DNA of 64,000 bases, taken from Sabellastarte sp. h YS-2021. Lineage: Eukaryota; Annelida; Polychaeta; Sabellida; Sabellidae. Position numbers and translations under genes: made by a program. Location: contig OZ024936.1 in assembly GCA_964017235.1 (NCBI GenBank), positions 31,332,040-31,396,039 on the forward strand. Reading direction: 5' to 3'. Shown piece after piece: positions 1-64,000 of the stretch (its first letter is position 1; each line of letters opens with the position of its first letter). The notes under the pieces were generated by a model. The model was not told where the DNA came from and searched no databases. It saw nothing but the letters and a program-made list of their open reading frames with translations.

Positions 1-830
1 AAACAGGACTGTTTTCTTGTTGGAGGGCCTCAGTAAGTTTCCCAATGGTTGGATGGTGATGTCCAACTAGGTGCTGGAAGTGAGTATTCCACCCTTTGCA
101 GAGATTGTTCTTGCGCAGTCCAGAAGTGTAGCAGAGTGAACAGTCCACACTGAAGGTGGAAATGGTGGTGACACTCTCCTCATCCTAAAGGTCATGTCAC
201 CTGTTTTGGTTTGTTTTAATGGCCCATTAACATATGTGATCTCAACATATGACAAGAGTTCTTTCTGGGGGGCATATTTCTTTGAGAAACTAGGGGGGGG
301 GGGGCATATTTCTTTGAAAAACTGCAGGCCCTTGGATACATCAGTGGGAGGAAGGAAAGCCAAGCCATCCACCGTCCCACAAAATGACGAAAATCTTCAT
401 TAGTCCTGTAGTGTGACACCAGGCCCTCAGATTGTAGTCTGCGCCAGGTACATTGATGCTTGTGGTAGAAACAACCACTGGGGTCCACTCCTAATACCAA
501 CTTGAGAGCATTAATGACTGGCAGCTCAAAGTCAACCATCACATTGTTGGATCCGGGTACAGATTAATACTGTGGCACTTGTCAATGATGGCACGGAACA
601 GTTCCTCATATGTTGCCTGTTTTTTTTTCTGCAGTAGCATATATCAGGTAGGCACAGCAGTAGTTCCCAGTGGCACACGAATGACATGTAACTGTAGGAA
701 ACCCCTTGGAGCCATCTTGGAATTTCCATCCATGTACCACGGCTTGGACTTGCTGATAAGCCATAGACATTCTTCACTTCCAAAAACTAGGATCCTAGAA
801 ACTATATGCCATATTTATGTACAGGATCAC
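1..830 (-). pseudogene. MULE (Mutator-like) transposase, decayed, C-terminal part off window
   Basis: Reading leftwards from about 830, three frames together give the core of a MULE-type DDE transposase as found in many animal genomes. The first catalytic Asp lies in a WYMDGNSK block near 730. It is followed by a YEELFRAIIDKC block, then a VDFELPVINALK block near 530 that holds the second Asp, then GCFYHKHQCTWRR, and a block resembling the usual NN-x-EGW segment (NNLCKGWNTHFQHLVGHHHP) near 60-110. At least three frameshifts break it, and a G-rich local duplication at about 271-323 repeats a 25-bp piece. The N-terminal zinc-finger part is not seen upstream of 830 and the C-terminus runs off the left edge. 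Family recognition is by motif order only; no terminal inverted repeats were found. Confidence 0.75.
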
Positions 831-1218
831 TGACAAATGTACTGAGTTTTTCTGAAAATTTTTGTGTATATATAGTCAACCCTGAAGTGATGATTGCAAT
901 TGAAGACATTTTATGTGGTCCTTTGTGCACTGAATATTAAGCTTTTAACCTGATTTAAAAAGCACATCTTTTTCTTAAAATTGTTGTTGACATTTCCTTT
1001 GATAGAATTAGTTCCTTTAGGTTTCAAAGCTCCTTTAAGATGTCTTTAATCTTATCAAACCATAAAGGCTTACAAGGTGTTTGAATGGGTTCCGGAGCAT
1101 ACATTAAAGTGTTTAAACATGGAGTTAGTCTTTTGACATCCTTCCTGAGCAGTTATCAAAGAAAGAATTAGCCTATCTATCTATAGACAATGGAGCAACT
1201 TTCTCTGATAGCAATTAA
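831..1218. other. AT-rich spacer, nothing recognised
   Basis: No coding pattern, tRNA-like box or clear repeat was seen here. Confidence 0.5.
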
Positions 1219-1300
1219 CAGTTAGGGCCACAATTCATATAGGTAGATTAAAGAATACAGTTAGGGCCACACTTCATACAGGTAGATTAAAGAATACAGT
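1219..1300. repeat. Two 39-bp tandem units at the LINE A 3' junction
   Basis: The motif ACAGTTAGGGCCACA..CAGGTAGATTAAAGAAT occurs twice in a row. A related AACAGGTAGATTAAAGACTA copy is found at 2881 on the other side of LINE A, so the LINE sits inside this repeat family. Confidence 0.7.
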
Positions 1301-2810
1301 TATAAAATTCTAATTCTAATTCTAATTGGACTTTTATAGCGCTTAATCTCCCCAAACAAGAGGACTCTAAGGCGCAACAAAACAAAAAGCAGTCAACAAA
1401 ATTCTGTGTCCAGGGACATAACAGGGATCGAACACCACGGAGAACGCCAGGGGGATGATTCAGGCTAGGGTGGATATGCTTTGGTGTACAGGTAGGTTTT
1501 AAGCTGTTTTCTGAAGGAGGCCAGGGATGGAGAGGCACGAATCACATCAGGGAGAGTATTCCACACAGTAGGAGCATCAAACGCAAAACTATTACCAAAC
1601 TGTTTGACAGATTTATGAACAGAGGGGCAGAACTTTGGAATAACTAGGAAATTACCACCACTTTGACTGCGCCTGGTACTATAAGAACTGCTGTAGGAAG
1701 AAAGATGTGGTGAAAAATACCTGGGAAAACCTGTGTGAAGATACTTATAAACAAGTGTGACTGTCTTGAACACAATGCGCTGTTCAACAGGAAGCCAATG
1801 CAGTTTCTTTAGCACAGGAGTTATGCTGGTGTATCGACTGGTGTTTGATACAATTCTAGCTGCACTATTTTGGATGCACTGTAATTTGCGTAGATTGAAC
1901 TTGGACAGGCTCCTGAAAAGTGAGTTGCAGTAATCCAACCGACTACTAACAAGAGCATTGGCTACAAGCACAGAAACATCATGAGTAAGAAACCGCCTGA
2001 CATGTCTGAAGTCACGGAGTTTAACAAAACAACTTTTGCAGACATTCTGAACATGCTTGGACAAAGAGAAATCTGAATCAAACCACACACCCAGATTTTT
2101 TACTGAATCTGCAGGGCAGAGTGAGTTGCCCAGGATATCAATTGGAAAACATGCTTTCAACTTATCCCTTTGTCTCTTCGAACCAAAGATGATAAACTCA
2201 GTCTTATCAGGATTCAGTTTGAGCTTACTAGTTGTCATCCACTCTTTAACATCATTTAGGCACTTATTTAGCTTTTCAAAGGCAGCAGATGCATTCTTCT
2301 GGGATAAATGTATATAAAGTTGGCTATCATCTGCATAGAAATGAAACTTTATTCCATTATGTTTACTGATAATGGAACTGAGGGGGGTAGTGTACAATGA
2401 GAACAACAAAGGACCCAGGACAGAACATTGGGGAACACCAAATAGGTACATCTGACAAAGTAGAACCAATTTTTACTGATTGGTAACGGTCCATTAGGTA
2501 GGATGTGAACCATTTCAGAATGGAGCCACTGACCCCAAACCAGTTTTGGAGGCAACCCAGAAGAGTAGAGTGATCAATGGTGTCGAAGGCAGCAGACAAG
2601 TCAAGCAATACCAAGGCAGTGGATTCACCTCTTGACAATGATAAGTGAACCTCATTTTTTATGTAGAGAAGAGCAGTCTCAGTTGAATGGCCCGCCTTAT
2701 ATGCCGACTGGTACGGGTTGTCTAAGTTATTGGCATTAATATGTTCTAACAGCTGCTTAGCAACCACACGTTCTACCAATTTAGAACGTTTAGAACCAAT
2801 TTAGAATAGT
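1300..2810 (-). mobile_element. LINE copy A, L2/CR1-type non-LTR retrotransposon, 5'-truncated
   Basis: The 3' end is at about 1300, where the minus strand ends in three ATTAGA-type units. Just inside is a tail containing TATAGCGCTTAATCTCC and CTCTAAGGCGCAAC, which recurs at the other L2-type copies in this window. The reverse transcriptase remnant occupies 1465-2779. The element begins inside the RT domain near the KLVERVVAKQL segment, so the endonuclease and 5' region are missing, as expected for a 5'-truncated LINE. It belongs to the same family as copy C (45.35-48.5 kb) and the 11.47-kb fragment, sharing the QSAY..GHSTETALL and TKAYPP-stop motifs. Confidence 0.85.
1465..2779 (-). pseudogene. 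Reverse transcriptase fragment of LINE A
   Basis: This is the RT domain of an L2/CR1-superfamily LINE in two frames that meet near 2455-2465, where a single frameshift separates the SAAFDTIDH part (motif A) from the [12 protein letters not shown] part. Motif C is intact as [11 protein letters not shown] near 2327-2340. The frame continues through the usual thumb and C-terminal segments ([30 protein letters not shown]) and stops after TKAYPP at 1465, the normal end of this family. The usual GVPQGSVLGP motif reads VPQCSVLG, a Gly-to-Cys change. The truncated start and the frameshift make it non-functional. Confidence 0.85.
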
Positions 2811-3177
2811 TCTTTAATTAATAAATCCATGGAGGGCTACAAATATAATCTGATTAATTGGATATACATGCATTCAATGAAACAGGTAGATTAAAGACTA
2901 CAGTTAAACGTGGCTTCTTTAATCAATGAATAATAAAAAGGAAAAGGGAGGGCCACAAAATTGGTTTGAAGATGAAGACAAAGACAAACAAAGAGAATGT
3001 AACAATGCATTTGTCAATGTAAGGTAAATGTAAAGACTATAGTTAAAACTGGTTTCTTTAATCAATGAATAACAAAAAGGAAAGGGGATGGCAGATGGGA
3101 TTTTGAAGATGACAGGAATTGGAAGCCACACCATAGACAAAGAATGACAATATAACAATACATTTGTCAATGGTATT
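2811..3177. repeat. Degenerate minisatellite, about 139-bp period
   Basis: TTCTTTAATCAATGAATAA occurs at 2915 and 3054, and AAAGACTAYAGTTAAA precedes each copy, giving a 139-bp period. A more degenerate unit precedes them at about 2810-2900. The units at 1219-1300 share the AGGTAGATTAAAGA motif, so LINE A appears to have inserted into this array. Confidence 0.65.
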
Positions 3178-3179
3178 GT

Positions 3180-3275
3180 ATTGGGGATTTTTTGATCTGG
3201 GGATTTTCTAAGCCCCATCTGGGGATTTTCTATGGGTCCGCAGATTTCCAGGGATTTTCAATCTGGGGATTTTCA
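3180..3275. repeat. Short direct repeats of CTGGGGATTTTC
   Basis: Four to five copies of the 12-mer CTGGGGATTTTC or close variants occur in less than 100 bp. Confidence 0.7.
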
Positions 3276-4084
3276 TATACAATCCTTGGTGGCACTTGCA
3301 TAAGTTGATTAGCTAAAGTATGCTAAAACATTTCACATCGTAAAGACTCACAGATGTATTTCACATGTTTCACGTTTCCATTGCCAAAATACAGAAAAAA
3401 AACTTTAAAGAGATAAAGTTTGTGTAATCTTACAAACAGAGAAATAAATGGTCATGAAATTAATAAGTCCCCTTGTTTGTGGTATTGAAATATATAAAGG
3501 TGAAATGTTAGTAAATTTCAATAGCTTTTTCTATATTTCAAATTTGGAGATCTGTGTCCCTTTTAACAGGCGAGTTCGTACCAGGAAAGGGCTACAGCGA
3601 ATTCCACATGTTGCCATTAGCTGGGAAGGAAGCAGCACAAAAGTGCTTTAAAATAACACATTCCAACGAGAATCTTGCAATTTTTTACATATCTTATACA
3701 AATGGCCTGATTTGATTATACATGTACATACATTATGCATGTCCCGTCATGATGAGACGTTTCAAGGCAACTGCACAAATTCTGAGTTTCAACAGTCATA
3801 ATTCTTCTGTCACCATACTTAAACGTGCTTACTTATATTATTTTCTGCTGCTCAACTCAGTTATACCTTTTTTTGCTAACTTATCTTAATAACTACTTGA
3901 TTTTATAATCTATTACCTTATTGAAACTTGCTATTTTATAACAATTTTTATATTTCTAAATATGCACATAATTGAATTGTTGTGTCCACTACATCATCGT
4001 AATCTACGAGTTATTATCGCTAGTAAGGGTCCGTACGGCACGGACACTCAGGTGTACATATATATGTATTCAGCTAGACATATG
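3276..4084. other. AT-rich spacer, nothing recognised
   Basis: No coding pattern, repeat or RNA gene was recognised. Open frames are short and lack any family motif. Confidence 0.5.
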
Positions 4085-4631
4085 CAAAGGGCCAGCAATT
4101 CACTGACCATGTCACTGTGTTTTATTTGACCTTGGCTCCACACCTCTTTACATCTTGGATCTTCCTGGCTGGAAGACTTTGGTCTGGGTGCCTAGGAACT
4201 TCAATATCACCAAACTACCTTATGCTTACTTGTTTCATATCAAAATTCTATGGTAACACACAACATCCTTATTTTCCTCCACGTATCTCAATCCCAACTC
4301 AATAATCACAATGAAACATTCTTGGCTTGCACCACCTCACCTTAACCTTGCTTTGACCATGGTTCATCCCCCGTGTCTTTAGTTTGACCTTTTTCTTGAA
4401 GGTCATTGCAAATTGCTTGACCTTTGGTGGGTTAGCATTTTGACCTTATCTTTGGCTATACTCGGTGAGATGGTGCAAGCTTGGAATCTAGTCATGGTCA
4501 GAAATAAATAATTTCCTTGTATTATAAATCAAAAGATACTATCTATGATGTGGATAAAAAATCAGTAGAATAGAAAATTTAAAACTCAATCTTGACATTT
4601 TATTTGTGTTGGTGCTCCCTCTGGGCTGTCG
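4085..4631 (+). mobile_element. 3'-terminal fragment of a DIRS-like retroelement
   Basis: This stretch aligns by eye with the 3' end of the DIRS-like element at 32.9-33.39 kb. Shared words include CTTGCACCACCTCAC, CATGGTTCA, TTTGGCTATA and GTCATGGTCAGAA, with AACCTCAATCTT-type sequence near the end. At the left edge a short frame containing FYLTLAP corresponds to the FYLSP segment that carries the nucleophile Tyr of the tyrosine recombinase. Everything upstream of that Tyr is absent. Immediately downstream lies a tandem duplication at 4632. Confidence 0.7.
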
Positions 4632-4990
4632 CAGTGTATAGTCAAATGTTTGACGTTTTAACTGACAGCTTGTTACGGGTCGGGATTCTGTTATCCACCA
4701 TAAAGTGACGTGTAGAAGGATCCTTACATTTTGCTTTCAGATACTCTTATATCCACCCTGGGTGTTGAAGGGGATATAAATCCACCCACCCAACCTTAAC
4801 CTTTACCTCAGTGTATAGTCAAATGTTTGACGTTTTAACTGACCGCTTGTTATGGGGTTGTCGGGGTTTCTGTTATCCACCATAAAGTGACGTGTAGACG
4901 GATCCTTACATTTTGCTTTCAGATACTCTTATATCCACCCTGGGTGTTGAAGGGGATGTAAATCCACCCACCCAACCTTAACCTTTACCT
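4632..4990. repeat. Tandem duplication of a 177/182-bp unit
   Basis: Both units begin CAGTGTATAGTCAAATGTTT (4632 and 4809) and end CAACCTTAACCTTTACCT (4808 and 4990). They differ by a few substitutions and a short insertion (TATGGGGTTGTCGGGG against TACGGGTCGGG). No coding content is recognised. Confidence 0.9.
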
Positions 4991-5814
4991 TCAACACACA
5001 TTCTCTTACGAGATATTGTTCAACAAGAATACCACATCCATATTGCTCACCTTCACACTACTTTTTCTTGATATTGTTAATGGATACTGGGAAATAAATA
5101 AACCTGCAAATTGGGACGTAGTACATAATGGGAGTTTTCAATTTTGTCAGACTGCTCTGTATTCTATAATTAGGCTGGAATGGAGAAAATCATTTCAATT
5201 TTTCATTGATCCAAGACTCGGCCACCGAGAAAAAAATGTCCATGTTTCCAGCTTTACCATTTGGCTGTGTTATGAACTCATATTCTCAAAGGTGGGAGAG
5301 AATGTGTCACCACTGCCTCAACTATCTAATAAATATTTAAAACTTTGAGACCACAATGTTATGTTTTGCTTAACACATATTCTAGAGTCTAGGTACCTAG
5401 AAGTAAGCAGTGGAATAAAAGAGAAAATCCAGATGCAGATTGTTATTTATGACTCTATCGCCTCTTCCTGCGACATCAAAAGCACACTAAGCTGTCGGGT
5501 CTGGTTAGTTTTTATTTTTTCCTGTCTTCTGGTTATTACATCACCTACACATTGCTTAGTCTGGGAAATATTAATATCAGGGGTTATAGAATAAGACCTG
5601 TAAAAGTTTCTCCTTATACTGCACTGAATTATAAAAATTTGTATGTTTCCCATATTAATAATTATGGTTTTTATTATGTTTAAATGATATGAATATACTT
5701 ACTTTGAAATTTGCTTGATCTTTCTTAAAATGGTTAATCCCAGTGAACTTCACATAATGCAACACATTTTTCATTGCTTACTCTCTAAGCTACTAGCTAA
5801 AATAGGGAACTAAG
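4991..5814. other. Spacer with two unassigned short open frames
   Basis: An open frame at 5016-5348 (110 codons) starts with a hydrophobic stretch and another is at 5361-5594. Neither shows a recognisable domain, repeat or paralogue, and both are of a length expected by chance in AT-rich DNA. They are not called as genes. Confidence 0.4.
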
Positions 5815-6240
5815 TCCTCAGGTTATAATTAAATACAGAGGCAGATACAGGATTTCGCAAAAGAGGGGGCGTGGGGTGTCGTGGGTATGGATATTTCATA
5901 CTTGGACATTTTGTAGCGGGACATATCACGCGGTACATGGACAACATACTGGGGGACAAAACGCCAGTCAAAATTGCAAGGGGGGACAAAATGCTGGCCA
6001 TTTTATGAAACAGGGAGGCCAAAATGCCAATATTATCAAAACATTTTATATATGATACTGATGATCAAGTAAACTGAAAAAGCCTCTAGCAGAAGAAAAG
6101 CCAATGTAAAAAGCTGCAGCAGAAAATACCTCAGTATAAAATCCCTGTAACTAAATTGTACATGATACATTTACACACAGTCTTCTACTGTGACTTTTTC
6201 TGCAGCTTTTTTTCTATTGGGGCTTTTTGTACACTTAATT
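5815..6240. repeat. GGGGGACAAAA-type repeats and an imperfect inverted repeat
   Basis: Two GGGGGGACAAAATGC-like words occur at 5950-5995. At 6095-6120 and 6185-6235 an imperfect inverted pair is visible: AAAAAGCTGCAGCAGAAAA on the left and TTTTTCTGCAGCTTTTTTTC on the right. It may be a decayed fold-back element. Confidence 0.4.
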
Positions 6241-7449
6241 GTCAGACATATACAGCAGTTACTGACATGAATAAAAATACGTATAACTGAAAAAAAATTA
6301 AATTGGAGGGAAACATACTTGAAATTTAAATTTATATGCCATAATGTTTCTTCAACATTTTTATTTTAAAATAACTATTATTTAATACTAACCTGGATCT
6401 GGCTACTGGTTGTTGGGAAGGTAACAGGCTAGTTATTTGTCACATGCAAATCTTTCCAGGGGATAAACTGGCATGTTTGCTCATAAAATTTGTTGTTTTA
6501 TTTTATTGTCATAGACACTGATTTTATTTAAAATGCTCATTTACACATACAAAATAGTTTATAAGCAATGCCTTCTGAATTTCAACTGAAATCGCTTGCT
6601 ATAATAAACAGAAGGTAACATGTTTCACCAGGTCACATAGGGATCTCCAGCCTTTTGCAACATTTCCAATTCTACAAAAATCATTTTGGCCTCAGTGGTC
6701 GAAGGATTTGGCACATACCCATGATCTGTGTTTAGCAGTTTGGTTTCTTGCTGACCACAGTCTGTCGGCAACACATGTAGTTATGGTCTATTCCAATAGG
6801 ATCCTAGGTGTGGAAATGTGCGGACCTTTTCTCACAAAAATACAGAAACAGATTTGTACTGCGGGATAAAGGGTTTCACAAATAGCTTATGAGAAAAATT
6901 TAGCTTATCTACTTTATTAGATGTCAGGCGGCAATGGCAATTAAATATATTCTCTTTATTTCTTTAACTTGACATTTTCCTGTAAAATATTTACTTTTTA
7001 AATATTTGTTTATTTGGAAACACATTTGGTTCCACCTTTTTGTTGAACAGTGTCTGCATATGAAATGACGAACGAAAGAAAATGCTGCTAAATCATAAGA
7101 AGTGTACCAAAATAAAATTTCTATTTGAGGTATGGAAGTAGCGTGCAGTTTTTGTTATACAAAATATTGGAACTCATTATAAGTCTGTGGATATTAGTCA
7201 CCTCCGTTACTGATTAAATGTAAGCTACAATCAGCAACAGCTTCAGGCACTTTGGTTCTACTCTAAGTTTTGGGGGGTTTGTGATGCTTTCAAGGTTGAG
7301 AAATCAAGGTCCATAGAAGTGAGGATCAAGTGATTATACTTTAAAATTGTAACCATTCGGGTACAAAAGTCTCATAATATGCTACGTTTAACACCTCTGT
7401 TGTCAATTCTCGATGCAGACATTTTTGTTTAAATATATGTTTGAGTAAG
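6241..7449. other. AT-rich spacer with at most a degenerate SINE-like trace
   Basis: Nothing convincing was found. A GGCCTCAGTGGTCGAAGGATT word near 6690 resembles the tRNA-like head of the local SINEs but has no matching B box. Confidence 0.45.
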
Positions 7450-7603
7450 TGAAGTCATAGTTAGGGTTTTACATATTGTTCAACAGCCAGGTTCATATCG
7501 TTACAAGCCTCAGCATTGCCACTGTGTGGGAGTCGAACCCACACAGAGGTATCAACTTGGGATTAGATGCCCATCTTGCTAACCACTAGGCGACTGAGAA
7601 TCC
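7450..7603 (-). mobile_element. tRNA-derived SINE (head type II), minus strand
   Basis: On the minus strand a tRNA-like head reads TCGCCTAGTGGTTAGCAAG (A-box-like) and GGGTTCGACTCCC (B box). It is followed by TGGCAATGCTGAGG and the tail CCTGGCTGTTGAAC..ATGTAAAACCC. The same head and tail recur in other copies here. Confidence 0.75.
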
Positions 7604-7683
7604 CTCTTTGAGTTAATGTTTAACATATCTTGTGTAATAATATCTCTTTGAGTTAATGTTTAACATATCTTGTGTAATAATAT
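7604..7683. repeat. Perfect 40-bp tandem duplication
   Basis: CTCTTTGAGTTAATGTTTAA and the following 20 bases are repeated exactly with a 40-bp period, starting at 7604 and 7644, directly beside the SINE. Confidence 0.9.
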
Positions 7684-9429
7684 ATTCTATTTTGTCTTTT
7701 CATAGTTGATTGTGTCTGTCCTCAATTTTATTAATTTGTTTCAATACAAATAACACAGTAAATTCATCTTTAGCATCTCTTAACATTAGCAATATCTCAT
7801 CGTGTCTTTAAATATCTCAAATACTTCAGGTCTGTTTTTTCTCTATTTAGTGAATTAATTTTTAAAATTTCTTAATATAATATTTTCTTTAAGAGCACTT
7901 GTGTTATACCGCCAGATTTATGACATAAATTCTCATAGGATCAAAAGGAATTTGTCAATAGGTATTTGCTTCTTTACTCCATCCTATTAAAATGACCAAA
8001 AACAGCAACCTAAAGAAAGAGAATCTGCAGATTAATTCTGGAACCTTTATTCCCAGCAAATACTTTGCATAACCTTGGTAATCCATCATTTGTCCTTGTC
8101 TACAATGTTTATACAAAGCCCAATTGTTTGCTGGGATTAAATTAATTACAATGAACAGAAAATATCATTTGTTTTCTGACAAGAAATTTCTGGTTGATTT
8201 AGATTGAGAAGATAAAGACAGACAACTTACAACTGGTAAGTTAGTTTTTTCCTTGTTTCAGACAGTTGCATAAAGCCAAGCAAGATTAAAGTTCTGACTT
8301 AAAATTAGAAGTGTGCTTACCATAATAATACATTTGTTTCTTTTTTATATATAAAAGACATCATACGTCATTATGCAGATTGAAATATTTGGTGCTACAT
8401 TGGTGTGTTCAAGTTTGCAATCTTGTATTAAAATTCATAGAGATATAGATATGAAAGCAATAAAGTAGATTGAAGTTTTAAATACATGAGCACATTTTCT
8501 TCTCTGATAAAATAAATTGAAATCGCTGCATGTTGAAGGATGAAACTAGTCGGTCCAATAACATTCAACATTTTTGTGCCCTCTGTTATTAATTTACAAG
8601 ACTGTTTGTTATTGCGTTGTTTTATCATATCATAATTATCACTGCCCTGGAAGGGGAAAGGCAAGGGAATTTTAACCTGGTCCGTCTGTAATCGTTGCAT
8701 ATTTTTTTCACCATTCGTGTCTTACATCATTGTTGTGAAGTAACATAACCAACTGATATGTATTATCATGCAAGATGATTTAATATTCTGTATTTCAGCC
8801 TTTCTTTCTTATTGGGTATTGGTGATTTTCACTTAAGAGTAAAAATCTATCGATAATTCACAGTACATTTGATATACAATATCAAGTCAAACTATGCAAT
8901 ATTTTAATATTTTGTCAAATATTTTAATATTTTGTCAAATATAAAATATTCATTTCGTCAAAGCCTTTATATCTTATGTTGCATAGAGTTTATGTTGGCC
9001 AGCTTCATTCAACACAAAAATAAGTGAGTTCTGTTAATCAACAGGGCTGGCAAGTTGTCTTTCAAATCAGTCAAGCAAAAACAAAACTGATTTCCTCAAC
9101 AGGATCAGACTAAAACTTTGTCTTTCAAGCAAGAATCACTGACAAAAATATGGACACTGTCTGGATTTCTCTCTTGCTAATTCTATGTCAGTGATTTTTT
9201 TTCTATTAATAAGCAACACAACCTTGATTAACAGTAGAAGAAAAAATATTCCCATAAAAGAGCAACTCAGAGCAAACACCAAATGTCTGACACATAAATA
9301 TTACTTTTTTTTCAGTGGAAATTAGAAATACAAATGGAGGGAAGAATCATCAGATTTATGAAGAAAATAAAGTATGTTTTAGGTTTGGAGCATCAGTGAA
9401 AGAGTGATAATTTAAAAATTGTGTTTTGA
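7684..9429. other. AT-rich spacer
   Basis: No coding pattern is seen. A small duplication of AATATTTTAATATTTTGTCA lies at about 8900-8940. The open frame at 8428-8700 on the minus strand shows no family motif. Confidence 0.45.
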
Positions 9430-9590
9430 GGCCAATACAGAGGCCTTAGTGGTCTAGTGGGTAATATGTTGAACATTTCATCACTTTCCTCTTACAGGCA
9501 TACACGTGAAAGCAGTGCCCTGATTCTTCACTGTAAATCACCTGGTATTGAAAAACAACTTACAATTTTGGCACAAAACTCCAAGTTCAA
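9430..9590. mobile_element. Degenerate SINE pieces
   Basis: GGCCTTAGTGGTCTAGTGGG at about 9440 is a tRNA-head-like word. CTTCACTGTAAATCACCTGG at about 9527 matches the middle of the SINE at 9845-10064 in minus orientation. Confidence 0.4.
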
Positions 9591-9654
9591 GAATACAACA
9601 GCACCACTGGGCAATGAAAATCTCATGCTTCATTTATCCCAACATAGCATCAGA

Positions 9655-9772
9655 TAGATCCTCAGTGGCCTAGTGGTTTATCAAGTTTAGCATCTAATCA
9701 CAGGCCGGCACCTTTGTGTCGGTCCCAGTAGTGTCCAAATATGACCCTGGCTGTTGAACCATGACCTTTAAC
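9655..9772 (+). mobile_element. tRNA-derived SINE (head type II), internally deleted
   Basis: The head CCTCAGTGGCCTAGTGGTTT is followed by AGCATCTAATCACAGG and the tail ATATGACCCTGGCTGTTGAA. These are the same landmarks as at 7450-7603, with the region between partly lost. Confidence 0.65.
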
Positions 9773-9844
9773 TACCACATCATTAGGACCTACATGTACA
9801 AACAAACCCCCGGTGATACTTATTGCTAAAACATTTATTTTAGA

Positions 9845-10064
9845 TTTATTTTTTTGTTTTACGTCGCATTCAACAGCCAGGGTCATATAGCGATGGGTAA
9901 TTTATGGGTGGAGGAACCACTGCACACTAGTTGGTCAAGATTCTGCACTGTAAACCACCGGGCACCGGCAAGTAACTACCAACATGAAGTGCCTGGGCTG
10001 AGAATTGAACCGGCAATCTCAGAGGTTGAAGGCGACCACTCTAACCGCTACACCACCCCTTTTC
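9845..10064 (-). mobile_element. tRNA-derived SINE (head type III), nearly full length
   Basis: On the minus strand it starts AAAAGGGGTGGTGTAGCGGT, has the A-box-like TAGCGGTTAGAGTGG, a B-box-like GGTTCAATTCTC, a middle with TTTACAGTGCAGAATCTTGA and the tail GGCTGTTGAATGCGACGTAA. The tail matches head types I and II, while the head differs. Confidence 0.7.
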
Positions 10065-11465
10065 GTAGTGCTAAAAAGACAAATAAAAATCTGTATTTCG
10101 GGTCCAGATCCAGATGAGGCTCAACAATCCTAATCCAGATTATTTTTAATAAGAATCACGACCAGCGGCCACCTGTTAATGAAAATATAACCCCAAACAA
10201 ATGAATAGTTTTCCACTTATACATGCGTATATTGCTAAAAAATTACAAAAGACATTCAGGATTTGTGATCCCGATAATCTCTGAGGAGGACCTAGTAACA
10301 GACAACACCTGGCGTAAAATATAACTCTACTCCGATATATATTTTTCAGTTATGCACTGGGACAAACAAACAGACAGACAATGTCCCCTACCTGTTGTGC
10401 GGGGGTGAGGGTAATAAAAATACTGCAAGGAAATTTCTTTTGTTAGAAATTTTGAATAAAACTGTTCTAGGAATAATAATGTCAATAAATATGAAAAAAA
10501 TGAGAAGTTTCTGAGAATATAAACATTTTCTTTGAAAAATTCTGAAAAAGAAAAGAGAGAAAATAATTAAGGGCTAACTGAAATACTAAAACTACCTAGT
10601 TTATTGCATCAATTTTGTCATCATTACCTTCAACAGTTTAAAAATTCCCATGGATTTAAAATTCTATTTCTCAGATTTTTTACTATTATCAGAATGGAGA
10701 AAATGGTTATTTTCTGAGAATAAGAAAAACTGTGGTCTTGGTGAGAACATATATAACAAAATAGGATCAATTTTATTTTGCCAATACTGAAAAACTGTTT
10801 TGTTTGTAGAAAAGAAATAAGAAGTGGACTCTTGATAAGGGGATTCTTTATTGGAAACGGAGACTGTCACCCTTTATCTTTATCTGTGCTTCTCCACAAG
10901 ACGGGGGCTTACACTAGCAATGCTAGTTATTTGTGGCAGCTGATTGATGTTGTCTGGGTACACAGTCATGGCACCATTATAAATTAACAAGATATACTTA
11001 GATATTAAGAATTTTTAAATGAATCGGCAGTTTTCATAGCTTTATATTAGCTACACTGCCACACCTTCATACTTATCATCTGTTTATATTTTTTTTGTAA
11101 ATAGTTCTTCCTGCGAGAAGGCTTATTATAATCTTTGTTTATTTTCTCTAATTACTTTGATAAAATATTGCTCATGAAAAATGTTCATTTTTACCTTAAC
11201 AGTTTGAATTTTTCTTAGAGTAAGAATGGTTCAACGTTACAACAAATATGTCTTTTCAACGAGTTCAAAGGAAAGAAACAAGCAACCTTGTCAACAATAG
11301 ATAGTCCTCATTGTAATGAAAACTTTGACAATCCAAAAGGATTAAAACAAGTATTCTTTGGTGTTAAAATATTGATAAAAATGAGCAAGATCACGACAGG
11401 AAGTAATATTGTCAGGAGAAAAAGATTTAGGCAATATATATGCCCTTGCACACGACCATAGTTGT
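10065..11465. other. AT-rich spacer, nothing recognised
   Basis: Short overlapping frames on both strands near 10.66-10.99 kb show no family features. Confidence 0.45.
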
Positions 11466-11885
11466 AAAGATAAACCATGAACCAAGCTTTTGATACCCCC
11501 ACTATTATGAACACTCTTCCTGATGAGACTCATGTGTCCTCCTAGGGGGCCACGGTGGCAGAGTGGTAACACTCTCGCCTCCCACCTCTGAGGCCGGGGT
11601 TCGATTCCCGGCACGGCCTCAAGTGGGAAAGCTGGCCTAAAGTGATGTAAAACCCCAAATAAATAAATAAATCATGTGTCCTCCTCCCTAGCCTCTTTTC
11701 ATAAAACCTAAGTGTACACCAAGGCATACCCACCATAGTCTTACCTCCTGGCATTCTCTGTGGTGCTTAGCCCCTTTTCTGTCCCTGGATACTGAAATTG
11801 GTTTGACTGGTGTTTTTTTTGCCTTAGAGTCCCCTTTGAATAGGGGAGATTAAGTGCTATAAAACGTCCAATTAGAATCAGAATC
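11466..11885 (+). mobile_element. 3' fragment of an L2-type LINE (family of copies A and C), split by a SINE
   Basis: The plus strand encodes AFDTPTIMNTLPDE before 11530, then SLASF and VYTKAYPP-stop after the SINE. These are the C-terminal landmarks of LINE A. The 3' tail reads CCTTAGAGTCCCCTTTGAAT.., then GGGGAGATTAAGTGCTATAA and ends with two AATCAGA units. A SINE at 11544-11671 interrupts it, so the LINE is older than the SINE. Confidence 0.8.
11530..11685 (+). mobile_element. tRNA-derived SINE (head type I) with 14-bp target-site duplication
   Basis: The SINE body is at about 11544-11671. It has an A box (TGGCAGAGTGG), a B box (GGTTCGATTCC), a short body and the tail GATGTAAAACCCCAAATAAA with AAAT repeats. 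TCATGTGTCCTCCT flanks it on both sides (11530-11543 and 11672-11685). About 110 bp of the middle present in the 33.7-kb copy is missing. Confidence 0.92.
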
Positions 11886-12794
11886 ATCAGGCACAAAATC
11901 CAATGTTTTATTGTCTCCGGTAGTTAAATATATATGTTAACATTTCGGATATCAGTCGTCAAACACTGTAAAAGACGCATGCAGATAATTATCCAATTTT
12001 CCCGATTTAGATAAAGTAATTGCATTGGCTACCCACTCACAAAATATTTAAATATCTCATGGCAACATTTCAGCCACTACATGGAACAGGTAAATGCATA
12101 TTACCAAGCCTTTATCAATGGCTTTTAATTTACACAATGAAAAGTTTACCATACTTTTGACAGGTCAACAATACTCTCTAAGGATATAGTAAAAAGCTGG
12201 ATTACAGTCCAGCACCAAAGAAATTAGAGCAAAGGGGTTTGCTTAAGATATGTATATGCCTCAAAGTTGAGTTTTTGTATCTTCATTACTGCCTGGGACA
12301 TGTTTAAAAAGGTCACTGATAACTACCACGTGTACCCGTGACCATAAGAATGAGAAACTATCTATGCCAAAACTTTCAAAAGGAACAAAATGCTGCTAAT
12401 TTTGCAAAATAATATAATAAATGTCAACAGTATGTGTTAAAATGTATGCAAAGTTGGAGATGGGGATTTTGTCACTCTCATTTTTTCCCGCGGGAAGTCA
12501 CTAAATTTATGGCAGCTTGTGAAAGAGTGAATGTGTAGCCTTAACAGAGACTACTTAAATGGCACCAAAAACATAGTTTACTGAATATTGATCTACACCT
12601 GATACAGCCAATGTGATGATCACTAAAATTGTTTTTTTTGTTTGGCCTCAAACCACAAATATATTTAATTATTGTCAATACATTACTAATGTATGCAGTA
12701 TACCGGTATATTTTGATCTGAAGTATATTGTCCAAATTATTTCTGCAACCTCACAAAATATTAAGTGTCATATTTATGGTGAAATTGTAAAGAA
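11886..12794. other. AT-rich spacer, nothing recognised
   Basis: No coding or repeat signal was recognised. Confidence 0.45.
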
Positions 12795-12831
12795 AGCTCG
12801 ACCAGTTCCGAACTGATCATTGAAGTAAAAC
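12795..12831 (+). repeat. Small 5S rRNA-derived fragment
   Basis: AGCTCGACCAGTTCCGAACT followed by GATCATTGAAGTAAAAC resembles the 5S-derived sequence at 20.4 kb (AGCTTGACCAGTTCCCATCT..). It is short and degenerate. Confidence 0.45.
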
Positions 12832-13744
12832 ATTTTACTACTAAAATCACCAGGCACTACCAAGCATATACACCACAGAAGTGAAAACCATTTTTTATGC
12901 AAGGAGGAATACTTAGATATTCTCCTGTGTCTCGTAAGTAACTTTACTATTAAAATTTATCAAAACATGGTCTTAGTCTGTGACTATATGTCCTGCAACT
13001 AAACATAGAAAAGATTTGATATCTACTTATTCAAATGCAATTAAATTTTATTATAAATATAATACATAGTATTTCAGCTAGTACTTTTACTCTGTTCCCT
13101 CAATGTCATATTATTGCAGGTCAAATGCAATGGCATTTTTGAAGGGTTGCAATAAATCTTTTGTGAACTGCTTAATGCCATGGTCGGTTCATTAGAATGT
13201 TTAACCTTTCTTAGTTTCTTAGGACAATTGCACCACAATCTCTTAACACAGGAACTATTACAGTGTCATAACGAAGTACAATGGGTGATTAGCTGGTTCT
13301 TTATTGCAGTGCATGAGCTAGTCACTGACTGAAACCATGCATTTGTACTTCATAACCCTGCTTTTTAGCTTTGTTCATAGACTGTCTCCATGTTAACACA
13401 TTATGGATCATCTTCACATGACCTTGCGTGACTAGAGAGTTGTATTTGGAACTTAAAATACATACCAGTTACCCATGTTTTCCTTTGACAGTGACAATCA
13501 GTATTTTTCTTTACAGTCAAGGGATGGTGTTGAACCCTTGACTACAGAACGGAGAAACAAGAAATGACTAGTCAAACAGGATAACCATTGGGATTTTTTT
13601 ATTGTATAATCAGTGCAATATCTCTATGTACATGACCCAAAGCGCTATATGACCGTTACTGACATTGCCCTAAGTGAAAGACAGAGGCTCAAATATGACA
13701 ATCTCCCTGATGTTCTTTAGACTGCCAGTGGGGATAGGACTCAA
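12832..13744. other. AT-rich spacer, nothing recognised
   Basis: Near 13510-13560 a GGTGTTGAACCCTTGAC word resembles a decayed SINE B box, with no support around it. Confidence 0.4.
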
Positions 13745-13875
13745 TGACAGAGCATCGCCATTTTAAGTGGTCATCCGAGCCACTATGTATCTGCCCTTTA
13801 CCTGGGTTTGAACCCACATTGTCTGTCTTCCTAGGCGAGTGTGTAACTCACTTGGCCATAGCGGATTCCTGTAAA
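13745..13875 (-). mobile_element. tRNA-like SINE head, minus strand
   Basis: On the minus strand CGCTATGGCCAAGTGAGTTA gives an A-box-like element and GGGTTTGAACCCA on the plus strand is the complement of a B box. The spacing fits a tRNA head. No usable anticodon stem or terminator was made out, so it is taken as a SINE rather than a tRNA gene. Confidence 0.5.
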
Positions 13876-14407
13876 TAATTTAAGAGTATGCAAGTTTTAT
13901 TGCTATGTATGCTTCATTTAAAACACAACCTAAAGAACCATAAAACATGTAGCAAATCACTGTTCATCCTTACTTTGTTACAAAATATTTTTGCAGAGTT
14001 TGGGAAAAACAAAAAACCCTCTTAAAAGTGTAATGCAACGTGCTTTGAATATAAACCACAGCTCAGTAAAGCTCTTTTATATACAAGCACAATTTTAGTT
14101 CAGTGAAAATACAAATGTCAACGTTTTTTTTACTTCCTTTTCAGTGTAAATCTGTAAAAGTACACATTATTTTTATTACTACTATTCTATTATTATTATC
14201 ATCATCATCAAAAACCTTTGGTGAAAAAATTTTCTCCCACAATTACAGAGCCATCAGTCTGGTGGTCTGTCTTAGAACTGACAATATATAATATTAACTT
14301 GTCACTGACTAAAATTTATTGTTTTCTTCAAAATATTTTACCATCAAACTATTTCAACAGCATCTCTGCCAAACTGACACCAGAAACATGAAGTCAAATT
14401 TACCATT
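13876..14407. other. AT-rich spacer, nothing recognised
   Basis: Only short frames occur, one (14103-14291) passing through a TTATTATTATC simple repeat. Confidence 0.45.
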
Positions 14408-14516
14408 TTAAGTTCCGTCCAACAGCCAGGGTCATATTGGGACAGGCCCTCACTGAGGTGACAGCATGCGATTAGATGCCAAACTTGCTAACCACGAGGT
14501 CACTGAGGACCTTTAT
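14408..14516 (-). mobile_element. tRNA-derived SINE (head type II), internally deleted
   Basis: The plus strand shows CCGTCCAACAGCCAGGGTCA, ATTGGGACAGGCCCTC and then GATTAGATGCCAAACTTGCT with AACCACGAGGTCACTGAGGA. This is the type II tail and head on the minus strand with most of the body missing. Confidence 0.65.
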
Positions 14517-14719
14517 ATAACATATGGATAACCTTGTATCCACTTTGAAACTGAATATCTTTGTATTTATTTGCACCATCCTGCTTTTGTCAGTTTTTGT
14601 CAGGTGTAGGTTCAAATCTGTACATTGCCAAAGCTTTGTGACTAATGTTGGCATAAGGATCAATGCTAGACCATATCAAACAACTGTCAACAAGCTGAAG
14701 TTATAAACTAAATTTCAAG

Positions 14720-14795
14720 ATCTTGCTTAACTCTGAGCTTGTTTAATTACAATTGTCATCTTGCTTAACTCTGAGCTTGTTTAATTAAAATTGAC
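14720..14795. repeat. 38-bp tandem duplication
   Basis: ATCTTGCTTAACTCTGAGCT with the following TGTTTAATTAMAATTG starts at 14720 and again at 14758. Confidence 0.9.
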
Positions 14796-15470
14796 ATCCG
14801 AGGAAGTTGTGTTGTTGTAGGGTTAGAGGTGAAGGTAAATGATGCAGATAAGAGACTTAAAATTAATTTATCTTATCCTATAAAGCTTCTCTGTGCTAAT
14901 CCGCCCACACATAATTATATGAAGAACACATTTTCTGCAAAATTAGTACATTCTTTCCAATTATTATCTTTCTTTAAATTGATGCAAAGATTGAGTCATG
15001 AAAAATCTTTGTGTAGTCCATGGTGGCTAAAGAAGGCTAGTCTGAAATGATAGGACTTGAGTTTTCTTCTAAAACTAAGACAAGGATATTGTGGGATCTT
15101 ATTCCAGCAGATGATTTATTTCACTCACACAGAGTTAACAACCCAGCAAATGTTTCTGCCTGTTTATTTGTGTGGATAAATAGATGACACTACCACTTTG
15201 ACACCGATGACATACAAATATATATTACTCTTGATGCTGATTCTTGTTGGGTAAATCTCAGTGTGGGTAATACCTTTAGGCTTTGCCAATAATGAAGTAG
15301 AAATCAAATTATTTACTCATGTATGTTGTGACAATAAGAATAAATTGGGTCTTATATAGTTTGAGAATGAGGAAGGCTCCTGCCATCAGTGCTTACAGAG
15401 TCTGAAGGCATTGTCTCAGAGACTTACACTACAGCAGTTAACATTAAGAGAAGTGCATATCAACATGGAA
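14796..15470. other. Spacer, nothing recognised
   Basis: The phrase ATTTATTTCACTCACACAGA at about 15115 recurs at about 16339, indicating a small dispersed repeat. No gene is seen. Confidence 0.4.
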
Positions 15471-15735
15471 GTGGTGTATAGTTAATTTGTTTATTTGGGG
15501 TTTTACATTGCTTTCAACACTGTACAGGTCATATCACAACGGGTAGTTGGAAGGACAGAGGAGACCAGTACATACAGTTGGTCAAGGTTTTGTACTGTAA
15601 ACTGCTGACCAACGGCAAGCAACTACCAGCTTTCCCACTTGAGGTAGGACCGGGAACCGAACCCCGGCCTCAGAGGTGGGAGCCGAGAGTGTTACCACTC
15701 TGCCACCGTGGCCCCAGGTGGTGGTGTATAGTTAA
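15471..15735 (-). mobile_element. tRNA-derived SINE (head type I), nearly full length, with target-site duplication
   Basis: The body is about 15486-15716 on the minus strand. It starts GGGGCCACGGTGGCAGAGTG, with GGGGTTCGGTTCCCGG as B box, passes through TGGTAGTTGCTTGCCGTTGG and ends in GCAATGTAAAACCCCAAATA. GTGGTGTATAGTTAA flanks it at 15471-15485 and 15721-15735. Confidence 0.92.
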
Positions 15736-17399
15736 ATAGATGGAAGTAAGTGAACTGTAAGGTGAGGTATACAATAGAAGGAAAAGGCAGAGAGCAAAAG
15801 AACCGAAAATAGAAGAAAAATGAATCTGAAGATATCCCAAGGCCAGATTTAGCGCTCATTTGTCAGGTTGTGTATTTCAAATTAAAGATCTGTTTTAAGT
15901 TGTTGGAAGGGTCAATGTGTTAAAAATTCCAGACATAAAGCAAATTAGCATAAAGGTAAAATTACGAGAATAAGACAATTCTACAGTTATTGTTTATTTT
16001 CTATTGCAAAATATAATGCAACATAATGGTTATTTATCAAAAGTAAAACTATTCTTAACCCGAGTTTCAGTCACTATTACAGTCTGTTTGCCACTGAAAG
16101 CAGCAATATTTAATGGTATTCGAACAAGTAAATGCATAAAAACATGTAAAACTATTGATATCATGCCTTACGATACTACGAGGTATAGTTTTTAAAAATT
16201 TTACCACTGAAAAAAGCCTGTGGGGCGACTTTTGTATATTTTGTCTTCTCGCGTGAGGGTAGTTTTACTTTTATTGTCAACCATTTTTGTTTGAAGAGTA
16301 AACAACCTTTGTTTATTTTTAACCAATTGATTCAATTTATTTCACTCACACAGAGTAATAACCTTTACCCAAAATACTATGACAGCAGTTGTTTATAGAA
16401 ATAAGTAATCCCAAATGAATCCTCAGTTAGGGGTACTGTTAACTATAATGACTTTAATAATTTACATTATGTATAAATTTCTCAAATGCAAACCAGCAGA
16501 AGCATTGTAAATATACATTTCTAATAATTAAAGTAACATATTTCTAGATGATATAGTTTTATAAAAATATTTACAACAAAATAATGATCATTTTCGTCAA
16601 ATCTGAAATGTATCCATAATAAGGGACACGTATGCATATAGAAAATATGCACTGGTCTATATTTTTATATTTTTTAGGTCAAAGGTGAAAAATGAGAATA
16701 AAAATAAGCGGGAATAACATCAAACTATTCTATTACTATGTGAAAATGGACAGCCCATGATAAACCATCTGCTGATTGTCTCTTTTACCACAGCAAAGCT
16801 TGTAACAGATCAGTGCTAAGTTAAAATTATAGATACCCCCTCCTTCTAACTGGCGTGATTATAGTCAGTGTATCAAGGTGAAGAATTTTTTACACTTTGT
16901 AGTGATTTATTGGTAACAAATTGTTCAGAGTCTGTTAATACTAAATCATTTAACTTCTTACTGCGATTTATTTATCGAATACGTTTAATGTTACTTCATC
17001 ACATTGTAATACAGAGCAGGTTGTCAGTAATTCTACATTTTAAACCACTAACCTTTGGGTATGTTGACAAACCTATAATTTATTAAATGGAATTTATGAG
17101 TTACAGCCAACTAACTATGCCTGCTGTGTTGCCTCATTGATTCAGTCCCGACTTCTGCTTTACTATTGACCTTGTGGGTGAACGACCCTTTGGTCTTATG
17201 GTTTTATTGATGATATGCGACAGAATCCAAGAAGAACTCTACTTATATAATACTAATAATTTATGTATCACATGTTTATGTTCACAACTGTAAAGATGTA
17301 TCAGTTATCAGACTTGTATCAGCCTTGTAGAGTATGTTTTATAAACATAAAAATTTAAATAAAATATATATATTTTATATATATAAAAAAATAAAAACA
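15736..17399. other. AT-rich spacer, nothing recognised
   Basis: Several short frames occur but none shows a domain or codon pattern that would support a gene. TA-rich simple sequence lies at 17360-17395. Confidence 0.45.
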
Positions 17400-17560
17400 A
17401 AAAACAAGTGATAGAGAGGATTTCTCACAGCACTGGAGAGTGAGAGGTTGTGGGTTCGAGTACCTGTGAAACCTTTTCCTGTGATTTTTGGTGCCCAATG
17501 TGAGGTTGGTCACTGTGGGTTGGGTAACCACACAAGATGGAGAGCCAGAGGTACGGGTTT
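17400..17560 (+). mobile_element. Candidate tRNA-like SINE head
   Basis: GTGAGAGGTTGTGGGTTCGA GTACC contains a B-box-like GGGTTCGAGTACC preceded by a GGATTTCTCACAGCACTGGA segment in A-box position. There is no second copy in the window. Confidence 0.35.
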
Positions 17561-17639
17561 TTGTGAACCAGTAGGAACCCTGGGACAGGTTTTGTGTATT
17601 TAGTTGAGAATGTGACAGAACGCAAAAAGTGATAAAATC

Positions 17640-17910
17640 AGTACTTCTGGCTTGGCCAGTAGGGGTTTGCCTGAGAGCTCACAGTGTAGCGTGTGGACCT
17701 CGGGAGTGAGAGTTTTTGGTTTCGCGACCCCCCTTGAACCTTGTCTTGTGACAGGTATCTCAAAGGTCAAACTTAAGGTTTTACAACACATTGAACAGCT
17801 CGGGTGATACTGGAACAGACCCTCAGCATTGCCACTTGTGGGAGTCAATCCTGTCCAGAGGTGACAGCCTGTAATGAGATGCCAAACTTGCTAACCCACT
17901 AGATCTGATA
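17640..17910 (-). mobile_element. Degenerate SINE cluster, including a type II copy on the minus strand
   Basis: At 17816-17905 the plus strand reads AACAGACCCTCAGCATTGCC, GGGAGTCAATCC, GAGATGCCAAACTTGCTAAC and CCACTAG, which are the type II landmarks in reverse. Around 17685-17735 TAGCGTGTGGACC and GGTTTCGCGACCCCC look like another tRNA head on the plus strand. Confidence 0.5.
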
Positions 17911-18844
17911 AATGGACTTACATGTTTGAGATTAACCATGTGTTTAATGCATAATATGGCTCAAATATATAGTGTAGTTACCTTTACTACATTTATAACG
18001 ATGACTTTCAAACTGTAACTGTAAAAAGGGAGGTCATATTACAGAAATAAAAGGAAAATTACCCAAATGATGTATATTTTTTACAAAAAAAAAGGCAATA
18101 GCAATCACATGCCATGGAACGAGAGTGTCATTTTTTTGTCTGTAGAAGTGAAATTTCTATAGTTGGTAGCAGTGGTGTTTTTTTCGCAAAACTAAAAAGA
18201 AAGTGTTATTTACTAGCCTTGATCACTGGTATGTAGGTGGCAGTCAACCCTTATGTTGTTTACCTCATACCTTACTGATACTTAGAAGGACATGAATTCC
18301 TATCTGATTACACGGGTTGTCACAATACCTTGTGTGTCATAATTCTGTGCGTCAATATTAAAAAAAACTAATTATGAAACTACACATTCATATTTCAGAA
18401 AATAAAGAACTAGAGCAAAAAATAATAATCCATTAAATAAAAATCCAATAAAATTTCTCATGTTGATAGCCAGTGTACTGCTGGATTGATTTCTAAACAA
18501 AAACACACGGTATTATGACATGCACGGAATTGCGACAACCCAAGTATTCCATACAACGCACAGATAATGGTGGGGGCGTGTCATACCATGCTTAATGTTC
18601 TTATGACTTAGTTGTGTGAACTGTAATAGAGAAAGGTCACTTCTTTAAGATCAAATTCTAAACTTTTCTCAGATGTGACATTAATTTCAAAATCATATGA
18701 TTTTTTTCCAGTTTTAGTTTTTACTGGCTACACCACAATGCCAATTATTCCAAGCATTATATAATTGTAACATCAGTTAAAATATAAAACTACAACACGT
18801 ATAAAGACTTTCATTAAGTGGGGAAAATCATCTTATTGTAGCAA
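17911..18844. other. AT-rich spacer, nothing recognised
   Basis: No coding or repeat signal was recognised. Confidence 0.45.
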
Positions 18845-18965
18845 TTATGTCAGAAGTTATCTGCTAAACTATAGCTAGGGTGGTTAATCTGGAAATTTAG
18901 TGTGATTGTATTTTGCTTTTCTTTTGTGGAAGTTAATAAAAGGGCTCATGAGAGTAATAAAATAC
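18845..18965. repeat. Dispersed repeat, partner at 20945-21075
   Basis: GTGATTGTATTTTGCTTTTC, then GAAGTTAATAAAAGGGCTCA and GAGAGTAATAAAATACC align with GTGATTTTGTCTTTCTTATG, CAAGTTAATAAAACAGCATA and GAGTGTAATAAAATCTC at 21000-21070. Its identity is unknown. Confidence 0.6.
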
Positions 18966-20019
18966 CACAATGTAACTATACGCTGTTAAAGAAAGGGAGA
19001 CATTTTGTGAGACTAACTTACAGAAGGTTAAAAAACTGCAGAAGATATTTCTGGAATAAAGTATCTTTTTTGTACTCAAAAGAACCTATCCTTTGACATA
19101 GGCAAGTCACAGAGTCTCTGAAACAATATAGCCCTTAAAGCTGTTACTGTCCTCTGTTGGGCCAAGTTATCTTCTGTGATGGCTGCTGGTTTTCCTAAGT
19201 CATAATTTTCAAGGTAAAATGTTAATGTATTTCTGGTGACAAGCTGTTTTGGCATTGAGAAGTAGTTTATCTTTATTCACTGAGCTAATTTTCAATAAAA
19301 TAAATCAAGAAAATAATCAAAATTCTCTCTGCATAATTATTGCATTGCATTTTGGACTTTTTTTTAAAGAATAAGCCATGTAAGTGACAAACAGTTATGA
19401 AATACATGTGTTTAGGGCAACCCTACTCCACTTCAAATGGCTTACAGTATCCATTAATAAAGTAATAGTGTTCTCTTATGAAACATATCAGTTTACAAAA
19501 TTTATGTACAAGTTATAAAAGACAAGATTTTATGAAAGTTTCAGTTCTTTATTTGTAAAATAGTAAAAGGCTGTCAGGTTCACACAAAGCTCATAAGAAC
19601 TTCTCCATGAAATATATGGACGATCGGTAAAAATGATAAAAGCTTGAGGTGATTTGTGTACTGCATATTTTAGCCATAAAACTACACACTGGAAGAAAGA
19701 ACATAATTGAAAATTGTCATTTGTATGCCAGGGGATCTTGTGGCTGAGTAGTATCATTTTGCAGTTCATTTAAGACTAAACCTGAAACTTGCTTCAGTGA
19801 AATATGTGCCATTCCATATTGTGTGCAAAGTTACAGATTACAATTAGCAAGTTTATCCCTCTCAGTTGAAAGACTTAGCCAAACTATTAATCATTGGAAT
19901 TCATAGTTGTTGACTTTTAACTTTAAGGGTATTCATTCATGCAGTTATTTGTAGTTACTTAAAAAACTTATATTTTATATTAAGCATTCACTTAAGACAA
20001 TCAAAAGAATGTTCTACTT
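18966..20019. other. AT-rich spacer, nothing recognised
   Basis: The open frames present lack any family motif. Confidence 0.4.
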
Positions 20020-20185
20020 TCTGTTTTACATCCAGATCTGTGTTTCCACTGACTTGCTTATTGAGTGTTTTCAGTCTGAGATGGAGGAAATCAGTGCATA
20101 CTAGTTTGTCAAGATTCTGTAATGAACATCATCAGGCAAGACAAGCAACTATCAACTCTATCAACCCCCACTCTTCATGTCACTT
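20020..20185 (-). mobile_element. Degenerate SINE (type III middle region), minus strand
   Basis: AAATCAGTGCATACTAGTTT, GTCAAGATTCTGTAATGAAC and CAAGCAACTATCAACTCT align with the 9845-10064 SINE in the same orientation. Confidence 0.5.
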
Positions 20186-20394
20186 TAGAATTGAATCTAG
20201 AGCCTAAAAGGTCAAAAGCAAGTTTTACTTGTTATATCTCCGTACCCACTTCCCCCAGAATTCCATTGTGATGTCACAACTTAGGAAGGTAAACACACAT
20301 TGCCAGCTTTTCTTTTTTTTCACCCCACTGGGTACATACACATGTGAAGTGTTGCAAAAGCTGAGGGCCATGATGATTACTGGTTCCAGGATCT

Positions 20395-20600
20395 GCATGC
20401 TGTGCTGTAGCTTGACCAGTTCCCATCTGATCACTGAAATCAAGCAGCACCAGCCTTGGCTAGTACTTGGAGGGGTTACTGTCTAAGGTCTGGGCCATTT
20501 TTTGGACAGACACATGATGACTCAGATGATCATTTTAATGGTGGTCCTGTGGCAACATAACTGAGCAAGGTACTTGACGTAATGTTAAATCAATCAACAA
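20395..20600 (+). mobile_element. 5S rRNA-derived SINE or 5S pseudogene
   Basis: CTGATCACTGAAATCAAGCA then CAGCCTTGGCTAGTACTTGG AGGGG follows the 3' half of eukaryotic 5S rRNA, including the box A and box C promoter regions (compare GATCTCGGAAGCTAAGCAGG and CTGGTTAGTACTTGGATGGG). The 5' half is poorly conserved and no T-run terminator directly follows. Downstream sequence to about 20600 ends in AATGTTAAATCAATCAAC, a plausible SINE tail. Divergence is too high for a functional 5S gene. Confidence 0.65.
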
Positions 20601-20944
20601 AATATAGGGACCATTAAAATAAACACCGGTTTGCATTCAAATTATGGAGAAAAGATCCATCTTATTATATGCCATCCTTGACATATTCATTGAAATGGTT
20701 AAGTTGGAAAGGGTTCTTACACTGACTTATCAGTTGGGAAAGGCATCACAACAAGGTGAAGCAGTGCAAATGTGTGGCAGTTGTTTCAGTGATTCATTAT
20801 AAATTTGATAACACTGGACATCCAATTACTCCTGGCACTCTGTTATTGTAACACTTTGAAATATGACATGGCAAAAATATGAATGTGCAATGCAAAACTA
20901 ATCCACCAACACAATGAGGATAGATAATTTATAATCAAGGAAAC

Positions 20945-21075
20945 ATGTCATGAGTGATCTAAGCCAATGCTAGGACATTAAACCTGAAAAAATTAGAGCA
21001 ATGGTGATTTTGTCTTTCTTATGTTCAAGTTAATAAAACAGCATATGAGTGTAATAAAATCTCGCCATTCAAGTA
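20945..21075. repeat. Second copy of the 18.85-kb dispersed repeat
   Basis: It is paired with 18845-18965 by the matching words quoted there. Confidence 0.6.
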
Positions 21076-21689
21076 TGTATTTCAAATAAAAGTGGACAGT
21101 TGTTTGAGAAATATACACATAAAGATTATGTTATGTGAAATATATGGCAGAAATAAAAATTACGTACCGTAAGATTGAGGATGATAAAAGTCCGCTTTAT
21201 ATCCAAAGGGACACCTCTTGGGGGATATAGAGTAGTAAAGGGGTACAATTTTCAGTTGGACAATATCAGCTGTTTATTTCTCTTTTATAACAAAGTTTAG
21301 GACTCTGTATCGTAGTGTTAGCAGGGGTCAAGGTTATGGTTTTAAGTCCAATTCAAGAGCTAGCCTGATGACAAGCAAGTTTTGCATATAGACATAGACT
21401 AGAACCTCTGTGGCAAAGCTGAGCGGGCATCCAAATTTGAATCTGGCTGTAAAATAGTGCGTAAAACAGAAACTTTGAAGGTTTATATCATATTTGCGAG
21501 AAAATATTTGGAGAAAGTATCATGAGTACTGGTCCTAAAGATTAAATTAAACTTCTGCAAAAATTGAGAGCAATTTGCATTTGAGGCCAAGTTGTTTGGA
21601 AATAATAAGCACAAGGAAATAAAGCCCATTGCAAATTATATCATTGCTGTGTCTGGGTGTGTCTGCTGCAGAGTGTTTGAATTCATGCA

Positions 21690-21905
21690 AACATGTAGAA
21701 ATGGTTATGGCCTGTCCCAATATAACCCTTGTTGTTAACAATAGCAATAAACCCAGCTGAACACTTTTAAATATAAAACTATGTTACTGTGATTTTACTT
21801 AACACCACAACAGTGATTTTAACTTATAAATTAGCCACAAGTGGCAATGCTGAGGACCTGTCCCAATATGACCCTGGCTGTTGAACGGGACGTAAAACCC
21901 CAATT
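21690..21905 (+). mobile_element. Two type II SINE tails on the plus strand
   Basis: At 21832-21900 the sequence CAAGTGGCAATGCTGAGGAC, CCTGTCCCAATATGACCCTG, GCTGTTGAACGGGACGTAAA and ACCCC is a clean 3' half of the type II SINE. At 21705-21740 GGCCTGTCCCAATATAACCC is a more decayed one. Confidence 0.65.
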
Positions 21906-22144
21906 TTCTTTAACTTATAAATTAACCCTTTAAATAATATATATGCACCAAATTGTAAGTTTTTTTTAAATTGCATTTTTACATTTTAACAGTGCTGTTG
22001 CTAAAGGCTTCTGAAACTGAACTTGCAAAATTGTTTTGGAGTCGCATTATTACATTATTTGATAAATGGATTTTAAAATACAGGAAGAGTAATCATTATA
22101 AAGAAATCTTGGGAAAACAATGCCAAGGTCAAAATTCGTGTTTT

Positions 22145-22192
22145 TCGTCCTGTTCAACAGCCAGGGACATATTGGGACAAGTCCTCTTTAGA
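22145..22192 (-). mobile_element. Type II SINE tail fragment, minus strand
   Basis: CGTCCTGTTCAACAGCCAGG GACATATTGGGACAAGTCC is the complement of the type II tail. Confidence 0.55.
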
Positions 22193-22984
22193 AATGTGTG
22201 AAAAGGGCTTCCCTTTATGGTCATAATCACTAAGTGAAACAACAGGCTAATAATGAAAGATATTGGACACTTTTAACAAAAGAAAACCTCACAAGTGTAA
22301 TTTCAAATTTTTCGTCAATGCAGTTCGAATGACAAGTGGTAAACATGTTTTATATTTGGGCCTCACCTCTGTGAAAAAAGCTTAGTGATGCGTGAGATGC
22401 ATTTAGAGCCTGATATGATATGAGATTAGCTGCTGGAGGAGATATTAAACCCCACTTACTTTGAAAGTGATATCAAATGTAATTTAAAATTTACTTAATT
22501 CTACTAAATCAGGTGTAAAACCCGAGCTCTGACCTCTGACCAATATAAAAGCAATAGCACAAAGTATACCTTTATTGTCAGATATATAAATGTGGACTCA
22601 ACTCAGACCCTGGCCTTACATATCAATTTAGTCTCATAACTCACTTTAGCTCAGATCTTATCACTGTGCTGAACTATGATATAAAAGCTTTGCTATATAA
22701 CCAGAGACCACAAATCTTTGGCTACAGACAAATGATGTCAGCCCTAGTCTCATATCAAAGGTCCAGTCAGAGACATTTTTCTATCTTCATTGAACAGTCT
22801 ATTTCGGATTGTTTAAAGGGAGCATATTTGTAGTTTTTCTCTGGCACTTTTTGTTGATAATTTAACTAAGTCCTTTGAAAAGGTTGGTTGTTAGTTACCA
22901 CTGGACTGTCTACAGCTGGTGAAAACCATCGCCTAATCTAATAATTGACCTGTAAGAAATATCTCATACATAAGACTTTACCGC
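22193..22984. other. Spacer, nothing recognised
   Basis: No coding or repeat signal was recognised. Confidence 0.45.
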
Positions 22985-23080
22985 ATTCAGTGGCTCGGGA
23001 GTTGACAAGTGTGGCATTTACTCACTTGACTCTCACAAATGTGCCTCCGCGTTTGATCCCAGCTTATGGAAGCATGCACA
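22985..23080 (+). mobile_element. Candidate tRNA-like SINE head
   Basis: CAGTGGCTCGGGAGTTGACA and CGTTTGATCCCAG resemble A and B boxes about 45 bp apart. No tail is attached. Confidence 0.3.
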
Positions 23081-24714
23081 ATTCTCTGAAGACCTTTCCT
23101 GATACAAATGGAGTAGAAGATATAACAGCCTAACATTAATCTTTACGACATACCACTGCTGGTTAGGGTTAGGGCAAGGTTGAATAGTAGCCAATCCATA
23201 TATCAGTGTGTTTGAAGAAATTATGTACAGAGAAAAAAATTTCAAAAGACTTCTAAGTGTGTTTTAAAAACATACATCTTTGCAATTTCTGTCATTTAAA
23301 ATTATAGATGAATGTTTTGTCATCCTTTTTTTGTGTAAGTCATGGTGGATTTTTTTCTAACTATTTTTTTCTGTTGATTGCAAGACAAAATGAAACCACA
23401 ATCTTGGAGTTACAAGACTTTATACAATACCTTTGAATTACCCAAATCGGCTGTTACATGTTTGTAAGAACAATTGAAGAGTGCAAAACTGTATCAAAGT
23501 CTTAAAGTTCACAGTAAAATTAAGTTGCAAAATCAAGTTGGAAAATTGAGGCTGTAAACCTTCATAGTATAAAGCAGCCATAAATCTTAGTCCTAAGTCC
23601 TAAATATTTTGTTTATTATTACACATAAGCCTGTTACCTAAACTAGAAAGTTTTGTCATTGTTTTTGTCATCGTTTCTTCTGTCCGGAGTTAATGAGTTT
23701 TGAGCCTATTCCTTTTATGCACCCTTTTAAATCCATTTGTTTTGGGGATAAGTTTTTGAAAAGGCATGAAATACATGATATAGAACGAACGTATTCGATT
23801 TCCTTCTTTTATATTTGTATTTGATATCAAGTTCTCTGTGGAGATCATAGATATGACAGGATAAAGTCACAGGAAAGAGGTTTTGCAGTATTTTAAAATT
23901 TGTCCTTTATAAAGTTACATAATAATGCAACAACAAAAACATTTCGGATTTTGTGATTTTTGTTTTATGGGAGATGTGAGCTTATATTAAATCTTTATAA
24001 GTTGAATATTAAACTTAATCACAGACCTTAATCAGCCTGAGGTAAAATATGAGATTAAATAAGACCAGAATTGGGGATAAATAGATATGTTTTATTAACA
24101 TTTAACATTACAAGCATCTAAAGATATTTACATCTGTAATATATGCGGTCACCATTAACTGTTACTTTGAGGTCACCTTAAACGAATGAACCATTGTTGA
24201 AAAAGATATTAATGAAAAGGTTGCACCAGGTGTAATAAAGGAAAGAGGTTGAATTTATTTTAGTTGAAGAAAAGCCCCATTTCAATATTAAGTCTTTGTA
24301 AGTTGAATATTAAACTTAATTAGTCATAAATACGAGTTAGTTATGCTATGGTTGCACCTTTCCTAATGGTTGTGACTATATGAACTTTCTGGTTCATATC
24401 CTTGTATTTGCATGTTGAAGAACAACCGCCCGAATGTCCATACCACAGTAAGCTTCACCCCTCCAGCCTGTATGATTTAGTTTGGCTTGTAAAGCTCGTA
24501 TGAGGTTTTTGAAATATTAAAAAAAATGGTCCTGAATGCAAGACACATTTCGAATTGTGTTGAATGTTGACAAAGATGTCCTACCCAAATGTGAATCCCA
24601 ATGAAGGTGCCATCCCAATATACAATGTGGACTAAACCATAACCCACCACACGCAAAAGTACAGGAGTCTTGAGTCCAGTAAGGGAAAATGTGTATATGT
24701 TATGCACAATCAAC
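23081..24714. other. Spacer with a 36-bp direct repeat
   Basis: TATTAAATCTTTATAAGTTG AATATTAAACTTAAT at 23984-24019 recurs with two changes at 24285-24320. The 265 bp between shows no transposon features. Nothing else was recognised. Confidence 0.5.
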
Positions 24715-24835
24715 AAAATGGCCCATTTTGCGAAAAGGCAAGAATTTTGCCCATTTCGTGAAAAAGGCAATGGTCCTTCCCATCTCGTGAAATGGGCATT
24801 TTATTCAATTGTAAGTTAAACATTTCGTGAAATAG
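24715..24835. repeat. Short clustered repeats of CCCATTTCGTGAAA
   Basis: Four variants of CCATTTCGTGAAA..GGCA occur in about 120 bp, alternating between GCCCATTT and AAATGGGC forms, so they can also pair as hairpins. Confidence 0.6.
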
Positions 24836-25094
24836 GCAATATTATGAATGAAAATTATATATTTTCATACACGGAGAATGGAAAAACCTTGCCAACACTA
24901 TTAATAGATTGCTATTGTGCATTATGGTACAGAGGCGTACAAATATGTAAGAAATATTTTAAAAGAAAAAGTTAGAACGAAAATTACATAAATATTTATT
25001 TCTGTTCCAGTTGTTTGAAATATGTTTTGTCTTTTTGTTGATAGTTGAATAAATGCTATTAACTACCAGACTTTGGTAGAATTATATATCTTTT

Positions 25095-25330
25095 TTAACA
25101 GTTATAAGGATGGCTTAGAAAGTCGAATATATGACTTAGTATATATGAGTCAATACACCATACATATAAGTTATTAACTCCATTATATGACTTATTAAGT
25201 TGCATATGCCAAATATTTACTCATATATTCGACTTAGTATGTTGCATGAACGACTTTGTCTTGTATATGTGGCCTACTGAGTTGCATATACGAGGTATTT
25301 GCTGGTATATCTGACCAAATATATTCTACC
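25095..25330. repeat. Palindromic repeat cluster built on ATATACGACTTAGTA-like words
   Basis: AAGTCGAATATATGACTTAG near 25117, TCATATATTCGACTTAGTAT near 25223 and several TTGCATATACGA/TGCATGAACGACTT variants form direct and inverted copies, resembling a decayed fold-back element. Confidence 0.5.
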
Positions 25331-26049
25331 TAATGCAAAGGTCACGTTACTTTAGCAATCTTTAACATAATTTAAGCGGATCTAACTGGTCAATGATATT
25401 GCAGGACACTTACACTAAGTATCTAAGAAAAATATCTTGAGAATCACCACTTCAACTCAAGCTTCTCCACCAAGTATTCTCCCCTCTGTTCATACCCACA
25501 AGCCTAGATTGCTGACCTAGAATTCCCCTTCACTATCCTTTTTGTCAATTTGTATGTTAACTTGAGTTCCCCGGTGTGGAAATAATACTCCTGCAAGGCA
25601 GTGGGTTAGATTAGATTACATGAAGTGATGCCACAACTTATACTTTCAAAAAGTTCGGGGGAGACCAGTTACCGAATTTCACAAGAATAGGTGTTGACCA
25701 TAGGTCTCGAATTCTGATGGTCAAGTGCTAACCATGTGCTGGAAGTGACCATGCTTCTTCCATTTCATTGCCAACAGCACAATGGGACACATTTAAAATC
25801 AGTTTTTAGGTATTTTAGTTACTATTTTATGTATTTTAGTGAATCATTTGACATGGTTTTGTTTTTACAGTTGAGTTTATATTATGGCTGAAGCACGTCC
25901 TTACAACTTGAGATCGAGTAGAACTGACTAAGTGAGATTGCCAGTGCAGATACAGCTGAGTGATGATAAAGTCTTGGCCCAGCTGCTAGGTGCTCATCAA
26001 GAACGGCCATATCCACTGTTCCATAATTTTGAATTTAATTGATAAGTGC
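25331..26049. other. Spacer, nothing firmly recognised
   Basis: Around 25680-25760 a TCTCGAATTC word suggests a decayed SINE, without further support. Confidence 0.4.
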
Positions 26050-26765
26050 TGATAGTCATATCACAACAGGTAACTGAGGAGTGGAAGAAAACAGTGCAAA
26101 CCAGCTGGTCAAGATTGTCAACTGGCAACCCTTGGACACTGGCAAGAAACTACCGACTTTCCAATTTTAGGTCTGGTCTGGAATCGAAACAAACACCTGA
26201 GAGATGTGTGAGAGTGGACGAAATCAGTGCAAACCAACTGGTCAAGATTGTCAGCTGACAACCCTTGGACACTGGCAAACAACTACCGACTTTCCTATTC
26301 TAGGTCTGGCCTGGAATCGCGTAGAAGTCAATCTCAGGGTGTTTTGCTTGAGGTCCCCACATTTTGCATCAATATACAAGTCAAAAAAGCAATTTGGCCT
26401 TAGCTTTGCATACGATGCTCCGATTATTTGGAATGATCTCCCTGATGATGTACGCTCCGCTAAATCTCTCTCCTCATTCAGGAAGAAGTTGAAAACTTAC
26501 CTCTTTGAAAAAGCCTACCCACCCCAGTTTTTTCCTCTGTTTTCATTTCGTCTTTCTCCGTGGTGCCGACCCCTGCAATGTCTCTGATTTAACGATCACA
26601 ATCTCTGATTTTTGGCTTTATGCGTCTTAGAGTCTGTCAATAGATAGAGATTGAGCGCTATAAAAGTACTATTAGAATTATAAATCGAAACAAATGCCTG
26701 AGAGGTGCGAGACAAGTGTTCTACCCACTGCTTTGCTATATTCCCTCTGTATTCAATCATAGATA
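26050..26765 (-). mobile_element. SINE (type III) with internal duplication, split by a LINE fragment
   Basis: The SINE middle is present twice in the same orientation (about 26085-26200 and 26218-26327). Shared words are CAGTGCAAACCARCTGGTCA, GACAACCCTTGGACACTGGC and AACTACCGACTTTCC. After CTGGAATCG at 26327 the SINE stops. It resumes at about 26685 with ATCGAAACAAATGCCTGAGA GGTGCGAGACAAG and ends in a tRNA-like head (minus strand TAGCAAAGCAGTGGGTAGAA). The intervening 26328-26684 is a LINE 3' end. The shared AATCG at both junctions is a likely short target-site duplication. Confidence 0.7.
26328..26684 (+). mobile_element. 3' end of an L2-type LINE inserted in the SINE
   Basis: The plus strand encodes the C-terminus of the L2-type RT ORF: QFGLSFAYDAPIIWNDLPDD, SLSSFRKKLKTYLF and EKAYPP. 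In this copy the frame runs on past the usual stop position to 26587. The tail GAGATTGAGCGCTATAAAAG TACTATTAGAATTATAA follows the same plan as LINE A and the 11.47-kb copy. Confidence 0.8.
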
Positions 26766-28801
26766 TTTTAACAATGGGCCCATTCCTACAGAGTGCAGCA
26801 ACAGCCACTGAAACAGCAGAATTTCTGTGGCCAAAGAAGGCCCCATTTGTATGAGAAAAGTGTGACAATTTTCTCCTGGGTCTAAAATATAGCCTGCTGT
26901 CTGGGCAAAAGAGTGACTTACGTGTCATTTTATATAACATTTGATTCTTCTTCCCTAACCAATTTAAAACGTTGACATGATTTATCAATGGTAAAATGGT
27001 TACATTTTCTTACAGTCTATTTTATAGGAACTGTCTTAGCAATATGAAGCTATGCATTTTTATTACAATATCTGATTCATACAACATATCACATCATTTG
27101 TTATAACTGTCATATGTTTCACATTTATCTATTTTTACCTGTCATTCCTGTTCAGTCAATCATTACAGTGTGTTTGTCAGACTTGTCAGACAAGGTAGGA
27201 ACTAAATAAAACAGAAAAGGCCTATTAACGATTATTTTACAAAGTTTCACAAACTGCCTACAGGATTTTGCTGACAATTAGTCTAAAATACACGGCAATT
27301 ATAAAATAGCATTTGCAATTACTGAAATGTATGTAATGGAGTTTTGACACATTTTGTAACATGTTATTATCACGTTTTCGGATATAATCTGCATTAATAT
27401 AATTACTACCTGATAAAAAAGATAATATAAATGCTACTTGTATACTAGCTTCCATTCTGTTAATATTACCACAGATATTCCCATCCACACATTGCTTTTG
27501 CCATGCCATTAGAAAGGCAGTCTGTAAAAGTGCCAATTTAGATTACATGATACACACAGTAGCTCCATGATATATTAACAAAACAATTTTCCTAATGGTG
27601 CTTATTTTTACACTTTATAGTAAGGGATGACAGATCAACACAATTCAAGTCCCTTGAGTCTTAAGGGCATCATCGGGGCTGTTAAGGATATTATTACCCA
27701 AAACTTTCATTGAATAATAAGTAGAATCTGTCACTGTTTATCAAAACATGTGCAGCTGTCAAACTGCTTAATATAGAAATGTACAGGTTCAATTCAATTT
27801 TTATCTTTTGATTCCTCTAGCGTAGGAGTGATGTAAAGATGCTTCTCTAAGGATGTATGCATATTCTTGGATATATGAAATAAAAATGACCACATTTAGG
27901 GCATGGATGTGTGCACCTCTCCGCATCTCATACTGTTTTGGTCAAATATGGCAAGTGGCAGATAATACAACAAACCCTTCAAAAACCCTTCAAAAATACC
28001 TTCTTGCAGACTTTAAATAATCCAATATTATAAGAGATACTTTTGTCAGTTGTGGAGGAAGCCATGTTATTTTTACAGCACTCTGCAATGTCAATGTCTG
28101 TAAATGATTTATGGCTTCCAAGATCAAAATTTTCAGAAATTGTGTTGTTAGAGGTAATTCTAGAGTAATAAGCGTGACATCACTCTGTGAATATCGACAC
28201 TCAGAGACCCCCTTTAAAAGTAAGACAAATTATTATCAGAGAATTTCCACGCATATAAAGAAAATGACACGGTCTGTCCTAGCTGGCGAGTTTTACACAC
28301 TGTGGCTTATTTCACATCCATTACTGTATAAACCATGTTAAAGTGTCGGACACTTTTATTTAAGTGAAATAGAAATATGTTCTGAGTGGTGAGGAAATTA
28401 TGCTGAGATATGATAACATCCTGATAAGGAGTTATTTATCATCTGTAATCTTGGATTTTCTGGGATTAACCATACAAACTACAGTCCCTGTGTTCAAAAG
28501 AAAATTTGTTTTGTTGCATTAAAAATAGAAAATTGGTTTAAAACAGCCACCGAATGAATGCAAGGATGAATATAAAGCTGCTTGACATTTGAAGAAAACT
28601 ATTTACACTTCATTTAACGGAATGGAATGGCAAGAAATCTGAGAATGGAAACTGGATGATTGCCTCTGGGGCATTTCAATGTTTAGGAAAAGATGAACTT
28701 TTTGTCTATCAATGTTGATCTATCATGTGTGTAAATTGTCTGGACAGACGAAAGAAAATAAAAATGAATAAAATGAAACAAGTAAACATTGTCCAAAATT
28801 A
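26766..28801. other. AT-rich spacer, nothing recognised
   Basis: Frames at 27258-27536 and 28111-28341 lack recognisable features. Confidence 0.4.
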
Positions 28802-28940
28802 TCCAGCTAAATCATGCTTTTTAGCCAGTTCATTAGGTTTGACAAGTTTGGTGTCAATCTGCTCAAAGTTCTCGCAAAGAATATTCTTCATATGATCAGC
28901 TCTAACCACAGACTTCACTTTTTCAAAGACCTCATAAGTA
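28802..28940 (-). CDS. Unassigned coding-like block, possible terminal exon or pseudogene
   Basis: The minus strand reads an uninterrupted 46-codon block beginning YEVFEKVKSVVRADHMKN and ending KPNELAKKHDLAG-stop at about 28804. Its composition is unlike neighbouring spurious frames: rich in Lys, Glu, Asp and Val, with few AT-driven Phe, Ile or Tyr runs. The codon before it lies in a frame closed by TAA about 20 bp upstream. A neighbouring frame just upstream contains GYPTGITVA, so either a splice acceptor (ATGAG at about 28936) or a frameshift joins it. I do not recognise the family. It could be a host 3' exon, a processed pseudogene or part of an unknown transposon ORF. Confidence 0.35.
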
Positions 28941-29654
28941 AAGCCACATTAACATAAATCTAAGCAACTGTTATTCCAGTCGGATATCCAGCAGTAACTT
29001 TCTTCTAAGTTCTGGTAATTGAATTAGGCAACTAGTAATAAACCTTAAATGGTGCAATTGTATATGTCACAAAGTAAAATTGGAAAGGTCAGGACACAAT
29101 CCATCTCATCCCTTATCACCAATATGTGTAATTGTATTGCAATAAGTCATATCATACAGGTGTTACATCTAGTTATATTAAAATGACATACTTTGGGGAC
29201 CCACTGCACCCAACATCTACCCAAATGATAAAATCTCCCCATGCTTGGGTTGGTAACATGCTTGCCATCAATGGAGCCAGACTCAACCCTCATTGTTGCT
29301 GACAGATTCAAGGGTGGGGTAGAGTGGGGGATCTGGGCCCATTATTTCCTATGGAAAATGCATCTTATTTGCATCTTATTGCATTGAAATCGTATAGGTC
29401 AGAGTTAAAAGTCCTGGGGACTGGTTAGTTGGACAGTTTCTAGTTTTACTGTGAAAGTTGGGATGCATTTGCATTTTACTCCCACTTTGCATTTTAATCC
29501 CACTGAACTTTAAAATCTGGACATCCGTCTCAACACAATATTTCAAAGTTAATAAACTTAGTTTTTAATTTATTTAATGTAAAAAGTTGAGGTTTGTCTC
29601 TCTCATGTGTGTTATTGTTTGGGTGAAGTATCTGCTTGTAGAAAGCCAATTATT
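28941..29654. other. Spacer, perhaps including the 5' end of the DIRS-like element
   Basis: No coding pattern was recognised. The 5' boundary of the downstream retroelement could not be placed. Confidence 0.4.
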
Positions 29655-30400
29655 GGTTACTCAATGGGTGGCTGGCTTTGGTCGCATTATCAGGGAGGAA
29701 AAAAAATCCAGAAATCAAAGAACATATGTTAGATTACCTTGTGGCACTATTTGATGATGCAAACGATTTTTCTTGGGATGTGATCAAGGCCAGCCACGCC
29801 GTTCTGCTCTGCAGAATGGAACAGGGATAGATCAAAAATTAAAGTGAGGTATTAAAAAATTGACCATGTTAGGCGGGCTAATGCACAAAGACACCATGTC
29901 CCAAACTTTTCTGGCCAAAATAACAAAAGAATGGATCAAAAGAATGTGAAAACAATGCCCTTCTGGACATTCAGAAATTGAGTGCAAAAATAAGGTTAGA
30001 AAACAGTCAAAAAACGAGTAAGGTCGTATGCTCACTATTTGGGCACTCGGGCTCATTCTACAAGACTGTTTTTTAACACAAAGGTCAATAAACAAAAATC
30101 CGAGATCTTTGCACACAAATATCAAGCTCTCTTTTGGTATAACCGTTGGGCTGCTTTTGCAAATACTAGCCCTCAAAAATCTTATGCTGATGTCGTGAAG
30201 AAAAATATTCACAAACAAATGGTTCCAAATTCAAAATCAAGAAACATTGATCCACTTACTGATATTACATCAGTGCAAGACAAAGTTAGCCTCTGTGTCC
30301 CTTATCACAACCAATGTGACCAATGTCAAAGTTAAAAATGCCTCAAAAGTATCAAAACCCAATGTTAAAATAATGCCTGGCAGTCCATGCTTCTCGTTAC
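29655..30400 (+). pseudogene. gag-like ORF1 of the DIRS-like element
   Basis: Near 29655-29825 the frame reads TQWVAGFGRIIREE, then EHMLDYLVALFDDANDFSW and IKASHAVLLCRMEQG. The copy at 49.84-50.0 kb has the same block as KEHLLDYLIALLNDPNEFSW and AKASHAV, so this is a conserved domain. A stop follows directly. Further frames (30039-30335 and 30247-30765) contain ALFWYNRW and SLHNRFQVL segments that look like later parts of the same protein. Several frameshifts and stops make it non-functional. The domain's role as gag is inferred from its position. Confidence 0.6.
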
Positions 30401-31109
30401 ACAATAGATTTCAAGTACTTAAAGACGTTGTTTGTGATCTTGAAAGTTCTCGAGGTACACAAGAACTTGTGGTTGAAAAACCTGTAGTGTGTCATTTGAG
30501 AAGTAGTAAATGCATGATACAGACAATGCAGACATTCAGCGCTCAGAGGAGTGCAAACGTTTGCCTTTTCTTGGTACTAGTTTACAGTCCCAGTTGGCTG
30601 TGCAAGAAAAGATATATTTGGAAGTCAATAAAAACGAAAATAGGTTTTTTGAAGGGGTCTAGTTTGTATACCAAGAAAAATATTGCAAAAAATATCACTG
30701 ATGACATACTTTGCGACTCCGTCTCCTCTAACAGGAATCAGTATATGTATCCATTGTCAGATTGAGAAGTAGTACACAAAGCTTCCTGTTTTGCAAATTC
30801 TAGTACTGTCGAGCACTTCAAGGAGTGCAAACATGTGCAGCAAGATCCTGGCACAGTTGTGGAGCCCCAGTTGGCTCACCAGGAAAAACAATTTTCTCAG
30901 GGCAATAAAAACGAAACTGGGCTTTTTTGTGTTGGTGCAGTCAAAGTAATAGGAATCTTGATAGTAATATATTTACAAAGAAAAACGAGTACTCAGATGA
31001 CACCGATGTTATTTACACTGACAATTTGATCAAATTGTTAGACAGAAACTGTAGCCTTCATAGTCCTTGCCTATTACTCGTCAGTCAACCACTGTAGAGT
31101 TTTCCAAAT
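30401..31109 (+). other. Poorly conserved internal part of the DIRS-like element with a partial duplication
   Basis: GAGTGCAAAC..CCCAGTTGGCT..CAATAAAAACGAAA occurs at about 30550-30650 and again at about 30823-30920, suggesting an internal duplication of about 270 bp. Translated pieces show no known domain. Confidence 0.45.
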
Positions 31110-32124
31110 CAGTTTGCTTTTGGTTTTATACCAAAAGGTCCTTTCAAATTGTATGTTGGCAATCCAGTTTGTTGGGAATATGTACCCAATGTTATTAAGG
31201 CCCATTTATTGATCAAGAGTTCTGGTTTACCCAATAATTTTCGTTGCAGAATTCCAGTGCAGTCACATTTAAATATTAATAATTGGCGACGTTATTTGTT
31301 CAATTATTGGGATTCACAACTCATAGACCCTGTTGCAATATGGATTCCCTCTTGACTTTAATAGAGACTCACATCTAGTTGCTACGGAAACAAACTATAC
31401 ATCAGCCCTTCAAAATAAACAACAAGTAAGTAACTACATTCAAGAAGAGCTTCAATTTGAGGCCCTTTTGGGCCCCTTTGACTCTAAACCACTTGACCTT
31501 CATGTTTCTCCCCTTATGGTCAGTGACAAACAGGATTCTAGTCCATTATGGACCTCAGCTGGCCGAAGGGCTCATCTGTGAATGACGGTGTTTTAAAAGA
31601 GACTTATCTTGATATACTCTTACTTATCCTTCTGTAGATAATCACTCATAAAATTGGGCCCTGCTGCCAGAATGTACAAAATACATATCAACAGGGCCTT
31701 TCGTCAAATCAAAATAGATCCTTCAGATATTGACCTCTTGGGCTTAAAATTCGAAAATTCCTACTTCCTGGATCTTTCAATTCCTTTTAGTTTCAGACAC
31801 GGAAGCCAAATTTGTCAGAGGTTCACTGACACCATTTGCTTCATTATGGCATAGCAGGGATTCTATACACTCTGGAATTATATTGGCAATCTTATAAATA
31901 CAGGTTTGCCTTCAGAAATTCACAAATCTTTTGCATTTTTTACAACTTTTGACAGAACTTGGCCTCGAAATATCCATAAAAAACTAGTACCACCTAGTAC
32001 ATCGGTAGTATGTCTTGGTATATTAATTGATACTGTCCAGAGAACCATATCTATACTTGAGAATAAACCTGAAGAAATTGTGAATTTGTGTAAAAATTGG
32101 TCCAACAAGACATACACCAGTTAA
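31110..32124 (+). pseudogene. DIRS-type reverse transcriptase, catalytic motif lost
   Basis: Frames in succession give FGFIPKGPF, the upstream RT segment (YGFPLDFNR, EALLGPFDSKP), motif A context (INRAFRQIKIDPSDIDLLG), DLSIPFSFRHGS, and near 31870-31890 the catalytic box as NYIGNL where this family normally has YIDDL. Both catalytic Asp codons are therefore changed. LGILIDT and a connection segment follow to 32124. At least four frame changes and several stops interrupt it. Confidence 0.8.
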
Positions 32125-32419
32125 AAGGGTTTCAATCTTCCCTCTTGGGTAGCTTATTACATATAACCCAATGCATTAAGCCCGCCAGATATTTTTTAAA
32201 TTGAATGTTGAATCTTCTCAGAGAAAATCACAATGTAAGCTTCCTTACAAGCTATAATGGAGTCACTTTTTATCACCAACAGTTTTCTCGAATACCAGTA
32301 CATCTGGACTCTTGCCTTACTGGTTGTGGTGGAAATTTTAGTGCCATGATATATAGTATCAATTATATCAATTCTGGATGTAGATATTCTTCAAAACATT
32401 GTCATTCAATGCCAATACC

Positions 32420-32930
32420 TCCCTCACCCTATTATTTTCAAAGCACTATTTGTCATGTTTTTCATTTCTCAGACTTTCAAATCTTCTTCCACATTCCATC
32501 AGTACCTTTGATCATACCCGTCAATTAGCCCGTGGTAACTTCATTGTTTCTCAAACTGGTGCTGTTCTTCTACTAAAATGGTCTAACACTATCCAAGATC
32601 GCAAAACTACCCACACCATTCCCCTCCCTCTCCAAGGCCCCTCTCCTTTATGCCCCATCGCTGCCCTTAGTGACATCACTCAAAAGTTTATAGCAGGCCC
32701 CAATGATCTACTTTTTCTTTTAGCTAAGCCTGCCAAGTGGGTCCCCCTTACAGACTCTGTCGCCAGAAAACATTTAAGAAACCTTTCCTTAGCTTTAAAC
32801 ATTCCCCCCTCTCACTTTCCATGCTTTCAGACGGGCAGGAGCCTCTTGGGCTTTTAAACAGGGAGTCCCCTTGGAACATATAATGAAGCATGGCACTTGG
32901 AGATCTGATGTCATTTGGTTTTACCTCTCC
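32420..32930 (+). pseudogene. Tyrosine recombinase of the DIRS-like element
   Basis: The frame from about 32420 carries FSFLRLSNLLP (first catalytic Arg), then VLLLKWSNTIQDRKT and PLCPIAALSDI. A frameshift at about 32825 moves the end into another frame that reads HAFRRAGASWAFKQG (His-x-x-Arg pair), IMKHGTWRSD (second His) and WFYLSP with the nucleophile Tyr at about 32922. The catalytic set R, H-x-x-R, H and Y of lambda-integrase-like recombinases is thus all visible. The N-terminal SAM-like domain is missing through a deletion next to RNase H. In DIRS elements this enzyme inserts a circular intermediate without target-site duplication. Confidence 0.85.
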
Positions 32931-33595
32931 CCCCTCTCTTATTTCTCCTGTTTCCCTTGCATTTCAGAATGCCCTACGTCCTTGATTCTGCTTGGGGTTT
33001 GGGTGCCTACATACTCTTAAATTTCACTAAATTACCTTAGACTTTCAAGAATATCCTCATTTATTTATATTAATGGTTTACATACGACATCCCCACTTTC
33101 CTCCACCTTGCTCCATGTCAATAATTGCAGTAAAATTTTCTCGGCTTGCACCACCTCACTTAACCTGGCTTTGTCCATGGTTCAGGGCTTTGCCCTTTGT
33201 CTTGAGTTTGGCCTTTGGCTATATTCAGTGGAAAAAGTGCAACCCTTGAACTACAGTCATGGTCAGAAGTAAAATGTCTTGTTGAGTTACGAAGTAAAAC
33301 ATACTATTTAAATGTGCAAAAATAACCAGTATAATAGAATTTTGAAACCCAACCTCGTGTTTCATTGTCTTGGCCTCCTTGGGGTCTGTAAAGAATTAGA
33401 CATTTTGAACCACTATTGCTTGTCTGTATTTTAAGTAAATTTGGAAGCAGAGGGCTGTGCATACTTCCAATGAGGTAATGCAAGACAATATTTATTTTGA
33501 AGAAACTGCAGTTAAAGTCACCAGAAATGACTGATTTTAAATTTTTCCATAATTTTGTTCAGTTTAAAGGAACAGTAATATTAGACTGTATCATT

Positions 33596-34062
33596 ACCTC
33601 TGACAAGGAGGTATTATTTTCATGACAGTTTGTCTGTCCATTTGTCTGTTTGTTCGCTGGATTACATAAATACTACCGGGGGCCACGGTGGCAGAGTGGT
33701 AGCACTCTCGCCTCCTACCTCTGCGACCGGGGTTCGATCCCCGTCATGGCCGTAGGTGGGAAAGCTGGTAGTTGCTTGCCGTTGGTCGGCAGTTTACAGT
33801 ACAGAACCCTAGCGAACTATATGTATTGGTTTCCTCTGCCCTTCCAACTACCCATCGTGATATGACCTGTACAGTGTTGAAAGCGACGTAAAACCCCAAA
33901 TAAATAAATAAAAATACATAAATACTACCCGTTGGATTTTCTTGAAAAAACTATCATAAGATTGGTCTTAGTCCATTAATTTTAGAGCCATCTGGATCAT
34001 CATCTGGATACACAAAATCCAGATTTTTGCATTTACTTATGATTACGTGCCTTGACAGAGGT
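33596..34062 (+). mobile_element. MITE-like repeat with inverted ends, interrupted by a SINE
   Basis: The left end ACCTCTGACAAGG (33596) and right end CTTGACAGAGGT (complement ACCTCTGTCAAG, ending 34062) are inverted copies. The interior has GTTTGTCTGTCCATTTGTCT GTTTGTT. A second copy is at 38792. Without the SINE and one target duplication the element is about 215 bp. It has no coding capacity. Confidence 0.65.
33663..33929 (+). mobile_element. Full-length tRNA-derived SINE (head type I) with 15-bp target-site duplication
   Basis: The body is 33678-33914. It has an A box (TGGCAGAGTGG), a B box (GGTTCGATCCC), TAGTTGCTTGCCGTTGGTCG, GTGATATGACCTGTACAGTG, the tail AAGCGACGTAAAACCCC and AAAT repeats. 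TACATAAATACTACC flanks it at 33663-33677 and 33915-33929. It is the reference full-length copy in this window. Confidence 0.94.
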
Positions 34063-35260
34063 TTGTGCTCTCCGTGTGCTCCTGTTTCAATCTTAACACA
34101 TAAAATATGAAACAATCTATGCATAATCACTTACAGTATAGTAATAAGAAATAAGATACACTTAAAGGATGCCAGGTATTTTTTTTTCAACTTAATGCGG
34201 TTGTGTAATTTCCTTTTGCAATAAAGTCTATTTTGGGCACAAGGCACCTATAGCTAGAATGTCACCTTTATGATTGTTATCCTGATTTAGCTTGCAATGA
34301 AAACTGGCTTAAAGAAATTATGGAATAGAACTTTTGTCAGTATATTTTCATCTGGTGGTGCTACCGATGAGATGTAAAAATGCTTCTGGTATTTGGGTGT
34401 TTTTATTAGGAAGATATGCTCTGAATATAAAGTAAGAAATTATCTTACACAAAGAAGACAGTGAGAAGTTTATCACTATTGCAGGAATCTACATTGTTTT
34501 CAGAAATATCCATATCTAAAAGCCTTAAGGGCCACAGGAATATTGTTTAGACATGTCAAATGTTGTGTATTCTTGACCTGTTTACACTGATACAGCAAAA
34601 TGTAAATCAGAGATATGCTTCATAATGATTGTTACGTCTATTTAAAGGCTAGTTGTATTTACCATTCTGTTTAACATGCACTTTTCATTTCGAGAGACTT
34701 GTGACGACAGTTTTATAAAGTATGGTTAAACATATCAGACATATAGAGCCATACCTAAGTAAAATCTAAGCTTGTATCTAAGTAATATCTAAGTTATTGG
34801 CAAATTTTAATGATATGACGCCAGTTGTTAACTGGGATCTAAAACATATGCTTAAAACTTATAGTAGACAAATCGAGTTTTACATTAAAATTGGAAAAAT
34901 TTTCAAAAAAGTTCAACAAGTTTAATTCTTGTGTTTAAAGGCTATCTAGGTCAGTTCCATTAAATGATATTTTAGGACCGCATTTTGTGACAAGAAAATA
35001 TATGATTACCCCATAACCGTTGGTAGAGGAATCAGAAACGGACATTACATAATTGACTCTTTTTGTAGCTAGAATAAACCATAGTGTTAACATGTTTTCA
35101 GTTGATGGCATGGAATATTTTAAGAAGTCTATCTGAGACCATTTTTGACAAAACCTCCACTTTGAAATTCCAATCTGTCAAATAATGGGAATACAAAGAC
35201 TGGGTGATCATTGTGGTCATTTAATATAACATTAAACCCAGACGGTTGACCCCTTCCATT
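34063..35260. other. AT-rich spacer, nothing recognised
   Basis: No coding or repeat signal was recognised. Confidence 0.45.
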
Positions 35261-35266
35261 GTTTCA

Positions 35267-35299
35267 ACTCTCCATTATTTTTTTTGCATAATGGAGAAT
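35267..35299. repeat. Short hairpin with CTCCATTAT arms
   Basis: CTCCATTAT (35270-35278) and ATAATGGAG (35288-35296) are perfect inverted copies around a T-rich loop. Confidence 0.7.
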
Positions 35300-36559
35300 T
35301 AACACTACATTATTTTTTAACAGTGGATTGTGGTTTAGTTCAATGGCCAGTTTGCCAAGAACAAAAGGGTATTTGCCAGTCATTCTCAGGACAATGCATT
35401 CAATACTGAAATGTTTTCACAACTTCTTTCATATTAATTAGTTCAGTGGGTACCTTTACAAAGTCTTTTCAATTCTGAATGACATTCAGAGTTTATAGAA
35501 AAAATACCTCATGGAAAAATGCTACCTTGAAAAAATACCTCCTGACAAATACAAAACAAGCAATCTAATATATAAAGTTGGATATTTTTAATTTTTTGCA
35601 TTTTCTTTACAATCTGACTTTACAATAATCTTCTGTTAACTTATTCAAAGGAGAGCTACCTTTCAAACAAACCTCACTATTAAAATCTAACCCAGCATGC
35701 TATATTAAAATGAGTGTTTTTCGTGGCTCAAAATTTACTCAAGTAAATGAGAAAAAAAACGTAGTGCAAACATGCAGTAATGAAATTCATTACTGATGGG
35801 TTTAAATTTGATTTAAATTTTCAATGTTTTTAAGTTCAAAGCAAAGATTTTAATCTACCTTATTATAGTTGATGATATACTTCTAAAATGATACACTGTT
35901 TGTGGTTGAAAGGAATTTTGTTCTTAATGTTGTAGATTAATTTTCATAGGAGGTATTTCTGAAATACAAAATGTGGAGTAGGTATTCTTTCTATGACGGT
36001 TTTTGCTAGGAGACAATCTTTCCAGGAGGCATTTTTCCTTGATTCAAAATTAAGAGACAAGGAAGCACATAAAAAATCTTGAGAAACCCAAAAACTTCAA
36101 CACAAAATATAACAAATAAGTAATTCTCCAGTTTCTAGTACTTTCAATGCCTGAAACACAAAAATAATAGCTTACTGTCTTAAAACAAGCACAGATCAAT
36201 AAAGTAACATGAAACACTCGCCACAACAAATTATCCACAGCATTGTTAAAGTGCTTTCTGTAAGTCACAGATCCATATTTTATCGATTATCATTATCCAT
36301 GGTTAAACTTTTTGGCAGTCACATTGTAGTAAAACTTTTCAAGCTTTTTAAGGAAAACCAGTGGTACACATGGTGAAACAATGCTGAGTGTGTATTGAAA
36401 TAAAAAAAAACAACAACAATAGAACTAATTTAGTGAAAGCCCCATATGGTATGCACACCAAAGGAAACATTGCAAAGATTGTCTAGGTTGATCATTTGGT
36501 ACAAGGTGTTAAATTATTGAATTAATAAATTGGTTTTAATTTACAGGGTTTTATAATTG
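35300..36559. other. AT-rich spacer, nothing recognised
   Basis: The minus-strand frame at 36050-36268 shows no recognisable feature. Confidence 0.45.
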
Positions 36560-36624
36560 CCTTGTGGTGCTTCCATTATGTTGGGCCTCAGGCCATTAAG
36601 CTAACATAATGGAGCGCCACTTGG
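36560..36624. repeat. Strong hairpin, arms of about 22 nt
   Basis: CCTTGTGGTGCTTCCATTAT GTT pairs with AACATAATGGAGCGCCACTT GG with few mismatches, around a GGGCCTCAGGCC-containing loop. It shares the CCATTAT/ATAATGG core with the hairpin at 35267. Confidence 0.75.
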
Positions 36625-37639
36625 CCATTATCTATATATTAGTGCATGCTATGTAAAGACACTGTTTTCTTAAAAACACATTACAGGACTCAAACGTTAT
36701 ACTAATAGTCACTTTCAAAATATAAAATTACATGTAATTATACATATATATTTTTGTGATTGCAATGAAATAACTTTTGAAAAAGTTGTGATTTAATACC
36801 TGTGCATATGCTTGGGTATCTTCATGCTATAAGTTAAAATAATTTTGTAGTGAATTTGAAATTTGTGGAGACTAAAAGTAAACTCACATACTATTCTTAA
36901 AGAATTTAATTCACCGCTCAGAGTCTGAACTACTCTACCTCTCTATCCTCCTGACATAACTGTAGTTAAAACTGTTTGAGCCCCTTTAAGACCTCAGATT
37001 ATCACTTCAAGCACTTTAGTGATCGTGAGATGATCTTATGATAAGCACCAGATGACGTCATGACAACAACTAATTTTCTCATGATTACAAGATCATACGT
37101 TGCTCATAACATATTTTGTCGTGATCACATAATCATGTTGGGATAATAAAATGATTCAAAGAACAAAGCGTCATTTATAGATCATGACTGAAATAAGCCC
37201 TGAGCAGCATATGATGATGTAATCCTAAGACAATTAGTCAATAGAATCAGGTGATGTAAAAACAATATATTTGTTGAGCAGTGGAAATAAAATTATACTC
37301 AGAACAAAATAAGTCATGATCTCGAGACCCTCTTGTCCTCAAGAGCAAATATTTCTTGATGAACTCATTTTTTTCATATTTTATTTATTTTTGAAACAAA
37401 AATAATAGCAATACATAAATCTGTTGTGCAATACAGAATGATAAAATGTTTTTGTAGCAATATTCTTGATGAAATCATATGGTAAGGTAAAGTCTAGTGT
37501 TCCATAGAGCCGGTGCTTATTTCTGGTTTCTTTGGAAATGACTGGGAATATTACTTCTCGCCTGAACAAGATACCAGCCTGTCGCTGGTTTATCTCCTCA
37601 AATATTGTCAGTACCCATATGTAATCCTGGGTGAAGGGG
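36625..37639. other. Spacer rich in ATCATGA-like words
   Basis: Between 37010 and 37330 many short words of the type GATCATGA, TCATGATC and TCGTGATCAC occur in both orientations, resembling a decayed palindromic repeat. No gene was recognised. Confidence 0.4.
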
Positions 37640-37760
37640 AAACACATAGTACCTTGTCCTAGGGTATGGTCTCCATGACATGGCCAAGGTTTGAACCCCA
37701 GACCTTCTGCTCTGATGTCCAATATTCTAGCCACAAGGACACAGTGACCTCCTTGGTACG
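37640..37760 (-). mobile_element. tRNA-like SINE head, minus strand
   Basis: On the minus strand GTCCTTGTGGCTAGAATATT GG is A-box-like and GGGGTTCAAACCTTGG contains a B box. The downstream part (37561-37650) is likely the body. Only one copy is seen. Confidence 0.5.
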
Positions 37761-38791
37761 AAAAAAATAAATCATGATCATAACAAATTAAGACTGTCTG
37801 GTGCTCAATAGGAAATAAGTAGTGAAAACTAGAAAATGTCGAGATTATCTATTGAAAATTGATAAAACATTAATTGGTTAAAAACTGATATGTATTAGAA
37901 CAGACTGATCCTGCATATTGTATCTCAAGAAATACATCAGAGAATAAAGAAAAATCACCAGAGAATAAAGTTTCTTCAGATAAAATATAAAAAATAAAGC
38001 AAAATTAAAACAAGTAAAAAACTTTATAAAGTTTTCACCAGTACATTGCTGTTGTGTTTTCTGACTATACAGGGAGGATATGAACCCTTTTAAATCAAGT
38101 TCCGGAATTCACCAGTAAACACAGGAAACAAAGAACCTTTGTTCCATGGGTCTTATGAAAATTTGCGACTTATAAACCAATCTTACAGTTGTCTGCTCTT
38201 TCAGAATTGAATCTTTTGATAGATAAAAAGAATGAAAAATTTCAAATTACAAAAGAATAATTTAATAAAAGAGGAATATTATACTGCTTGAAATGCAGGC
38301 TGTTTAATTTTTCTTTCCTAGAAAAATGGTAATGAAATCAAGATTCATTATGAAAAAAAGATTTAATAAAAATCTTCTCATTCAATCTGCTTGTTGAAAA
38401 AGGACTCCTATTTCTGATGTATAAAGGATGTCTGTCTTCTTTTTGTAAAACTTTTTTTTCTCCAATTATGGCAAATATTTGTTAGAGATAAAACAAAATC
38501 CCACTGAGTTGCACGATATGGATTTTGTTTGGGGTGGAAGTTGGGTTTTAGGGTTGCAGTATCACACTTTTATTAGGTCCAATATCTCAGAGAATCAGGA
38601 TAAGATGAAAACGTTAAACAATCACATTCCTGTTCTATTATCTTAGAACCTCATCATCAGCTGAACACATTTTATTACTTTGGTTACAAAATCTTTGTCT
38701 GAAAAAGACATTTGGAATAAAAAGAAATATATTTCTTGTGTAAACTAAATGAACCAATGTTAAAAATAGAGTAAAAATAGTTTTATATAAT
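37761..38791. other. AT-rich spacer, nothing recognised
   Basis: No coding or repeat signal was recognised. Confidence 0.45.
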
Positions 38792-38944
38792 AACCTCCGC
38801 TAAAGAGGTATTATTTTCTTTACCATTTGTTTGTCTGCCCGTTTGTCTGTTTGTTAGCAGGATTGTAAAACTACTGGTTGGAGCATCATGAAAAAACTTA
38901 AATCCCATTAAGGTTTAAGAGTGGTATGTATCACCGTCTGGTTA
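38792..38944 (+). mobile_element. Truncated copy of the 33.6-kb MITE-like element
   Basis: AACCTCCGCTAAAGAGGTAT TATTTTC and GTTTGTCTGCCCGTTTGTCT GTTTGTTAGCAGGATT follow the left half of the 33.6-kb element. The right inverted end is missing and a homopolymer tract follows. Confidence 0.65.
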
Positions 38945-39035
38945 CCCCCCCCCCCCCCCCCAAAAAAAAAAAAAAAAAAAAACAACAAAAAAAAAAAACA
39001 ATAAAAAAAATAAATAGAATAAAAAAATAAAAAAG
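38945..39035. repeat. Low-complexity poly-C / poly-A tract
   Basis: A run of 16 C is followed by A-runs with occasional C or T. The Phe- and Gly-rich open frames over this tract are artefacts of the homopolymers. Confidence 0.95.
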
Positions 39036-39180
39036 TCGTTTTGGAAGCCATGTGATACAGGATGAGGCCCCTGAAATGTTCCTTGGCCCCGAAACTTGGA
39101 TTGATGTGTAGACAGTCCGTAGCTGAGCCATGTATGGCTTAATGGGCAAAACAAATTAAAAAGTGTTATTCATTGTAGAA

Positions 39181-39480
39181 TGCGATAGAATTAAAACATT
39201 TATATAGTGCAAAATGTATACAACCTCCTCTTATGCGTTTGACGTCAAAAACGAAAAGTCCAGGGACATGTCAGGTTGAGATACAAGTTAGAGCCCACCA
39301 GGGGATATATACTTTGGTGCAGGATATGCTGGTCTAACCAAGTAGGTTTTTTACTGGCTTGGGAACCCTGGTATTGTGTGCCATGATCGGACTGATTGTG
39401 GGAATCTGTCCCATTCGGTGGGAGAAGCCATTGCCAAACATTGCCTACCAATGGCCTTTACGGTGCTGCAATGGTTTATT
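39181..39480 (-). mobile_element. 3' fragment of LINE family 2 (as copy B)
   Basis: The plus strand matches 42950-43250 closely: ACATTTATATAGYGCAAAAT, CCTCYTATGCG-like, CCAGGGGATATATACTTTGG TG, GGATATGCTGGTCTAACCAA, ACTGATTGTGGGAATCTGT and TACCAATGGCCTTTACG. It is the 3' UTR tail plus the end of the RT frame, which here contains stops. Confidence 0.85.
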
Positions 39481-42400
39481 GGACAGTGTTATAGTTTTTA
39501 GACATTTCAATTTTTGTTCATTGCTCATTATATCTATTCTTATACATATCATTTTATAATTTTAATACTGAATTTATGTGTCAGGGAGAGTTATATAATG
39601 TACTCTAGGGTAGTCTCGTCAGTAAAAATATGACTTAATCTTTTCCTTGTAAAATATTTTTAGTTTATTTTACAACACCGTACCACTACGTACCAGTTTT
39701 GTGGAATGGGGATTGTGTATTCTGACTTTCTGAGTGAACTTTACTTCAGAAGAGTTATTTTACAGTGCAAAAAGTCAAAATTTAGCCGACAGGATTGAGT
39801 AACATTGATACTAACTCTATTTCTTCAACATTAGATATGTGACAAGAAATCAAGCCATTATGAGATATCAGTCAATTCCTAGTTGATAGTTTTGGATGAA
39901 AATATTTCATGTTAACAAATTATATTCAAGAGCCCAAAAGGACAAAAGGTATAATAGTGAAAAATATGCACCAAAGCAGATGATATACAAGATGTGACTG
40001 TATCTTGTTGTGTTCAGGTAAAAAGAAAACTTAAAACAAGTGGGAGTAGACCTGTCATATATATACCGGATACAATTGAAATGCCAGTTTACACGTTTCT
40101 GGTTGTCTGACAAGATTGTGAAGTGTGTTTATTTATACAGTTGAAACAACAAAAAGTGAAGGTTTACCAGACAATAATTTCTTCAGCATATATTCCAGAG
40201 GGCAGTTCTTCTTTCTGAATGAGGATACTGGACTTAATAAGGCAAGAGAAATATGACAGTTGTATGAATTTTCTTATAGTTATATTAACAAATATATGCT
40301 ACTTATGAAGGACAGTGGATGATTGATTTCATACAAAAAGAAGGTGCAATGATAATGCAAAACAATCACGTGTATTAATCAAGATCAGCTTGTAATAATA
40401 TTCTGCTATGTTCATACAGCATATATTTATACGTAAACATGACAGTGTATTCACTTGCAATTCCTTAAATGCTGCTAGAAAAACTTTGAATTTGACAATT
40501 ATACTGTAATAAAGACACATGTTAAGTAATACTAAAATATAAACTTTCTTCCATATTAAAAAGCAAGATAATTGCAAGTACTCAACTGCTGGTTTACCTT
40601 TGGCATATTGTCACAAACAGTAGCCATTTGTTCATCAAACCAACGTCAAAATTTGAGACAGTTTTGAAAGAAACAAGCAGAGTTAATAAAAGACATTTCT
40701 CTCCACAAGACAGTCTGACAAAACAATTAGAGCTTTTTCAAATAGGAGCCTGTCAAGTTATGTCTGATGTAATGGTGTTCGGTTCCTGAAAATATTATCC
40801 AAAAATGTCCCATCACTGTCTTAATGAACCAACTGACAACTAGACAGGCTAAATTGGTCGCCACAGTGAAACAGAGATATAATCAAGTGAAGATATACAT
40901 AAAATTGCTGACAAATATCATTTTTACAATTGCTTTAAAATAGTCTGATTTCATGAAGCCAATTTGTGTCTTTTCTGTTTTGTTTTCTAGAATTAAGTTA
41001 AATTCGAAAGAGACTTCAATAACTTTATCACATGGTCTTTCTATTTCAATCACTCAATCACAAATCTTTATATTTACTCTTTTATTCATTCACAAGAGAT
41101 TTGGAAGTTTTTGGGGTGTTTTAAATAGCACAAAAATAATCACTGATAATTAAAAAATAACCTCATGCTCCTTTTAGAGTTACAGTACCATTGTCATATT
41201 AGCTAAATTTACATAATTTAGCATGTTTATGTTATTTAAGTAATTAATAAAAAATGTCATATTAAGAATTTGTTACCCCTTTCATACTTTGCTTCTGATA
41301 ATCTCTAAACCCTTGCCATTTTAAAGTCAGTAAGCCCTTTGTTACATGAAACACTTGCAGAATACCAAGCTTCTGTCTGCGAATAGTCATTTTTTGGAGA
41401 CAAAAACTGCATGGGGGTTATCCTCTGTAAAACATAATTCACTAGTAGAATTACATTCCAGTTATTGTGAAGATAATGGAAAATTCCCCATTATATGCAA
41501 AAGGTCTTTAAACAGTAATGCAGAGAGTAGGAGCAGCTTTTCTTGAAACATGGGACTTAAACTAGAAATTTTAAAAAGATTTGTTGTATTTATTATTCTG
41601 AACCACTCCTTAATTTTTTGTAGAAAAGACTGTGAAATATTCATGTCGGAGATAAATATTTTAAATGATTAATCTTGCAGAAAACTAAATTATTAATCAT
41701 TAGATAAACTCTTCTGTAAGATAAGGATTAGCCAATGTCTGGCCAGCAAGTTTCACTTGGTAACTCCCAGAGGTCATGTTATTGTCTCTGGAGCCATTAA
41801 ATTCTTATTTTGTGCTGGGTCTAAATAACTTTTGGTGTAAAAGATTCCACAAAAGTGGACCACAGGAGCAGTGTAGCAAAACCTTAAAAATCCAACACAG
41901 TTTTTCTAGTATTATTATAACACATTTATATATCTTTTTGGTGTGTGAAGGGGTTTAACATCACTTTAAAACAGGGTATAAGTACTTATAAAGTGAGTAT
42001 TATTGTTGAAGGAAAGAAGTGTTTCCTGGTAGGCTAAGAGTGTTCACAGAAAACTACTGGTCATAGACGTGTAGCTTGCAGCTTTCCCAATTAAAATACT
42101 GATGTTCAACCCTGAAATCCTAGGGGTGTGAGTAGCTTGTTGCCGCCGACATTACTGTGACAAAATGTTGAAATCCCCTGATTGATATTTGCTTCAACAA
42201 ATGCCGATTCAAATATTATGTGTCCAAGAAAGCTGGACAAAAACTGAAGACCGTTTTTGTGAAGTTTTATTTTTTGACTTTATTTGTGACTATTTGGTGC
42301 CATGAACATTTCAAACGAGTATTGGTTTGTAGATTTTCTACCTTTTTGGGTCAGTTGTCATTATGTAAAGTGAGGAAAGATAAAACAGTGAACTTTTTAA

Positions 42401-42949
42401 GTCCACGGAAGTAAAAAAATATCAATACAAAGAGATTTGACAAAAACATTGAATAAACAGATTTTACTATCAGTTGGTGAATGCATTTCTTGCCATGAAG
42501 ACCATGTTTTCTTTAGAATTGTACTTAAATTTATTAGCCAGGATTTGTGTAATAGATTGTGGCCATAAATGGAGGGATAATATTCGATTTAGTACTTTAA
42601 TGTTAGACTTTATGAGAAGAACTTATTTAATCACAAGTAACTGTTTTGGGCTGATGTGTTGGTGAAAATTATTTATAACCCAATCTGTGTTTTTGAAGGA
42701 TTATGAAGACAATAAAATTAAAGGTTTTATATCAAGTTAAGTTAAAGTGTATTTTAGCCTATAACTCTAGTCAAGCAAACAAGAAATATCATTCTTATAG
42801 ACATTATTTTCAAACTAACAGTTGACGTCAATGCCTGTCAGCTAGCACATGACACCACTATAGGGTTCTTTTACATTTCTTCAGCACTGAGAAATAAAAA
42901 AAACACCTTAATTTATTTGAAGGCATTGCTCATAAATATTCAGAATAGA
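39481..42949. other. AT-rich spacer, nothing recognised
   Basis: This is the longest unremarkable stretch of the window. All frames are short and without motifs; no tRNA-like boxes or clear repeats were seen. Confidence 0.45.
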
Positions 42950-45300
42950 GATAGAATAGAATAGAATAGAAACATTTATATAGCGCAAAATTGATGCAAC
43001 ATCCTCTAATGCGCTTGAAATCAAAAAGGGAAAGTCGAGGGACGTTCGAGGTCATGATCCAAGGTTAGCGCCCGCCAGGGAGATGTACTATGGTGGAGGA
43101 TATGCTAATCTAAACAAGTAGGTCTTTAGCTGGCTACGGAAACCTGTTATTGTTTGTTGTGATCGTACTGATTGTGGGAGTCTGTTCCATTCTATGGGGG
43201 AAGCCACTGCAAAACCTCTCCTACCGATGGCCTTTTTGTGAGAGGCTGAGGAAAGAGAAAGACGATTTCCACGTGTTAGACAACTGGTTTTGATCAAGGA
43301 TGATAGGTATATGGGTTGAGAGAAATTTATAGCCTTGAAAGTAATTAGATTGTACTTAAACAAGATACGGTAAGTGATAGGAAGCCAGTGTAGTTTTTGA
43401 AGGAAAGGAGTGACATGGCTAGTTCTATCAAGTCTAAAAACAATTCTACAAAGGGCATTTTGTATCTTTTGCAGTTTAGCAACATTGTACTTACTGATGC
43501 CATAGAGTAGGGAATTGCAGTAGTCAAGTCGACTACTGATCATTGAGTTTGCAAGCAAGGCTGCAGTTTCCACACTGAGGAATTTACGGATACGTCTTAG
43601 GTCCTTAAGGTGGTAGTAGCAGGCTCGACACATATTAGTTATGTGGTTGGAAAAGGTGTTTCCAGAGTCAAAAATTACACCCAGGTTCTTGACTGTATCG
43701 GTAGGGGAAATAGAATTTCCGAGAAGTTGAGTAGGGAATTTATTTATGAGGGACTCTCTGGCTTGTCTATCACCTATTTTAATAAATTCAGTTTTCTCGG
43801 GATTGAGTTTCAATTTCACGCCAGCCATCCAGTTTTGGATACATGTGAGACACTCTGTAAGCTCAGCGAAACTGGAATCAAAATTCCTATTGTCCAATGC
43901 TAGATATATTTGGGTGTCATCAGCATATAGATGGTGTGTGACATTGAAATTGGAAATGATATTACTGAGAGGGGTTGTGTAAAGGGTAAAAAGGAGGGGG
44001 CCCAGGACAGAACCCTGAGGCACACCATACGGAAGTGAGAACACATCTGAAAAGCTATTTCCTAATTTAACCTTCTGTTTCCGGTTTGAGAGATAGGATC
44101 TGATCCACCTCAACACAGTGCCATCAACCCCAAACCAATCTCTTAGGGAATTAAAAAGAATGTCATGGTCGATAGTGTCGAATGCCGCTGAGAGGTCCAG
44201 CAATGTGAGTGCAACAGCCTTACCAGAGTCCAACGAAGCAGCAATGTCATTCTGGATTTTCAACAGCGCTGATTCTGTGGAATGGAGTCTCCTGTAAGCG
44301 GATTGGTTGACATTGGAGAGCCCCTCGCTATCGATATAATTATTTAACTGTTTGGCAGCTACTTTTTCGATTAGTTTGGATAAAAAACTAAGATTGGATA
44401 CCGGTCTATAGTTTTTTAGGAGGTTTCTGTCTAAGTTTGGTTTCTTGAGAAGAGGGGTGACATATGCTGTTTTAAAACAGTTTGGGAAACTCCCTTCTTT
44501 GAGTGAATAGTTTATAATATTGGTGATTGGAGTGACCAAAATATCCGCACACTCTTTGACTAGTGCGGTAGGTATTGGGTCCAGGTCGCATGATTTGGTG
44601 TTGGATGACCTTAGGATTTTGAGGATGTCATCCTCAGATACAGGCTCAAAAGAGGTCAGGGCACTGCTATTACTCTTCGGTATTGTGAGGGAAACAGGCA
44701 CTGATGACTCTAAAGCAACTCTGATTTTCACAATTTTGTCACTGAAAAAATGACCGAAAGTGTTAGCTAAATCAGTAGGACTAATATGATCGGGTAGGAT
44801 GGTAGTTGAGGTTTTGTGCAAGATTTTCTTGAAAGTGTTCCACAGAGCCTTGGGGTTGCCATTATTTTCAGCAATGACAGTGGAATAGTGCCTGCGTCTT
44901 GATTGTTCCAGTAGGAAATTGTAGCGATTGACAGCAGCTCGATATCTTCTCCGGTTGATTGCAGAGTTGTTACTGCGCCATACTCGCTCACACTTGCGCT
45001 TCAGACGCTTTGCTGAGAGGATGTCTGAATTCACAAAGCCTTTGTCGGGGTGCACTGGAGCCATTTTCCTCTTTATTGGGGCATGCTTGTCTAGAATGCT
45101 GCGCAAGGTGTTGAAATATTGGTGACTGAGCAAACTGGCTGTTCTGTGAGGATGCTTGATTAGATCAGAATTCAGGATGTCCTCTTTAAAATCCATGATG
45201 TTTATCTTGTGAATTTTCCGGGTATTAACTTGTCTAAATTTGCAGGGAACCTCAATAGGTATATTGAGTATTAATCTCCAACTGCTTAGTGACAAGATGT
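42950..45300 (-). mobile_element. LINE copy B (family 2), L2/CR1-type, 5'-truncated but open RT frame
   Basis: The 3' end on the minus strand is GCGCTATATAAATGTTTC followed by TTCTA repeats (42950-42975). The tail carries the GCGCTATA stem shared with the other LINEs. The RT frame covers 43088-45295. The 5' end lies in the last part of the endonuclease, so the insertion is 5'-truncated. It ends right next to the 3' terminus of LINE C at about 45345. An unbroken frame implies a recent insertion. No target-site duplication was resolved. Confidence 0.88.
43088..45295 (-). CDS. Reverse transcriptase of LINE copy B, uninterrupted frame
   Basis: This is an open frame of 735 codons. The first residues are probably flanking sequence, with element sequence starting near ILNIPIEVPCKFR. 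Next come a basic linker, the LWNTFKKIL segment, the RT core with NYRPVSNLSFLSKLIEKV, QSAYRRLHSTESALL, motif A (LLDLSAAFDTIDHD, residues about 364-377), [13 protein letters not shown] (about 421) and motif C LYADDTQIY (about 456-460), then LKLNPEKTEF, NLGVIFD, DYCNSLLYGISK, LHWLPITYRI and a C-terminal LKTYLFRLAYPP. All catalytic Asp residues are present. In an intact element this protein primes reverse transcription at a nick made by its own endonuclease domain, which is missing here. The first Met is not a natural start. Confidence 0.9.
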   Translation of the reverse strand: MSLSSWRLILNIPIEVPCKFRQVNTRKIHKINIMDFKEDILNSDLIKHPHRTASLLSHQYFNTLRSILDKHAPIKRKMAPVHPDKGFVNSDILSAKRLKRKCERVWRSNNSAINRRRYRAAVNRYNFLLEQSRRRHYSTVIAENNGNPKALWNTFKKILHKTSTTILPDHISPTDLANTFGHFFSDKIVKIRVALESSVPVSLTIPKSNSSALTSFEPVSEDDILKILRSSNTKSCDLDPIPTALVKECADILVTPITNIINYSLKEGSFPNCFKTAYVTPLLKKPNLDRNLLKNYRPVSNLSFLSKLIEKVAAKQLNNYIDSEGLSNVNQSAYRRLHSTESALLKIQNDIAASLDSGKAVALTLLDLSAAFDTIDHDILFNSLRDWFGVDGTVLRWIRSYLSNRKQKVKLGNSFSDVFSLPYGVPQGSVLGPLLFTLYTTPLSNIISNFNVTHHLYADDTQIYLALDNRNFDSSFAELTECLTCIQNWMAGVKLKLNPEKTEFIKIGDRQARESLINKFPTQLLGNSISPTDTVKNLGVIFDSGNTFSNHITNMCRACYYHLKDLRRIRKFLSVETAALLANSMISSRLDYCNSLLYGISKYNVAKLQKIQNALCRIVFRLDRTSHVTPFLQKLHWLPITYRILFKYNLITFKAINFSQPIYLSSLIKTSCLTRGNRLSLSSASHKKAIGRRGFAVASPIEWNRLPQSVRSQQTITGFRSQLKTYLFRLAYPPP

Positions 45301-45435
45301 TATGAATCGTGAGGAACCTTTAAAATTTTAAGGAGTTTGGTAACAAATCTAATCTAATGTTGACTTTTATAGCACTTAATCTCCATCGCTGATGGACTAT
45401 AAGGCGCAACTGAACATAAAGCAAGGCAGTTAACA

Positions 45436-47300
45436 TCAATCCAAGGACATAGCCAGGTCATACCAAGGAGACACCAGGTGACAGGAGAGACTATGGGGGA
45501 TATGCTTTTGCAAACAGGTAAGTTTTAAGCTTCTTTCTGAAGGAGGCAACTGATGCTGCACTGTGCACATCATGAGGGACTTCATTCCAGATCTAGGAGC
45601 ATCAAAGGCAAAGCTGTGATCAAAATGTTTGACTGACTTGAAGACTGATGAGCGGAAAGGAGGAACAGTAAGGTATTGATGATCTGGGTGACTATGCCTG
45701 GTACTATAGGAACAACTGCTTAGTGACAAGAATGGTTGCAAATAGGAAGGAGAACCACTATGTAAAAATTTATAAACTAGTGTTGCTGTTTTGAACATAC
45801 ATCTATACTTAACGGGCAGCCAGTGGAGTTGCTTCAGAATGGGTGTAACATGAGCATACTTTCTCTGATTTGTAACAATACAAGCAAGGGTATTCGGAAT
45901 ACTTTGCAATTTGTGCTGATTGAAACATGACAAACCCCTAAACAGAGAGTTGCAGTAGTCTAGACGACTACTAACCAAGGCATTTGCAGCAAGGACTGCC
46001 ACTTCTGGAGTAAGATACTGTCTTATTCTACGAAGGTCGCGCATCTAAAGAAGTACGCTTTGCAAGTCCTCTTGACATGTTAAGAGAAGGAAAATTCTGC
46101 ATCAAACCATCAGACAATAAATTCAGTTTTTTCTGGGTTGAGCTTCAGTTTACAAAAAGACATCCATCGTTGCACATCATGAAGGCAGGCATTTAGCTTA
46201 GCAAAAGCAGCAGAGGCATTCTTATGGGAGAGATGGATGAAGGCGGATGATTTTGCTAAGTGGTGTAGTATAAAGTGAAAACAGCAATGGACCCAGAACA
46301 GAACCTTGGGGAACGCCATAGATGAGCTTGCTTAATTCATATAGTGTAGAGTCTATCTTGATGGTCTGGCATCGATCACTCAAGTAGGAAGCAAACCACT
46401 TTAGAACAGTTCCACCAAGACCAAACCAGGATTTAATGTAACCGAGGAGAATATTATGATCTATGGTGTCAAACGCAGCTGATAAATCAAGAAGAACTAG
46501 AGCCGTAGGTTCACCGCATGCTAGAGAGAGATGGATCTCATTTCTTATTGACAATAAAGCTGTTTCAGTGGAGTGTCCTAGCTTATAAGCTGACTGATGT
46601 GGATTATCCAGTTTGTTATTATTGATGTGTGACGTAAGTTCCTTAGCAACAATTCGCTCCACCAACTTTGACAGGAAACAAAGACCAGACACTGGGCGAT
46701 AATTTGTAAGGTCATTTCTGGGCAGAGAAGCCTTTTTAATGAGGGGGGTGACAACCACTCTTTTAAAAGCACTTGGGAAAGAGCCATCAATAAGAGAGTA
46801 ATTTACCAACTTGGTAATAGACGGAAGGAGTATATCCAGACAATCCTTAAGGAGGAAGGTTGGTATGGGGTCCAATGGGCATGATTTAGTAGGAGACTCA
46901 TTGATGCACTTACTGACCTCGTCTTCAGTTACAGGCTTAAAGGTATTGAAAGCAGGGGGCACCGAATCAGGTGCATCATTGAACGAACCAGAAGTAGGAA
47001 ATGTGTCCCTGATTTTGCTTATTTTATTGGTAAAGAAAGAAGCAAACGTGTCCGCGAGGCTTTTTTTCTGAGGAATGAGCCGGCAGAACAGTTTCAGAGG
47101 TGCAATGCAATACCTTCCTCAATGACTGCCAGAGCTTCTTGGGGTCATCACTATTCGCAGTTATAAAATTGGTATAGTAGGAACCCTTGTCTTTATTGGC
47201 CAGTCGATTGCACCAGGCAATTTGCTTGCAGAGCCTTGACCTGTTCAACTGTGTCTTATGTTTTCTCCACATTCATTCAAATTGCCGCCTTACAGAGCGA
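45436..47300 (-). pseudogene. Reverse transcriptase of LINE C, YADD box deleted
   Basis: Pieces in several frames give LANKDKGSYYTNF and LWQSLRKVLH (47.1-47.27 kb), then NYRPVSGLCFLSKLVERIVA, HQSAYKLGHSTETALL, LLDLSAAFDTIDHN and [13 protein letters not shown] (46.96-46.25 kb). Directly after TPLSKII the sequence jumps to FIHLSHKNASAA at about 46242-46248; compared with LINE A this removes the block containing YADD. A second deletion of roughly 40 codons with a stop is at about 46110. The C-terminal part (45436-46044) still has [20 protein letters not shown] and FAFDAP but loses the final frame. Confidence 0.85.
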
Positions 47301-47404
47301 GCCATGCGATATGAATCAGACAGCCACTCATTGGACTGCCATTTTGTCATGCGTGAGATGATAGGAGCATGCTTGTCAAGTACCTGGGTAACACCAACCA
47401 TATA

Positions 47405-48235
47405 CTAATCATACAGTTCTGCCACAGTTCCTCCAGGGGACTGTACAAATGGTATATTACTAAGGTCATTGCGGAACTGGTTGATGTCAATTCTATGATA
47501 CCTACGATAAGAGACCATTTTTTCAATGCAGGTTGTTGGGTGGGAAAAGTCCAGTTGGCATCGTATAGCAGCATGGTCAGAGATAAAGTCTCCAACATTA
47601 ATATTACAGACAAAATCAGAGTCACAAGGAGATATTAAAATGTCCAGAGTGTGACCCAGTATGTGAGTTGGGCCACTGACACATTGACTCACACTGCAGC
47701 ACTGAAGGATATCGTTAAACCTAGACCTATTACCACACTCAACATCCAGATGAACATTTATATCACCACAAATGATGAAATTGGAACCAATTGAAGACAG
47801 AAAGCCAGAAGATCTTCCAGAAATTGAGTAGTACAAACCGGGGGGACGATACACACAAGCAGCAACAAAGGTATTGTAGTCGGACCTGAAAGATAGTATA
47901 ATGATTTTGAATGATCTAAAAACTGGTGAAGAGACAATACTGGGAGAAAAGGATTTTCTGCACAGAAAGCCAACACCACCACCCAATCCAGTACACCTAG
48001 GTTTTTGGATTAAGTTATAATTTAATGGTGTGAGGGAGTTAAGGAGACCATCAGTGTCGGTTGGTCTGATATGAGTCTCAACCAGGCCCAGGATATCAAA
48101 GTCACTGCATTGTATAAGGTCATGCAGGAGAGGGCAAATGGATCTGCAGTTGACAAATCCAAAATTGGTTGGGCCAGGGTTTGCAGCAACATTGCCACAC
48201 AACAAGAGGAGTAGGAGTAGGTTTTTTAGTTTCAA
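47405..48235 (-). CDS. APE-type endonuclease of LINE C with N-terminal 2A-like motif
   Basis: The open frame of 276 codons begins with a Leu-rich stretch, then CGNVAANPGP at residues 13-22, where the canonical 2A ribosome-skipping motif is D-V/I-E-x-NPG-P. The endonuclease follows: NCRSI near residue 28, LVETHI (catalytic Glu, about 51-56), VYRPPG, IICGDINVHLD (GDxN block) and GDFISDHAAI (SDH block with the catalytic His, about 225-235). These are the usual APE-like blocks of CR1/L2 LINEs. The frame ends AELYD-stop, where the family normally continues into the RT linker, so a nonsense change or frameshift truncates it. Confidence 0.85.
   Translation of the reverse strand: MKLKNLLLLLLLCGNVAANPGPTNFGFVNCRSICPLLHDLIQCSDFDILGLVETHIRPTDTDGLLNSLTPLNYNLIQKPRCTGLGGGVGFLCRKSFSPSIVSSPVFRSFKIIILSFRSDYNTFVAACVYRPPGLYYSISGRSSGFLSSIGSNFIICGDINVHLDVECGNRSRFNDILQCCSVSQCVSGPTHILGHTLDILISPCDSDFVCNINVGDFISDHAAIRCQLDFSHPTTCIEKMVSYRRYHRIDINQFRNDLSNIPFVQSPGGTVAELYD
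48168..48200 (-). other. 2A-like translational recoding motif (degenerate)
   Basis: The minus strand encodes LLLLLLCGNVAANPGP. The NPGP core and Leu-rich upstream context match 2A-like sequences described at the N-terminus of CR1/L2-type elements of marine invertebrates. The Asp and Glu of DVEx are replaced by Asn and Ala, so activity is doubtful. Confidence 0.65.
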
Positions 48236-48526
48236 TTATGGAGGAACCTGTTTTGAGTTGCCGAGGTAGCAATATTTACGCACCACAACCGGGAGCCGAA
48301 AAGTAGATGAATGCTCCTGTCAACTTTTTCACAATTCTGACCCTTGTCAGCATGTAGCCAATTCCTAGAGAAACCGACACATAGGAAACATATCCATAGA
48401 GTAGTTTTTATGACTAACATGGTAAAGACCACACTACTGGATCCAAAAAGCAAAAAGAAGACAAGGATTGTGCAAAAAAGAACTGTGACAAGAAAAAGAA
48501 ATGCCAAAAAGATCACAAAAGCCAAA

Positions 48527-48790
48527 GGTTAACAAACCATAAGACCTGAGAGACTCCTGAATTTCAATCAATCAAAAGCAAAAGTTAGAAACACCATGTA
48601 CAAGTATAGAATCAACATAAAAACCATTAAAAACCATAGAATAAAAACTGGGCTAAGGGTTAACAAACTATAAGAGCAGAGAGACCCGTGAATTACAATC
48701 AATCAAAAACAAGAGTTAGAAAGACCATGTATGAGTACAAGAATATAGTCAACAAAAAACATTAAAAACCATAGAATAAATACTGGGACA
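48527..48790. repeat. Tandem duplication, 131-bp period, upstream of LINE C
   Basis: GGTTAACAAACYATAAG starts at 48527 and 48658, and ACCATTAAAAACCATAGAAT AAA closes each unit. A partial third unit (CCCATAAAATAATCACTGGG ACAT) follows. It could be LINE 5' UTR monomers or a flanking satellite. Confidence 0.8.
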
Positions 48791-49834
48791 TGAAAAAAAC
48801 CCATAAAATAATCACTGGGACATATCAGGTGATAACGGGGGATGCAAATCACATTAGCAAGGGGTTGAATAAATAGTACCACAATAATGGGGAATGAGGG
48901 CGATAATGGGGTATTTCAACAATACTGGAGATATGAAGCATATTTAACCAATATTTTAAATAGGTTAATTGTTAGGGTGATATGTATGAACTAAAAACGG
49001 CAAAATGGAACTAGTCAGACCAGCTAGTAGCAAAAAATACATAATGAACTAGAAGAGTAGTTTTGGGGGGTTGAAATGATGTCAGCCTGTATCCCATTAA
49101 ATACTCTGTCCCTGTATTTGGAGGGAACTGTCTTACACATGTTGTCAGCTTATTCATCAGAATTGGGCCTCCCTGATTTGTGTTGGGGTCTCCTTGAGTA
49201 AGGGAGGCCAAGCTGTCAGATTTAAACTGGCAGTCGACAGTATAGGACAAAAAAATGTAGTTGCCTTTTAAGTATTTTTTTCAGTTTTAGATATTTTTAA
49301 GGTTAACAAATTTTTAGCCCTGATTAGCAAAATGGCAGCTTGACAAAAACAGAAGTGGTCCACACCTACAATTTGTGGAATCACATTGAGGCACCTACTG
49401 AATTACAAGTGACAAGGGGGCCTTGCTAAATGAATTTTCTTCATAGCCTACACCGGGTCAGGTTTTACCTTCATCAGATACTGACAGTACTGGCATGAGT
49501 ATAGAGTTTTAGTACATTGCGTGCATGTCATTCGAGTGATTCTGATTCAGAAACTAGTGTTTAACAGTTGGATTTTAGATAACGTGAGAGGGCCCCACAT
49601 CGCAAAGATAAGAGAATTTCTGCACAAACTCTTATCAATGAAAAATCTTATATCAGCTCGACGTGATTGATAGGTGGTGCAAAAGCAAGGTGAGTAGCGT
49701 AGCTGTCAGCTTTTGGCAATAAAAAAGTGACTCTAAAATCAAATCCTAAATTGGGAGGTGCAGTTGTCGTAAACGTCAAACAGTACTTCAAATGGCCATT
49801 GGAAAATACTGGCTGGTAATAATAAAGACAGAGT
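48791..49834. other. Spacer, possibly 5' part of the next DIRS-like fragment
   Basis: No coding domain was recognised before 49835. Confidence 0.4.
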
Positions 49835-50330
49835 TGCTTATAATCAGCTCAATGTAACTCTATGGATGTCAGGATTTTGTAAATTTTTTAGGGAAGAATC
49901 TTGGCAGAAAACAAAAGAACATTTGTTAGATTATCTCATTGCATTGTTGAATGACCCAAATGAATTTTCATGGCAGTCAGCTAAAGCTAGTCATGCTGTC
50001 TTTTGATGTAGGATGGAATGGTGGGATTTCTGATTGGTCACAGACTGATAACATTGATAGGGTTAGGCGTGCATATGCAGCTTATAACCCTGTTGCTAGT
50101 GGTAAAAAAGCAAGAAAAATTCTTACTTCAGCAAAAGTTTGCAAAATCCATGCCTTGTGTTTATTGCAATAATGGGTCTTATTCGTATACCAAACATCAT
50201 GAAACAAAGGGTGCCTATTATAGACATGTATGTAGCGTCTGCTTTGGTAAGATTAATAGTTACACTGTAGTTGAATGCATGCAAAAAAGTGAGTAGGACT
50301 GGGCATAGTCACTACATATTCAATGGGCCC
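49835..50330 (+). pseudogene. gag-like ORF1 fragment of a second DIRS-like copy, with zinc-finger-like motif
   Basis: The plus strand reads YNQLNVTLWMSGFCKFFREE, KEHLLDYLIALLNDPNEFSW and AKASHAV, homologous to 29.66-29.83 kb. After a stop the next frame continues WSQTDNIDRVRRAYA. A third frame has PCVYCNNGSYSY, TKHHETKGAYYRHVCSVCFG and VVECMQK, a C-x2-C..H..C-x2-C arrangement that may be a zinc finger of the gag-like protein. RT and recombinase of this copy are absent. Confidence 0.6.
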
Positions 50331-51412
50331 TGCCCGGAAAGTTTCACTGGATCACAAGCCTTTGGCTAGTCAAAGAACGAGAATTTTTTACAGTAGTAAA
50401 GCAGACAACTGGCTTTTGCTTGGATTTTAGAACCTAGAAAGAAGTAAAAACATTGAATTAATCTCTGCTCTAAAATTTTACTTTCATGTATTTATGGCAC
50501 TTCGATTTGGCCTTTTGGGACAGAGGAACCAGTTCCTTGTGAATTCCACTTGGGAACGACCAGTCTTGGAACTTCAGGGTCAGGTCGTGTGAACCTGCCC
50601 AAGTCAGGTTACTTTATATAGCTTAATCGCTATGGAGGCTGTGCGACCTGATGAGTCTCTTGATGGAAGCCAGGATGGATGTGGCTATATCTCATGGATG
50701 GGGAATGGAAGGTACACTGTGGAAAATTACATTTGTAATATAAAACAGGGAACACTAGCAAGAAGTTATCTTTGCTAAGCATTAAATAACAGAAGTTACT
50801 TCTTCTTCTTCTGTTCTTTTTATTGGCAGATTGTTTTGGGCACAAGCAAGATAATAATAGAAAGTTTGTGATAATTTTGATGCAGACTCCGTAACAAGAC
50901 CCATCAGCCTTTTATGAATCAAGATATTTTATATCAAGATATAAGATCAAGTTATTTTAAATGGAGCACTTAAAACCAAGCCATAAAACCGTCTGATAAA
51001 AGTCACTTTATGACAACTTACCACAAAATAACATCCCACAAGAAATGAATAATAGAAAATAGCCATTTATATGCAGCAAGCTGTCCCCCATTTGACATAC
51101 ACAGTAACATTATGTTGCAGTTCTGTTTTATAATTGCCAGTAAGTCTTTCAGGCATAATATTTAAGTTGTTTAAAACTAAACACATAAGATTGTAAATGT
51201 AGCTTTCAATTTTAAAATTCAACTTAGGTTGTTAAAACCCGCTTCCTGTCTGTCCTGTTATTGGGACAGGTCCTTCTTATTTTCAGTGTCCTAGTTAGAT
51301 ATGTAATTTCCAACTACAAACCAATGAAAGATTCATTGGGATAAAATTAACTTATTCTACAGTTTTATTTACATACACCTAAGAAGTAAATGCCACAAAA
51401 ATACATTCAAAA
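50331..51412. other. Spacer, nothing recognised
   Basis: No domain is seen. A TGTCCTGTTATTGGGACAGG word near 51255 is a short palindrome that overlaps a possible SINE type II tail. Confidence 0.4.
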
Positions 51413-51559
51413 GACTTTAAGGTGGCCTTAGCCATAAACTAACATTTACTTTAGTGTTACTGCACATTACATATCAAATACAAAGTGAGGCCACCTGAAC
51501 TTAAATACACTTTTACAACTTTAAGGTGGGCTTAGCTATACCTTCAAGGTCAGTTTACT
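51413..51559. repeat. AAGGTGGCCTTAGC repeats, direct and inverted
   Basis: TTTAAGGTGGCCTTAGCCAT (51418), AGTGAGGCCACCTGAA (51485, inverted) and CTTTAAGGTGGGCTTAGCTA (51520) suggest a small fold-back element at the truncated end of the PLE. Confidence 0.5.
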
Positions 51560-52186
51560 ATTACTTTACTTATCAGAATGGTTATGTTACAGTTGGGTAT
51601 AATCACAAAAGTAAAGAAGGTGTGGAATTCCTCTCTAGAGTGGGGCCAGATAATAAAGATATCATCTAAGAACCTTAAGTATGTAAGTGGTTGCTGTGGA
51701 CATTTAGAAAGGGCTCGATTTTTCCAATTTGCCATAAAAATGTCAGCATATTCTGGGGCAATTTTTTTTTGCACATAGCTGTCCCCCAAATTTGAAGGAA
51801 CCACTCTTGGTTGAAGGTGAAGTCATTGTTCGCCAAAGAAATTTTGAGAAGGTCAATTACTCCCCGGTCAGGTCTGGATGGGTATTTATTAAAATTTCCT
51901 GTACTGCCTTAAGCCCATTTGCATTGTCAATGTTGGTATAAAGGGTGTCTACATCAAGAGTAATTAAAAGGGCGTTTTCTGAACTTTAATTTTGCTGATA
52001 AAATCTGGGGTGCCTTTTAATTATGAGGGGTGTAGGTTGGATATAGGTATGAGGTAACAGTCAATAAATTCCGAGATTGTAGGTGTCACTAGAGCAATCA
52101 GAAACAATAGGTCTGCCAGGTGGGAGAGTGCCTTGAAGCCATTTAACCTTAGCTTTGTGTATTTTGGGGAGTAAGTAAAACATTCT
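51560..52186 (-). pseudogene. Penelope-like element reverse transcriptase, middle part
   Basis: Reading leftwards from 52186: MFYLLPKIHKAKVKW, PPGRPIVSDCSSDT, LITLDVDTLYTNID (RT motif A), then IAPEYADIFM and YLRFLDDIFIIW (motif C). LPKIHK, GRPIVS and the YTNI and LDDIF contexts are hallmarks of Penelope-like RT. The frame is broken by stops and shifts, and similarity ends soon after SREEFHTFF at about 51560. The rest of the RT and the GIY-YIG endonuclease expected downstream are missing. It continues directly from the PLE part at 56025-58570 once the inserted L1-type LINE is set aside. Confidence 0.85.
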
Positions 52187-52370
52187 TTTTTTTGTTTATT
52201 AAACAAAACAAAAACAAAGCATACAAGTACAATCATAATAATGATTAAATGATTATGAAATTATTAGGATTTAGGATACTATTTAGGTACTGAATTAAGC
52301 AATCAGACATTACCTTATTTATACAGATATTGAGTTATTTTTACATTTTGAGAATTAATTTATTCCTGGA

Positions 52371-55276
52371 TCATTCAATTAAAAACTCGCTGAACACCGA
52401 CCACAACAGTTGAAATTTATCGTATGTATTGTTTATTTTTGCCAAGTATTCTTGTTCAGTGTAGATATTTCTGATATAGTTTTGAAAATCAAGCACATTT
52501 AATGGTTTTAAATTTCGTGAACATTTCCAAATAATTTTTTTTCCTGCTAAAAGAGTTAAATTTTTGGGGAACATATCTAACTCATTTTCTAAAACACCAA
52601 ACAAAAGAAAGATTGGTGTTAAATTAATATAAATACCAAGTGATTGAAGCCATTGTCTAAAATTTCTCCAGAAGTCAATAACAACAGGACAAGCAGCAAA
52701 TAAGTGATAAATTGTTTCAGCAGATGACTGATAGAAAGCACAACTGTTTATGCTAATCTTTTGTAAGTAAGCTCTAGTACCTAGAATTCTATGAATAATA
52801 CGAAATTGAAGCCAAATTAGGTCATTTCGACATATAGTTTTGAAACAATATTTAAAGATTTTATTCCATGTGTCATCATTTATAGTAGTGTTTAAGACAT
52901 TATTCCATTTATTTCGTAATGATAAATTTTTATATTGATCATTAAGAGTTTCGTAAAAGCATTTTGAACCTTTTACCCGACTCAGTAGTACTTTTAACTA
53001 TGATGGCAGTACAGGTCTGCTGCAAGTATAATGCTTTATACTGAATTTGAGCAAATAATCTTTTAAGCATCTTTGAACACTTAAATGTTCAAGAAAGTTA
53101 GTTTTGAGACCAAATATCTGTCTTAATTCAAACATACTTAAAGCACTGCCATCAGGTTTAAGTATATCTAGTGGAGTATTTATTCCAACTCTACACCAAT
53201 GTGGATAAAAAAGAAGTTCAGTAGAAATGTGAAAATTGCACCACAACGGCATAGTTAATGTTTCAGAATGACAAACAGGTAGTCGAGTCAAAAAGGTAAA
53301 CCATGCATTAAATACTTCTTTCCAAAAAATATTGGCCGTTCGTTCTGATAAATATTTTGACCACAAAGGACCAAAATTATATAATCTCTCCACATTTGTT
53401 GTAGATGCCAAGAGTTTTACCCATGGAGATTCGGAAGTAAACAAGCGTTTTATCCAAACTAGTTTTTGAGACATAATGTAATTTTCTATGTTTATCATCT
53501 GGAGACCTCCCTCAATGTAGTTGTTAGTTATTTGCCTCTTACTTATTTTATGTGGTTTGTCATCCCAGATAAAGGAGTACATTAGTTGGTTTAACTGAAA
53601 AATGAATTGTTTGCTTGGAGATGGAATTGAAGAAAGTAAATGATTTAGACTACTAATTACAAAAGTCTTGACAATGCTTATTTTCCCAATTGGAGTCAAG
53701 TTCCTCCTTCTCCATTTACTTAAAATATTTGCGATATCATTCAACAGAGTTGTATAGTTAATCGAAGGGATATCATCAATATCCACTGAAAAATTTAGTC
53801 CAAGCAACTTAAATTTGGTTGTGCCCCAAGCTAGTTGCTGTTTAATTTCAAACTTATGTCTTGAATGTTTTTTCCTGCCAAGCCATATTATTTTGGTCTT
53901 TTCAGTATTTACTTTTAGCCCGGATAATGATCCAAATATTTCTAACGTATTTAATGCCGCAACTAGAGAATCCTTGCTCCCATCTAAGAACAAAGTAGTA
54001 TCATTGGCAAACTGTGTCATTTTGAAGTTTATATTATTAAGAGAAATACCTTTAATATATATGTTATTGTCTACCATACAAAATAAAACTTGGGCACAAA
54101 GCAAAAACAAGTAAGATGATATGGGATCACCTTGTCTGCATCCCCGTTCTATATTAAAGGTGTGTGATAAAAAGCCTGATTGAAGTACTGAAGCTTTAAT
54201 ATCATTATTGAAAATGGTTATCCACTTACAGAAGCTCTTGTCAAATTTCAGTAATTTCAGCAGTTTATACAGGAAGACCCATGAGACAGAATCAAAAGCT
54301 TTCCGAAGTCGATTAGCATTAATTGTCCTGGTAGGTTGTTGTGATCAAGATACTGCATAATGTCATACACGAGACATGTACTGTCCCCAATAAAACGTCC
54401 TTCTAGAAATCCAGTTTGGGCTTTGGAAACTAATTTGGGTAGAACAGATTTCAGTCTGTTTGCTATTGCAGCTGAGGCTATTTTATAAACAACTGATAAT
54501 AAAGAAACTGGACGCCAATTCTTAAGAAATTCCCTTGGTTTGTCACCTTTTGGTAGGCAACTTATTATGCAAGTTCTCATTGAGATTGACATCTTACCAG
54601 ATGTATATGCAAAATTGAGAGCCCTCAACACAAAATATTTCAGTTTACCCCAAAATACCTTGAAAAACTCAGCAGGGAAGCCATCAACTCCTGGACATTT
54701 ATTATTTTTCATTTTAAATAACACCTGGCTAACTTCTTCAAGTTTTAATTCCCCTTCTAATGAGGCCGATTCTAAATGGTTTAACTTTCTAAAATTAGCT
54801 TTCACAATTATAGATTCCAAGTCGTCAGAATCTAGAGATACATTGTTTTGTGCTGAAAATAGTTTACTGTAAAAATGTTGTACTTCTTTCAAAATATCTT
54901 TTTGATCTGTTATTTTTTTGCCAGAATCAAGTTGAACACACCTAATGGTTTTTTCAGTGTAGTTATATTTCTCAAGAGAGCAAAAATATTTAGACGGTCT
55001 TTCTCCCTCATTTAACCATTGTGCCCTTGACCTAATGACAGTTCCCTGAATAGCAATATCCCTAATTTGTTCTAGTTCTTTCTTTTTATCCTAAGTGTGT
55101 CTGAATCCTGTGGATATTGACTGGCCTCTAGGAAGGCTATTTCATTTACTAGCTTATTTTCTAACTCGCAGGTTTGCCTTTTCTGGAAGGAGGCAAATTT
55201 AATGCTTTCACCTCGAATTCGAAGCAATAGCATTTCTAAAAATTCTCCATTAGTTATGGTAAAGTTAACCAAATTA
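52371..55276 (-). pseudogene. Reverse transcriptase and C-terminal region of the L1/Tx1-type LINE
   Basis: Pieces in order: linker with RSRAQWLNEGERPSKYF; NNKCPGVDGFPAEFFK; ISCLPKGDKPREFLKNWRPV; IANRLKSVLPKLV; QTGFLEGRFIGDS; LMLIDF at the motif A end, where one frameshift (about 54300) moves on to KAFDSVSWVF; GCRQGDPISSYLF (about 54140); motif C as TQFANDTTLF (about 54010), where the family has FADD; then a long open stretch (52998-54110). One in-frame TAG at 52998 interrupts a C-terminal region that stays open to 52371. The first catalytic Asp of motif C is changed to Asn. Few lesions overall suggest a fairly young copy. Confidence 0.88.
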
Positions 55277-56012
55277 TCAGGTATTTAATAAGTAATCCAA
55301 AGCGTAGACTGGAATAGCATATTTTTGTTTTTCCTCTTGTATTATAGAATTCACTAGTTCAAGGTAGCTTTTTTCTTTTAGGAGACTGCAATTAAATTTC
55401 CACAGTCCCTTTCCCCTTTCAAATTTGCTCAACATTATTTTAAGTTGAATACTTGAATGATCACTTCTGTAGCTAGGATTAATGTTACAGGCAGTTATGA
55501 TATCTTGCATTGCATTTGAAACCAAGACATAATCGAGTCTTGCTTGTTGAAGTGGATTTTTTCGCCGCCATGTATGTCGTTTTAAGGAAGGATGAAGAAA
55601 ACGAAAAATGACATTAAGATTGTAAATATTTATAATGTCCAATAATACTTTTCTAGATCGTGGATTATTAATATGTTTATATTTGTCACAGTCTAACAGA
55701 GGGTGAAGAATTAAATTAAAATCACCGACAACCATTGCAAATGTCTGAGTGTTGGATTCCAAAATTCCTTTCACGTTCTCAAAAAACTGTGGACAGTCCT
55801 TATTAGGAGCATATATGTTAAGTAATTTAAGTGTTATATCACCTAATTTCAAATCAAGAGATATCATATTACCTTCGTTATCTTTATAAACTGCTGTAAT
55901 TGAATAATCAACTTTTGTGGCCAGTAATATAACAACACCCCTTGAATTTGAAGATTCACCATTTAAAATACATTCTCCATTCCACATTGATCTAATTATA
56001 GGTTCATCTTTT
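55277..56012 (-). pseudogene. Endonuclease domain of the L1/Tx1-type LINE, N-terminus missing
   Basis: The frame from about 55987 contains SRGVVILLATKV, LNIYAPN, AMVVGDFNLILHP (GDFN block), ARLDYVLVSN and YRSDHSSIQL (SDH block). These are the C-terminal two thirds of an APE-like endonuclease in the L1-superfamily style. The N-terminal Asn and the ETH Glu block are gone through 5' truncation. The frame stops at 55277; the linker continues in another frame at 55072-55272 and then 54257-54970. Confidence 0.85.
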
Positions 56013-56269
56013 GTAAAACATTCTAGCCCTAGGTTCTTTAAGTGGTTTAAGGTAATTGACCTGTTTAGAAGTGATGACTTTGGAGCATTTTAATGTATTT
56101 TAAGGTATTGCTAAGTTGTTCATTAACATTGGGGTAAACAGGTTGAGGGATTTGCCTATAGTGTTTGGGGTTAGAGAGTTGGTTTTGGGCTTCTAGGATG
56201 TAGTCCTGAGTGTTAAGGATCACTATGGAGGAGAATGTATTATAAATTTAAATCTGCATGTCTGTTGTC

Positions 56270-56800
56270 TTCTTGGGGTGTGGGGGGACTGAGTTTAAAT
56301 ACCTCACCCATGTGGCCAGCATCTGATTCGCAGTGGTCCTACTCCAGTGGACCAGGTCTGTGGATCAAGGTGTGGATCCGTCCTTGTTGATATGTATGTT
56401 GAAGTCGACTTCTGGAAGAGGGTCCATAAGGGTGATTCCATACTTCTTCAGGGAGGGCAGAGCTAGGTTAATTCTCTTGCGTGTATCCAGTATGGGTGGA
56501 GGTCTATTGGTGGTGAAATTTAGTAGTGGGATGGCTATCTGGGCGTTGGGGAAGGCTTTCTTAAGCTTCTGGGTGAGTTTTTTCAGCTGATCATCAATGG
56601 TGGCAGGAGACATTTCTGTGTTGTTAATTCCTCAGAACAAGACCACATGTGAGACATGGGGCTGAGGAGTGCTGAGAAGGTGTCATGAAATGTGTGAATT
56701 TGGCCCCACTATAGGATACCACTTGAATGTCCAGGTGGCTGGGAGCATGTGTGATCCTATTGATGTTAGAATCCCCAATTACCAATGTGGAAGCGTCAAT
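56270..56800 (-). pseudogene. SGNH/GDSL esterase-like domain of the PLE polyprotein
   Basis: STLVIGDSNINRI near 56770 carries the GDS nucleophile block. VVSYSGAKFTHF follows. GINN near 56625 is the block III position, preceded by a stop (F-stop-GINN). The frame 56365-56613 then gives LKKLTQKLKKAFPNAQIAI and a helical stretch. After one more stop, TDLVHWSRTTANQML near 56345 supplies the D-x-x-H block. These are the Ser, Asn, Asp and His blocks of SGNH hydrolases. Esterase domains of this fold are known in ORF1 of CR1-type LINEs and in some giant PLEs. Two stops and a short frame problem near 56650 break it. Confidence 0.75.
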
Positions 56801-56982
56801 TCTGGGTAGGGTTCAAGGGATGCCTGCTGTCTTCTGGGTGTAATGTTTATTTGGACCCTGGATTGGTACTGTGGTGGGGGAAGGAGGTTGGAGCATGATG
56901 TCATCTACTGTCTCTAATGGATCCTCAAAATTGATGGTTCTTGGTTGGAGGCTTGGTGGAGTGGTAGCTGATTCACCAAGTG

Positions 56983-57579
56983 CTATTGAAGAGACTGAGT
57001 CATCCTGCTGGGCATCAAATCTGGATTGGGCGTAGTATAGATTGGAGTTTTTTCTAAGTAGTCTTCTGATGAATGGGTGGTGCAGTGGGAAGTGGGACGG
57101 ATGGTGCAGGTGGAATTCACTGAAGGTCGTGTGTGGTTATCCTGGATCAGGCTGATGTGTGGGCTGCAATGTGCTGGGGACAATGTTGGGTCTTCCTGGG
57201 GTGGGTCTTGGTTCTTCTGGGCCGATTCATTCATCTGGTTGTTCGTATTGGGATAGTTTGGGTTGGGTCTTCTTCCTGGTTGAGTTTTCCTGGTGTGTTT
57301 CTTGATAGTCTCTGAGGTTTTGGTTGGAGGTCCTGGGTTTGGTGGGGTCTTGCACGGGTTGTTGTCAGCTGGGGTTGTGGCCTTCTGTGGGGTGGGGTGT
57401 CTGGTTGGTGTGGTCCACTTGGTAGGTTCCTTGGGTTTAGTTGGGGTCGTTCTGGGCGTCCTGGGGCTCCTCTGGGATTGGGGTTCTTGTGTGGGTGTAA
57501 CTTGGGTGTGATGGGCCCTCAGTTTCATCAGTAGGGTGAAGAAATAATCTCTCTGTTGTAGGTGGTACCCTCTGGTTTC
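56983..57579 (-). pseudogene. Pro/Thr-rich low-complexity linker of the PLE polyprotein
   Basis: The frame contains many PT, TP, KP and NP dipeptides (TPTQEPQSQRSPRTPRTTP as an example), no hydrophobic core, and a stop at 56981. It begins in frame with the end of the NADAR domain and leads to the SGNH domain after another frame change. It is probably an unstructured spacer. Confidence 0.7.
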
Positions 57580-57935
57580 TGAAAAGAAAGAAGAGCCCCA
57601 AAAGGGGTCAATGAGATTGTGGGTGATTTTCTTTTTGCCAGTTCCAGGAGAGCATTTTTGAATTTTGAAGATTATTGGATTTTGGTTGTCAAGATCTGTT
57701 CCATTATGGACAGTTTGATGAAGTTCCAGCTTACTTTTTGCTTGGGGGAAGAGTTCTTGATCACCTGTGTCCCAATGTTCTTTGCCAAACTTCCAGTTGT
57801 GGCCTGTAGTATGGCATCAGCTGATGATTGGTCTCCCATGTGATGGGCCCTGGAGTGCTGATATGCCTGTTCAGATGATCTAACCCAAATGTTGTTAAAC
57901 CTAAAATTACAAGGGTAGAAATTTGACAAGGGGTG
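57580..57935 (-). pseudogene. NADAR (YbiA-like) domain inside the PLE
   Basis: The frame from 57929 gives LSNFYPCNFRFNNIWVRSSE closely followed by QAYQHSRAHHMGD, ILQATTGSLAKNIGTQV, W, and IMEQILTTKI. After one frameshift at about 57675 the next frame supplies NPIIFKIQKCSPGTGKK and IDPFWGSSF. LSNFYPC, SSEQAYQ with its conserved Glu, AK-x-hG, the mid-domain Trp and D-x-FWG in this order are diagnostic of NADAR domains. NADAR proteins cleave N-glycosidic bonds in riboflavin precursors (YbiA) or ADP-ribose modifications. The role inside a retroelement is unknown. A separate host gene is unlikely because the reading continues into the SGNH and PLE RT parts. Confidence 0.8.
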
Positions 57936-57939
57936 TTGG

Positions 57940-58570
57940 GTCCCTTGTACAGTGTGTCTCTCTGTGTGTGGGTCATAGAGGGGCGTCTTTTGGGGTCTGG
58001 TGGGGTAGGTTTTCTCATCTTCCTGGGAGTCTGGAAATCCTGCTGTGATTTGGTTGTTGAAGGAGGGATTGGGTACCCTGATGTGGGTTTGTTGCTAGTG
58101 TTGGGGATCACTAGACTGTCCAGTAGATTCTTCAGAACCTGGTAATCTCTTTTGGTGGCGAGGTTGACGATCTGGTGGAACAGTCTGAGGCTTGATGGTT
58201 GCACTTTCTTGTGTTTTTGTTTGAGGGTGAGGGTGGCTCTCTGAACAGCTGTCCTCACCTCCCAGGGGTTGCACTCAGTTGAGCCAATAGAAAAAGCCAA
58301 AAAGAAAATTAAAGAAAATAGTACGACTGAAGGTTGGCCAAAGAAGCACCTTGTAATTGGTAATAGCCTGAACCTGATGTCATCGGTGGGGTTTGTTGGT
58401 CTAAACAAGTCCAGTAGATCCCCCTTGATTTTGAGAAAACTACCCGGGAGACGAATTTCTGCTCCAGGTGGACCAATCCATGAAAGGTGGTGACAGATCT
58501 GTAGAATTTTCAGAATCTGTGTGAATATTTGGTTGTTTGTTGATGATGCCATTGTTTTCATGAAAGGCAC
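57940..58570 (-). pseudogene. N-terminal region of the PLE-associated polyprotein, unrecognised
   Basis: The open frame starts at 58570 (MPFMKTM; a second Met, MASSTNNQIF, is 7 codons in). It contains HHLSWIGPPGAEIRLPGS, a hydrophobic segment around LFSLIFFLAFSIG, a Lys/Arg-rich helical-looking stretch (RTAVQRATLTLKQKHKKVQ) and DYQVLKNLLDSLV, then a Pro/Lys-rich tail. I do not recognise a family. The frame runs into the NADAR region out of frame at about 57930, so a one-base indel lies there. Confidence 0.5.
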
Positions 58571-59300
58571 TATATCATGCTCAGAATGGGTGTTATCAGT
58601 GGTACAAATATATACAGTAAAATATGAGAGAAAAACAAGGCAAATGCAAAAGATAGAAACTGCTGTCCACTAGGGACTTACTTTAAAAAAAATAAAAAAA
58701 GCAATAAAAATAAAAAAGCAATAAAAATAACAAAGCAAACACAATAGGAGAGCTTTTACATACAGTATTATAACACTAGAGTTTTTCTGTTGTGTATTAT
58801 CTATCAAAATTATTTCTTTCCTTATTGAAGATTATTACAAAAAAGTGTAAACTAGAAAAGAACAATACTTCCCTTCAAAGATAATAAATCCAAATATCTA
58901 ACTAGAGCCCGACCGGTTTTGGCTTGTTAGCCTTCTTCATGGGCTTAGGTTGACTGAAGAACCATGGCAAATAGTGGAGTTTATATAGCATGAAAAGGTA
59001 ATTCCCTTGTATTAGATTGAAAAGAAGGCCTATAGAAACGTTTTTGAAGGGATTACAATTTGGAATAACAGGGGGTTACAACAAGAGGGGATTAGGGAGG
59101 TGTGAGGAACAGATTAATTTTGTGATTGAAAATTGGAATTGATTCCCTCTTGGATTGTAATTTAGAGATCATCAGTCATGGTTTCTTCAGTTGAGTCAGA
59201 CTGCAATCGTTTTGGGGAGAGAATTTTGAAGATGGGGGTGAATTAGTGGGTTAGAGTGCACGTGCACTTTGTGAGTGCGCATGTACCTAAGTTGTGAATA
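58571..59300 (-). other. Upstream non-coding region of the PLE (candidate pseudo-LTR)
   Basis: The A-rich stretch at 58680-58740 and the hammerhead-like motif at 58905 lie upstream of the PLE reading frame, as expected of a PLE 5' pseudo-LTR. The outer boundary could not be set. Confidence 0.45.
58905..58946 (-). ncRNA. Degenerate hammerhead-ribozyme-like motif
   Basis: Minus strand: closing stem AGCCC..GGGCT, then ATGAAGA in the position of the CUGANGA core, hairpin GGCTAACAAGCC as stem II, AAAAC where GAAA is expected, a short self-complementary CCGG and GTC at the cleavage position. The layout matches the minimal hammerheads in PLE pseudo-LTRs, but at least two core bases differ from consensus, so cleavage is unlikely. 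Confidence 0.55.
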
Positions 59301-59639
59301 ATCAAAATTTAAAGTTAAAAAAAAAGGAAAAAAATTTTTTTTATGGTGTTGTAAAATACGTTAATTGGCTGTAAAAGGGGCTGTTTGAGAATAAATTATT
59401 ATGATTTTAATGTGTTTAAAAAAAGGGCAAGGTTTTTTTTAACCAACTTAACTAACTGCCAACTTCAGGTTGCGTGTTCCGTGACAGTACTGTTTTGAAA
59501 CAATGACTTGGTTTTATGGGTCTTAGAATGAATCTGCTGGCACATATATTAATTAAAGATTAATTATGGCAAAACATTAATTTAAAACACCAAGTTTTAT
59601 AACACAAAGGACCACTACTTTTTTATCTATCTAGGTTTT
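59301..59639. other. AT-rich spacer
   Basis: Nothing recognisable beyond A- and T-runs. Confidence 0.45.
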
Positions 59640-59697
59640 TATTTTGCCTGTTACTATATGACTCTGGCTGTTGAAGAAGACGTTAAACCATACCTCT
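59640..59697 (+). mobile_element. Type II SINE tail fragment
   Basis: TATATGACTCTGGCTGTTGA AGAAGACGTTAAACC follows the common SINE tail on the plus strand. Confidence 0.5.
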
Positions 59698-59789
59698 GGC
59701 TATGCCTTTTGAGAAGAACTGTTTATAGGAAGTTTTATGGTAGGCTTATACTTTTCTGAAGAGCTCTTATCTTTGGTTATCTCGAGTTG

Positions 59790-62700
59790 ATAGGGACTAA
59801 CGAATGAGACAGGAAAAGTAGTAAAGTGGATAAATATATTTGATATAAGTATTGATGTGACAACTGAAATTTAGATAATCAACTTTAGAATGCATGACCA
59901 AGTGAAAACATGGACACTCTAGTGGTAACAGATTCCTACATAGTAGGGGAGTGGAGAAACATGACCCTTTCATGGCCCAAAATACAGCCATATTTAAGCC
60001 TTACACCATAAGTGCTTTTTAACAATGGAACAATGTGCCAAATTTAAAAGACACTTTGCCAAATATGGTTACATCGGGAACGTGTAAACATGATTCACCA
60101 AAACAATGATCCCATATTTGTAATGGTTTTAAAATATTATTAGAAAAAGTAAATATCCACTAGGCTTTAGCTTTTCATCAACTCGTGTCAAGTTAGAAAT
60201 TACTGCCCATGTTACAGCTGGGCTCATTTACAAACAAGCCATAAGAATTGTTTTGTGTCACATATTTATTGTAAGTGACAATTTCACAGGTAGTGGTGTC
60301 CTTCCACTGCATGCTTGCCTAACAGTGAATGCCCACGTCGGTAAATTTTGTACAAAATCAGTTTTTCCTTGGTAGGCTGAGCTGTTTTTTTCTGTTAGAA
60401 AACATGGTTTCGTTTTGGTGCAGAAGAAAAAACTAAATTTCTCAAAAATGCCTGAAGCAAGGAATAAGTAAGCTACACCTTTAAAATGCATAATACATGC
60501 TGCATATTTCTCATGTCATTGCAGTCACTCATTAATTAACTGCAATGTAATTAATAACAAATAACCCAAATAACAAAGTGAACTGCTCACAATGACAACA
60601 GCACGGCATAAACAGGAGGTACCCATATGAAAAAACTTCCAGTAGTGAGAATGATAATTTAAGTTACCACCAAAAACGTTCTAAATGTTATGGGAGTTAC
60701 TTACATTGTGTGCTAAAGGCATTACAAATGAAATAACAGCAATTGCATTTATTAGTGTTATATTTTAAGGGGAAAAATTATCTCACGAAGTATTTAAAAA
60801 ATGTTATACCTGTGTGACCAGGCTTCTTTGTAGAAAAATCATGGAATAGACTTCAGTCTTCTAACAGGTAAATAGGGACTAACGAATGAGACAGGAAAAG
60901 TAGTAAAGTGGATAAATATATTTGATATAAGTATTGATGTGACAACTGAAATTTAGATAATCAACTTTAGAATGCATGACCAAGTGAAAACATGGACACT
61001 CTAGTGGTAACAGATTCCTACATAGTAGGGGAGTGGAGAAACATGACCCTTTCATGGCCCAAAATACAGCCATATTTAAGCCTTACACCATAAGTGCTTT
61101 TTAACAATGGAACAATGTGCCAAATTTAAAAGACACTTTGCCAAATATGGTTACATCGGGAACGTGTAAACATGATTCACCAAAACAATGATCCCATATT
61201 TGTAATGGTTTTAAAATATTATTAGAAAAAGTAAATATCCACTAGGCTTTAGCTTTTCATCAACTCGTGTCAAGTTAGAAATTACTGCCCATGTTACAGC
61301 TGGGCTCATTTACAAACAAGCCATAAGAATTGTTTTGTGTCACATATTTATTGTAAGTGACAATTTCACAGGTAGTGGTGTCCTTCCACTGCATGCTTGC
61401 CTAACAGTGAATGCCCACGTCGGTAAATTTTGTACAAAATCAGTTTTTCCTTGGTAGGCTGAGCTGTTTTTTTCTGTTAGAAAACATGGTTTCGTTTTGG
61501 TGCAGAAGAAAAAACTAAATTTCTCAAAAATGCCTGAAGCAAGGAATAAGTAAGCTACACCTTTAAAATGCATAATACATGCTGCATATTTCTCATGTCA
61601 TTGCAGTCACTCATTAATTAACTGCAATGTAATTAATAACAAATAACCCAAATAACAAAGTGAACTGCTCACAATGACAACAGCACGGCATAAACAGGAG
61701 GTACCCATATGAAAAAACTTCCAGTAGTGAGAATGATAATTTAAGTTACCACCAAAAACGTTCTAAATGTTATGGGAGTTACTTACATTGTGTGCTAAAG
61801 GCATTACAAATGAAATAACAGCAATTGCATTTATTAGTGTTATATTTTAAGGGGAAAAATTATCTCACGAAGTATTTAAAAAATGTTATACCTGTGTGAC
61901 CAGGCTTCTTTGTAGAAAAATCATGGAATAGACTTCAGTCTTCTAACAGGTAAATAGGGACTAACGAATGAGACAGGAAAAGTAGTAAAGTGGATAAATA
62001 TATTTGATATAAGTATTGATGTGACAACTGAAATTTAGATAATCAACTTTAGAATGCATGACCAAGTGAAAACATGGACACTCTAGTGGTAACAGATTCC
62101 TACATAGTAGGGGAGTGGAGAAACATGACCCTTTCATGGCCCAAAATACAGCCATATTTAAGCCTTACACCATAAGTGCTTTTTAACAATGGAACAATGT
62201 GCCAAATTTAAAAGACACTTTGCCAAATATGGTTACATCGGGAACGTGTAAACATGATTCACCAAAACAATGATCCCATATTTGTAATGGTTTTAAAATA
62301 TTATTAGAAAAAGTAAATATCCACTAGGCTTTAGCTTTTCATCAACTCGTGTCAAGTTAGAAATTACTGCCCATGTTACAGCTGGGCTCATTTACAAACA
62401 AGCCATAAGAATTGTTTTGTGTCACATATTTATTGTAAGTGACAATTTCACAGGTAGTGGTGTCCTTCCACTGCATGCTTGCCTAACAGTGAATGCCCAC
62501 GTCGGTAAATTTTGTACAAAATTAGTTTTTCCTTGGTAGGCTGAGCTGTTTTTTTCTGTTAGAAAACATGGTTTCGTTTTGGTGCAGAAGAAAAAACTAA
62601 ATTTCTCAAAAATGCCTGAAGCAAGGAATAAGTAAGCTACACCTTTAAAATGCATAATACATGCTGCATATTTCTCATGTCATTGCAGTCACTCATTAAT

Positions 62701-64000
62701 TAACTGCAATGTAATTAATAACAAATAACCCAAATAACAAAGTGAACTGCTCACAATGACAACAGCACGGCATAAACAGGAGGTACCCATATGAAAAAAC
62801 TTCCAGTAGTGAGAATGATAATTTAAGTTACCACCAAAAACGTTCTAAATGTTATGGGAGTTACTTACATTGTGTGCTAAAGGCATTACAAATGAAATAA
62901 CAGCAATTGCATTTATTAGTGTTATATTTTAAGGGGAAAAATTATCTCACGAAGTATTTAAAAAATGTTATACCTGTGTGACCAGGCTTCTTTGTAGAAA
63001 AATCATGGAATAGACTTCAGTCTTCTAACAGGTAAATAGGGACTAACGAATGAGACAGGAAAAGTAGTAAAGTGGATAAATATATTTGATATAAGTATTG
63101 ATGTGACAACTGAAATTTAGATAATCAACTTTAGAATGCATGACCAAGTGAAAACATGGACACTCTAGTGGTAACAGATTCCTACATAGTAGGGGAGTGG
63201 AGAAACATGACCCTTTCATGGCCCAAAATACAGCCATATTTAAGCCTTACACCATAAGTGCTTTTTAACAATGGAACAATGTGCCAAATTTAAAAGACAC
63301 TTTGCCAAATATGGTTACATCGGGAACGTGTAAACATGATTCACCAAAACAATGATCCCATATTTGTAATGGTTTTAAAATATTATTAGAAAAAGTAAAT
63401 ATCCACTAGGCTTTAGCTTTTCATCAACTCGTGTCAAGTTAGAAATTACTGCCCATGTTACAGCTGGGCTCATTTACAAACAAGCCATAAGAATTGTTTT
63501 GTGTCACATATTTATTGTAAGTGACAATTTCACAGGTAGTGGTGTCCTTCCACTGCATGCTTGCCTAACAGTGAATGCCCACGTCGGTAAATTTTGTACA
63601 AAATCAGTTTTTCCTTGGTAGGCTGAGCTGTTTTTTTCTGTTAGAAAACATGGTTTCGTTTTGGTGCAGAAGAAAAAACTAAATTTCTCAAAAATGCCTG
63701 AAGCAAGGAATAAGTAAGCTACACCTTTAAAATGCATAATACATGCTGCATATTTCTCATGTCATTGCAGTCACTCATTAATTAACTGCAATGTAATTAA
63801 TAACAAATAACCCAAATAACAAAGTGAACTGCTCACAATGACAACAGCACGGCATAAACAGGAGGTACCCATATGAAAAAACTTCCAGTAGTGAGAATGA
63901 TAATTTAAGTTACCACCAAAAACGTTCTAAATGTTATGGGAGTTACTTACATTGTGTGCTAAAGGCATTACAAATGAAATAACAGCAATTGCATTTATTA
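59790..64000. repeat. Tandem array of a 1082-bp unit (satellite-like), open at the right edge
   Basis: Each unit starts ATAGGGACTAACGAATGAGA. Starts are at 59790, 60872, 61954 and 63036, a constant 1082-bp period. The last unit is cut by the window edge after about 965 bp. Units are nearly identical; the one difference I noticed is a C-to-T at about 62522 in unit 3. Short minus-strand frames of 64 and 77 codons recur in every unit but show no recognisable domain, and no tRNA, rRNA or snRNA was recognised. The sequence left of 59790 does not continue the repeat. Confidence 0.97.

Follow-up and report, generated by a model that had tools for sequence, protein, structure and literature searches.

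The window, the 64,000-nucleotide stretch of DNA analysed here, contains on its minus strand what is, judged by its sequence, a decayed and now dead Neptune-type Penelope-like element (PLE) interrupted by a LINE. We propose, with a probability of about 0.6, that a NADAR domain in ORF1 of this PLE family has been kept by selection and hydrolyses ADP-ribose from the element's guanines, and that an SGNH domain in the same ORF handles lipids or membranes.

Results

Layout of the window element

Read along the element, a broken hammerhead core is followed by an N-terminal domain, NADAR, a Pro/Thr linker, an SGNH esterase and the reverse transcriptase (RT). The initial annotation placed NADAR and SGNH upstream of the RT; the order holds, but the domains belong to separate reading frames, NADAR and SGNH to ORF1 and the RT to ORF2. 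It also described a single element at 51560..58946. A minus-strand PLE is indeed present, but it contains a 3.8-kb LINE and its limits of homology differ, as listed below.

51594..59307, minus strand: entire stretch homologous to the genomic paralogue L025 (five blastn blocks, 78-84% identity)
58905..58945, minus strand: decayed core of a hammerhead ribozyme, with mutations in both boxes (alignment with six paralogues; fold no better than shuffles)
57929..58561, minus strand: ORF1 N-terminal domain, homologous in paralogues
57508..57953, minus strand: NADAR domain (PF08719) with frameshifts and one stop (Pfam profile)
56813..57507, minus strand: Pro/Thr-rich linker (translation)
56293..56812, minus strand: SGNH esterase domain with GDSN, GINN and DLVHW (residues read; Pfam weak; fold of a relative's domain)
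56233..56291, minus strand: deletion junction, ORF2 start missing (comparison with L025)
56013..56232, minus strand: ORF2 RT part 1, SSIVIL..NPKHYRQIPQPVYP..RARMFY (protein matches and L025 alignment)
56013..56024, minus strand: LINE target-site duplication, left copy, AGAATGTTTTAC
52187..56012, minus strand: inserted 5'-truncated LINE (endonuclease, RT, zf-RVT) with an A-rich 3' end (Pfam; boundaries)
52175..52186, minus strand: LINE target-site duplication, right copy
51594..52186, minus strand: ORF2 RT part 2, LLPKIHK..GRPIVSD..LDVDTLYTNI..LDDIF, frameshifted and 3'-truncated

The LINE splits the PLE RT, and the 12-bp duplication lies at both of its sides. The beginning of the RT frame has lost about 0.35 kb, with 59 bp left where L025 has 407 bp, so that the window copy lacks some 140 codons from the start of ORF2. 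RT homology stops near 51594, ahead of any GIY-YIG, and at the 5' side homology to L025 reaches 59307, past 58946. The N-terminal domain shows a weak likeness to the ORF1s of fish PLEs (18% and 14% identity).

The NADAR-SGNH arrangement recurs in the genome

Among the 12 Neptune-type RT loci retrieved, NADAR was found in 9 and SGNH in 11. PLE-type NADAR domains occur at no fewer than 16 places in the genome, a lower bound that takes in few of the weaker matches, with SGNH downstream at 15 of the 16 and the N-terminal domain upstream at 13; near-identical copies in tandem arrays do not count as independent. Outside this count lies a 57-residue NADAR match with 54% identity, at C4:15127714. Additionally, Tx1-like LINEs with NADAR in ORF1 occur in this genome.

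The same order is also present in an open ORF1: in L031 a single unbroken frame, at least 916 codons long, encodes the N-terminal domain followed by NADAR, the linker and SGNH. A single frame joins the N-terminal domain and NADAR in L016, and in L021 the C-terminal half of NADAR, the linker and SGNH share one frame. The initial annotation would have been refuted by other RT copies lacking both domains upstream, or by a NADAR-SGNH part standing alone as a separate repeat. Copies that depart from the full arrangement exist in the stretches examined, namely L020 and the four loci of a second, more distant PLE class (L026-L029), which have neither domain, L015 and L022, which have SGNH without NADAR, and L038, which has NADAR without SGNH; on the counts above they are exceptions and not the rule. 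The SGNH query overran slightly into ORF2, and matches at its residues 160-195, the sole match in L020, were therefore taken as ORF2 and not counted as SGNH. The assignment of both domains to the PLE is supported.

Conserved and altered residues of the PLE NADAR

The NADAR call for the window was confirmed by Pfam PF08719, with 36.6 bits in a single open frame (cut-off 35.1) and 50.5 bits when the broken protein was read through with X. Paralogue frames covering most of the domain scored 62-82 bits (L031, 77.1) and the half-domain of L021 scored 39.9; the structures 2b3w (YbiA) and 8bau also match the PLE NADAR.

Residues E43, K50, W89, D130 and W133 are conserved in all eight aligned PLE rows, which represent three subfamilies. 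According to the available text of PMC11543638, each of them either touches ADP-ribose or has been probed by mutagenesis. In contrast to the Glu found in 19 of 21 other rows, position 125 (numbering of the P. nicotianae NADAR) is His in 8/8 PLE rows, and the last-strand Glu expected of the YbiA subfamily is thus absent from these rows. Pairwise matches place His there also in the window, L021, L024/L045, L025/L041 and L047/L048, while the L046 match ends ahead of this position, L044 repeats L023 and L069 repeats L038. The window copy additionally has Arg at the catalytic Lys position (K50) beside its His at the catalytic E/D/H position (E125). R79 is mostly lost (N in six of the eight rows, C in one, R in one), and the segment ahead of D130 is a residue shorter in PLE NADARs than in 8bau or the Tx1-like rows, a gap common to most other rows.

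PLE and Tx1-like LINE NADARs formed separate clades (UFBoot/SH-aLRT 100/97 and 93/92) in a tree that left out broken or duplicate rows (window, L021, L024, L025, L041, L044, L045, L046, L047, L048 and L069). Support for joining the PLE clade with L062/L065 was weak (81/51), with a long-branch warning from the tree tool. Recent borrowing of the PLE NADAR from this genome's Tx1-like LINEs is unsupported, given the separate clades and the different residue at position 125.

A protein database search with the short window NADAR frame returned no candidate, and one with the NADAR region of the decayed read-through returned 74, none at E<=0.001 and none a NADAR-ORF1 relative. Pattern scans of viral contigs matched 1 and 30 stretches, none of them a relative.

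The SGNH domain

The window domain retains GDSN, GINN and D-x-x-H, and the S, G, N and D-x-x-H residues are likewise present in L031. Pfam reported GDSL_2 in the window at E 1e-4 (23.2 bits, under the cut-off of 32.9); L002 was similarly below cut-off, and L001, L021 and L031 gave no Pfam match. When the SGNH sequence of L031 was run by itself against the PDB, one chance-level match resulted (E 0.59). A profile built from two sequences, the homologous domains of the relatives L001 and L002, however, matched the zebrafish L2 ORF1 esterase 4c1b (E 1.1e-5). Structure prediction for the L001 domain, from a two-row alignment, gave an SGNH hydrolase fold (pLDDT 76.5) whose best match among SGNH hydrolases had E 4.9e-6; in that search 4c1b, whose structure is domain-swapped (PMC3905857), ranked 40th with a poor TM-score (0.41). 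The SGNH assignment made at the outset is upheld by these residues together with the relative's fold and profile match, though not by the Pfam score of the window itself.

Reverse transcriptase and Neptune-group assignment

Using the RT read-through of the window, 1520 of 4853 candidate proteins matched at E<=0.001, the three best being 64-66% identical over the RT region, in agreement with a Penelope-type RT. The nine NADAR-bearing RTs in the RT tree form one clade (SH-aLRT/UFBoot 96.9/100); L022 was dropped from this tree for short cover, L017 was omitted as a near-copy of L018, and 16 of 120 listed proteins were taken. The Neptune label is based on a Cys-rich criterion and on Neptune motifs, in a comparison without a named Neptune reference sequence. 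The criterion is a Cys-rich stretch between the RT and the GIY-YIG endonuclease, as given in the available part of PMC3846280. Relatives and paralogues show these features: L014 has the Cys-rich stretch CSNRCTLC..CNSSNVIYCITCNFCHKLYIGQT after its RT, and Pfam GIY-YIG is above cut-off in ORF2 of L001 and L002 and below it in P0001. The window copy ends before this region.

The hammerhead motif

A hammerhead-like motif had been noted at the start of the element. Its core is conserved at the equivalent place in L014, L016, L017, L019, L021 and L025 and is also present in L001 and L002, with no exact match in L018. The window core, however, is mutated relative to L025 (CTGAAGA to ATGAAGA and GAAAC to AAAAC), and the Rfam hammerhead matched neither the window nor seven paralogues. 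Across the window the exact core pattern occurred six times, where chance alone predicts 4.82, and no occurrence fell at the element's hammerhead site. A strong fold was limited to L001 (z -5.84); those of L016, L017, L025 and the window (z -0.28 to -1.21) were no better than shuffles, so that in this genome's own copies the call leans on the conserved core and not on energy.

Selection on ORF1

For NADAR, dN/dS was 0.21 (L031-L014, 161 codons), 0.26 (window-L031), 0.28 (L031-L024) and 0.33 (window-L025, 155 codons), these being the four diverged pairs with unsaturated synonymous sites; four further diverged pairs were saturated. Values for the N-terminal domain were 0.19 (L031-L014) and 0.17 (window-L025), and for SGNH 0.20 and 0.23 in the same pairs. 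Very recent NADAR pairs gave 0.40-0.52 from few changes. The pairs have copies in common and several copies are decayed. Codon-level comparison thus supports the conclusion that selection has retained the PLE NADAR as a working protein domain.

Discussion

As the paralogues show, the family comprises a hammerhead-like motif, an ORF1 with N-terminal domain, NADAR, Pro/Thr linker and SGNH esterase, and an ORF2 with the PLE RT, a Cys-rich knuckle and a GIY-YIG endonuclease. Members of the NADAR family tested so far take ADP-ribose off guanine. Because the NADAR-bearing RTs form one clade and dN/dS is 0.21-0.33, the domain was most simply acquired once within this PLE lineage and then kept. NADAR would most likely ride with the ORF1 ribonucleoprotein and strip ADP-ribose from guanines in element RNA or cDNA, and SGNH would act on lipids or membranes, a role put forward for LINE ORF1s. 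A role in reversing ADP-ribosylation or countering a host defence, as initially put forward, agrees with the retained active-site residues and purifying selection, and suggests that PLEs of this kind may bring their own eraser of ADP-ribose marks. The change of E125 to His, the frequent loss of R79, the Arg at K50 in the window and the NADAR-less loci L015, L020 and L022 all weigh on the eraser reading.

The strongest alternative, which we consider possible but rather unlikely, is that the NADAR is under selection yet no longer a hydrolase, and instead serves to bind ADP-ribose or some other nucleotide, or plays a structural part in the ORF1 particle. The His at position 125 in all aligned PLE rows and the loss of R79 in seven of eight fit such a domain, as does the shortening before D130, although most other rows share it. 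In E. coli C7 NADAR, changing D171, the counterpart of E125, abolished efficient activity (PMC11543638, available text). Against a loss of hydrolysis, E43 and K50 are kept in 8/8 rows; in the same text the C7 counterpart of K50 is essential and at that of E43 an E-to-Q change inactivates, E-to-A less so in vitro, while K-to-R at the K50 position retained in vitro activity but not antitoxin function. Furthermore, phage NADARs with His at the E125 position are active, removing ADP-ribose from guanosine, according to the available portion of PMC11125620.

A metabolic role, with riboflavin precursors or free sugars derived from NAD as substrates, is improbable. The NCBIfam model TIGR02464 (riboflavin-intermediate N-glycosidase) does match L031 with 79.3 bits (cut-off 73.7), but it also matches the Tx1-like LINE NADAR of L049 with 80.6 bits and so seems to track fold and not substrate; moreover, a retroelement would have no evident reason to retain a riboflavin step. 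That NADAR-SGNH is a chance neighbour, either the inserted LINE's ORF1 or an unrelated repeat next to a piece of a PLE, is scarcely credible even though NADAR-bearing LINE ORF1s exist here and a LINE separates SGNH from most of the RT, since the NADAR clades are separate and the LINE origin is ruled out by the duplication, which puts both LINE ends within PLE RT sequence, by RT part 1 lying on the SGNH side and by the identical order in other copies.

Returning to the proposed hydrolysis of ADP-ribose, a more specific version is tentative, with the odds somewhat against it: the lineage's ORF1 protein may be a guanine de-ADP-ribosylase with a phage-type His that rescues element RNA or cDNA from a host ADP-ribosylating enzyme. 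If so, and considering the genome's many NADAR-bearing LINEs, ADP-ribosylation of nucleic acids would be an animal anti-transposon defence, which two retroelement classes would have answered independently, much as phages answer DarT.

The family shares with Neptune-type PLEs the RT core, the Cys-rich knuckle before GIY-YIG, the hammerhead motif and tandem copies, and differs in that its ORF1 carries a NADAR after the N-terminal domain and ahead of the linker. The fish-like PLEs L001 and L002 have an SGNH ORF1 as in this family, whereas NADAR is absent from L001 ORF1 and from the covered parts of L002. Earlier papers describe SGNH in PLEs, and NADAR in Gypsy and Tx1 elements. The ORF1 of zebrafish ZfL2-1 (4c1b) has an SGNH esterase, also found in Penelope-like elements (PMC3905857); the domain here is of the same kind and keeps the catalytic residues, but is joined to NADAR. 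Similarly, the Terminons/Athena PLEs of bdelloid rotifers carry an esterase (GDSL) ORF, but are endonuclease-deficient and telomeric, with no mention of NADAR found in the available text of PMC5408684 and PMC6431247. In Crassostrea gigas NADAR occurs in Tx1 LINE ORF1s, and in Ectocarpus it occurs in Gypsy Pol (PMC12477816), likewise captured by a retroelement but of another class. The PLE NADARs are set apart from this genome's Tx1-like NADARs, with His and not Glu at 125, in a comparison confined to sequences other than those of Ectocarpus and oyster. DarT1-NADAR and phage NADARs have the fold in common, and in the text available the phage proteins also have His at the third catalytic position; they are stand-alone antitoxins or phage proteins, however, and not a domain of a retroelement ORF1.

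We found no report of NADAR within a PLE in the literature searched. PLEs would thus be a third retroelement class with NADAR, apparently captured separately from the LINE NADARs of the same genome. The role of NADAR in animals is called open in the available portion of PMC11125620; in this lineage selection, beyond mere presence, marks an animal NADAR as mattering, and its place in a mobile element's own ORF1 restricts the likely substrates to nucleic acid of the element, the element's ribonucleoprotein or some host factor that acts on it.

Structure of the PLE copy

The window DNA is eukaryotic (G+C 36%; genome 1.786 Gb) and carries a dead Neptune-type Penelope-like element (PLE), whose domains lie on one strand in the order proposed by the initial annotation:

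58945-58905, minus: hammerhead core, decayed
58561-57929, minus: N-terminal domain
57953-57508, minus: NADAR (Pfam)
between NADAR and SGNH domain, minus: Pro/Thr linker
56812-56293, minus: SGNH domain
56232-56013, minus: PLE RT, first part
between the two PLE RT parts: LINE of 3.8 kb encoding endonuclease, RT and zf-RVT
52186-51594, minus: PLE RT, second part

The NADAR claimed for this element is borne out by the Pfam profile, with 36.6 bits in a single open frame and 50.5 bits in the read-through. The hammerhead-like motif is present as a decayed core. The genomic paralogue L025 aligns with 59307-51594 of the window (minus strand) in five blocks at 78-84% identity.

The sequence AGAATGTTTTAC, which represents the codons for RMFY within the PLE stretch RMFYLLPKIHK, flanks the LINE on either side (56013-56024 and 52175-52186). 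Thus, the LINE jumped into the PLE, leaving RT on both of its flanks. The ORF2 pieces of the inserted LINE share 27-35% identity with ORF2 of two LINEs in this genome that carry NADAR, and no ORF1 of its own remains.

About 0.5 kb from the outer end of PLE homology, a 1,082-bp unit is repeated head to tail (59790-64000, approximately four copies, at least 99.9% identity) up to the window edge; it is absent from the TRF list, where the longest period is 500. A 5S rRNA gene or pseudogene was also identified at 20387-20505 (44.9 bits against a gathering score of 38).

Recurrence in the genome

A genome search with ORF2 gave at least 65 matches; counts from this search are lower bounds, since scoring covered 60 of the 5488 first-look candidates. 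Among the 12 Neptune-type loci that were fetched (L014-L025), nine contain NADAR and 11 contain SGNH; within the fetched stretches, L015 and L022 have SGNH without NADAR, and L020 has neither. The NADAR search (1680 first-look candidates, 150 matches listed) identified at least 16 PLE-type NADAR places, including that of the window, and SGNH follows on the same strand in 15 of these 16. One locus, L038, has NADAR without SGNH. The N-terminal domain precedes NADAR at 13 of the 16 places, a count that omits a match of only E 0.02 in L046; no match to this domain was found in L023 or L042. The domain order therefore recurs in paralogues, the check suggested with the initial annotation. In the paralogue L031, the N-terminal domain, NADAR, linker and SGNH lie in a single open frame that is 916 codons or longer, and overlapping parts of this frame are present in L016 and L021. 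The copies are not all independent, because some are in tandem on C1 and C14.

A second PLE class, represented by four loci (L026-L029; 37-40% identity to the ORF2 query), gave no N-terminal, NADAR or SGNH match at E 1e-3. This class has many open frames of about 822 aa with another ORF upstream, and its copies on C3:35.67-35.70M are about 6.03 kb apart.

Selection and catalytic residues

Pairwise dN/dS for NADAR was 0.21 (L031-L014), 0.26 (window-L031), 0.28 (L031-L024) and 0.33 (window-L025), and 0.40-0.52 in very recent pairs with few changes; synonymous sites were saturated in four NADAR pairs (L023 and L025, each with L031 and L014). For L031-L014 and window-L025, respectively, values were 0.19 and 0.17 in the N-terminal domain and 0.20 and 0.23 in SGNH. 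SGNH reached 0.48 in L014-L023, and the window-L025 RT gave 0.42. The linker gave 2.8-5.3 in recent pairs, with almost zero synonymous change.

Residues were aligned to the Phytophthora nicotianae NADAR (8bau), with numbering shifted by 2 to fit the nine residues named in PMC11543638. E43, K50, K75, W89, D130 and W133 are retained in all eight aligned PLE rows, which span three subfamilies. Position R93 is K in all eight, and E125 is replaced by H in all eight, while 19 of the 21 rows from outside this group carry Glu there. In the window copy, K50 is R and E125 is H. Phage NADARs share the His at E125, according to PMC11125620, which also reports that the NADARs tested, including one from phage, removed ADP-ribose from guanosine and that some gave cells no protection from DarT1. 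What the analysis demonstrates is the architecture, its recurrence, the selection and the residues.

Proposed function

We propose that the ORF1 protein may coat or escort element RNA. Its SGNH domain could supply lipid or membrane contact, on the model of ZfL2-1, for which PMC3905857 offers such contact as a proposal. The NADAR would remove ADP-ribose from guanines. Guanine ADP-ribosylating enzymes exist in animals; PMC11543638 names pierisins and CARP-1, with butterfly and clam references.

Relatives and origin of the NADAR

The read-through of the window RT had 1520 protein matches; the top 120 range in length from 585 to 1690 aa, mostly about 750 aa, and many of them have GIY-YIG. In two fish-like PLE relatives, L001 and L002, an overlapping SGNH-domain ORF precedes ORF2; no NADAR match was found in the whole ORF1 of L001 or the ORF1 parts covered in L002. 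For the L001 domain, an AlphaFold model based on an alignment of two rows matched SGNH hydrolases, and the two-row L001/L002 profile gave a match to 4c1b, the ORF1 esterase of zebrafish L2 (E 1.1e-5). L001 and L002 are animal retroelement DNA within bacterial genome records (an Epulopiscium single cell and an Enterovibrio MAG), probably fish contamination. SGNH in PLEs has already been reported (PMC3905857), and rotifer PLEs resemble the window family in having an esterase-type ORF, described as GDSL in PMC5408684 and PMC6431247. A canonical PLE with a single ORF is described in PMC11167929.

The NADARs of PLEs group in one clade (UFBoot/SH-aLRT 100/97) and those of the Tx1-like type in a separate one (93/92). 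In the RT tree, all nine NADAR-bearing copies included fall in a single clade (SH-aLRT/UFBoot 96.9/100), shared by four protein relatives compared by RT alone (P0001-P0003 and P0119); L001 and L002 lie outside it, and the deep nodes are weak. The simplest reading is that NADAR was gained once, long ago, in this PLE lineage and has been retained since.

A NADAR in a retroelement is not unique to the PLE, as PMC12477816 describes it in Tx1 ORF1s of Crassostrea gigas and also in Gypsy elements of Ectocarpus, where it lies in Pol. No NADAR within a PLE was found in the literature covered on NADAR/YbiA, Penelope/Neptune, SGNH/GDSL and Tx1, a coverage that excludes most subscription papers. The genome abounds in LINEs whose ORF1 combines zinc knuckles with NADAR (L049/L050 and L051 among them); they are called Tx1-like by likeness to those oyster elements and not by tree. 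A 257-residue ORF1 query spanning both features gave 148 matches from 2307 candidates, an EN-RT ORF2 lies behind ORF1 in both elements followed, and the catalytic position is Glu in all eight aligned rows. L062 and L065 (frames of 835 and 528 aa) carry a further NADAR type, which is placed weakly as sister of the PLE clade. Long open frames of 1188 and 1221 aa (L052 1-2067 and L053 1825-5487), with one and two NADARs, respectively, and charged stretches, are either host genes or other elements.
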